From the NCBI GenBank assembly GCA_964036295.1, contig OZ038467.1:9003170-9067169 (forward strand): a stretch of 64,000 bases of DNA, given 5' to 3'. The stretch comes from Plumapathes pennacea (lineage: Eukaryota > Cnidaria > Anthozoa > Antipatharia > Myriopathidae). The notes under the pieces are model-generated. The model had not been told where the DNA came from. It made no database searches and saw only the letters and a program-made list of their open reading frames with translations. A program made the position numbers and the translations under genes. Positions 1 to 64,000 of the stretch are shown here, in pieces (position 1 is the stretch's first letter; every line of letters begins with the position of its first letter).

Positions 1-178
1 TCAGTCGGATCAATAAAAAATATATGCATTATCGTACAGTGTACGTAATCAACCCAAATTCAGGCTACCAGTTATCCAGATAGTTTTGATCTAATCCAGA
101 TTAGCCTAAACGTTTATTGAGTCCAGGGATACTTTAAAGACGTTATTTCTTTACTAATTTAATGCATATTTTTGTCAG

Positions 179-201
179 GGAAAGATGCATGGAGGCCGTG
201 A
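179..201 (+). CDS. Terminal coding exon of an upstream paralogue of gene A (partial)
   Basis: After a TTTTTGTCAG acceptor the phase-1 reading gives GKDAWRP and a TGA stop at 199-201. The equivalent exon of gene A at 4687-4706 reads GKDAWR and stop behind an almost identical acceptor. The flanks match for several hundred bases on both sides, including the AATAAA signal. The window therefore opens inside the last intron of another member of the cluster, whose body lies to the left and is not visible. The function is unknown. Confidence 0.6.
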
Positions 202-450
202 CGACAATGGAACTGAAGGGATAACAGCGTATTTATGTTCTCTTTTTGAATGATGAAACAATTAAAAAATGCAGGCATCAGAACCTTTGTTGAGCCGGAT
301 AACGTCAAATGTGACGAAGGTCACACCCAAAAATTTTTGCGCTCAGCAGATAACTCTCTTATCGTAACTCCTAAGAGACCTTGGGCATTATACAAGAAGC
401 ACTCAATAAGCGGCCTCTCTATTAATGTATGTATGACACGAATACGGGCC

Positions 451-456
451 AATAAA
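451..456 (+). terminator. Poly(A) signal AATAAA of the upstream paralogue
   Basis: AATAAA lies about 250 nt after the stop at 201. It is conserved in position with the signal at 4973-4978 behind gene A. Confidence 0.45.
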
Positions 457-480
457 ATCAAATTCATCGTCCGGTCGTTG

Positions 481-977
481 TGATTCTGAGATTTTCTTTG
501 TGGACCAATGGTGTATATTCGTGTATGGTCGACAAACGTCGGCAAAGAGGTCGTGACTTCCGAGCTCTTTACGAACGATTTCTGAGTTCTTCACGAACGC
601 GACCGATTATCGATGACTTTACTAAATATTACACACCCAATAATTGGCTTCAACTACTCGTAACAGTAGACGCAAGGACAGGTGCTTTTAATAAATCCCC
701 TCAGGCTAAAACTGGTGTAAAGTACATGAAAAAAGCCGTTTGCGATAATGATTGGCTAATGAGATTTTCGCGTCAGTGATTCCATGTGTAATCTCAGTAA
801 AACATGAAAAAGGAATTATTCGATCATGGCGGTCACACATCCAACTTCTAACCCTGCCCAATTCAGCCCGGCTTAACTTGCGTATTCGTCAATGTTTTAG
901 TTATGTAAGCAATATGTAACAACGAGCAAACTTCCGCACGTTTTGAAAAGCTGAAAAAACTAATTATCATTTAGCCA
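481..977. other. Intergenic spacer between the upstream paralogue and gene A
   Basis: Open frames here, for example 480-779, have no recognisable protein content and no exon-like partner elsewhere in the cluster. I see no gene. Confidence 0.4.
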
Positions 978-1015
978 GCGTCATGCGCAAAATTACCAGT
1001 AATGAAAACGTCACA
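978..1015 (+). promoter_or_regulatory. Putative core promoter signature of gene A (CGTCAT-rich)
   Basis: GCGTCAT, then ATTACCAGTAATG, then ACGTCAC occur within about 40 nt, roughly 160-200 nt upstream of the ATG. Similar arrangements of GCGTCAT, a TTAC/GTAAT core and ACGTCAT occur upstream of B, D1, D2 and F, and a related one upstream of C. The half-sites resemble CRE/ATF motifs. The regulatory role is inferred from conservation between paralogues only. Confidence 0.4.
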
Positions 1016-1174
1016 AACAAAGCAGTGTAAATGGGAGCATTTAATTTGGTCAATTGCACAATCACTTTCAGCAAGCAAAGCAGAAGGTTGTCTCGATTCG
1101 TTGAGAGAGCAATTGTCAAGTTTGTTTAAATATTGTGAAGTTATTGAATAACAAGAGTATACTGACTGATCAAA

Positions 1175-4100
1175 ATGGCAAGTCCAATCAGGAGCCCGAA
1201 TACTGCACAGACAAATGACCTGAACGCAGTCATCGAGGAAGAGTACGAGCAAAGTATTGGAGAAGAGGAAGAGGAAGAGGAAGAGGACCAAGAGTCCCTG
1301 GAAGCTGACGATGATCCTTCGGTTAGGCCAGTATATATACCAACAGATCTTCCACGCAGGTCAGTGAGTGGAATTCTGCTTGCGTATAAGTAAAAAAAAA
1401 AAAAAAAAAAAAAAAAAGAAGAAGAATAAGGTAAATATAGCGAAGAGGTCAAAACAGTAAAGTAATACGAAGAAGGGATAAAGTAAATAAAGAAAGTAAA
1501 GAGAGAGGTATATAGACAGAGTCCGTGTGTATTATTGACAAGAAGTAAAATGAAAATTCAAGTTCCAAACACGATAGTCCTATGTGGTCACAATATATTT
1601 ATGATATATTTGTATACTTGTGTAATATTTTGGACAATGCAACTTTATGGGGACTGACTGTACGTTACACAGAGCACGCGAGTAACACCAAGAGCAGACT
1701 GAGAGAGAGAGAGAGATAGAGTTTCCATTGACAACAAACCCCTTTGATACTGATGGTCATACATGACATGACAACTGATAGGTGTGTATATGTTTGTGAG
1801 TTAAACTTTATTTCTTTTGGCAGCCGAATGGACAGAATGGAACAGAGGAGACAGGTATACACCCTGTGATTATTCGTCTCATACGTCTCCCTTTTATATT
1901 CCTTTCAATTTCCGGTATAAGCGGAAGTTTTTGAAATACATTGATCTGAATTGAGTCTTGTTTTAGCAATAATGCTGTATGCCATTCATTTTATTGATGA
2001 GCAGAGTTATGGGAGTTTCCGGTTCCAGAACCATGACAAGAAATGTCCAATATAATTTCTTTCGTAAATTCTAACTTACATTTCTTTATCACAGGATGAA
2101 TACGAACTACATGGAAAAATCGAGGAGTTGAAAGTACAGAACGGACAGGTGGGAAACAGAGGAATATGAAATGTTTTCTCTTAAATACTTTGGCAATCAA
2201 TTAGTATTGTTTTATAGATCTACGTCTTACTAAAGACACAAGTAATTCATTTAGTGACTAGTTTCTTCTGTGTGCTTCTCAACAGATGAAAAACGCTTTT
2301 GACACCCTATGTTCGGAGATATGCGAAATTAAGGTGAGCTCAGTTTGTTATTTTGTTACGGTGACCTCAAAGCAAAGAAATTCGACAACAATAATAACAA
2401 CAACACAGTCAATACAATATTGATGGTTATCTGTTGGTCACGTGCCAGTGTCACACTAAACATAGCAATATAGTAATATTAACATACCCCCACCCCCCCC
2501 TCCCCCCCCCCCCCCCCCCCCACACACACACCCTTCATTAGGAATTTTAGGAATCAAGTTAGTTCACGCGACCAAACCCATGCTAGTATAGAAATGAAAA
2601 TCAGATGTTCCTCTTGTCGAAAAAGCCAGAAGACAAATTCTGCATAGTTCTCTTTTACGTACTAAATGTATGTCCTTATTTACCAGGCTTCTGAAATAAC
2701 AGCATTGTACAACTTGGAGGTTGCACAGCATGAAAACGAAGGATCAAACTTGTATGAACTCTCACTTGATAAACTTTATTTACCTTGGCCTATCTCAGCC
2801 ACAGCCTTATGTTCGCCGAAACATTTGAACTAACACCGAAACATCGGCAATCCAATATTTCGTTTGAGACAATTAGTTTCGCTCTATCAGTTCTCCAGTT
2901 TGCTATTTAGACTGCGTTTTCTTTGCGCTAAAAAATAAATTCAGTAGAGGTATTTTACGTATTGCTAGTTATAAAGGAATAACTTTCAAAACTTCTGACA
3001 GTCAAAAAGTGTAGATTTTCATCGGGATAGTTGTTAGACTAACTATTGTATTACTAGGAACCAATAAGCAAAGCGACAAAAATAGCAACGATAAAAGCAA
3101 GAAACGATTTAAAATCCAAGTTCCGATACCCGCATCAATATGAGGATCAGATCTGACGAATATTTTCCTATGGACAGTCGCGCAGTCGACTAAAACTCAA
3201 CCAAATATATATTTATGAAACTATATTAAAATTTATTCCTAAAGTAAATAAGAATCAATAATGTTTTTTTCACTAACACACGAAGGTTATCAAGACAAAT
3301 TCTTCCTGCTCCACACGTTGCTGCTGCCTTGTTGCATCTCTAAATATTTAATACGCTCGCATTGTTTCCACAATCAGTATAATTTGCATAATCTGCTAGC
3401 AAAATAGTTCGTAGTTCTTATTGTGTGTTGTATCCTTTTTGAGTTAGACTTTGTTTTTTTTTTGACAGGTACATCCAAAGGCTGGAAAGGGTATAGATAA
3501 ATTATTATTCTTCTACGTCACTGGGGTGTTCGTGATGTCTACCTTACTTAGTAATTGAAAGTCAACAGTGCTCTAATGTTAATCCCGCAATCTGATTGGC
3601 TACTCTACTCGTTACCTATCTATCTATCTATCTTATATTTTTCATACATTTTTCTGTATATATATCTTGATATATGTCAATCCCGAAAAGGTTGTAATGT
3701 CGAAACAAATGTAGTAAAAAAACATTCATTCGTAAATTCTTGCACTTAAATCTCCACAACAGCACCAAATAGTTTTGGATGCAAGACTTGAAGCATGGAG
3801 AAATTCTTACGAACAGGTAGGAACAGACCATTATATTTTACAAACGCAAAACTGTTCTGTATTTTAACAATCATGTTTGTCTTTATAAACACATACAAGT
3901 TATTCCATTCTTTTTTGTAGCTGCAGCTTGCCTTTTCGGCTTTACAAAATGAAAATGCAGCTCTCAAGGTGAGATAAATATTCATATCAACAACTCTTGA
4001 ACTGTCAGGTCTTAACAACAACAACAACAACAACAACAACTGTTTTTTTCTTCAGTTGGCGATTCAAAATGAGCGTGAACAAAAATTGACTAGAGAAGCG

Positions 4101-4706
4101 CAGAGAACCAGTCTAATGAGGTCTACCACAGCCGCACCAGTGTTGAGTGCTCCAAACACAGCTTTTACATACTTGGGTCCTAGTGGGCGTGGGGCCGTGT
4201 CGTCATTGAGAACTCTAGCGAAAAAATCAGGTATGTATACCATAGTAACACCACGGCAATACGTTATTGGCACCACTTCCGTTTGTCACCGTGTATCGCA
4301 ATAACTTTCTAACTGCTTCTAACCAAAATTGTTATTATGTGCAAATCTCGCTTTTCCTGTGCACAACTTATGCTATAGAAAACGTGTAGTTGAGTATCAA
4401 GTCCTTAACTTTTACTTGAGCAAGTGCTCAGTATATCATTATAGTTACAGTATAAAATATTATTTCAAGTGAGAGAGTAAAAATAATAGAGCATTAGAAT
4501 TGATCCTTCAATTCGGATTAATAAAAAAAATCTGTATATCGTACAGTGTACGAAATCAACCCAATTTCAGGCTTCAAACTATCAAGGTAATTTTAATTTA
4601 ATCCAGATTAGCCTGAACGTCTATTGAGCCCACGAATATTTTAGAGATGTTAAATTCTTTACTAAATTAATGCGTATTTTTGTCAGGGAAAGATGCATGG
4701 CGGTAG
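1175..4706 (+). CDS. Gene A: coiled-coil paralogue, 10 exons, about 233 aa, function unknown
   Basis: Exons: 1175-1359, 1824-1854, 2095-2148, 2286-2333, 2687-2751, 3469-3490, 3763-3816, 3921-3968, 4056-4230, 4687-4706 (702 nt with stop). All introns are GT-AG and the phases join without a break. Exon 1 encodes an acidic head with a run of glutamates and ends PTDLPRR. Exons 2-8 are short and heptad-like (for example DEYELHGKIEELKVQNGQ) and follow the 65-22-54-48 nt size pattern seen in gene B. Exon 9 is Ser/Thr/Ala-rich with GPSGRGAVSSLRTLAKK, and the last exon gives GKDAWR and stop. No signal peptide or membrane segment is seen. The product is probably a cytoplasmic or nuclear coiled-coil protein. 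The family is not recognised, and the start is the first ATG after the promoter signature. Confidence 0.6.
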
Positions 4707-4972
4707 TGACGAACATACGACTGAAGGGACAACACCGTATTTATGTTTTCTTTTTGAAGGATAAAACAATCAACAAATGCAGGCATCAGAACCTTTGTTA
4801 AACCGGATAACGTCATATGTGACGAAGGATATTTATTATTCACACTCACATTCACATATTTTTTGCGCTCAACTGATAACTCTCTTATCGTAACTCCTGA
4901 GAGAACTTGCGCATTATACAAGAAGCACTTTATGAGAGGCCCCTGTAATAATTGATGACACGAATATTGGTC

Positions 4973-4978
4973 AATAAA
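4973..4978 (+). terminator. Poly(A) signal of gene A
   Basis: AATAAA lies about 270 nt after the gene A stop and is conserved with 451-456 in the upstream copy. Confidence 0.5.
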
Positions 4979-4985
4979 ACGAAAA

Positions 4986-5876
4986 GTGGTACACACATAT
5001 GTGGGTCATGTGGTATTTGTTAAATGGTTTCGACTACAAATTTAAGTATTGGGTTCGTACCATTCGTACCAAATCTCGTACCAAAAAAGTAAGTATAATA
5101 CCCCTGGAAAAATTTTGGTATAAGTCATTTTGCAGTACAACTCCAAAATATGATCCGGTGGCCCGCATGCTCCAAGAGCTTAAATATGAAGACATGCGCT
5201 TACTCGCGAGAAACTTGAGACATGTGGATGCACAATTTTTGGCTGCGTTCACTTGCTGCGTTTAGCGTTGGGAGTGGGAAGTGGTAATTTGTTGATTATA
5301 CTGCATGCAAGTATTTCCGTGGAAAAAGTAGTTGGTTGACCATTCTTCTATACCACTACTGAACGAGGTCTAACTTGTTGAAAAATATAGGTCCAACTCG
5401 TAAAATGCACTTTTTCAATTTGCATGAAAATGAACCTCAATAAACCACACGTGTATAGGTTGTTAGTAAGGTTTGTGTTAGTTCTTTTTTTGTGCAAGTT
5501 GTTTAGATACCTGAACCCTCACAAATGTTATCCCAGTCTTATAAGAAGAAAAGATAAACATGAGCTAATGAGAATTGATCTGAGCAAGGTATCAAAAAGC
5601 AAGTTTTTCATACTCTATAATATATCTCTGGTGAGAAATGAAAGGGAAAATTGAATTCGATAACTTTTGGGAGTGAGATAGTTAATTAGTAACTACACAA
5701 TTTATAGTGACACCAACAATTGTTTCGGCGATGAATCGAAGCTCTGTTCGAATTCGACACGCAAACGCCTATGGGTTTCCATTCGTGTTATTTGGGCATA
5801 AGATAACACCGTCCGGAGATATTTGTTTCTCTTTTTGTCTTGGTATTAATGTCAGCAATTGTGAACTGATTAATAA
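4986..5876. other. Intergenic spacer between genes A and B
   Basis: About 5545-5690 belongs to a repeat family also seen around 12523, 13316, 47401 and 51958 (AAAATTGAATTTGATAACT and CTCCCAAG-type ends). The 88-codon open frame at 4999-5265 has no recognisable match and no splice partner. I see no supported gene. Confidence 0.4.
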
Positions 5877-5915
5877 CGCGTCATCGACAAATTGCCATAA
5901 CACACGTCATCAATC
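5877..5915 (+). promoter_or_regulatory. Putative promoter signature of gene B
   Basis: ACGCGTCAT, ATTGCCATAA and ACGTCATCAATC lie in the same order as before D1, D2 and F (ACGTCATCAATC also occurs in F). The downstream text GGGGAAACGATCAGA parallels the GGAAACGATAA of D and F. Confidence 0.4.
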
Positions 5916-5959
5916 TTAAGTGAAAAATTGCTTTGTGGGGAAACGATCAGAGCGAAGCA

Positions 5960-6038
5960 AGTGAGTTTTCAGCGTAGAACAAAACTTGTCATTTGTACTG
6001 GTTAACTGAGTTCAGAGTTCGATCAAACAAGATCAAAG
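5960..6038 (+). other. Probable non-coding first exon of gene B (approximate start)
   Basis: AACTGAGTTCAGAG aligns with AACTGAGCTTCAAAATG of gene F, and AAGATCAAAG|gtacgt at 6039 aligns with the first donor of F. The ATG present in F is lost here. Exon 1 is therefore likely 5' UTR, with translation starting in the next exon at 6685. The left boundary is unknown. Confidence 0.35.
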
Positions 6039-6684
6039 GTACGTGTATAACGCAGTTTTCAGATGACCGTCGAAGGTACTGTAATGGTGTGATTCCACCA
6101 GTTTGGCGTTTGTTACATTCTTGTAAGTTTGGAAGCATTCTCAGCCAATTAGGAACAAAACCAAAACCCCATCGCAATCTTCTCAAGCCAGCAGTTGGCG
6201 TAATGCCTTCGGATTTTACCGACTTAATTTATGTAGAAGTGGAAGTAGCACGCAACACGTGACACTGCTTATCGGTGTCTTCATCGAAGTAAAACCAATC
6301 GCAAATTACTTTGACTTCTTGCTAGTTTAGTTAGTCGAAGCAAAGTATTTTCTTACAGCCCTTGTGTGGTTTTGGCTATTTTAAAGTCATCCAAACATCA
6401 TTCTGCAGACGACGACAGACAACTACACGAGAGAAGATGAATAATTAGAGCAGTAGCTGGTTCACACACACAGCACGCGAGTAAGAGAGAACTGCAATAC
6501 AAGGATAGAACAGGAATTCATACTGTTCTGTTTCCCACGTTATATTTGCCCCTATGTTTGATTGAAATGGCTCTATTCGGTTTCCACTGACAATAATCCT
6601 CTCTGATCTTGATGATCATGTCATTTGACAGTTGACGGGTGTGTTAACAGCGTGTGAGTTAGGCTTTGTTTCTTTTGGCAGACG

Positions 6685-18811
<12,127 letters not shown>

Positions 18812-19069
18812 CCTCAGAACCGTATCTAAATATCGATCCTTTTTGATGTAATTTGCGTGAAGCAAAATGACTGGAACACCTGGAACTAACTTCAATTTCA
18901 GAACAGCTATTACATTTTTCCCGGTATATAACCTTGGATACATGCTTATCACACGATTCTCCTAATGTTTGACATACTAACTTCAGGATGGAGAGGTTCT
19001 ACACTTCAAACATATACCAGGACAAGATTATGGAATGTCACTTACGTTTGCCTTTTTCATCACCTGACA

Positions 19070-19110
19070 AGCCAACTTTCTTCTCTTTAAAACCGAATGA
19101 AGAAGGATCC
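19070..19110 (-). pseudogene. Fossil of the MRM1 last exon behind gene B
   Basis: Read on the minus strand, the segment aligns with the intact MRM1 terminal exon (50124-50078) over the part encoding TTCGGTTTTAAAGA and the following AAGAAAG stretch, directly behind a comparable pyrimidine tract and CAG. The exon is truncated and cannot be joined to any MRM1 body here. It was evidently carried along when the 3' end of a paralogue was duplicated. Confidence 0.6.
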
Positions 19111-19114
19111 CTGT

Positions 19115-19120
19115 AATAAA
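19115..19120 (+). terminator. Poly(A) signal of gene B
   Basis: AATAAA about 300 nt after the stop, in a block (TAATAAA followed by a CTTGTTGTGG-type string) shared with the ends of C, D1, D2 and F. Confidence 0.55.
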
Positions 19121-19883
19121 GGAAACAAATGCTCGCTTGTTGTGGTTTGTTTTTCACCATCGAGAAATAATAATATGAGATAACTAAGCTTCTGAAACAA
19201 GTTTAAGAAGGTTAACAAAGCTTTCCAAACATCATTTTCAAATCCTGAATGGCTGTATTGTTAATAATAGATTCCAAAATCCTAAAACTAGGGTCCAACT
19301 AAAAAAGTATTTATTCACAATTATTTATTTGTGGATACTGCTTCGAAGCTACAACAAGATCTCTGTTGCACTGTTGCACCTGAGCAACATCCCGCTTATG
19401 GAAGCTTACAACGTCCTCGGTCTGCTAAGGGTGCATAACGTGTATCACAAAAAAAGTGGGCCCAGGGCATAATAAGCGGGCTCAGGGCAATTACTCGGGG
19501 AAATTTTTTTAAATTTATGACGTCATCACTCTTTCGAATGCGTTCACATCACAATGGATTTCTGAAGCTCTGTTCGAAGTAAAGAAGGCGGGCACATTCT
19601 TTTAATCACGAGGAAGGCAAAGGTTCAAGGGTTTTCAATTAGTAATCCTGTCTTCTGGGTTTGAAATCGATGAAGTCCTTTGCAAACACGCGGATTTTCG
19701 GGTCATTGCACAGAACTATGGAGTCAATACAGATGTTCTAGTACAGTGTAACGCTTGTAAAACCTTAACTATAAGTTAGTTCATTTCGATTTCTATAACA
19801 CAAGTTGTGCACAAGAAAAAAAAAGTTTACCTTGAATTATAAGAAGTTAGATAGTAATGGTGACGAACGCTGACCAACGGAAG
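19121..19883. other. Intergenic spacer between genes B and C
   Basis: No exon-like segment or convincing open frame. The right part approaches the promoter signature of gene C. Confidence 0.4.
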
Positions 19884-19956
19884 TGACGTCAAAATAACAT
19901 TTCCGTGGTGTCTTTATCTTTTGTTGCGTCAGCAATTAGCGTCATCGCGTAATGAC
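19884..19956 (+). promoter_or_regulatory. Putative promoter signature of gene C with perfect CRE
   Basis: TGACGTCA (19884-19891) is a full CRE palindrome. GCGTCATCGCGTAATGAC follows at 19939-19956 and resembles the elements before A, B, D and F. The role is inferred from recurrence in the cluster. Confidence 0.4.
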
Positions 19957-20026
19957 AACCTAATAAAATACTTCACAGATCTTAGTTAAGAAGTTGCTTG
20001 GCCAGGAAGCGAAGGCTTTGGCCTGA

Positions 20027-20082
20027 ATGTTTAGCTTGTGATTTTCATTGAACAACTGTATTTATATAAAACAAAAACACAG
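20027..20082 (+). other. Probable 5' UTR exon end of gene C with a five-codon uORF
   Basis: ATTGAACAACTG in this stretch resembles the ACTGAACAGCAC that follows the start codon in gene F, but the ATG is gone. The exon closes with AACACAG|gtaaga at 20083, like the D donors. An upstream ATG at 20027 opens MFSL and stops at 20041. Translation of C would then start in the 22-nt exon at 20425-20446. Confidence 0.3.
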
Positions 20083-20437
20083 GTAAGATAAGCCGAACGG
20101 TTAGAGCAGTGTTCGGAGGAATGTTAAAACCAATCGTATAGTTAATTACTGTGGTTTTGCGTTTGCTATGCTCTTTATTTGGTCCAAATGAGTTTGCCAG
20201 CATCCTCAGCCAATCACGAACAAAAGCAAGACCCGATTGCATATTGCTCATGCATGCCAGGAAGGCGGCTTTTGGTGTTTTCTCTCACCTTGATTAGGTC
20301 CTTGGAAGTAAAACCAAACAAAGATTACGATGGCTTTTCTGATTGGTTGAAAGTATTTTTAAGTTTTACTCTGCTAACTATGGTACAACGTAGTTCAAGT
20401 TCTTATTGTATTCTTTTGCCGCAGGCTTATTGGAAAG

Positions 20438-20587
20438 ATGGATCAGGTCAGGCCAACACCTTTTAAGTACTTGAAAGTATACAGTCTAACACACAAAAGT
20501 TTCCTTCCTCTACAGTTCACCGCATATAAAGCTCTCAACCGCTGTACAGTCACATGCAAGCATTGCATTCTGGGATCTTGTGTGTGT

Positions 20588-20618
<31 letters not shown>

Positions 20619-23600
20619 GGGGGATCGTTGACAGTGAAAATTCCTCTTCGTAAATTCTTACTTATGCCTTTTCTATAGCAGGAGCAAATGAAACTGCTTC
20701 TAAGGAATATGTATGAATACGTACTCAAGAGCGAACGGGTGAGACACAAACGAATTTTGTTCTCTCTTAACTTTACATTAGTATTTACATACAAAAATAT
20801 GTTTAGTATTACTGTATATCGTCTTTTTTCCAAGACAATATTAATCATTAATTTAGTAATTCAAAATTCTTCATCGTTTGTTTGTTTTTACAGATGAAAA
20901 AATTATATCATCAGATGAAAGCGGAAAAAGATAAACTACAGGTGAACTACATGAGATATTTATCTGGGCACAGTTTATGCCAATCCCTTTTTGCGAATAT
21001 ATCGAAAACAGCAAGAACAAGAACAATAAAAATATTACTATTCCCCTTGTCAAAGAAGCACGAAGGCAAACCCATAATATCTCTTACTTTAATTACACAG
21101 CTGTAAAAGGACAGCTAACAATCAGAGGAACCTAACTAACAAACCAAACATCAACATAAACTACGACACTAATGCCTCTTCATTTGCCAGACTTCTTATA
21201 TAAATGCTTTGAAGAAGCTGGATGTAACACAGGAAGGAAACCGAACTATACTAGGGTATGGACTCCCAAATGATATTTCTTTTATTCGTCTACGATTTCA
21301 GGCTAATGACCAAAGCACAGTTAACGTGGTATTTGCAATATAACATACCGACCACAAACCGACAATTCCGACCACACCTCTCGTCATATATATATATATA
21401 CATGTATATAGGCATAGCTATATAACAATGTTATTCCTCTCTCCCTCTATAATATATGAAATATTTCGTTTTAGTGAGGTAAGAAGAAATAGATGAAGAA
21501 ACAAATGAAGTAAAATACAATATATAATCTGCTCATTTCCCGCCTCTTTTTAGGATTTTAGATGGAGCCCTGAATGAGTATAACGAGCGCAAGTATGTGG
21601 ACCAAACTCGCATTCACACAAAGCAGTTAACTTAGTTTGTAAAAAAAGACATTAGTTTTACTCTTCCGTAGCTGTTTGTTTGTGTTTTCATCATAAAAAC
21701 ACAAACAAACAGCTCCGGAAGAGTAAAACTAGTTTGCTTGTTTGTTTCCTTGATTGGTTACTAATCGATGGAAAACAAAAGCGGATGGAAAATATCTTAG
21801 TAAGATCAGATCTTGTTGGGAAAAGAGTATTTACTGAAACTTACTCACTTAATTTAAGATACATAATTGGTATAATGACAGCAAAACCGGTCATTTAATC
21901 CCTGTTAGCTTGACATGCATCAATGTGCCAAATCAAATGAGCTTTCTTGCCAAACATTTATGCAACAACTTCCTGATGATCAACAGTGCCAATGAGCTCA
22001 CCAAATACGAAACAGCAACTCTGGACGAGAACGATGATCTTCTATCTGACCTAAGAGGAGATTTACAGTTGTCCCCTCGCACATTTGACCAATACGTAGC
22101 TTTGGATGGGATGTTCGATTTGCCCACTGGTTCTGCAGCTAATGAAGGAGAAACTTTGCACGGGACAAACGAGGTGTCACCCCCAGCAGATGAAGAAGGA
22201 ACACAGCTGGACCTAGAAAAGTTCGACACTTCAGGTAAACGGGGGCACGATCCACACGAGCCAGATATCTTTGTCGGTAATTCAATCAGCTTATTGTTAA
22301 CGGAGGTCTCGCGGAGCTAAAAATACCGCTTTTGAGTCGTCACGTAGCATACTCTATAACAACCTCTTTATCTTCACAGTATATTCCATTTTTCCAATAA
22401 TAATTTATAAGAAAAAATATGATAAGTTCATGCAACGTAATACTGTTTATAGAATGGTTAAAAATAATACAATTTTCTTGACCTTAGGAAAGTACAACAA
22501 AATAAAAAAAAATTCTCCGACAGAAAGATGAAAAACCAATTTAGTTAGGATGTGTTTGCCTTTCAGAACTTGAGAGTAACTTCACAACAGACCCACCTCT
22601 TCACCGAGATCCTGTTATCCCGTCTTCTCTTAGCAGCAAAAAAGAGACCCTGGATACGTATGATGAATCCCTCGATACGCAAGACAAGTGTGGGTATGTG
22701 GACCAGACTCACATTCAAACTAACTAACCTGATTTATGAGTTTAACTAGACTGCACGAAACGCATTTTAAGACTACAGTGTCAACCTAAATACATTAAAT
22801 AAATATTTCATGATTTCTTCACTGTCAGTCGGACCTCAATGTACATAATCAAATTAACTTTATTGCCAAACATTTAAAATGCAACAATCTCTATGACGAT
22901 TACCAGGGTCAACAATCTCGCCCAGAATGAAACTGCAGCTTTAGAAGGGACATCCGATGATTCCGATGATTCTGCATCTGACTTTACTGCATCTTTGGAT
23001 GAGACAGTTATCAATGTGACCCTAGCTGATGACAAAAACGCACCTTTGGGAGACTATTTTCAGCTAGACCAGGAAATCTTAGACATGTTGAACAAAGCGG
23101 CTTGGTCAGGTTTACACGACGGTAATGTCCCTACCGGTAAGTTATTTTTTTTCTGAAAGGTATAACCGATTCTCCGAGAGAAAAGAGAACTCAATAAAAT
23201 TCATTTAGTCAAAATTGTGCTTGCCTTTCAGAACTTCCCAGTGACTTCACAACAAACCCGTATCTTCACACAAGCCCTTTGGACGTTTTTCCGCCTCAGT
23301 TTGAGAACAAAAATGAATCCCTGGATACGTATGAAGAGTGCGGGTATGTGGACCAGACTCACATTCAAAGTTTAGACCTGCTTAATACAACCAAGTTTAA
23401 CTAGATTGTACAAATTAAAAGGAGTTCAAAAGCATTATGTCAATCTAATTATACTAAAAACCATCCTGGCGAATTCACCGGGTAAATCTAACATCATTGT
23501 ACCTAATTGAATGAACCTTTGCTCAACATTTATGCAACAATCTCCTCACAATCATCAGGGTCAACCAACTCGCCCAGAATGAAAATGCAGCTTTGGAAGG

Positions 23601-26600
23601 GATATCCAATAATTCTGTATCTGACTTGATTCCATCTTTGAATGAGATCAATATGTCTCCAACAAATGACCAAAACGCAGATATGGAAGTTGGAACTCAG
23701 CTTGAACTGGAAAGATTCGACAATACTGGCAAACGGTGGCTCGATTTACACGACGGTAATATCCCCACCGGTAAGTGTTGGCGCTTAAAACGTCAGCAAA
23801 CCTTTGATCTAACGCTGCAAAAAATACTTCTTTTGAGTCGACACGCTAACATAATACAAAAAAAAAAAAAAAGTAGTCATGTGTGTTCTTGTCGTATGAA
23901 TGACTGTCTTTCAAACTGATCAAACGGAATTTAATTCTACGCTACTTTTAGCTTATCAGATAGCTTCAGAAGCGATTAATAGATCACTAACGGCTTATAT
24001 TGTACTAAAACTCACTTTTACCCAGCCCCTCAAGAACCTAATGCCTATAGGCCTCTTTCCTTTACTTTTGTATCTATGTGCTCATTATTCTTTTTGCAAT
24101 TCTGGTTTCCGAAAGGAAGCAAATCTTGCAAAACAAAACAAAAAACAAACAAACAAACAAAAAACAAAAAAATCGTGTAACTACTGTAAATTTTGGATTT
24201 TGATAATTTTATGCATATAATTCTGTTCTTGAGAATTGCAAAAAAAAAAGTGGAACTTTCTCAAACAGCACATTCAGAATGTTTAAAACTATAACCAAAT
24301 CTAGATAAGTTGTCTGTTAGAAAATCAAACTTCAAATCAATTTGGTCGGAATATGTTTGACTTTCAGAACTTCCCAGTGACTTCACAACAGACCTGTGCC
24401 TTCACAGAAGTCCTGTGAACATTTTTCCTTTTGAGAACAAAGATGAATCCCTGGATACGTATAACGAGTGCGGGTATGTGGACCAGACTCACATTTAAAC
24501 CAGTGAATAAAACCTGTTTAACAAATTTAACTAGACTGCACGAAACTATGCAGTCTTTAACTGATTTGTAAACCAAAAAATACCTAAAAAAGTTGGTGAT
24601 TTTCTTCGGGTTAGCCTGACATCATTGTACCCCAGCAAACTAACCTTCATGTCAAGCATTTATTATGCAACGATCTCCAGGGCCAACTATTTCGCTCAGA
24701 ATGAAAATGCAGCTTTGGAAGGGACAATAAATATGTCTCCAGCACATGACCAAAACGCAGATATGGAGGGTGGAACTCAGCTTGAACTGGAAAGATTCGA
24801 CAATACTGGCAAACGGTGGTTCGATTTACACGACGGTAATATCCCCACCGGTAAGTGTTGGCGCTTAAAATGTCATGTTAAAATGTTGAGTCATCACGGT
24901 AACATATTGCAAAAAAAAAAAAAAAAAAAAAAAAAAGGAATATGTTTGCCTTTCAGAACTTCCCACTGACTTCACAACAGACCCGTATCTACACAGAAGC
25001 CCTTTGAACGTTTTTCCGCCTCCTTTTGAGGACAAAGATGAATCTCTGGATACGTATGAAGAGTGCGGGTATGTGGACCACACTCACATTCAAACCAATT
25101 AGACCTGTTTATTTAAACCAATGAACTTAAATAGACTGCACGAAACGTAGTTTAAAACCACTGTGGTCATTTCACCAGGTCAGTCTGATATCATTGTACT
25201 GAACCAAATAAACCCTTCTTGCCAATCATTTATGCAACAATCTTCTCACAATTATTAGGGCCAACCATCCCGCCCAGAATGAAAATACAGCTGTGGAAGG
25301 GACAATCAATATGTCTCCAGCACATGGCCAAAACGCAGCTGTGGAAGTTGGAACTCAGCTAGAACTGGAAATGTTCGACAATACTGGCAAACGATGGTAC
25401 GATCTACACGACGGTAACATCCCCACCGGTAAGTTGCTTAAAAAAATGTTGGTGCCGAAAATGTCAGAAAATCTTTGATCTAACACTGTACAAAATACTT
25501 CTTCTGAGTCGTGACGCTAACATATTATACAACAAAAGTAACATGCGGCTTGTTGCCTTGTAAATAACTGTCTTATGTCTCAAACTTATCAAACGGAATT
25601 AAATTCATTCAGAATGTTTAAAAAAACAACCTACTACTATATTGTCCGTGAGAAAATCGAAATTCAAATGGGTTTAAGTTGGAATGTGTTCGACTTTCAG
25701 AACTTCCCAGTGACTTCACAACAGACCCGTATCTTCACAGAAGTCCTGTGAACGTTTTTCCGCCTCCTTTTGAGAACAAAGAAGAGTTCCTGGATACGTA
25801 TGACAAGTGCGGGTACGTGGACCAGACTCACATTCAAACCAATGACCTGTTTATTTAAACCAATAAATTAAGCTAGACTGCACGAAACGTAATTTAAAAC
25901 CACTGTGTCAATCGAAAAAAAGAAAACAGAAAAAACCTGGTCATTTCACTGAGTCAGCCTGATATCATTGTACTTAACCAAAGGAACCCTTCTTGCCAAG
26001 CATTTCTGCAACAATTTCCTCACACTCATTAGGGTCAACCATCTCGCCCAGAATGAAAATTCAGCTTTGGAAGGGACAATAGATATGTCTTCAGCACATG
26101 GCCAAAACGCAGATGTGGAAGTTGGAACTCAGCTAGAACTGGAAATGTTCGACAATACTGGCAAACGATGGTACGATCTACACGACGGTAATATCCCCAC
26201 CGGTAAGTTGCTTAAAAAAAGTGTTGGTGCTAAAAATGTCAGCGTTTGGTCTAACGCTGTACAAAATACTTCTTTTGAGTCGTGACGCTAACGTATTATA
26301 CAACAAAAGTAACATGCGGCTTGTTTTCTTGTAAATAACTGTCTTATGTCTCAAACTTATCAAACAGAACTAAATTCATTCAGAGTATTAAAAAAATAAC
26401 CTACTACTATATTGTCAGTGAGAAAATCGAAATTCGAATGAGTTTAAGTCGGAATGTGTTTGACTTTCAGAACTTCCAAGTGACTTCACAACAGACCCGT
26501 ATCTTCACAGAAGTCCTGTGAACGTTTTTCCGCCTCCTTTTGAGAACAAAGATGAATCTCTGGATACGTATGGAGAGTGCGGGTATGTGGACCAGACTCA

Positions 26601-29600
26601 CATCCAAACCAGTTAGACCTGTTTATTTAAACCAATAAATTAAGCTAGACTGCACGAAACGTAATTTAAAACCACTGTGTCAATCGAAAAAAAGAAAACA
26701 GAAAAAACCTGGTCATTTCACTGAGTCAGCCTGATATCATTGTACTAAACCAAAGGAACCCTTCTTGCCAAGCATTTCTGCAACAATCTCCTCACAATCA
26801 TCAGGGTCAACCATCTCGCCCAGAATGAAAATGCAGCTTTGGAAGGGACAATAAATATGTCTTCAGCACATGGCCAAAACACAGATGTGGAAGTTGGAAC
26901 TCAGCTAGAACTAGAAAAGTTCGACAATACTGGAAAACGATGGTACGATCTACACGACGGTAATATCCCCACCGGTAAGTTGGTTAAAAAAAGTGTTGGT
27001 GCCGAAAATGTTAGCATAACGTTGGTCTAATGTTTCCAATAATTCTTCTTTTGAGTCGTCACGCTAACATATTCCACAAAAAAAAGTATTCATGTGGGTT
27101 ATTGTCTTGTAAATGACTGTATTGTGTTTTAAGCTTATCTAACGGAATTCAATTGCACCCCAAATTTAGTTGATCAGCTGATTTGTAATCTCAAAAATGA
27201 TTGTATGATCTCTCATGCACTAATGTCTCAGAAGGGAAGTCTTAGAAAATAATCGTCTAACTGTGAACATTGGATTGCGATAATTTCACGGATATAATAC
27301 TGCTCCTCAGAATTGATCAAACTATGCAAGTGGCAGATTTCTCAAAAAGCACAATCATTCGGAATGTTGAAAAAATAACCAGACAATACATTATCCGTGA
27401 GAAAATCGAAATTTAAATTAAAGTAAGCCGGAATGTGTTTGACTTTCAGAACTTCCAAGTGACTTCACAACAGACCCGTATCTTCACAGAAGTCCTGTAA
27501 ACGTTTTTCCGCCTCCTTTTGAGAACAAAGATGAATCCCTGGATACGTATGGAGATTGCGGGTATGTGGACCAGGCTCGCATTAACCAATTTGACCTGTT
27601 TAATCAAACAGAGTTTTTAAACTTGATTGCATAAAATGTACTTTTAAACCGCTGTGTACCAAAATATACTAAAAACTAGCCGTTTTACGTATGAAAAGTG
27701 CGGGTATGTCCACTGGCCTTGCGTTTGAACTACTTACATCAAATTTAGCTAGACTGCACGCAACGCACGTTAAGACCACTGTGTCAACTTAAATATACTA
27801 AAAACAATAGTGATTTCGTACCGAATCACACGAAAGTTTCTTGTCAAACATTTATGCAACAATCTCATCATGATCCTCAGGGCCAACCATCTCCCCAAGA
27901 ACAAAAATGAAGATTTCGAAGGGACATTGGACGACCCCAATGATTCTGTAGAAAAGTTAACTGCATCTTTGGATGGAATAGACATTCATGTGTCTCCAGC
28001 ACATGACCAAAATGCAGATGTGGAAGTTGGAACTCAGCTAGAACTGGAAATGTTCGACAATACTGGAAAACGGTGGTACGATTTACACGACGGTAATATC
28101 CCCACCGGTAAGTTGGGTAAAAAAGTGTTGGTGCTAAAAATGTCAGCATAAAGTTGACCCTTGGCTGCCGAAAAGGCCCCTTTTTGGCTAGATTTAGAAA
28201 GACTTGCGTTTCGGAATTAACAAACGGAATACAATTCACTTCAATGTTATTTTATCAGCTGATTACTGATTTCAGAAAATATTATATGTTCTTTTCTGCA
28301 CTGATGGTTTCATTACGGAAGCAACTCTTGCAAAAGAATATTGTAACTGTGAATATTGGATCGTAATAAATTTATGCATGTAATACTGTTCTTGAGATTT
28401 GCTCAAAATTATGCAATTGGAAGACTTCTCGAACAGCACATTCAAAACCTATGTGACCAAAAAATATATTATCCGAGAGAAAAAGAAACAAACAAATATA
28501 ATTTAATTTAGTCACAATGTGTTTGCTTTCAGAACTTCCCAGTGACTTTACAACAGACCCGTATCTTCACAGAAGTCCTGTGAACGTTTTTCCGCCTCCT
28601 TTTGAGAATAAAGATGAATCCCTGGATACGTATGAAGAGTGCGGGTATGTGGACCAGGCTCCAATTTTAATCAAACCGAGTTTAACTTGACTGCATGAAA
28701 TTAGGTATTTTAAAACCGCTGTGCACCAAAATATACTAAAAATTAGTGGTTCCATCAGGACCAGCCTGACATCATTGCCACCAATATCAAACGAACCTTC
28801 TTGCCATGGAACTAATATGCAACGATCTCCTCTCAACCATTAGAGCAAACGATCTCGCTCAGAATGAAAATGCAGCTTTGGAAGGGACAATCAATATGAC
28901 CCCAAGACATGACCAAAAGGCAGATGTGGAAAATGGACCTCACCTACACCTAGACCCGGAAAAGTTCGATATTACTGGAAAACGGTGGTACGATTTACAC
29001 GACGGTAATATCCCCACCGGTAAGTTGCTTAAAAAGGATTGGCGCTGAAAAATGTCAGAAAATCTTTGATCTAACGCTGCAGAAAATACTTGTTTTAAGT
29101 CGTCACGCTAACATATTGTACAACAAAAGTAACATGTGGGTTCTTGTCTTCTAAATGACTGTCTTCTGTCTCAAAGTTGTCAAACGGAATTAAATTCATT
29201 CAGAATGTTTAAAAAATAACCCAATAATAAAATGCCCGTTAGAAAATCGAAATTAAAACGAGTTTAAGTCGGGAATATGTTTGACTTTCAGAACTTCCAA
29301 GTGACTTCACAACAGACCCGTATCTTCACAGAAGCCCTGTGAACGTTTTTCCGCCTCCTTTTGAGAACAAAGATAAAACCCTGGATACGTATGAAGAGTG
29401 CGGGTATGTGGACACGACTCACATTCAAACTAATCAGACCTGTTTAATACAATCAAGTTTAACTAGACTGTACGAAACATAGTTTAAAACCACAGTTTGT
29501 CAATCTAAATATACCAAAAAATAGTCTGGTCATTTCACCAGGTCAGTCTGATATCTATGTACCGAATCCAGTAAACCATTCTTGCCAAGCATTTATGCAG

Positions 29601-30561
29601 ACATCTCCTCACAATCACCAGGGTCAACTATCCCGCCCAGAATGAAAATACAGCTTTGGAAGGGGCAATCAATATGTCCCCAGCACATCAACAAAAGGCA
29701 GATGTGGAAAATGCAACTCAGCAAGACCCAGAAAAGTTCGATATTACTGGAAAACGGTGGTACGATTTACACGACGGTAATATCCCCACCGGTAAGTTGG
29801 TTAAAAAGTATTAGCGCTGAAAAATGCCAGACATTCTTTGATAACGCTGCAGAAAGTACTTCTTTTGAGTCGTCACGCTAACATATTGTACAACAAAAGT
29901 AACATGTGGGTTCTTGTCTTCTAAATGACTGTCTTGTGTCTCAAAATTATCAAACGGAATTAAATTCATTCAAAATGCTAAAAAAATAAAATAAAATAAA
30001 ATAACCCAATAATATAATGTCCGAGAGAAAATCGAAATTCAAATGAGTTAGTCGGAATATGTTTGACTTTCAGTACTTCCAAGTGACTTCACAACAGACC
30101 CGTATCTTCACAGAAGTCCTGTGAACGTTTTTCCGCCTCAGTTTGAGAACAAAGATGAATCCCTGGATACGTATGAAGAGTGCGGGTAGGTGGACCAGGC
30201 TCGCATTAACCAATTAGACCTGTTTGATCAAACCGAGTTTAACTTGACTGCTTTAAACGTATTTTTAAATCGCTGTGTACCAAAATATACTAAAAATTAG
30301 TAGTTTCAGGGTCAGCCTGACATCATTGTACCAATATCAAACGAACCTTCTTGCCAAGCACTTATGCAACAATCTCCTCTCAGTCATTAGAACAAACCAT
30401 CCCAAGTATAACCAAATAATATATTCTCCGAGAGGAAAATATAACTCAAATTAATTTGGTCGGAATGTGTTTGCCTTTCAGAACTTCCCAGTGACTTCAA
30501 AACAGACCCGTATCTTCACAGAAGTCCTATGAACGTTTTCCCGCCCCCTTTTAAGGAATGA
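20438..30561 (+). CDS. Gene C: short coiled coil plus nine-unit acidic repeat protein, about 1099 aa
   Basis: Head exons: 20425-20446 (ATG at 20438), 20682-20738, 20894-20941, 21191-21255, 21554-21592, 21987-22276. Nine alpha/beta exon pairs follow: 22567-22693/22907-23136, 23232-23343/23559-23770, 24368-24473/24681-24850, 24957-25068/25259-25428, 25701-25812/26033-26202, 26471-26582/26805-26974, 27450-27561/27881-28107, 28533-28644/28844-29019, 29292-29403/29622-29791. The terminal exon is 30482-30561. The sum is 3300 nt, in frame. Residues 1-72 are coiled coil. Alpha exons encode ELPSDFTTDPYLHRSP then FPPPFENKDESLDTYEECG. Beta exons carry LAQNENAALEGTINMSP then FDNTGKRWYDLHDGNIPTG. The model skips the alpha exon at 30074-30185, whose inclusion would break the phase into the last exon. 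The weak point is the start: only MDQ precedes the first intron. Function unknown. Confidence 0.6.
20579..20623 (+). repeat. (TG)n followed by a poly-G run
   Basis: About ten TG dinucleotides and then about 21 G, within an intron of gene C. Run lengths like this are prone to assembly error. Confidence 0.9.
21653..21731. repeat. Near-perfect hairpin in a gene C intron
   Basis: TAGTTTTACTCTTCCG then TAGCTGTTTGTTTGTGTTTT is followed, after a loop of a few bases, by AAAACACAAACAAACAGCT and CGGAAGAGTAAAACTA. The stem is about 36 bp with one or two mismatches. No flanking duplication is obvious. Confidence 0.8.
27684..27720 (+). pseudogene. Truncated alpha-exon remnant
   Basis: TACGTATGAAAAGTGCGGGTATGTCC repeats the 3' end and donor of an alpha exon, without the upstream two thirds or an acceptor. 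It lies between alpha 7 and beta 7 and marks an incomplete unit or recombination scar. Confidence 0.55.
30074..30454 (+). pseudogene. Alpha exon 10 plus truncated beta exon 10 of gene C
   Basis: The alpha exon at 30074-30185 is intact (112 nt) but starts with TACTTCC and has a GTAGGT donor. The beta acceptor at 30390 leads into only a few codons of beta sequence (TNHPKYNQ), which then runs into text normally found in the intron before an alpha exon and stops at 452-454 of the 30-kb block (30452-30454). A deletion has fused beta with the next intron. If spliced in, this gives an alternative short C-terminus; otherwise alpha 10 must be skipped. Confidence 0.6.
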
Positions 30562-30797
30562 GCCGGCCTCTTCTGTGTATACCCGTATTTAAATAGCGAT
30601 TTGTACTGTGGTGTTTTGGGTGAAAAAGTACTGAAATCCTCAAACGAAGAATATTACCGGAACGGATTTATGTTTCAGATACAACTTTGTATACATTCTC
30701 ATGGAAACTCCCGTTCGTCACTAACTTACCAACTAACCTACAAGATATAACTCTAAACATGTTTATGGAATGCCACTTACGTTTGTCCTTGTTACAG

Positions 30798-30837
30798 CCT
30801 GGCGAATGCGTAAAGACAAATGAATTCCTGTAATAAA
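30798..30837 (+). terminator. Poly(A) signal of gene C with degraded antisense MRM1 remnant
   Basis: AATAAA is at 30832-30837. The preceding stretch ending GAATTCCTGTAATAAAAC matches GAATTCCTGGAATAAAAC at the gene F/MRM1 border, but the rest of the fossil exon is more decayed than behind B or D. Confidence 0.5.
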
Positions 30838-31177
30838 ACAAAAACAAATCGGCACTTGTTTGTGGTTTATCTCTCATCACCCAGACACGTTCCCTTCGTT
30901 AAATGTTGTTAGTTAACAACACCTCTAATTTCTATTGATAAACGAAAAATCTCCTATGGCTGTCTTATAATAAACGAGTATGTACAAGTACGTTTTTATT
31001 TTCCCTCACTACTTAAAGCCCTGTGTATATAAGAAAAAGTTGGCCCGGGGACCCGAGTCACCCTCCTCCCCGAGTCACCGTGGGTTAGCCAAATATCCAC
31101 ACGTTTCTCTATAAATCGACGCGAGCGTTATTATTATGTTTTTTTAATAACTTGTCTCGGGGAACAGGGCAATCCTG

Positions 31178-31330
31178 GGAGGAGGGGGAGGGGGAGGGGG
31201 TAACCACTTTTCGCTGCATGTAACACGCGCATCTAAAATGGCGGGAAAGCGTCGATGCAAAAGGAATAATTTCAGGAATTATGAACGCACTATTGCAACC
31301 TAATGAGCAGCTGCGTCATCAATCACATAA
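31178..31330 (+). promoter_or_regulatory. Putative promoter of gene D1
   Basis: A G-rich block (GGGAGGAGGGGGAGGGGG) at about 31178-31200 is followed at 31281-31330 by ACGCACTATTGCAACCTAATG and GCGTCATCAATCACATAATG, the cluster signature. GGAAACGATAA follows about 70 nt later and is shared with F. The copy before D2 is nearly identical (about 38010-38165). Confidence 0.45.
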
Positions 31331-31448
31331 TGCAAATAATCCAGTTAATTCAACGCGATAAAGAATAACTGCAGTGCAAAGTGACAAATTGCTCGTTTAG
31401 GAAACGATAAAAGTTGGTCGTTTAGCACAGTACAAAGTTTATTTCAAA

Positions 31449-32093
31449 ATGATGAAACCTTCACAGCGCCGTCGAAGGGTTAGAAAACCTGAACAACACA
31501 TGACTTTCAGTGAGGCTATAAAAGCCATGGCCAGCGATTTTGTTGGAGCTGCTAATGTGGTGGATTCTGATGATTTTTCCGAGGATCCTTCTCCACTTGA
31601 ACAATACTCAGGCGGACAAGAACACAGGTTAGATTAGCCCGGCATCAAACCATGGCGGTTTTCTGATGAATGTTGGAGGCCAAACCAAAGCAAGTACACC
31701 GCCAATCATGCAAAGAAGCTTTTAGAAACACTTCCAACCAATCATAAGCCAAAGGAATTTGCGTTTGGTTTTACTTTGGAGAAGAAACCAATCGGAAACG
31801 CCATCGCCACTTGCTCGCTAAAAGGGGCAGTGTCATGAGATGCGCATGCGGGCGCGTTTGGCCGAATTACGTGAAATAAAGCAACGATCATTTCAGTAAA
31901 TTTCCGCAGTGTTCTCAGCAAAACACACGAATTATCTATTATTTCCGTCTCCTCACAATGCCGCCGGCTCGGGTTCTCTCGTTTGCTTGAAATGCCTGCA
32001 TTGCTTTTACTCACAACCAACCTCTTCAATCTTACCACATTATACCACAGTTGTAGTTCTTCTTGTATACGTTGTACAATGTTTGAGAGCATT

Positions 32094-32144
<51 letters not shown>

Positions 32145-34561
32145 TTTTTGTTTTTGGCAGGCACATGGATAAGATAAAAGAGGTACTGATCAGGCAATCA
32201 CACAACTTGTACAAGTTGCATCTTATTATTATTGTTCCTGTGTGAATCATCCGTTTGCTTTTAATTTCTTGTTCTGCTGCTGTCTTTGTACAAGTTCATC
32301 TTATTATATTACTGTTATTGTGTAAAACTTCTTTGCTTGTAATATTTTTCTTGTTCTGCTACTGTCTTTGTTTTTTCTAGCACCACACCAATTCTCAATG
32401 CCCAACATTCCTGCCCTCTGAGATCCCGTTAAAGGCCATTTCACACTGGACACGTCGCGACACGCTGTAACTGCATGCGACAACCGGGATCTAATTTTGT
32501 CGCGTTGTCACATGCAGTTACAGCGTGTCGCGACGCGTCCAGTGTGAAATGGCCTTTACACTTGAAACCTATTTCGGAAATAAACGCTTTCAAGAATCCG
32601 GATAAATTCGTGTAAACGGGGCCTGAGCTCAAAACTTGAACTGCAATTGGCAAGTCATTTCCATCAGTAAACTTCTTTGAGAAGAAAAGTAAGTTTATTT
32701 GGCGTAAAAGTGCAGTTTACTGTAGACATTTTGCCAAAAGAAACTTGGACTAAACATACGTCGCGCCATTAGCGCCAACACGCTATCGAAACAAAAAGGG
32801 GTTAATTCGGCGCAATAAGGAAACAATAACAGTGTAGCCTGAACGTTCTTTTATGCAATTTATGTAATGACTAACTGTGAGTTTCAAAACGATAAAATAT
32901 TCACAGCGCCGTCGTAGGGCTACGGGACATGGACCAAACCAAAATTTCAACGAGGCTATAAGGGCCATGGCCAACGATTTTGCCGAACAGGAACACAGGT
33001 AAGAATCACCCTAAGACTATATGCAAACGATACTGAACCAACAAAAATACGAGCAGAAGTAAGAAAAAGAACCAGAGTAAAGGATAATTTACACTGAACT
33101 AGGTGTGTCTGGCAAATATCGATAAGTTAGCGACTGCAGACAGAGCGAGAAAAACTGACTAAGAAGGTTGATATTAAGAGGAAACTTAGGCTGTCTCCCG
33201 ACGAGATTTTCAATCCATTTGGCGTACATCTCCTGTGTTACGAGTATGATAAATGTGCCGTTCTTCTAAAAAAAAAAGTTCTCAGAGGATAAATCAAGTC
33301 GAGAGGACCACATCACCATGGTCTGCAGCACAACAAGGCAATGGAAACAAGCAACTGGCAAGCCCAAGAGAGCGGAAACTCGAAAAAGAAGTGGAATCTC
33401 TTCAGCAGTAAGTAAAACAGCTACCGATGTATCAACTTTTTAACGGCATACCACTAAATATAAATTAATCACCCACAGATCTGTGTGAAGACCACAGGTT
33501 CCAAAAGTTATCAAATCTCCCAGCACTCACAGTAGCCACTTTTCTTCGAAGGTGGGAAGAATATCTACATACATGTGTAGGAATACTTCTGTTATCCACC
33601 GGTTGCAGTTGGTGTGGCCCTCGTTTGCTTGAAAAGCTTGGAGTGTATTGTCTCCACTAACAATCTTGGTTATCACATAAACCCACCCTTTATTCTTTCT
33701 TCGATCTTCGACTTTGACGATCACATTACATCAAAGTTGTAGCTCTTCTTGCATGCCGTATACTGTTAGAGTTAAGGCCTGGCAAACGAGGACACATTGT
33801 GGCGGCAACATTGCTAGCGCGCGCATGATTCCCAAATGTTGCCCCGTTTTGCCACGCGCGAAACATTTGTTGCGGACACAAAAAATGTCTCTGAAAAACT
33901 TCAGAAACATTTGTTGTGTCCACGCGGAACGCAACAATGTTGCTGCACGTTTTGCCACCCTGGAAACATCGAAGGACACAATGTTGCCGCCACAATGTGT
34001 CCTCGTTTTGCCAGGCCATTATACTTTGTTTCTTTTGACAGGCGCTTGGACGAGGCAAATAAGGTATTGATCGGGCATACGCTTTGTACTTGTACTCCTT
34101 GTTCTTAGTTTCTTTCCTCCTCCTCGGCTCGGTTGCCTATTTTCAGGCCTCCTATTTTCGTACGCAGAAAGTGGAAAGCAATTGGCCAAGAAAAATGTCA
34201 TTTACCTATTTGCCGTCGACTTGATACTTTGCATATTTCCTGGCAGCTACGCAAGAACAAAGGGCTGCTGAGAGGCATGGTCCCCTTTAAACATTGAATT
34301 GTTATTTTGTTTCACAACAACAGGAGAAAGCAGATCTAATCGAAAGCCTCAGGAACGCCAGAGACTTTTCCAAAAGGGTAGGACACAAATTAATACTCTC
34401 TAATCTTATTCCAGTGTCATTAGTATGAAAATCTATTTTGCAGCATCTACTGATTTTCCAAAAATGACGCTAGTTAACCATTTTGGTATCTGGCTTCTTG
34501 TTGTTGTGTTATACAGGTTCAAAAGGAGTATTTCATCTTAATGAGAAAATACGATATCTAA
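31449..34561 (+). CDS. Gene D1: truncated paralogue, 7 coding exons, about 180 aa
   Basis: Exons: 31449-31627, 32161-32182, 32907-32998, 33279-33407, 34042-34063, 34324-34377, 34517-34561 (543 nt, in frame). Exon 1 encodes a basic RRRRVRKP stretch (possible nuclear signal) then MTFSEAI and an acidic DSDDFSEDPSPLEQY tail. Exon 3 looks like a second, startless copy of exon 1 (RRRR then NFNEAIRAMANDFAEQEH). Exon 4 is a phase 2-2 cassette ending EVESLQ. Then come the 22- and 54-nt coiled-coil exons. A one-base loss relative to D2 in the last exon (CGATATCTAAAG against CGAGTACCTAAAG) makes a TAA at 34559-34561 and removes the downstream coiled coil. It is either a short functional form or a pseudogene. 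Family unknown. Confidence 0.5.
32093..32143 (+). repeat. Poly-T tract upstream of a D1 acceptor
   Basis: About 50 consecutive T before the 22-nt exon. The equivalent tract in D2 at about 38929-38939 has about 11 T. A length change of this size is typical slippage. Confidence 0.9.
32432..32555. mobile_element. Foldback MITE, present in D1 and absent from D2
   Basis: The left arm GGCCATTTCACACTGGAC, followed by a stretch ending CTGTAACTGCATG, is mirrored by the right arm ending GTCCAGTGTGAAATGGCC. TTA flanks both sides. D2 at about 39283 has the uninterrupted site CCCGTTTACACTTGAAA. Target and structure fit a PIF/Harbinger-type MITE. Confidence 0.8.
33776..34017. mobile_element. Foldback MITE shared by D1 and D2
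   Basis: GGCCTGGCAAACGAGGACAC at the left is mirrored by GTGTCCTCGTTTTGCCAGGCC at the right, with TTA outside both ends. The same element is at 40613-40855 in D2 and absent from the matching intron of F near 45385. It therefore inserted after the D/F split and before the 6.8-kb duplication. Confidence 0.8.
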
Positions 34562-34896
34562 AGGCGAGTTATAGAATGATATTTATGGCATCGTTTCTGC
34601 TACTTCTTCATTACCGTAAGCTCAACAAGAACAAGAACAAGAACGAAAACCACAAGCCCATATACCACAGATCATTTGGTTTTCAAATCCAAACTACACT
34701 ACTGACAACAACACGGACTTCTTTAGGGTTCATTTGACACACCAAAGAACGATACAACCCCCACTAATTTTCTTGTGTTGTTAGCCAAAAAGAACGATTC
34801 TCTTTGCTTGCACGTCTGCCAAGAGCTAAAAAAAAAACTTACAACAACAACAACAACAACCAAACTGATATTATCGCCTTATTTGAATCTCAACAG

Positions 34897-35216
34897 ATAG
34901 CATTAAAAATGTGAAGATGTCAGAAGAAATCCGAGATTTACAAGGGTATGTACTCTTAGATCTTTTTATGGATCAGTCATCATCCTCACACTCATCATCA
35001 TCATCATCTCCACCATCATCACCCTAATCTTTATATTCTAATTCATACAAAGCGAAGCGCAAGTTAGAAAGAGCGCCCGGCAATTCTGAGCCGCTTAATA
35101 TGTAGAAAATAAGACCTTGGATTGCGCACAGCATAATAAGTATCTTAGTCGTATACATTGTATCTTATTCACAATCATACAATCATCAGTAATGCTATAT
35201 TACTCAACCCCCCCCC

Positions 35217-35247
<31 letters not shown>

Positions 35248-35600
35248 ACACACACATACACACAAGCGGGACTCTTTCTCCTTCCTTCTGTCTATCTCTC
35301 CTCATCTTCAATCTACAATCTAGCCTTTTGCAATGGTGCAATCGGAAGGGAAGCAACTCGTGCAAGACGAACGTGAAATATTCATTGCTGGATTGAGATG
35401 CTGTTCTTAAAAGATCGTACAAAATTGAACAATTTACTAAACGTTTAAACCGGCACTTTCAGAATGTAGAACATACAACAAACGATATAAATTAAAGATA
35501 AATTATATTATATTAGTCAGGCTGTGTTTGCCTTTCAGGTCGTCCCCAGTCTTTCCTCTCCGAAGAGGTGAATACCCGTATGCAGGTTTGACATGATTTG
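34897..35600 (+). pseudogene. Decayed 3' exons of D1 (65-nt coiled-coil exon and terminal exon)
   Basis: 34897-34945 retains MSEEIRDLQG-like coding text matching the 65-nt exon of F (46449-46513) but has lost its original acceptor and one base in an A run. A CTTTCAG acceptor at 35538 opens a terminal-exon relative. The frameshift upstream means neither is translated in the old frame. Confidence 0.5.
35207..35268 (+). repeat. Poly-C followed by (CA)n tract
   Basis: About 26 C followed by about 12 CA units. It is repeated at 42077-42127 in the second copy, with different run lengths. Confidence 0.9.
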
Positions 35601-35735
35601 CGTGAAGCAAAATGACTGGAATACCTTCAACCAACTTCAGTTTCAGAGTGACTTTTACACTTCGAAAAGACAACTTTGGACACTACAAGTTGATGCAAAA
35701 TCACTTGCGTTTTACCTTGCCACCATCTCCCGAGC

Positions 35736-35785
35736 TAACTTCCTGGCTTTAAAACCGAATGAAGAAGAATGAATCCTGAAATAAA
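35736..35785 (+). terminator. Poly(A) signal of the D1 unit with antisense MRM1 exon fossil
   Basis: AATAAA is at 35780-35785. On the minus strand, 35776-35736 reads GGTTTTAAAGCCAGGAAG, a decayed match to the MRM1 terminal exon, behind a CAG acceptor remnant. Confidence 0.5.
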
Positions 35786-36117
35786 GTAAAAGAAAATGGG
35801 CACTTGTTTGTGGTTTTGTCTTTTAGTAACAAGACACGTTCGCTAAAGCCTGCTTTTAACGAGCGACGCAAGCACAAGCAAACGCTCAACTGCACAAGAG
35901 TCCAGTTTCTTTTTAAATGCCGTGACTATGTGTTCTTCTCAAAAAGAAACAAAAGTAATATGGGAGTTCTTCTCTTGTAAATGACTGTCTTGTGTCTCAA
36001 ACTTATCAAACGCAATTAAATTCATTCAGAATGTTTAAAAAATAACTCAATAATATAATGTCCGAGAGAAAATCGAAATTCAAATGAGTTTAAGTCGGGA
36101 ATATGTTTGACTTTCAG

Positions 36118-37373
36118 TACTTCCAAGTGACTTCACAACAGACCCGTATCTTCACAGAAGTCCTGTAAAAGTTTTTCCGCCTCCTTTTGAGAACAAAGAT
36201 GAATCCCTGGATACGTATGAAGAGTGCGGGTATGTGGACCAGGCTCACATTAACCAGTTAGATCTGTTTAATGAAACCGAGTTTAACTCGACTGTATTAA
36301 ACGCATTTTACCGTAATGTACCAAAATATACTAAAAATTAGTTGTTCCATCAGAGTCAGCCTCATATCATTATACGAACCTTCTTGCCAAACTAATATGC
36401 AACAATCTCCTTTCAATCATTAGAGCAAACCATCTCGCCCAAAATGAAAATGCAGCTTTGGAAGGGACAATCAATATGTCCCCAGGACATGACCAAAAGG
36501 CACATGTGGAAAATGGAAGTCAACTAGACCCGGAAAAATTCGATATTACTGGAAAACGGTGGTACGATTTACACGACGGTAATATCCCCACCGGTAAGTT
36601 GCTTAAAAAGTATTAGCGCTGAAAAATGCTAGACATTCTTTGATAACGCTGCAGAAAATACTTCTTTTGAGTCGTCACGCTAACATATTGTACAACAAAA
36701 GTAACATGTGGGTTTTTGTCTTCTAAATGACTGTCTTGTGTTTCAAAATTATCAAACGGAATTAAATTCATTCAAAATGTTAAAAAATAAAATAAAATAA
36801 AATAAAATAACCCAATAATATAATGTCCGAGAGAAAATCGAAATTCAAATGAGTTTAAGTCGGAAATATGTTTGACTTTCAGTACTTCCAAGTGACTTCA
36901 CAACAGACCCGTATCTTCACAGAAGTCCTGTAAACGTTTTTCCGCCTCAGTTTGAGAACAAAGATGAATCCCTGGATAAGTATGACGAGTGCGGGTAGGT
37001 GGACCAGGCTCGCATTAACCAATTAGACCTGTTTGATCAAACCGAGTTTAACTTGACTGCTTTAAACGTATTTTTAAATCGCTGTGTACCAACATATACT
37101 AAAAATTAGTGGTTTCATCAGGGTCAGCCTGGCATCATTGTACCAATATCAAACGAACCTTCTTGGCAAGCACTTATGCAACAATCTCCTCTCAGTCATT
37201 AGAACAAACCATCCCAAGTATAACCAAATAATATATTCTCCGAGAGGAAAATATAACTCAAATTAATTTGGTCGGAATGTGTTTGCCTTTCAGAACTTCC
37301 CAGTGACTTCAAAACAGACCCGTATCTTCACAGAAGTCCTATGAACGTTTTCCCGCCCCCTTTTAAGGAATGA
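36118..37373 (+). pseudogene. Orphan alpha/beta exon block (copy of the gene C 3' end)
   Basis: Exons: alpha 36118-36229, beta 36424-36593, alpha 36883-36994, a truncated beta opening at about 37203, and a terminal alpha at 37294-37373 ending FPPPFKE and stop. These match the last units of gene C one for one. No promoter, start codon or coiled-coil head lies between the D1 poly(A) signal and 36118. The block is either a pseudogene left by the 6.8-kb duplication or is used only by read-through splicing from an upstream gene; the phases would allow the latter. Confidence 0.6.
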
Positions 37374-37655
37374 GCCGGCCTCTTCTGTGTATACCCGTAT
37401 TTAAATAGCGATTTGTACTGTGGTGTTTTGGGTGAAAAAGTACTGAAATCCTCAAACGAAGAATATTACCGGAACGGATTTATGTTTCAGATACAACTTT
37501 GTATACATGCTCATGGAAACTCCCGTTCGTCACTAACTTCAGGATCGCGGGGCTTTTTCACCTACAAGATATAACTCTAAACATGTTTATGGAATGTCAC
37601 TTACGTTTGTCCTTGTTACAGCCTGGCGAATGCGTAAAGACAAATGAATTCCTGT

Positions 37656-37661
37656 AATAAA
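37656..37661 (+). terminator. Poly(A) signal of the orphan block
   Basis: AATAAA in the copy of the gene C 3' UTR, matching 30832-30837. Confidence 0.45.
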
Positions 37662-38285
37662 ACAAAAACAAATGGACACTTGCTTGTGGTTTATCTCCCA
37701 TCACCCAGACACGTTCCCTAATTCGTTAAATGTTGTTAGTTAACAACACCTCTAATTTCTATTGATGAACAAAAAATCTCCTATGGCTGTCTTATAATAA
37801 ACGAGTATTACAAGTACGTTTTCATTTTGCCTCACTACTTAAAGCCCTGTGTATATAAGAAAAAGTTGGCCCGGGGACCCGAGTCACCTCCTCCCCGAGT
37901 CACCGTGGGTTAGCCAAATATCCACACATTTCTTTATAAATCGGCGCGAGCGTTATTATTATGTTTTTTTTTTTTTAATAACTTGTCTCGGGGAACAGGG
38001 CAATCCTGGGAGGAGGGGGAGGGGCAGGGGCAGGGGGTTACCACTTTTCGCTGCATGTAGCACGCGCATCTAAAATGGCGGGAAAGCGTCGATGCAAAAG
38101 GAATAATTTCAGGAATTATGAACGCACTATTGCAACCTAATGAGCAGCTGCGTCATCAATCACATAATGCAAATAATCCAGTTAATTCAACGCGATAAAG
38201 AATAACTGCAGTGCAAAGTGACAAATTGCTCGTTTAGGAAACGATAAAAGTTGGTCGTTTAGCACAGTACAAAGTTTGTTTCAAA

Positions 38286-41200
38286 ATGATGAAACCTTCA
38301 CAGCGCCGTCGAAGGGTTAGAAAACCTGGACAACACATGACTTTCAGTGAGGCTATAAGGGCCATGGCAAGCGATTTTGTTGGAGCTGCTAATGTGGTGG
38401 ATTCTGATGATTTTTCCGAGGATCCTTCTCCACTTGAACAATACTCAGGCGGACAAGAACACAGGTTAGATTAGCCCGGCATCAAACCATGGCGGTTTTT
38501 TCTGATGAATGTTGGAGGCCAAACCAAAGCAAGTACACCGCCAATCATGCAAAGAAGCTTTTAAACACTTCCAACCAATCATAAGCCAAAGGAATTTGCG
38601 TTTGGTTTTACTTTGGAGAAGAAACCAATCGGAAACGCCATCGCCACTTGCTCGCTAAAAGGGGCAGCGTCATGAGATGCGCATGCGCGCGCGTTTGGCC
38701 GAACGTGAAATAAAGCAACGATCATTTCAGTAAATTCCCGCAGTGTTCTCAGTAAAACACACGAATTATCTATTATTTCCGTCTCCTCATGATGCCGCCG
38801 GCTCGGGTTCTCTCGTTTGCTTGAAATGCCTGCATTGCTTTTACTCACAACCAACCTCTTCAATCTTACCACATTATATCACAGTTGTAGTTCTTGTATA
38901 CGTTGTACACTGTTTGAGAGCATTGTTTTTTTTTTTTTTGGCAGGCACATGGATAAGATAAAAGAGGTACTGATCAGGCAATCAGACAACTTGTACAAGT
39001 TGCATCTTATTATTATTGTTCCTATGTGAATCTTCTTTGCTTTTAATTTCTTGTTCTGCTGCTGTCTTTGTACAAGTTGCATCTTATTATTATTGTTCCT
39101 GTGTGAATCTTCTTTGCTTTTAATTTCTTGTTCTGCTGCTGTCTTTGTACAAGTTCATCTTATTATTACTGTTATTGTGTGAACTTCTTTGCTTGTAATA
39201 TTTTTCTTGTTCTGCTACTGTCTTTGTTTTTTCTAGCACCACACCGATTCTCAATGCCCAACATTCCTGCCCTCTGAGATCCCGTTTACACTTGAAATCT
39301 ATTTCGGAAATAAACGCTTTGTTCAAGAATCCGGATAAATTCGTGTAAACGGGGCCTGAGCTCAAAACTTGAACTGCAATTGGCAAGTCATTTCCATCAG
39401 TAAACTTCTTTGAGAAGAAAAGTAAGTTTATTTGGCGTAAAAGTGCAGTTTATTGTAGAGATTTTGCCAAAAAAAAAATTGGACTGAACATACGTCGCAC
39501 CATTAGCGCCAACACAACCCGTTAAGACACGCTATCGAAAGAAAAAGGGGTTAATTCGGCGCAATAAGGAAACAATAACAGTAGCCTGAACGTCTTTTTT
39601 ATGCAATTTATGTAATGACTAACCGAGTTTAAAAACGATAAAATATTCACAGCGCCGCCGTAGGGCTACGGGACATGGACCAAACCAAAACTTCAACGAG
39701 GCTATAAGGGCCATGGCCAACGATTTTGCCGAACAGGAACACAGGTAAGAATCACCCTAAGACTATATGCAAACGATACTGAACCAACAAAAATACGAGC
39801 AGAAGTAAGAAAAAGAACCAGAGTAAAGGATAATTTACACTGAACTAGGTGTCTGGCAAATATCGATAAGTTAGCGACTGCAGACAGAGCGAGAAAAACT
39901 GGCTAAGAACGTTGATATTAAGAGGAAACTTAGGCTGTCTCCCGACGAGATTTTCAATCCATTTGGCGTACATCTCCTGTGTTACGAGTATGATAAATGT
40001 GACGTTCTTCTAAAAAAACAGTTCTCAGTGGATAAATCAAGTCGAGAGGACCACATCACCATGGTCTGCAGCACAACAACGCAATGGAAACAAGCAACTG
40101 GCAAGCCCAAGAGAGCGGAAACTCAAAAAAGAAGTGGAATCTCTTCAGCAGTAAGTAAAACAGCTACCGGTGTATCAACTTTTTAACGGCATACCACTAA
40201 ATATAAATTAATCACCCACAGATCTGTGTGAAAAACCACAGGTTCCAAAAGTTATCAAATCTCCCAACACTCACAGTAGCCACTTTTCTTCGAAGGTGGA
40301 AAGAATATCTACATACATGTGTAGTAATGGGAACCAGAATATAAAGGGCCAAACTCAAACGGCCACATCAGAGAGAAAAAGAATGATGTTTTGACTAAAA
40401 CGCAAGTGATTATTAAGGAATACTTCTGTTATCCACCGGTTGCAGTTGGTGTGGCCCTCGTTTGCTTGAAAAGCTTGGAGTGTATTGTTTCCACTAACGA
40501 TCTTGGTTATCACATAAACCCACCCTTTATTCTTTCTTCGATCTTCGACTTTGACGATCACATTACAACAAAGTTGTAGCTCTTCTTGCATGCCGTATAC
40601 TGTTAGAGTTAAGGCCTGGCAAAACGAAGACACAATGTGGCGGCAACATTGCTAGCGCGCGCATGTTTCCCAAATGTTGCCCCGTTTTGCCACGCGCGAA
40701 ACATTTGTTGCGGACACAAAAAATGTTTCTGAAAAACTTCAGAAACATTTGTTGTGCCCACGCGGAACGCAAAGATGTTGCCGCACGTTTTGCCACCCTG
40801 GAAACATCGAAGGACACAATGTTGCCGCCACAATGTGTCCTCGTTTTGCCAGGCCATTATACTTTGTTTCTTTTGACAGGCGCTTGGACGAGGCAAATAA
40901 GGTATTGATCGGGCATACGCTTTGTACTTGTACTCCTTGTTCTTAGTTTCTTTCCTCCTCCTCCTGAGTTGCCTATTTTCAGACCTCCTATTTTCGTACG
41001 CAGAAAGCGGAAAGCAATTGGCCAAGAAAAATGTCATTTACCTATTTGCCGTCGACTTGATACTTTGCATATTTCCTGGCAGCTTCGCAAGAACAAAGGG
41101 TTGCTGAGAGGCACGGTCCCCTTTAAAAATTAAATTGTTATTTTTGTTTCACAACAACAGGAGAAAGCAGATCTAATCGACAGCCTCAGGAACGCCAGAG

Positions 41201-41811
41201 ACTTTTCCAAAAGGGTAGGACACAAATTAATACTCTCTAATCTTATTCCAATGCCATTAGTATGAAAATCTATTTTGCAGCATCTACTAATTTTCCAAAA
41301 ATGACGCTAGTTAACCATTTTGTTATCTTACTTCTTGTTGTTGTGTTATACAGGTTCAAAAGGAGTATTTCATCTTAATGAGAAAATACGAGTACCTAAA
41401 GGCGAGTTATAGAATGATATTTATGGCATCGTTTCTGCTACTTCTTCATTACCGTAAGCTCAACAAGAACAAGAACAAAAACAAAACCCACAAGCCCATA
41501 TACCACAGATTATTTGGTTTTCAAATCCAAACTTTTTTACACCTGTCACTTGAACTATGATGAACAAACACACACTCGCAAATACAAACTATACTACTGA
41601 CAACAACACGGACTTCTTTAGGTTTTATTTGACACACCAAAGAACGATACATCCCCCGCTAATTTTCTTGTGGTCAGTGTTAGCCAAAAAGAACGATTCT
41701 CTTTGCTTGCACGTCTGCCAAGAGCTAAAAAAAAAAACTTACAACAACAACAACAACCAAACTGATATTATCGCCTTATTTGAACCTGAACAGATAGCAT
41801 TAAAAATGTGA
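38286..41811 (+). CDS. Gene D2: truncated paralogue, 8 coding exons, about 187 aa
   Basis: Exons: 38286-38464, 38945-38966, 39653-39744, 40022-40150, 40880-40901, 41161-41214, 41354-41401, 41794-41811 (564 nt, in frame). The layout and sequence are nearly identical to D1, with a basic exon 1, a startless exon-1 relative, the EVESLQ cassette and coiled-coil exons. Unlike D1, the 48-nt exon is complete (reads to YEYLK) and is followed by a GC donor (AAG|gcgagt). The next exon then gives IALKM and a TGA because of one base lost in an A run relative to F. The coiled coil and tail of F are therefore missing. Function unknown; possibly on the way to becoming a pseudogene. Confidence 0.5.
40613..40855. 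mobile_element. Foldback MITE (second copy, in D2)
   Basis: Same inverted-repeat element as 33776-34017, copied with the 6.8-kb unit. Confidence 0.8.
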
Positions 41812-42085
41812 AGATGTCAGAAGAAATCCGAGATTTACAAGGGTATGTACTCTTAGATCTTTTTATGGATCAGCCATCATCCTCACACTCATCACCATCG
41901 TCACCCTAATCCTTATATTCTAATTCATACAAAGCAAAGCGCAAGTTAGAAAGAGCGCCCGGCAATTTTGAGCCGCTTAATATGTAGAAAATAAGACCTT
42001 GGATTGCGCACCGCGTAATAAATATCTTAGTCGTATACATTGTATCTTATCACAATAATCAGTAATGCTATATTACCCCCCCCCC

Positions 42086-42116
<31 letters not shown>

Positions 42117-42637
42117 ACACACACACAAGCTGACTCTTTCTCCTTCCTTCTGTCTATCTCTCCTTATCTTCAATCTACAATCTAGCAGTTTTGCAATGGT
42201 GCAATCGGAAGGGAAGCAACTCGTGCAAAACGAACGTGAAATATTCATTGCTGGATTGAGATGCTGTTCTTAAAAAGTCGTACAAAATTAAACAATTTAC
42301 TAAACGTTTAAACCGGCACTTTCAGAATGTAGAACATACAACAAACGATATAAATTAAAGATAAATTATATTATATTAGTCAGGCTGTGTTTGCCTTTCA
42401 GGTCGTCCCCAGTCTTTCCTCTCCGAAGAGGTGAATACCCATATGCAGGTTTGACATGATTTCCGTGAAGCAAAATGACTGGAATACCTTCAACTAACTT
42501 CAGTTTCAGAGTGGCTTTTACACAACTTTGGACACTACAAGTTGATGCAAAATCACTTGCGTTTTATCTTGCCACCATCTGCCGAGCTAACTTCCTGGCT
42601 TTAAAACCGAATGAAGAAGAATGAATCCTGAAATAAA
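41812..42637 (+). pseudogene. Decayed 3' exons and 3' end of the D2 unit
   Basis: Contains the remainder of the 65-nt exon relative, the C/CA tract at 42077-42127, a terminal-exon relative after a CTTTCAG near 42400, the antisense MRM1 remnant at about 42588-42628 and AATAAA at 42632-42637. Confidence 0.45.
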
Positions 42638-42639
42638 GT

Positions 42640-43202
42640 AAAAGAAAATGGGCACTTGTTTGTGGTTTTGTCTTTTAGTAACAAGACACGTTCGCTAAAG
42701 CCTGCTTTTAACGAGCGACGCAAGCACCAAGCACACACTCAACTGCACAAGAGTCCAGTTTCTTTTTTCCCAAAAGCGCGACTTTCTTATTTTGCTATTA
42801 ATTTGTTACACAAATTTAACCTAAGAATGTTCTTTTACACACTTCCAGGTTTGAATAAAAACATTGGATAAGCCACTTTCACAGTCATGCGTAGTTCGCA
42901 TGGCTGAGATATTCTGGCGGGCAGAGTAAAGGGATGCTTCTTCGGTTAGAATGAAATTATGTAGAAACAAAATGGAGCTCAATAGAGAGATTTACTTGAC
43001 AAACACTCGTATATACGGCCAGTGAAAAGTACTATTTGCTGCTGCCCATGACTGTAAAAGTGGCTTATTGGCTGGGAGGGTCCCTTTAATTGTTCTATAA
43101 ACTCAAATACACCTCTTATTTCCAATAAAAAATGAGGTTTCTAAAACTGTTTTAAAAATTATTTGTTTTAAGCAGTAATTTTAGCAAATATGGACAGATT
43201 AA
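42640..43202. other. Spacer between D2 and gene F
   Basis: No exon-like segment. It begins with the flank shared with D1 (up to GAGTCCAGTTTCTTTTT) and then diverges. Confidence 0.4.
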
Positions 43203-43250
43203 CAACGCGTAATTCGCGTCATTACAGCGTAATGAGATACGTCATCAATC
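43203..43250 (+). promoter_or_regulatory. Putative promoter signature of gene F
   Basis: ACGCGTAATTCGCGTCATTACAGCGTAATG then ACGTCATCAATC (shown here in parts: GCGTCATTACAGCGTAATG is the core) lies about 115-160 nt before the ATG. It is the clearest version of the cluster signature, with inverted GTCAT/ATGAC-like halves. Confidence 0.45.
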
Positions 43251-43361
43251 GAACAAAAGCTTAATTAAACACAATCGAAAAAGACAAAATATGGTAGGTT
43301 GTTCGGTTTGGAAACGATAACTGCCTTAGGACAAAGCCGTATCGATCAACTGAGCTTCAAA

Positions 43362-46300
43362 ATGACTGAACAGCACTCGAATGGACGAAAACAAAGGTAA
43401 ATGATCAAGGTCTACAGTAAGATCCCGTCACATCGAATACACGCAGCGCGCCAAGCAACAACTACACACGAGAAAAAAATTAAATGTCGCAACACTTTTC
43501 AAACTAATTCCAGTGGTATCGCCGATAATTAGCGAGAGACAGCGACAGAGAAGCAACAGCTAAGGACTTAAAAAGAACACACAGTTATATAAAGTATCCC
43601 CTTTTCACTCCAGTTGGCGCAAAATGTCCTCCATCGTGCATTAACCTTTTACTGCATGTAATGACAGCGAGTTTGATAAATGCCGTGACTGTGTGTTCTT
43701 CTCAAAAAGCCTCCAGCAGCCGAATCAAGTCGAGGCGACGCCCGCGTCACCTTCGCCTTCTAAACAACAAGACAGTAAAGGCAAGCAATTACCAAGCCCG
43801 ACTGACCCGAAGCCAAATCTGGAATCTCCTCAGCAGTAAGTAACTCAGTCCACCGATATCTCCACCAAATTAGCGAGAAACAGAGAGGTATAACAAATAA
43901 CAAAGGCTAAAGTAAGGACTTTGAAAAACTATAAACATTAAGGTATCTCCTTCAAGATTTTCACTCTGTTGGGCGTTAAATAGCCTTGCTCGATCGTGCA
44001 TAAGGTTGTTGTTCTTCTCAAAGAAGCCCCAAGCGGCCGCATCAAGTCGAAGCTGTACCCTCACTTTCGCCTGCTGACAATGAAGACAAGAAGCCAAGCC
44101 CGACTGAACGATCGCGAAAACCCAGAGTAAATCTGGACTCTCTTCAGCAGTGAGTAAAACAGCTATATTAACCTTTTAAACAAACACCAATAGTAAGCAG
44201 AAACACACTTCTCCTTTTATTAGACATGCAGTTCGGTATGAAGACATGAAACGGCTTGTCAACTGTTCTTGGGAAGCCAAATCTGGACCTGGTTATATTC
44301 AAGAAACAAAATGAAAATGATGAAACTTCAGACGAATACTCAGTCGTTCTCACAAACCTCGTAACACTTGGTCACGTAGCTTTTCGTCAGGGAAACGGTC
44401 TATTTGTAGTGGTAGGAACCAGAATAAATTCGATCTTGATATTACTGAGAATTCAACTTATAGTTGCTGATCTTCTTGTGTGTCGTATACTGATTGAGGT
44501 AGACTTTGTTCCTTTTGGCAGACGCTTCAATGAAGCTATGTGGGCCATGGCCAACGATTATGTCGTACAGAAACACAGGTAAGATTAAACCCAAGACAAA
44601 TATACAAACGGTGACCAACAAAGAAATAAGCAGAACTATATAAGGCAAAGAACCTGCCAAATGATACAAACAGACAGAAAAAGAGAAAATGATCGAGAGA
44701 CAAACAGACAGTGGAAGAGGAACTATGGCTGAGATCTTCAAGACCAGGAAGAATTTGAGCTACAGTATGTAACAGGAAACTTCACCCATTTTCGAAAATG
44801 TTTTTGTAACCATTATACCCGAATACTTGATCCAAAGGTGTAAGATTTCGTCAAAAAGCAGTGAATACGAACATAGCAAATCTCCCGGCAACTAGACTTT
44901 CAATCTATTTCACGTTAAACATTTTCTTTGCCCTGAGTATGATAAGTGTGTCGTTCTTCTCAAAAAGCCCCCAGCGGCCAAATCAAGTCAAAGCGGGTCC
45001 ATCGCCTTCGTCCGCGGTGGAACAAGACAATAAAAACAAGCAAATACCAAGCCCGAGTGAGCAGAAACTCCAAAGCGATCTGGCAGATCTTCAGCAGTAA
45101 GTAAAGCAGCTAGGCCATATCAAACTCTTAACAAATACAAATACACGACAAAGAGAATGGTGTTTTCAAAAGGATGATCGCCCAAGAAATTCCTCCAGTT
45201 TCTCGTGTTGCAGATGGCGTCCTCGTTTGCTAAAAGTGCCTGAAGTGCACTGTTTCCACTAATAATCGGCCTTCAAACAGCTCTTCCTTATTTTCCAATC
45301 GACTTTGATGCATGATGACTTTCATTTATATCATAGATCATAGTTGTAGCTCTTCTTGTATATCGTATACTGTTTGAGTTAGACTTTGTTTCTTTTGATA
45401 GGAGCTTGGACGAGGCAAACAAGGTATTCGTGCTGCTTGCTCTTCAGTTTCCTTCCTTCTTTATTCTCGCGTGTGTTCTGCTTGTCCTCGTCCTCTTTTT
45501 CCTTCTTCTTCTTCTTCTTATTTTTATGTATGTTTTTGTCGCTCCGTAAATCGGTAAACCGCTATCGTTTCCATCCAACTCGTTGGAGTAGACAAATCGT
45601 TTCATTTGGCCTAAAAGTGTCATTTGTAGATATATTCTATAGATTGACTGACAGGGGCCTCTTTAAAGAGCGGCTGCTCCTCCTTCGCCTGTAAATTTAT
45701 ATATTTGTTCTCCAAAACAGGAGAAAACAGAGCTAATCGACAGCCTCAGGGAAGCCAGACAAGTCTACAAAAAGGTGGGAAAGAGACGAATATGGAATAT
45801 GAAGTATTCGCTTTATAGTACCTTACTCCATAACATTACCTTATGAATAGTTATTAGTATTAACAGCATCAACGTCTTTCTAACAGAAACTGCTAGTGAT
45901 TCGTTTAGTAACCGGTTATTTTCTGTGTTATTTAACAGCTTCAAATGGAGTTTTACATCTTGAAGATAAAATATGATGAAGTAAAGGCGAGTTAAATATT
46001 CATAACTACCGTTTCAATCTGTCAGTCACAACAACAAAAACAACCGTAAGAACGAAGAAACGTTCATTGGGTTATCGTTTGAATGCATGATGAGTAATCA
46101 GAGCAAGAACAAAAAAAAAATTGCGGCGACGCGTGCGAGAAGTCTCGGTTTATTAGTGAAATCGCTCACAATCTAGAACAACCAAAATCTTGCAATTTAC
46201 AATTTGGAGTGCTACGAAGTTCCACCAATCCGAAAAACGAATGTATATGAAGTTCAGCTGCCCTGATTACCCATCATGCATTCAAATCCGTGAACCTTTC

Positions 46301-48810
46301 ACTTTACCCAAATTTAACATACCCCTACCCCCTCCTCCCCTCCACTCTGTGTCTAACGTTTCCATTACTTTGTTTGCAAATCTGGCAACCAAGAACAAAG
46401 AAACAGGGCAAGCAAAAGAAAAACTAATATAATCTCTTTATCTGTCAGATTTCTGAACAAATGGCATTGAAAAATATGAAGATGACAGAGGAAGAAAACC
46501 GAGATTTACAGGGGTATGGACTCTCAGATGATACTTAAAATTCATCATCATCTTTCATCATCATAACCAACCTGCAATGTACCATAAGAGTCGTTTTCGG
46601 ATGACTGGCACGTACACTGATAGTCTCAGAGACCGACAACCAATCAGAAGCCAAAGTAATCCGCGTTTGGTTTTACTTTAGAGCGGTTTTCGGATGACTG
46701 TCGAAAGTAATCGTGTGATTGCTTTGGTTTTGCGTTTGCTTCGCTTTCGGATTGGTCCACACGAGTTTGTCAGCATGCTCAGCCAATCAGGAACAAAACC
46801 AAAACCAAAACCAAACACTTCTCACGCAAGCGATGGCGTGTACTCGCACTGCTGATTGGAGAGTAAAACCAAACGCAAGACCAAACACAAATTACTTTGG
46901 CTTCCAATTGGCTGAACTGTTTTCTCTCAGTCTCTGTGATTGGCTTGTGTGATTACTTTGGTTTTGGTTTTCGACAGTCATCCGAAAACGGCTCTAAAGA
47001 AACAAGCAATCGGCAGTGCGAGAACACACCATATTTTGCTTCCTTGTGCAAGAAAATTGTAATCTTGCAGGCTTTACTTTTTGCAGGCTAAGAATGCTGC
47101 TAAACTTATAAAACAATCCGAAAGCGTAGTAAACGCAAAACCAAAGCAATCACACGATTACTTACGACAGTCATTCAAAAACGGCTCTATCATTTTCATT
47201 GCCATCACCATCACACAGAACGCAATGGTTTACATTTCCCGCCTCATTTTAGGACTGTAACTGCGGCCCTCGATAAGAATGTGGAGTTGATGCAGCGGTT
47301 ATCAGTAAGCAAATCGCCAGAAAATGTCAGGTGCGTGGTTCAAGTTCACATCGCATTCACACAGAAGTTCTCGTATATAACCAGATGCACGTAACAACTT
47401 TAACCCTATCACTCCCAAGTTCAAAATACAGATTCTCTTGACCTTTATAGAAAAAACAAATATATGAGTGATGCAGTGAAAATTGGTGGATTGATCAGCT
47501 TTTATCTAAGCAATTTATCAAAAGTCAAGTTCTCCGTACTGTATGATATACTTGTGGTGAGAAACTGAAGAACAAAACTGAAGCTGGTCAAGCTTGTAGC
47601 ATTCCGGGCCAAGGGAGAGAAAGGAAAAGCAACTGTAATCTTGTTTATCCGGCCGGACACGCAAGAAGCAAGTGGCAAACCTAGAAGAAAAAAATGACGT
47701 TGATCGGCGCTTTCATTGTGAAAGGGTCACAGCGGTTTTCGGATAACTTTCGTAAAACCAACACAAAAGCAATTAAAGTAAACTACAATGAAACTAAATC
47801 TGTGGTGAGAAAACTGAAAGACAAGATTGAAATTGATCACGAGTGAGCACTTCTTTTGTTGTTATTTCTTTTTTATTTGTAGGACGGAAATCACTCCACA
47901 CACACCCACGGCACCGTGGTAAGATGGATTTAATTATGAAGCACGATGTACTCTTCACGAGTTTACTAATCTTGCTTTCATTTCTTGTTCTCCATACTTC
48001 CTAGTCGACGAACGCTCTCATTTAAATTGCCTGCTGAGACAAGCATGTCACCTGCAGCGTAAGTCGTTTATGTCGCATGTTTAGTGCCTGTTCTGCTAAT
48101 CGTAAAGTTCACGGGGAACCCCTCTCGGGAAAGCGGTCCAACAGCCCTCTCGGCCATTTCACTGTTTTTGTTTACATTGGGAAATCTGGTTCCCAGCATG
48201 AAATCGTAACGAAGCGATGACAAAATAAGCAAATAGGACTTTCGGGTCCCCCCAAAAAACAACCTTCTTCTCAAAGGAGACGGATGGAAGTTACGCAAAT
48301 TTATCTTTCGACTTTCGGGGTCCCAGAAATGCGAGCAGATCAAGGATTTCGGCTTGCAAAGGATCGTGGTTGATAATTACTCTGGTTATTTAATCTCGGC
48401 CAACATGTCATCCCCTTACTGACTGAATCAAAGTATCCTTCTTGACAATGTATTTATGCAACAATCTTACACACTTTAACAGATCCACTGAAGATTCTCC
48501 TGCACGTAACCAAAGCGTAAGTTCGGATAGGTCGGATGCATCATCTGTGTACTATACACCATTGCCGGGTGGACAGTTCGACTTCCCGGATTTTCCTGAT
48601 GTAGACGAGGCATTCGACATTGACGCTACAGATGAGTCATTCCAAAGTGACACCAGAGATGAACAAAATGAGGCGTTGGTTGCAGGGACAAGCTCTGAAG
48701 AAAATACTCTTATGTCCGACTCTGAACCAAGCACTGGTAGGCAATGCCATTTTGTAAGGGTATTTTCTGACTGATTGGTTGATTGATTGATCGATTATTT
48801 TATCAATTGC

Positions 48811-48847
<37 letters not shown>

Positions 48848-49893
48848 GATTCACTGACTGATTGATTGGCTAAATGAATGAATTGCTAAATGTATCTATT
48901 CATTTATTTATTATTGATTGATTGAGCAACTGATCGATTGATTGATTGATTGAGCGATTGATTAATTGATTGCTGTTGATTGAATGAGTGAGTGACTGAT
49001 TGCTGTTCAGGAGTACTAGGCAAAACTAACTCGTGGAGTGAAATTGATAAACATTTGCAGAGCCAGACGAAGAGTTCGAAGACCTTGGGTCCATTTCTCC
49101 GCCGAGCGATGACCAGAAGTCTCCTCCACGTACACCAGAAATCTTTCGAAGACGCAAACTCGAACAGGTCGACACGGAGTTCCTGGAACAGTACTTCGAT
49201 AGACTCACAAAGAGCGCAAGCGTGTCTGGGAGACATCATTCCAACAGATCTCCCCAAGGTGAGATGGTTACAACATTTTTTTCTGACAAATATTTCGCAC
49301 GGGTCTCACAGTAACCGAAGTAAGAAGCGCAAAAATCCAAGGCAAAATGATAATGCCCCACCCAAATTAAAACACGTTTTCAAGGAAAACCTTTAGAGAT
49401 ACTTATTTTGCAATAATTCTGCTTGAACAGGAAAGCGAACAAAGAACTTTAAATGTACCCTCGCTTACGCTTCTTGACTGTTCTCGTGGTTACTTACATA
49501 TCATAGTGTGATTAACTTACACAGTTTAATCAAGAAAATCGAAATAAATCACAGAAATTGTACCTATCGTGATGGTACAATTTTATACAATCAATGCTTG
49601 ATTTCTGAACTTCAAAATGCTGCCAAACTCGACCTACATATGATGTGAGAATTGTGGCATTATTACAAATTTCTTAACGCTCTTTCGATTTCTGGCACTC
49701 AAAAAGTCTGGGGTGATGAATTTGGTGGATTTGGGTCATGTGACCAGATCCTGCAAAGGGCTTTTTTACTAAATTAGGATGTAAAAGTGAAGATAAAATA
49801 CTAGTAACCCTCGGAGATAAAAATGATAATTAATCAAGCTGTTTTTGTCTTTCAGGTTCCCACTTCCGTCCCCGCTACTTCTCGCACCATTGA
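43362..49893 (+). CDS. Gene F: full-length coiled-coil paralogue, 15 exons, about 438 aa
   Basis: Exons: 43362-43396, 43710-43835, 44027-44149, 44522-44578, 44968-45096, 45402-45423, 45721-45774, 45939-45986, 46449-46513, 47253-47330, 47883-47918, 48005-48058, 48483-48736, 49061-49258, 49856-49893 (1317 nt, in frame). MTEQHSNGRKQ is followed by three related phase 2-2 cassettes (PNQV, then Pro/Ser-rich, then a LQQ end) at exons 2, 3 and 5. Exons 6-9 are the 22-54-48-65 coiled-coil set. Exon 13 is acidic and Phe/Asp-rich. Exon 14 in this frame reads FEDLGSISPPSDDQKSPPRTP then FRRRKLE, homologous to FEPFSPPNDCKTSSPRTP of gene B, which fixes its acceptor at 49060. The 48-nt exon uses a GC donor. 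Probably the least disrupted single-copy-like member. Function unknown. Confidence 0.65.
46592..47190. mobile_element. Nested TA-flanked MITE copies in a gene F intron
   Basis: A complete copy at about 46679-46996 has GAGCGGTTTTCGGATGACTG and the inverse CAGTCATCCGAAAACGGCTC, with TA outside both ends. It lies inside or beside older fragments of the same family at 46592-46678 and 47000-47190. Confidence 0.7.
48771..48975 (+). repeat. (ATTG)n tetranucleotide tract
   Basis: Runs of GATT/ATTG with interruptions just after the donor at 48737, within the intron before exon 14 of gene F. Confidence 0.9.
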
Positions 49894-50077
49894 TTGATAT
49901 GATTTGCGTATAAATCAGACTGAGCCTCAACTTTTACACTTCAAATACATCGGATATAAAATGTTATAACTACAGGATCCAACAGCTTTTTCACTTCCAA
50001 GATCATACGATGACCTTGTATATATATTGATGGAAAGTCACTTACGTCTCCCTTACGTTTCCTACTGTGTAGATCGT

Positions 50078-51734
50078 CTAGAAAGTCAGCTTTCTTTTCT
50101 TTAAAACCGAATATAGCAGAATTCCTGGAATAAAACAAAACAGACGGTCACTTGTTGTAATTTATGCTCAAAACCTGTTATAAACTCGTTTAGTTTAGCC
50201 CAGGTATGCCCTGGATACGTTCACTTGCAGACTTTTGACGTCAGATTATAATCCGTTTATTAGACTTAAGTGTTTAGACTATGGTCCGACTCAGTGTAAA
50301 ATGCACTTGTGAATATTAATTGAATTGGACCATGGTTTTCACCGCATCACGTGACCATATCAGTATTCATCCTGAGTGATCAACTTCAAATTTCTCTCTT
50401 CAGCACGAGAGACATATCGCACACTATAAATAATTTAGCATTGCTAGACCCGACTGAACACCCAATTCTCACTACATCAATCACACATATATTTTTCTCA
50501 AATGGTTTGGGGAATTTGTATTTTGAACTAAGTAGTAAATATTACCTGCAGCAACAGACACATTGAGTGACTCGAGCCCGAGAATAACTTCAGCGTCATC
50601 AGGAGGGAAAATCGAAATGAAACCAGTGCACCGACTCTGAACTTCACTTCGTAAGCCAACGCCTTCATTACCTGCGGGAGAAACGACACCCTTGAATGAT
50701 TCAACCCATTTCACGGTATTCCACGGTCTGTCGACCGAGCTGCATGGCTACGCATGTCCGTAACGTCGCTATTCAGTGGCTCCGCCGCTTTTAATTTCCA
50801 TATAAAAGAGTGCCTCAGCTCTACTGAGCATGGTTTGTTTCTACGTAATTGCACTATGGCCAAAAAGGTTCCCGCTTAGTTTAATCATCACCTGGCCCGG
50901 CAAAATATCTCAGCTTTCCAAACTGCACATGATTGTGAACGTGGCCAATCGATGCACGATGCAAGATCGACATGACAGTTTTCGTTGTTTTAGGTGAAAA
51001 ACTTGCATCGACTTACATGAAAATTTGAACATGTTCAAATTCGATGCAAGTCAATGCAAGTCGATCCAAGTCCGTGCAAGTTGGTGGCCAAACAAAACGC
51101 AAGTCCGCGCAAGTTTGATAACTTACATCGACTTGTGACTTGTTGCACCTCGATTGTGAAAGTGGCTCATTACCGGCTCTGGCCTTGCGCGGATAAAATG
51201 TGCTTTGGATACTTGCCCAGACAAAAGGCTAACTCTTAAAACATCAGCTTAAACCACTTTATCGCCACATCAACCTTGGCTGACACACTATACCCAGATA
51301 GGACAACTTTACTCTATTAAAGTTCAATATAGTAGACTTACCAAGAACAAGTAAAGTTGGTTTGGTAAGTGTGAAATCTTCGCAATCGACAATCTGTCTG
51401 TTCACTGCAAGGTCTGGATGGACAGCTCCTATCACATCCCAGCCGTGATTTACCTTTTCCTAAGCAGTGACAGAAGATCAATTATAAAACAACAAATTAT
51501 AAAATGTGTATCAAAAAAACGACCAGGGGAACGACTACAACAGTAAAAACAACGACAACAAGAACACCAAGGACAACAATAACAAAGATTACGACGATCA
51601 CGACAACAACAATAACAAAAGAGACTATGTCGACAACACCGATAATAAAAAGAACAAAAATGACAGCAATTACTGGAACAATAACCATGAAAACGAGAAC
51701 AGGGATAGCGACGCCAATTAACGGGAACAATAGC

Positions 51735-51769
<35 letters not shown>

Positions 51770-54700
51770 CAACAGCAGGGGCGAGGACAAGGACCCTGGT
51801 CAAACTTGGGAAGGTGTTGCAAGCCCATAATATTATATGACATTCGACATGTTTCTAGTTGGAACAATTCAAAGGTTTTTAGCTGGTATTCGATCACAAA
51901 CTCCCCCGCCGGTTTGCTAACTTAAGGCACACTGGTTCCAGAGGTACTTATCTTACTCCTTTAGCCCCTTCACTCTCAAGTTCAAAATGTAGATTCTCCA
52001 AACCTTTTTAAGAGAAAAATGTATGAGTAGTGTAATGAGAATTGACAGTTTAGTCAGCTATCAACTGAGCAAGGGATCAAAAGCCAAGTTCTCTTTACTG
52101 TATGATATATTTGTGCTGCCAAAACTGAAGGAGAAAATTGAATTTGATAACTCTTGGGAGCGAAAGGGTTAATAGAGATAACGTCCGAGGGAGATAAGGA
52201 ACTCTGGAACCAGGGCACTAACTGGGAAGCTGCAGAAATATTTTGGTTAGTCCAAAAACAAAGTTGGCTCAATCGATCTTCAAGTAACCAAGCCCACCAC
52301 TTGTCGTATTGACACACGAAGAGGATACAATGTGCACGAGGTGCATGCTGGTAAAACTGACCGACAAGAGGGCAACTAAGTCCGTTACACGTGCCACTCG
52401 TACTGCCTCCATTGCTCCTGCACTGGCTTTACTGACAACAGGAGACAACGGAGCACTGAAGGGGAAAGAAGGGAATGAGAGTGTTTACCAAAGCGGCTAG
52501 TGTGCAGCGACTGCGAATTTTCGCGAGATGATGTTGCACTAAAAGCAGTTCTGGTACATTCCAGTTCTCTTCACTTTTTTTTTTTTTTTGGTCATATTTG
52601 CAGTGCCTACAACGTACAAGCCTTCAAAACCCCGCTGCAACAAGTTGCGTGAAGTTTAAGCGTGCCGACCAAATGTAACAAAACTATTTGTCGACTGTTA
52701 GTGCAATGTTCAGCGTATTTAACTTCGATGGCTCTATAGAATTATCGTGTAATACAAAATGAGTTATATACCGAATAGCAATACGCCTGCATAGAAAGAA
52801 ATTATCACAGTTTAATATTCACCTGTTTTCTCTTGGTACCACAACTTTGTCAACGCCAAGAAACGCACTTGTTCTCAGAACAGCCCCAAAGTTCATCGGA
52901 TCCTGCAGAATGATTTAGGTCGTTTTTCACAAGCAGCGTTTTTATTTTGATACATGAAATAATTTACATAAACCATACTTGTTACAAATGTATATATGAT
53001 GCAAACGCGTGCTAACTGGGCCAATTTTGACTGTTTGATTTGAGTCGACCCAACAATTAAGTTTGACTTCAGCATGGCCTGGCAGGCTAGAATTTCGACT
53101 CTCGTGAAGTGACTGCAGAGCGACTCTAATTCAAACGGTCGAACTTTTCATGAGCCAGCATACATTATTATGTAGAGTTTTTAACGTTGACTTCAACGCT
53201 TCTCGCTTGAGTTCGTTCATTTTGGTTCAACTGTGTAAATTTGGCGTTTGAATCAAAGGAGGTTGAGGTCGAGATTAATAGGTCCGCGACCCTAATAGCA
53301 GTTAGGTTCGGCGCATGAAAATTTTACCGTTTCAGGCAAGTGTAAAGTGTTACACTGGTCGATTTGCAACGATGCGATGTTGCGCTAAAAATCGTTGAGG
53401 TGTAACACCCCATTGCGAACGATTTTTTGCGATGTTTGCAGTGCTGCAACGCGTTGCAAATTTTTGAAAGCGATGCAAAAACTTGCAACGCCGTTGCGTG
53501 GATTTGGAGCAAATCGGCGTTGCAAATCGATCAGTGTAACACCAGCTTAAAGAAGCCCTTCGTAGGTCGTAAATTATGTGCAGAATGCATCTCGTATTTT
53601 GTGCGGGATTTAGGTAATGTCCGCATTCTTTTCTTCTTCGAGTCAAAGTCAAGAGCTAATAAACGGTGATTGATGCAACCTAGCCGGTTTCCTCACTAAA
53701 ACTGATTCAAGACTTCAGTAAAAATGTCTGTCTTTTAAAGATATAAAGTTCTGACATAATGAGTGAAAATAAACCTCAAGCTCAATGCTCTACTGTTCTG
53801 ATAGTTAGAAAAAATTATCATAATAAATGGTTTTAACACAGATCTATTCAGCTTTTGTTCGTGTGTGTGTTAGTTCAAACGTCGACTTCTGCTGAACATT
53901 GTAACTGATTGGGACATTCATTAAACACCCTTCAGACGTAAATATGACTGGCCAAGAGCGACTGAACTCGTAGTTTTGTGTTTTAAACTGTTTGGGCCGA
54001 TTTTTTTAAACAAGGTTTAGACCGCGGTTAAGAAAGTCCTGGTCTAAACAAGATTTAAACAATAGCCATGCTTAATGGACAACGGCCAAACGTTGTCTTT
54101 ATAAACTGACTCCGATCCATGTTCTAAAAATGCAATTTAACGTTTTAACGTTTTACTAACCCTGTTTTACAGCGTCCGCTTAAACTTTAATTTAGCGATA
54201 AACCAGGTCTAAGTTAGACTTTGTTTAAAAAATCGGCCCTTTTAGTTTTTCTGCGTTTTATCGAATGACAAAGTTATACGAACTGCTTCGAGTGAAATGA
54301 ATATAAAGTCAATAGACCACTGGGATGTCATACAACAAGATCAATGTGTGGTGAACACGTGGTAATTAAAATTGCTGTGAGCACCTGGTATTTCTGGTCA
54401 ACCGGTTTTTCTGGTGGCCATGTTTAACTGAACAAAGCTTTTGATTCCGGTTGAATGCATAATACATGTAAAAAACCTTTGTTCAAAGCGTTATTCCAGG
54501 TAAACTCTGTCTAATAGGGAGGCCGGATATTTACTTTCTTTCACAAATAGACACCACTTTCAGTTCCTAACAAAGCTTTTCGAGTCCGCGTCGAAGTCGG
54601 CGAAAGAATAAAATAATCAAACTATCAATTTGCAGAAGACAAAAAGCGCTCGTGAGCGACTAATTCAAGTGCTTCTTTTAGGTCGTTGTTAAAATCGTGG

Positions 54701-57700
54701 ACGGACATAAAGGAACTCAAGACAGTCAATCTCTTGTGGGTCTCTGAGCTTGAACCACTGCATAATCGACGAAGTCCACGTAACTAATTATTCATAGACT
54801 ATAAACACTATGTACCTGTGTCCAACACTCCCGACCCGTCGTATAAAGCTTCGGCAGCTGCTAAACGCACCCATTGCCGGAAAGCTTTCATTTGAGTGGT
54901 CACACCTTTGGGTTTCTATTCGATCTTGACAAAATGTTGTTTTAATTTGAGTCAAATTTTCCTAAAATACATATCATGATTACAATCTGGCATTTGCCAT
55001 TCCCGCTCAGATGAACACTGATCAACTATCATAAAATATCTGTGTTATGTGAATTTGTGAATGAAAGCTACAGTTATAAGGGTTAAAACAAATCACTTTA
55101 ATATAGAGTTCCAGAATTGAAGAACAGTGTAAATGGCACTTTGTTTCTAATAGCTGCTAGGAATAACCATGGTAATTCCGACAGTGTTTCATTAACATCA
55201 GGAACATCGGGGGATGAAGAGGAATAATGGAATAAGAATAACGAAACTGTTTGCAGTGGAATAATGGAATAGTGTTCTTGGTTTTTTCAAGAATAGGGGA
55301 ATATATTAAATGACGTTTCTTTTGGCCCTGAATTAATGAAATAGTTTACTTTCTTCTGTAACAGAATAATGAGATTTTCTGGACTGGAATAATGGAATAA
55401 TGAAAATTTACAGATGAGATAATGGAATTTAATTGACACTTAGTTATTCTGGAATAAATGGAATAATGGAACACTCTATTACCCCTACCCCCCAAATTAA
55501 CACAAAGCAGGACGTTTGCCATGCAGTTACCTGAATTTCATCTAGAGCAAGCCAAACAGCATGTCTGTCAAGTTGCTGTCCTTGTAATTGCCTATTAGAG
55601 ATAATTGTATATAAAAAAAGAAAAGATGTCAGATAGCAAAAACTGCTGGCAAAAACTAAGCTCCTGCTCCTTTCTTCTGTTTTCCTAATTCACTCAGGTG
55701 TCCACCTCAGCCACTCTAATTTGTGTTGAAACAATTTCTTAACTTTTATATCATTTTCTGGAAAAGTTAAAAAATTACAAAATAACAATTTTATAAGGGC
55801 CAAAATAGTATGCCATTTTATATTTAAAAAAAATGTGAAGCTGATCTTATCTGTATTACACCAAATTCTTACAGGATGCCCCGGAAAACCAGCCCCAGTG
55901 CAACATGTTTAAGCAGCTAACACCCAGTACTATTCATGATGTATGAAATCTGATTGGCCATAAACATTAAAGTTACACCATTCACAATCACGGTAAACCA
56001 GTAGTACATTTTGCACTCGAAGCAAATCCCTCTGTTTCTACAGAATTGTTGCTTTACAACCCTTTTTTTATACAATCACCTTTCCTCATCTTGTGAGGGG
56101 CCAAGATTTTCAAACCTCAAGGGTGATGTCTTCATGACAATATTCTGCACAAAAGTACAAACCAAACCAACATTTATTGACACAATGTGTGGCTCCAATG
56201 TTAGACTTTTCATGGAGGTACATTCAATAAATATACCCAATAATTTCATCCTCTTCTAACCACAACCACCCATTCACTTGCAATAGAGTATTGCTTCAAA
56301 TTCTACCAAAAAAGTTTGGCAATTGAGAACCTGTCATGGAACACCTTGGCAAGATCCTGCGACTGATCTTGGATGAAATTATATGATATGTTTTGCCAAG
56401 ATCCTATGCAATATTACCATGACCCTGTAATATTGGCTTACCAGAAAAAATCCTAGCAAGACCAAATTAAATTACATAATTTATAACATTGATGCAAATT
56501 TATTTATTGTTTGTTTACCCCAATACTGCTGAGATATCAAACCTGGGCAGGCCGGCCTTCGCTGAGTTTCATGAGCTGTTTCCTTGAGGTTGGTAGAATA
56601 GGTATTCTTCTTTGCTTTGCCAAATTCTTAATCAACTCAAATTCAGACCTGCAACAAAGCAAGACATGTACTATATGGAAAAAAGTCAGATGGATTGAAT
56701 GCACATTAATTTTATATGTAGTCTAAAGCTTGTGTTGCTATGCAAATATGCATGGTTGCACATGGAAAATATTATTGTATATATCTATAAGGTTGTATAG
56801 TTTTAGTAAATCAAAAAGTTTGTGATACCTTTCAACATTTTGTGCACCGAGTTCTCTGATGTAAATCTCAAAAATATCTCTTCTTGCTGCTTGAAGGGCT
56901 GCTACACATGGTGCTACTCCAAACAGATATTCCGTTCTACTATCTTTGCTTTCTTTTTTCCTGGATTAAGAACAACAGCTTTGACATACACAGAAGAGAT
57001 TGAAGAATGAAGTGTGTCACATTGACACATACAAAGAATACAACCAGGTAGGGGTGAGGGTGGAGGTATGAGCATGGCCATCCCAAAGGATGTATGCCAA
57101 CCCATATACATAGCCTTGTTTTTAAGCCTTTTAGTTTGAAATTGGATATAGACCATGGAATGGAGGGGGGAGGGGGTGGGTCATTTCCTATGATTGACTA
57201 ATGCAGGGAGGCTCTGTCTGAAAGGGGTCTCTTTTCGAGCTTCTGGTTAAAAAAAAGGTATAGAAAAACAAAGGCTTTGGTAATTGGAAGAGATAGTAAG
57301 CTGGCCAAAGCAAAATCGTATTGGAATTTCACAGATGTTCTAAAACTCATCCCTCAACTGAGGAATTTACAAAAATCACATTCCTGAGCGAGTTGCACAG
57401 GTTTTTTTCTGGACGTTTTCTTGTTCTAAGGTACAAAAAGGATAATGAAAGGGTCACCATTTCGACCCCAGAATGGTATTTCAAAGGGTAAGGGGTTAAA
57501 AGCCTGGCCGGAACTTCCCCTTATAAAACTCTTCCACTGTCCCCCCTCCCCAGGCACTTGACTCCAGACTCCCTTGTGGGCATCATACAATTCCAGCTTA
57601 GCCAATGCAGATGTTTCAGTAAACTGAAATACGTTCTTCTGCAGCTCACCTACTGTGGAAACCGTTTGCATTTCGTTTGTTAGTCTTCCCATCCCTTTTT

Positions 57701-57975
57701 AACGTCACGCGGGCATCGTGCGTCCCAGAAGGACGGTGGGCAAACCTCCTTTGTATTTGGCAAGTTTGAGTAAATGACAAACAATCATGACACGATACAT
57801 TGTTAAAGATAATCACACTTCCCATCGAAGGTCTAAATCTGTGGCAATTGGAGTGGACTTGCCGAATAACATGGCTTGCACAGCGACACATTGCCGCTCC
57901 GGCCACCATGTTTAAAATCAACCAGGCGTTCCGTGCGCCTGACGAAGTCCTGGGGACGAGATAGCAAGAAAACAA
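50078..57975 (-). CDS. MRM1: Mitochondrial rRNA 2'-O-methyltransferase (SpoU/TrmH family)
   Basis: Minus-strand exons in transcript order: 57975-57650, 56960-56829, 56648-56543, a doubtful 56029-55992, 55591-55531, 52902-52823, 52455-52362, 51459-51342, 50671-50546, 50124-50078. With the doubtful 38-nt exon the sum is 1128 nt (375 aa), close to the usual length of the family. LFGVAPCVAALQAARRDIF is the N-terminal substrate-binding part. DPMNFGAVLRTSAFLGVD (SpoU motif 1), PLSPVVSKASAGAMEAVRV, LVLGNEGVGLRSE (motif 2) and LNVSVAAGILLYS (motif 3) are the methyltransferase motifs. Known members 2'-O-methylate a guanosine of mitochondrial large-subunit rRNA using S-adenosylmethionine. The N-terminal Arg-rich stretch may be a mitochondrial presequence. 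It is convergent with gene F and divergent from piwi. Confidence 0.88.
50129..50134 (+). terminator. Poly(A) signal of gene F, overlapping MRM1 antisense
   Basis: AATAAA about 240 nt after the stop, in the same context as the other members. The same bases read TTTATT on the minus strand and form part of the pyrimidine tract before the last MRM1 exon. Confidence 0.55.
51731..51766 (+). repeat. (AAC)n microsatellite in an MRM1 intron
   Basis: About a dozen AAC triplets within a wider A/C-rich stretch at 51500-51790. The Thr- or Asn-rich open frames across it are composition artefacts. Confidence 0.85.
51958..52172. repeat. Interspersed repeat (CTTTCACTCTCAAG / CTCTTGGGAGCGAAAG ends)
   Basis: The ends TTAGCCCCTTCACTCTCAAG and CTCTTGGGAGCGAAAGGGTTAA are roughly inverted. 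Relatives lie near 5545, 12523, 13316, 47401 and 50370. It is non-coding and probably a MITE family with TTAA-like ends. Confidence 0.55.
53346..53543. mobile_element. Inverted-repeat (foldback) element in an MRM1 intron
   Basis: GTGTTACACTGGTCGATTTGC at the left (20 bases of it are enough to see the match) mirrors GCAAATCGATCAGTGTAACAC at the right. Several GCAACG/CGTTGC repeats lie inside. No coding capacity. Confidence 0.65.
53994..54241. mobile_element. Inverted-repeat element in an MRM1 intron
   Basis: GGGCCGATTTTTTTAAACAA at the left mirrors TTGTTTAAAAAATCGGCCC at the right, with CAGGTCTAA and related pairs inside. Confidence 0.6.
54250..55530. other. MRM1 intron sequence without recognised features
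   Basis: Contains an A-rich stretch with repeated GGAATAATGGAATA words at about 55210-55470. No exon or coding signal is evident. Confidence 0.4.
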
Positions 57976-59532
57976 ATTGCGCCGACCAGCAAAAAAAGCC
58001 GCCCGAAAACTATATCCGTCCCTGTATTACCAGAGTGCACGGTGAATAAAACTCGTATACAAGCGTTCGCTTCCCGCTCAAGTATTTCTACCGAAAACTT
58101 GAATTAAGTTCAGTGCTAATCTCGAACATAGAGGATACTCTGAACTTTGGGAGTCATGATGGAAACGCATATGGTAGATGTTACACCACCCCTCCTTTTT
58201 CAAGAAACTATTACTTGAAGAATACGCGGATACGGCAATGAAGTTAGTGACGTTTTTAAGTGCCGGGTTTAAGGCCCGCCCATCTTTTATTCAGCTCAGC
58301 CTTTGCTTACTTTTCTTTTTCTTGTAAAGTTTTAGCCACTTGCACAAATAATACAAATAAACAAATACATGCATAACAAAACCCAACAAGAAAAGGGAAG
58401 TTTTGGTTGATTCACTCACGTTAAGTCGGCCGTAACATTAAGGTCATCGATTTAATATGAACAGTGAATTAAGGCCAAATCATTTTAACAAGCACTTTTA
58501 TCAAACAAAATAGGCCAGGTTCACTTTGTTTCCACATTTAAGCTGTATTGAGAACTATTGTCCTCTTTTCTGTCGAAACTTTTCCGGAAGAGCAGGAACT
58601 GAAAACAAATGGCTAAGGGCAAAAATCGCCGACACACGGTTTGCCTCCACGCCCATCTTGTTGGCGGGAAAAAACGTCGTCACACACTTCGTCACAGCCG
58701 TTAAAATCGGTGTGTCCTTCGAGTCGTGTTGGCCTTTTGCAGCTGTTAAAAGCTCGTCGGTAAAATAACACAACAATCTTCATTCAGTCCTTCACAATAG
58801 ATTATTCGTGTGTTTGTAATTCGATGCAATTAGTATATGAAGATACAATGACATTGTTGTTCCCATATTGACCTATCAGGCTTGGAGTGATCTGCACAGT
58901 GCAAGAGTGTGTGACACTTTGCAAACCAATCACAGTTCAAAACTGAGGTCACATGATACATGTGCTTTTTATCATGCATTGCAAACGGAAGAAGGAGCGT
59001 GTGAAGTGACATCAAGGAGCTGTGCTGTTTTGTAAGGTAAGAATTTACAGGTTTTCTTCAAGAAAACTGAATGTTTAGCTCCACAGATAGTTAAGTTATG
59101 ATAGTAAATTTGTAGCCGGAATGCCTTGTAATCAAGGAAAAGCTTCGCTTTGTAATTAGGCCTCTCAAAACGTGAGCGTTTGGTAGCGCAGAAAGTTTCA
59201 CACCTCGTTGTCCACGACATAAACTCGTGCGTAACTTTGCCTGTTCATGTCCGAAAGTCTGCGCAATATGAACAGAGGGCATTCAGGATAACTTAGCTAT
59301 ATATGACCAAGACATTGGCTATGTCTCGAAAATAAACCAACTTCTAAACAAGTCTATTGATCTGACTTCGACGAACGGCCATTTTGTTTAATATTGACAT
59401 CGTGCGTCTGGAGATATCTGAAATGGTATATCTATTCGTGTATGAAAGAGCACTTCATAAACTCCTCTTGCAACAGTAGGTAGTGAGACTGTATTATTCT
59501 CTTGTCATGTTCGTGTCAGTCCAGCTTCGCGT
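57976..59532. promoter_or_regulatory. Divergent intergenic region between MRM1 and piwi
   Basis: The two start codons face away from each other across about 1.69 kb, so the region must serve both promoters unless distal exons exist. TTGGCGGGAA at 58661-58670 matches the E2F consensus form. The flanking CATCTTGTTGGC at 58655 recurs at 59538 in front of piwi. No supported gene lies here. Confidence 0.4.
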
Positions 59533-59550
59533 CCGCCATCTTGTTGGCAG
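59533..59550 (+). promoter_or_regulatory. YY1-like motif and 5' UTR donor of piwi
   Basis: CCGCCATCTTG at 59533-59543 is a YY1-type motif, often found near starts of housekeeping and germline genes. It runs directly into TTGGCAG|gtaaag, a good donor at 59551. A CTTTCAG acceptor at 59631 restores a UTR exon that begins at 59632, about 30 nt before the ATG. A short 5' UTR intron of about 81 nt is inferred. Confidence 0.45.
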
Positions 59551-59662
59551 GTAAAGAAGCGTGGCAACTTGTTATTGTTTATGCTCAAATGACTGAAACT
59601 AATTCATCCTATTTTTTTAAACTTCTTTCAGGATTAACTTATCGCTTTAGGGGCCTTATAGG

Positions 59663-62600
59663 ATGACGGGGCGGGCCCGAGGACGAAGCAGAGGCCGTGG
59701 AAGGGCCAGCACGCAAGAGGCGGCGAGAAGACCAGGCGAGACGCAAGAAACGATGCCACCTCAGGGCCAAGTTGGAAGAGGAAGGTCTCGTGGACCACCG
59801 CCGCAGGCAGCAAGTGGACCGCCTCCAGCTAGGCCCCAAGAACCGAGGCAGGCGGCAGCAGCAGCACCACCGACAGCGCAAATGGCGAGGATGACTGTTC
59901 AAGAATCACGTGGTGGCCCGCGAAGGGGTCCTTTCCAAGAGCCTGTGACGCGTCCAAACACTCTGACAAACAAATCTGGCACCAGCGGGGGTAAAATCCA
60001 GGTTTTGACCAACCACTTCAAGCTGAAGATGAAGCCCAATTTTGCCATTTACCAGTACAATGTGAGCTTCTCGCCTGAAGTGGAGCTGAAGAAGGCCAGG
60101 GCGGGGATTCTCGGCGCACAACGCGAGCTGTTGGGTGAAGTACGTGCTTTCGATGGCATGGTCCTGTATCTGCCCAAAAAGTTGCCTGATCAGGTCACCA
60201 GGATCCCAACCACCAGAAGGCGTCGTGGAACTGGAGAGCAGCCCATTGAAGAACCGGTGGAGATAACAATTACTTTGACAAATGAGCTGCCTCCTGATAG
60301 TCCCATCACGCTTCAAGTATTCAACGTTATTTTCAGGAAGTATGTATCACATTTCCCAGACGCTTTAATTGATTGTTGTATATGAGAAGACGGCTAAGAG
60401 AAGACTGCATTCTTTTCTATTATGACGTTCATTTCATCATATAACAAACTTTATAAAAAATGTTCTCCTTATTGCATGTATGGATCACATTTAGAGGGTT
60501 TATCTAACAATCACCCACCCCCAAAGATGGATGACTCTTTTGACCTTTTTTTTTTTTTTTTTTTTTTTTTGAGACTGACCCTAGTCAAGATTAAGAGTTA
60601 AGATTTACCCCCAAGGTTCAGAAATCAGTAAATGGCCCTTGCATCATGCTGAAAGTTGAGGAGAATAATGCTCAGAAGCCAACAGTGGACTCAAGATGTT
60701 TGACTACTGCACAATTACATTTTTCCTAATTGATTGCCTGGGGGAATTTCTATTTTGGGCATGGATTGAAAATGACTAATTTGTTGATTTCCACAGGCTT
60801 CTGAAGCACATTGATATGAGGCAAGTTGGAAGGAACTACTACCATGTGAGCAGGGCAGTTGATATTCCTCAACACAAGTAAGTTTTCTGTGAACTCTTTC
60901 ATCCCCTAGTGTTTTAAGCTTTCCTCTCTGTCTTGAAGTCTGCCCAAATGTGTATGACCTCTTTCAACTTGGTATTGAACAAAATTTATTGTGGGAAAAT
61001 CCTTTGTATTTTTAACTTTGGAACAGACATGTTTTTAAAGCCTCCCTTTGCAGCTGCCATGGTTTCTACTTGACCACTAATTTAAAGTTTTCTGTGACTG
61101 TATTGTGGCATTGTGAGATAGTGCAAGAATTTGTTTGTGTGCATTTTGGAAGCACATACCAAAATTAGAAACCTTGAGAAATTTGAGTTTTGTAGCTTAA
61201 AAGTCTGCAAAGTTACAGCTGTTACAGTTTGTAGAGATGTTTTATGGAGAAAGACAGTCCTACCTCACAGGCCTGGCTTTCAATTATTTGCTGCACTTTA
61301 CATACAGATAAGTTTGCTTAAGTTTGGTATACACTGTTGAAATTGCACATATGACCTTTAATGTGGTGTCCAAAATTTTATCTTAAAAGTTACCCTTTAA
61401 GGTGGCTCCATAGGGTTTTCAGACGCAATTTCGCGTGGGCACCAAAATCACAATGAAATAAAAACCCGACTTTCGTAATTCTCTGGAGGAAATCTGAATT
61501 TAACAGGAAATCCTAAAATCTCGGAGTAAAAACAGTTTACGATGCGTGCACGGTTCTTCGAGTCACGAAGAAAGCAAACTTGAAAGCCTTTCAATCAAAC
61601 TAAGTACATGCCGGCTTTACTTGATCGCCGATCTTTATCACTTTACCTTCGAATGTATATAACTCTACTGAATTAGTTTGAAAGTATTGTTTCTGCACAT
61701 CCTGTCAGGCCAATAACTAAACAAGCAACACAACGATGAAGAAGTTCTACAATTCAGATTTTATTCTGTTTGACTTTGAAATGAACAGCCGTCACAAACG
61801 CGGCTCGAACGGTCATCTCGGCAATCATCAGTTGCAATGGACAAACCAGTACATTCAGCCTAGTCACAACACTGGCAGCAATTCTTGGAAGTAAGCAAAC
61901 TTAGACAGAAATTATTGGCGTTGTTATGAAGCTTTGCAAATCCTACTAACCTGCAGAGTTTGATCCCGTGTGTCAGTCTGTGGCATATTATCTCAAGTGA
62001 GCAGTCGCAAAACTAAATATTCACGAACTGTACTGAATAAGTATGAGTGAACTTGATGGGACACAACTGCCAACAAACTTGTTGGGAGCTAGTGGACTAG
62101 CATTCGACGGCTTGAACTGACGACTTTCGAGCTGTCTTCGCGGCTTTGTATTGAAAAGGATTGAGTTGTTGAACAGCTATCACCCTCAAATTGTTCGAGA
62201 CTTCGCTAACAGTAGTTCGCACAGCATAATTCGTGGCTGACATATCCAGTACGAGCTTCTCAAGACAGAAATCCAGGAATTGCATGGTGTTTCCTTTTAG
62301 CTTCGCACCAAGAAAACTTGCTGTACTTGCAGGCGTGCAATCGCCGCTTTCTCCTCGTGTTTACATGCACACATTACGGCTAACGCATGCGCACTTGTCG
62401 ATCTTGTCGAGTCATTATTTTGCATTTGATGGCGCAATACGCACGTAAAATATCAAGATTTTCTTTGCATTTTTCTCGAGTTTCCTTCGGTGAATCTGTC
62501 TTAAATTTTGCAGGCAAACGAAGATTATATCCGGTTTTGTAATATTTGATTTTAATGGAAATTTATGGCGCAGAATTTTTTTTATTTGCAAAAAACCTAA

Positions 62601-63870
62601 ATTGCCAATTAGCTCGGAATCCGCTCCTCTAACCCCAACTTTTTTTCACAGTTATGTTTACCTCATACAAATTTCTAAACATACTGAAAGTTTCAGAAAA
62701 ATTCACCGAAGAAAACTCGAGAAAATAGAGCAGAAAGTTTGAAAACGGGGTAGAAGACCTTTATTTCAAGGACGTATTGTTTCCATAGAAACCACACTAG
62801 AGTGACAAAAGTAAGACGTATACGCAACAGACCTTTCGAAACATCTACCCTGCAAATTTGATTAAGAAAGAATATAATGAAATGAATATATGACGGTTTT
62901 TGGTGTCATAAACTAAATACGAGCAAGTGCAGGGAAATACCCTATGGAGCCACCTTAAGTGTATGTAAATTAGGTCTGCTGTTTTTGAATAAGGTGTACC
63001 ATCTTTCTGTAATCCAAGTTAATATTACCTGTATTTAATAATCTTTGTTAGGATGGAACTATGGCCAGGATACACTACTTCCATTTTACCCTATGAGGAA
63101 GACATTCTTCTCTGTGCAGATGTGTCTCACAAGATTTTGAGAACTGATACTGTTCTCAATTACTTGTATGAGTTATATGGTAAAAACAACAGGACTTTCC
63201 ATGAAGATGCACAAAAGAAGCTGATTGGTGAGATAGTTCTCACAAGGTAATTACTGTTTTGTTTGTTTTTTTGTTTTAACTTGTTGTTTTGAAAAGTACA
63301 CACAAAAGCTTGGTACTGGTTGTGTATATATTCCAATTATTTTATCACACAGATATATATGGGTAAAAATGACTTTCTAAGAACTTTTTCAGGCCTGAAA
63401 TACCAATTCCAAAGTCTGTCTAGATTTAAGCCAAATATAACAGAAGTAAGGCACACATTTTACAGATGGAATATTACAGTAAGGTTCGCTTGTAGTGAAA
63501 CCTCGCTTTCCACACAAGCTAGTTGTTTTCCATCACAATATTTTCATCAAAGCAGATGAACCCTGTGAGATAATAAATGACACTACATCACTGTGTTCAT
63601 GGTAACATTTGAAATAAAGCAGTAGGCATTGTGGGGATATTGAATATAATTTAGAACAGAGCCAATGTTTGTATTATTTTATTCAACTAGCTATGTAGGT
63701 CTTACATGACGCTGTCCACCCTGTTTTGTTTTTGTTTTGTTTTTTTGTTTTTTTTGTTCAGGTACAACAACAAGACCTACCGTATTGACGACATTGATTG
63801 GGATGCTCGTCCCCATCATACATTTGAGACAAAAAGGGGACCCATATCATATGTTGACTACTACAGAAAT
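59663..63870 (+). CDS. piwi: Piwi-clade Argonaute protein, 5' part (partial at the right edge)
   Basis: Coding exons: 59663-60339, 60797-60877, 63052-63246, 63762-63870; the gene continues beyond the window. All junctions are GT-AG and in phase; the last visible exon ends in phase 0. Residues 1-50 are rich in RG/GR dipeptides ([12 protein letters not shown]), the usual arginine dimethylation sites bound by Tudor proteins. GTSGG and LTNHF at about 106-119 open the N domain. [20 protein letters not shown], then [25 protein letters not shown], then the start of PAZ ([26 protein letters not shown]) follow in Piwi order. Piwi proteins bind piRNAs and silence transposons in germ and stem cells. MID and the slicer PIWI domain are not in the window. 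Confidence 0.93.
60548..60570 (+). repeat. Poly-T tract in a piwi intron
   Basis: A run of about 23 T in the intron 60340-60796. Confidence 0.85.
61397..62958. mobile_element. TTAA-flanked element of about 1.55 kb in the large piwi intron
   Basis: TTAA at 61397-61400 is followed by GGTGGCTCCATAGGGTTTTC. The right end is ACCCTATGGAGCCACC followed by TTAA at 62955-62958. The terminal repeats match over 16 bases. An internal inverted pair (TTTCTCGAGTTTCC near 62473 and GAAAACTCGAGAAAA near 62712) is also present. No transposase frame is visible. TTAA duplication is typical of the piggyBac superfamily, so a non-autonomous relative is likely. Confidence 0.75.
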
Positions 63871-64000
63871 GTATGTTTCCTGTCACTTGTGTGGAATATG
63901 CAAATCTAAATGTAGACAATACACTACCATAATATCCCAAAAGGGTTTATTCCTTTCTTTTGAAAGGCCTTAATTCTTGATGAGACTTTTCTTGATAATA

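Follow-up and report, generated by a model that had tools for sequence, protein, structure and literature searches.

How does a repeat protein begin? The stage before two alike copies exist that can recombine is seldom visible. Gene C of Plumapathes pennacea, which carries an array of alternating exons in the 64,000-nucleotide stretch of DNA that was analysed (contig OZ038467.1; hereafter the window), bears on this question. The founding junction of this array remains legible, since the exons from which it arose are still present separately in gene C itself and in paralogues nearby. One coding exon, now present in ten copies in the array, appears to have formed from a last exon, an 18-nt piece of intron and a small inner exon.

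Architecture and reading frame of the array

The array (22567-30561) consists of nine pairs of alpha and beta exons followed by one further alpha and a shortened terminal one, all in phase. These homologous exons, nine pairs and remnants, lie head to tail on one strand within a single gene model. The features of gene C are listed below in positions of the window.

20425-20446, plus strand, 22-nt coil exon, its ATG taken as the putative start (AAGATGG); profile match E=6e-7, splice borders
20682-21255, plus strand, coil exons at 20682-20738 (57 nt), 20894-20941 (48 nt) and 21191-21255 (65 nt)
21536-21592, plus strand, exon E39 (21554-21592) with 18 nt of its upstream intron, putative origin of the last 57 nt of alpha; 39/57 identical, ranked first among 124,080 places
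21987-22276, plus strand, beta0, first beta copy; an alternative donor after 22234 makes it 42 nt shorter, phase unchanged
22567-22693, plus strand, alpha 1, 127 nt
22907-23136, plus strand, beta 1, 230 nt
23232-23343, plus strand, alpha 2
23559-23770, plus strand, beta 2, 212 nt
24368-24473, plus strand, alpha 3, 106 nt
24681-24850, plus strand, beta 3
24957-25068, plus strand, alpha 4
25259-25428, plus strand, beta 4
25701-25812, plus strand, alpha 5
26033-26202, plus strand, beta 5
26471-26582, plus strand, alpha 6
26805-26974, plus strand, beta 6
27450-27561, plus strand, alpha 7
27881-28107, plus strand, beta 7, 227 nt
28533-28644, plus strand, alpha 8
28844-29019, plus strand, beta 8, 176 nt
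29292-29403, plus strand, alpha 9
29622-29791, plus strand, beta 9
30074-30185, plus strand, alpha 10, no intact beta behind it
30482-30561, plus strand, terminal truncated alpha, stop TGA

An earlier note on this DNA had described nine alternating alpha and beta exons, mostly of 112 and 170 nt, that keep their phase, and this description held. AG and GT borders were found at every beta and every alpha, including the tenth, and length modulo 3 was 1 in 10/10 alphas and 2 in 9/9 betas. Eight of the ten alphas are 112 nt long and five of the nine betas 170 nt, the remaining betas measuring 176, 212, 227 and 230 nt. The end of the array, placed at 30561 in the same note, coincides with the TGA at the end of the terminal alpha. 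In silico splicing of 25 exons (the array exons, five upstream exons and beta0) gave a single frame of 1,099 codons. All 18 paired exons were open in none of 2,000 single-base shuffles, and in the other two frames alphas were open in 2/9 and 0/9 cases and betas in 0/9 and 1/9. Alpha 10 is probably skipped in the predicted splicing; if it were used, the frame would end a few codons later.

The phase symmetry of the alpha-beta pair is 1-1. Whole pairs can indeed be removed without a frameshift, as had been proposed: each of the 512 subsets of the nine pairs was open to the terminal stop, whereas none of the 18 possible skips of a single exon kept the frame. The variation in length, through splicing or from one individual to another, that the earlier note suggested would be compatible with this frame.

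Constraint on the units and the predicted product

Introns had been thought to be as alike as exons, and measurement of units 3-9 (21 pairs each) contradicted this. Mean pairwise identity was 0.928 for alpha and 0.878 for beta, against 0.746 for alpha-to-beta and 0.785 for beta-to-alpha introns; the corresponding means across all units were 0.885, 0.844, 0.733 and 0.749. Every indel in the exons was divisible by three (alpha 27/27, beta 38/38; 65/65 together), compared with 125/422 in the introns (56/198 and 69/224). For units 3-9, dN/dS was 0.31 in alpha and 0.57 in beta, and within beta it was 0.34 in the motif versus 1.00 in the rest of the exon. Coding constraint acts on the copies of the array. 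Mean synonymous divergence (0.19-0.24) is only slightly below uncorrected intron divergence (0.21-0.27), and most units are therefore not recent. Units 5 and 6 agree to 97% in their first introns, which points to local recent copying between neighbouring units. The suggestion that the array is young or homogenised holds only in part.

The predicted protein contains recurring stretches in alpha (LPSDFTTDPYLHRSP..FPPPF..LDTY..C, with one Cys per alpha) and in beta (FD.TGKRWYDLHDGNIPT), and these conserved stretches are separated by drifting linkers. The predicted tail has a pI of 4.24, with 60 K+R versus 209 D+E. FoldIndex was negative in 11/11 tail pieces, but also in the coil (-0.10), and so discriminates poorly; an AlphaFold2 model of one beta gave a pLDDT of 52.9 and a pTM of 0.19 (one exon, with a thin alignment of ten close sequences). 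A periodicity of 3.5 residues was strong in the coil of gene A (power 121.8 versus 10.0; 0/2,000 shuffles as high). In gene C it was weak, with p=0.043 and a best period of 4.02, and gene B showed none (p=0.49).

A described domain was looked for, and the unit proved as unfamiliar as the earlier note had found it. Searches of Pfam-A gave no match above the curated cut-off for the unit, the tails or the coils (best for the alpha-beta unit 17.9 bits versus a cut-off of 26.1), and a PDB sequence search with the unit gave no match (one row, E=0.15). Among the matches listed for the coils (for gene B, 25 of 32 families), the best were SOGA (30.5 versus 31.1) and Uds1 (24.8 versus 28.8); matches near the cut-off are common for coiled coils. 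A PDB sequence search with the gene A coil gave none at 0.01. Among the open-licence papers listed, we found no report of this gene family or of this exon fusion. The product is likely to be an acidic, disordered, multivalent tail.

Such a tail could also belong to a structural or material protein, providing length, charge or stickiness and not docking sites. An acidic, low-complexity repeated sequence with one Cys per alpha and an adjoining coil would suit that role, but the short motifs are under selection while the linkers drift (0.34 versus 1.00), which is closer to motif function than to bulk composition; we see here a real but minor possibility. It is unlikely that the array is a splicing menu from which transcripts draw different numbers or choices of pairs. 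The units have similar splice sites and every subset of pairs stays in frame, yet any symmetric unit would have this freedom of frame, and purifying selection keeps the units alike, whereas the alternatives of a menu would diverge.

Source exons of alpha

Gene C is a member of a tandem gene cluster with repeated coil exons of 22-54-48-65 nt. The parts of the cluster that bear on the origin of the array are as follows.

13709-13747, plus strand, gene B E39, paralogous to the 3' part of alpha
17591-17872, plus strand, gene B tail exon, its end matching the beta motif (..WNDIHGDETPSG)
18795-18851, plus strand, gene B terminal exon, paralogous to the 5' part of alpha; significant only with its acceptor
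36118-37370, plus strand, copy of the 3' end of the array: alphas at 36118 and 36883, beta from 36424, terminal alpha to 37370
47235-47291, plus strand, gene F counterpart of E39 and its intron tract, without a GT at the 39-nt point

A Piwi exon elsewhere in the window matches PDB Piwi proteins. A search for the GFP family gave no match, an uninformative result, as none of 14 control genomes gave one either.

The chimeric make-up of alpha is seen directly in the sequence: its front matches the terminal exon of the family (T), and its last 57 nt match the internal 39-nt exon E39 together with 18 nt of the upstream intron. When the 3'-terminal 57 nt of the alpha consensus were compared with 124,080 places outside the array, the four best were E39 and its 18-nt tract in genes C, F, A and B, all in register, with scores of 39, 35, 34 and 33 of 57; the next place scored 30. 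In a control with 300 shuffled queries, E39 places took 0/1,200 of the top-four slots; the best shuffled score was 33, and the gene B score is no higher than this. A profile built from the E39 exons of B and C matched 9/10 alphas at E<=4e-4, and also E39 of gene A. The 18-nt tract alone is undiagnostic (five places score 14/18, and three of these are unrelated). With the 39-nt part alone, C was best (25), A and B (23) equalled an unrelated place, and F fell outside the top eight.

For the first 39 nt of alpha with 18 nt of intron, the best place was the terminal exon of gene A, in register (39/57; next 32). The T-side profile with the acceptor matched gene A at E=4.7e-6 and gene B at 5e-4; with the exon only, the values were 0.0024 and 7.3. 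The T match depends mainly on gene A, and for the 5' part of alpha no T exon of B, D or F was among the ten best ungapped places. Sixteen nucleotides of alpha are without a source. The profile of the alpha-to-beta introns matched the E39-to-beta0 intron (1.5e-14), its gene A counterpart (1.2e-7) and a gene F intron (3e-5). The pair had earlier been taken as the duplicated unit; the E39 and T matches place the duplication junction inside the alpha exon instead.

In profile searches, the end of beta matched tail exons of genes A (6e-14) and B (3e-8), and its front was best placed at beta0 (1.7e-4), then in gene A (0.016). We do not claim beta as a second fusion, of a large tail exon in front with the paralogues' beta-like exon at the end, as the front match is weak.

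Sequence similarity by itself has no direction, and alpha might be the old exon, later split into the E39 and terminal exons of the paralogues. This reverse history is very improbable, as genes A and B (with counterparts in F) have E39 and T separately at the expected tail ends, gene C retains its own E39 ahead of the array, and several events would be required versus one for the chimera. A chance resemblance of pyrimidine-rich sequence to alpha could explain why the 18-nt tract alone is matched equally well at unrelated places and why gene B scores no better than the best shuffle, but out of 124,080 places the top four are E39 exons in register, and the adjoining introns also match, which leaves it barely credible.

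The copied 3' end of the array, with its two alphas, single beta and terminal alpha, sits within a tandem duplication of ~6.8 kb and is probably orphaned. The units, like the ~6.8-kb copies, differ along their whole length, and this argues against misassembly in the form of a simple assembler duplication. An array that is dead or non-coding and resembles exons in appearance only would account for this orphan and for the broken last unit (alpha 10 without beta), but is scarcely to be believed with dN/dS below 1, exon indels that keep the frame only, and splice borders retained in all units.

Proposed origin and comparison with known systems

We propose that the ancestor of gene C ended in E39, beta and the terminal exon T. 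A tandem duplication would have brought the stop-free front of T up against a site ~18 nt ahead of E39, welding the T front, the former intron tract with its acceptor, and E39 into one new internal exon. This new exon, alpha, would owe its acceptor to T and its donor to E39. With a duplicated coding length that is a multiple of three, the segment from E39 through beta to T would have been open to repeated copying, and local unequal exchange or conversion may have produced the present nine pairs. The putative transcript would encode a short coiled coil and then an acidic disordered tail of ~1,040 residues, which may serve as a scaffold for multivalent docking, assembled through the coil. We consider the account as a whole, from the T-E39 fusion through amplification to a disordered motif tail on a coil, to be probable; the docking function, taken alone, is put forward tentatively. 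It is doubtful that the full sequence ran from a single tandem duplication, welding the terminal exon to the splice region of an inner exon and giving both a new in-frame exon and a propagating phase-symmetric unit, to an array kept as a length-variable tail whose motif number differs between transcripts or individuals.

The locus would show how a repeat unit can arise from the end of a gene that bears its stop codon, and gene C offers a testable case for the tuning of motif number in a disordered tail. Similar fusions should be findable as repeated exons in which one half matches the last exon of the gene and the other an internal exon together with the intron before it.

Dscam-type arrays also hold tandem exon copies in one gene with the frame kept. 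Their copies are typically used singly and are divergent, whereas the units of gene C remain alike and would probably all add to one tail; single array exons are not interchangeable, with 0/18 skips in frame. Disordered scaffolds with repeated short linear motifs form a general class, which the predicted tail resembles in its conserved short stretches, drifting linkers and adjoining coil; the gene C unit has no Pfam or PDB match.

The 90-bp-exon LRR genes of Tetrahymena likewise have long arrays of equal exons with one intron phase, attributed to exon shuffling via unequal crossing over (PMC6564038). There the unit is a single 90-bp exon with phase-2 introns and a known LRR domain, found in thousands of genes with a suspected retrotransposon helper (PMC6564038), whereas the gene C unit comprises two exons, occurs at one locus and matches no known domain, and its duplication junction falls within an exon. 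In a potato RdRp gene, an intron was gained through tandem duplication (PMC4974935). Both cases would share a tandem duplication across an exon-intron border, the reuse of splice signals and a rewritten gene structure, but in potato a new intron took in exonic sequence (PMC4974935), whereas in gene C an intron tract and its acceptor would have become coding and fused two exons into one.

The alpha-beta array of gene C

Two exons, alpha and beta, alternate in gene C. The earlier note had described this alternating, in-phase array, and it was borne out by pattern search and reading, which gave ten alphas and nine betas, bordered by AG and GT and constant in phase. The alphas measure 127, 112 and 106 nt, followed by seven of 112 nt (n = 10), and the betas, in array order, 230, 212, four of 170, 227, 176 and 170 nt (n = 9). 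A 25-exon model was assembled from five upstream exons, beta0 (the first beta copy, 5' of the array), the nine pairs and a terminal exon, with alpha 10 excluded. Its exons outside the pairs are as follows.

20425-20446, exon of 22 nt, with an ATG taken as the start
20682-20738, exon
20894-20941, exon
21191-21255, exon
21554-21592, E39 exon
21987-22276, beta0
30482-30561, terminal exon, closing the model

Spliced in silico, the 25 exons gave 1,099 codons and a stop, reading from the ATG of the 22-nt exon, the presumed start codon. The frame was kept in 512 of 512 sets of omitted whole pairs versus 0 of 18 omissions of a single array exon, and the suggestion that pairs could be lost or skipped without a frameshift therefore holds as far as frame is concerned. 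Alpha 10, when included, terminates the frame within a few codons. Two possible donors of equal phase were seen in beta0, at 22234 and 22276, 42 nt apart; the short form (donor 22234) has no region matching the WYDLHDG motif.

The view that likeness between copies is as high in introns as in exons did not survive comparison of units (alpha-beta pairs) 3-9. Mean identity (21 pairs each) was 0.928 for alpha and 0.878 for beta, against 0.746 and 0.785 for the introns, and pairwise comparison counted 65 exon indels, every one a multiple of three (27 alpha, 38 beta), versus 125 of 422 in introns (56/198 and 69/224), these pairwise counts being non-independent events. In the same units, dN/dS was lower for alpha (0.31) than for beta (0.57). 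The array is almost certainly coding. Mean dS (0.185 and 0.208 in units 3-9; 0.235 and 0.240 in all units) was slightly below the uncorrected intron divergence, indicating that the majority of units are not young. The proposal that the array is young or homogenised thus holds only in part, with neighbours that look recently copied at a local scale. In the first intron units 5 and 6 are 97% alike, and in the second intron units 4 and 5 are 93% and units 8 and 9 91% alike. Which units are closest to each other varies with the part of the unit compared, a pattern to be expected from local unequal exchange or conversion.

A probable chimeric origin of the alpha exon

Genes A to F form one tandem cluster, with gene A upstream of the window. 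E39, a 39-nt internal exon following the coil exons, is present in genes A, B and C, and gene F has a counterpart lacking GT at the 39-nt point. T, a short terminal exon, occurs in genes A, B, D, E and F. Array-derived profiles were run on 134 kb, made up of the window, 50 kb on its upstream side and 20 kb on its downstream side; the array and its downstream copy were masked. The 5' part of alpha, profiled together with its acceptor, matched T of gene A best (E = 4.7e-6), then T of gene B (5e-4); genes D and E were non-significant (2.3 and 2.9), amid chance matches. When the 3' part of alpha was profiled along with 30 nt of intron, E39 of gene C ranked first (1.5e-10) and that of gene A second (0.15), and E39 of B and F was absent among the matches listed. 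With exon sequence alone the matches lost strength, to 0.0024 for T of A, 7.3 for T of B and 0.008 for E39 of C. In the reverse direction, a profile of E39 from genes B and C matched nine of ten alphas at E <= 4e-4, with alpha 1 at 0.36 only, and E39 of gene A at 4e-4.

The consensus of the eight 112-nt alphas was also scanned, ungapped, over 124,080 places. For its last 57 nt, the four best places begin 18 nt before E39 of C, F, A and B (39, 35, 34 and 33 of 57; next place, 30). Among 300 shuffled 57-mers, E39 places occupied 0 of 1,200 top-four slots, the top shuffle score of 33 being equal to that of gene B's place. When only the 39-nt part was used, C led with 25, A and B shared a score of 23 with one unrelated place, and F did not reach the top eight; the 18-nt tract, taken by itself, scored 14/18 at C and F and also at three unrelated places. 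The first 39 nt of alpha with 18 nt of intron matched best 18 nt before T of gene A (39/57; next, 32), and T of B, D and F fell outside the top ten. Read by eye, T of gene A is GIPSAFSTDLFANSN and a stop; alpha starts with ELPSDFTTDPYLHRS.

The profile and scan matches thus divide alpha into 39 T-like nt, 16 nt without a source, 18 nt coding FPPPF here but intronic in the paralogues, and 39 nt from E39. A profile of the alpha-to-beta intron matched the E39-to-beta0 intron (1.5e-14) and its gene A counterpart (1.2e-7), which agrees with such a build. We consider a chimeric origin of alpha very probable. The simplest history would be a single tandem duplication whose ends lay about 18 nt ahead of E39 and within T, upstream of its stop, after which the fused unit would have been amplified.

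Coil cassettes and later changes in the cluster

Many further small exons turned up when the 134 kb was searched with profiles taken from gene B, C and D exons. They fall into four kinds that follow one another as 22-54-48-65 nt, and in window coordinates they span about -37.6 kb to 46.5 kb. Every match with E < 0.5 lay on the + strand, and some matches had no clean borders. Both here and at 8744-13289 the four-exon cassette is repeated, with 22-nt microexons. One cassette is 189 nt, or 63 codons, or nine heptads, and gene A has five complete ones. In the repeated cassette the cluster has tandem exon amplification at a second level. A 3.5-residue periodicity was strong in gene A (121.8 versus 10.0; 0 of 2,000 shuffles equally high) and weak in gene C (p = 0.043), and the test showed none in gene B (7.2). 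In the 290-Mb genome (24 contigs; window, C6:9003170-9067169), a coil exon searched as DNA had at least six matches, six of six at this locus only. The beta-like tail exons of genes A and B had at least 11 and at least five, of which 10/11 and 4/5 were at this locus, the others lying on C2 (E = 0.19) and C5 (E = 0.62), respectively. The alpha-beta unit matched at least 22 places, all inside the window.

A later tandem duplication of about 6.8 kb (~29.2-35.9 and ~36.0-42.8 kb), whose copies are 93-97% alike over the four longest pieces, took in the array's end and gene D, leaving one further feature behind gene D's terminal exon.

36118-37370, copy of the array's end, probably orphaned

The duplication yields gene D (first exon 31500, terminal exon 35539) and gene E (first exon 38337, terminal exon 42402), and no beta exon was found within either. 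At 33681-34070 and 40555-40908 these genes carry ORFs overlapping on both strands with common peptides, e.g. KTRTHCGGNI, a pattern such as an inverted-repeat element would give. The large tail exon of gene B (14269-15194) holds, at 14627-15017, four to five tandem 26-residue, Tyr-x-Asn-rich repeats (..DYEDNPTHAMNVTYDNSSSLDANQN..; 78-nt period), which make a second, intra-exon repeat tail of the family. Directly ahead of gene B's beta-like exon, at 17378-17548, lie two hexamer arrays, CATAAG and CTTATG, inverted relative to each other. A common stretch (..GGTTTTCGGATGACTGTCGAAA..) and its reverse lie at 15290-15600 and 46680-47000, as would be expected of an interspersed element. A Piwi-type Argonaute gene, its N terminus rich in Arg-Gly, has its large first exon at 59651-60385 (Pfam Piwi_N, 3e-13; PDB Piwi-like protein 1, 2.4e-27), in keeping with an animal genome.

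Predicted product and known systems

The unit, unfamiliar to the earlier note, stayed so in databases: Pfam gave no match above cut-off for unit, tails or coils, and PDB no convincing match for the unit (best E = 0.15). The modelled gene C protein has a pI of 4.24, and its tail of 1,039 residues has 60 basic versus 209 acidic. FoldIndex was negative in 11 of 11 tail pieces and in the coil as well (-0.10), and AlphaFold2, given a single beta exon and an alignment of ten close sequences, returned pLDDT 52.9 and pTM 0.19. Within beta (all nine), pN/pS was 0.34 in the stretch FD.TGKRWYDLHDGNIPT versus 1.00 in the remainder, indicating a conserved motif adjoining a drifting linker. Because of this arrangement, the product may be read as a disordered tail of repeated docking motifs, held by a coil; a docking function for the tail is a tentative proposal.

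Among the matches listed in the open-licence literature, no repeat unit was described as a last exon welded to an inner splice region. In potato, a tandem duplication spanning an exon-intron border reused splice signals and there produced an intron (PMC4974935). Exon arrays from unequal crossing over are already known, and the 90-bp LRR exons of Tetrahymena (PMC6564038) are the closest parallel found to the gene C array.
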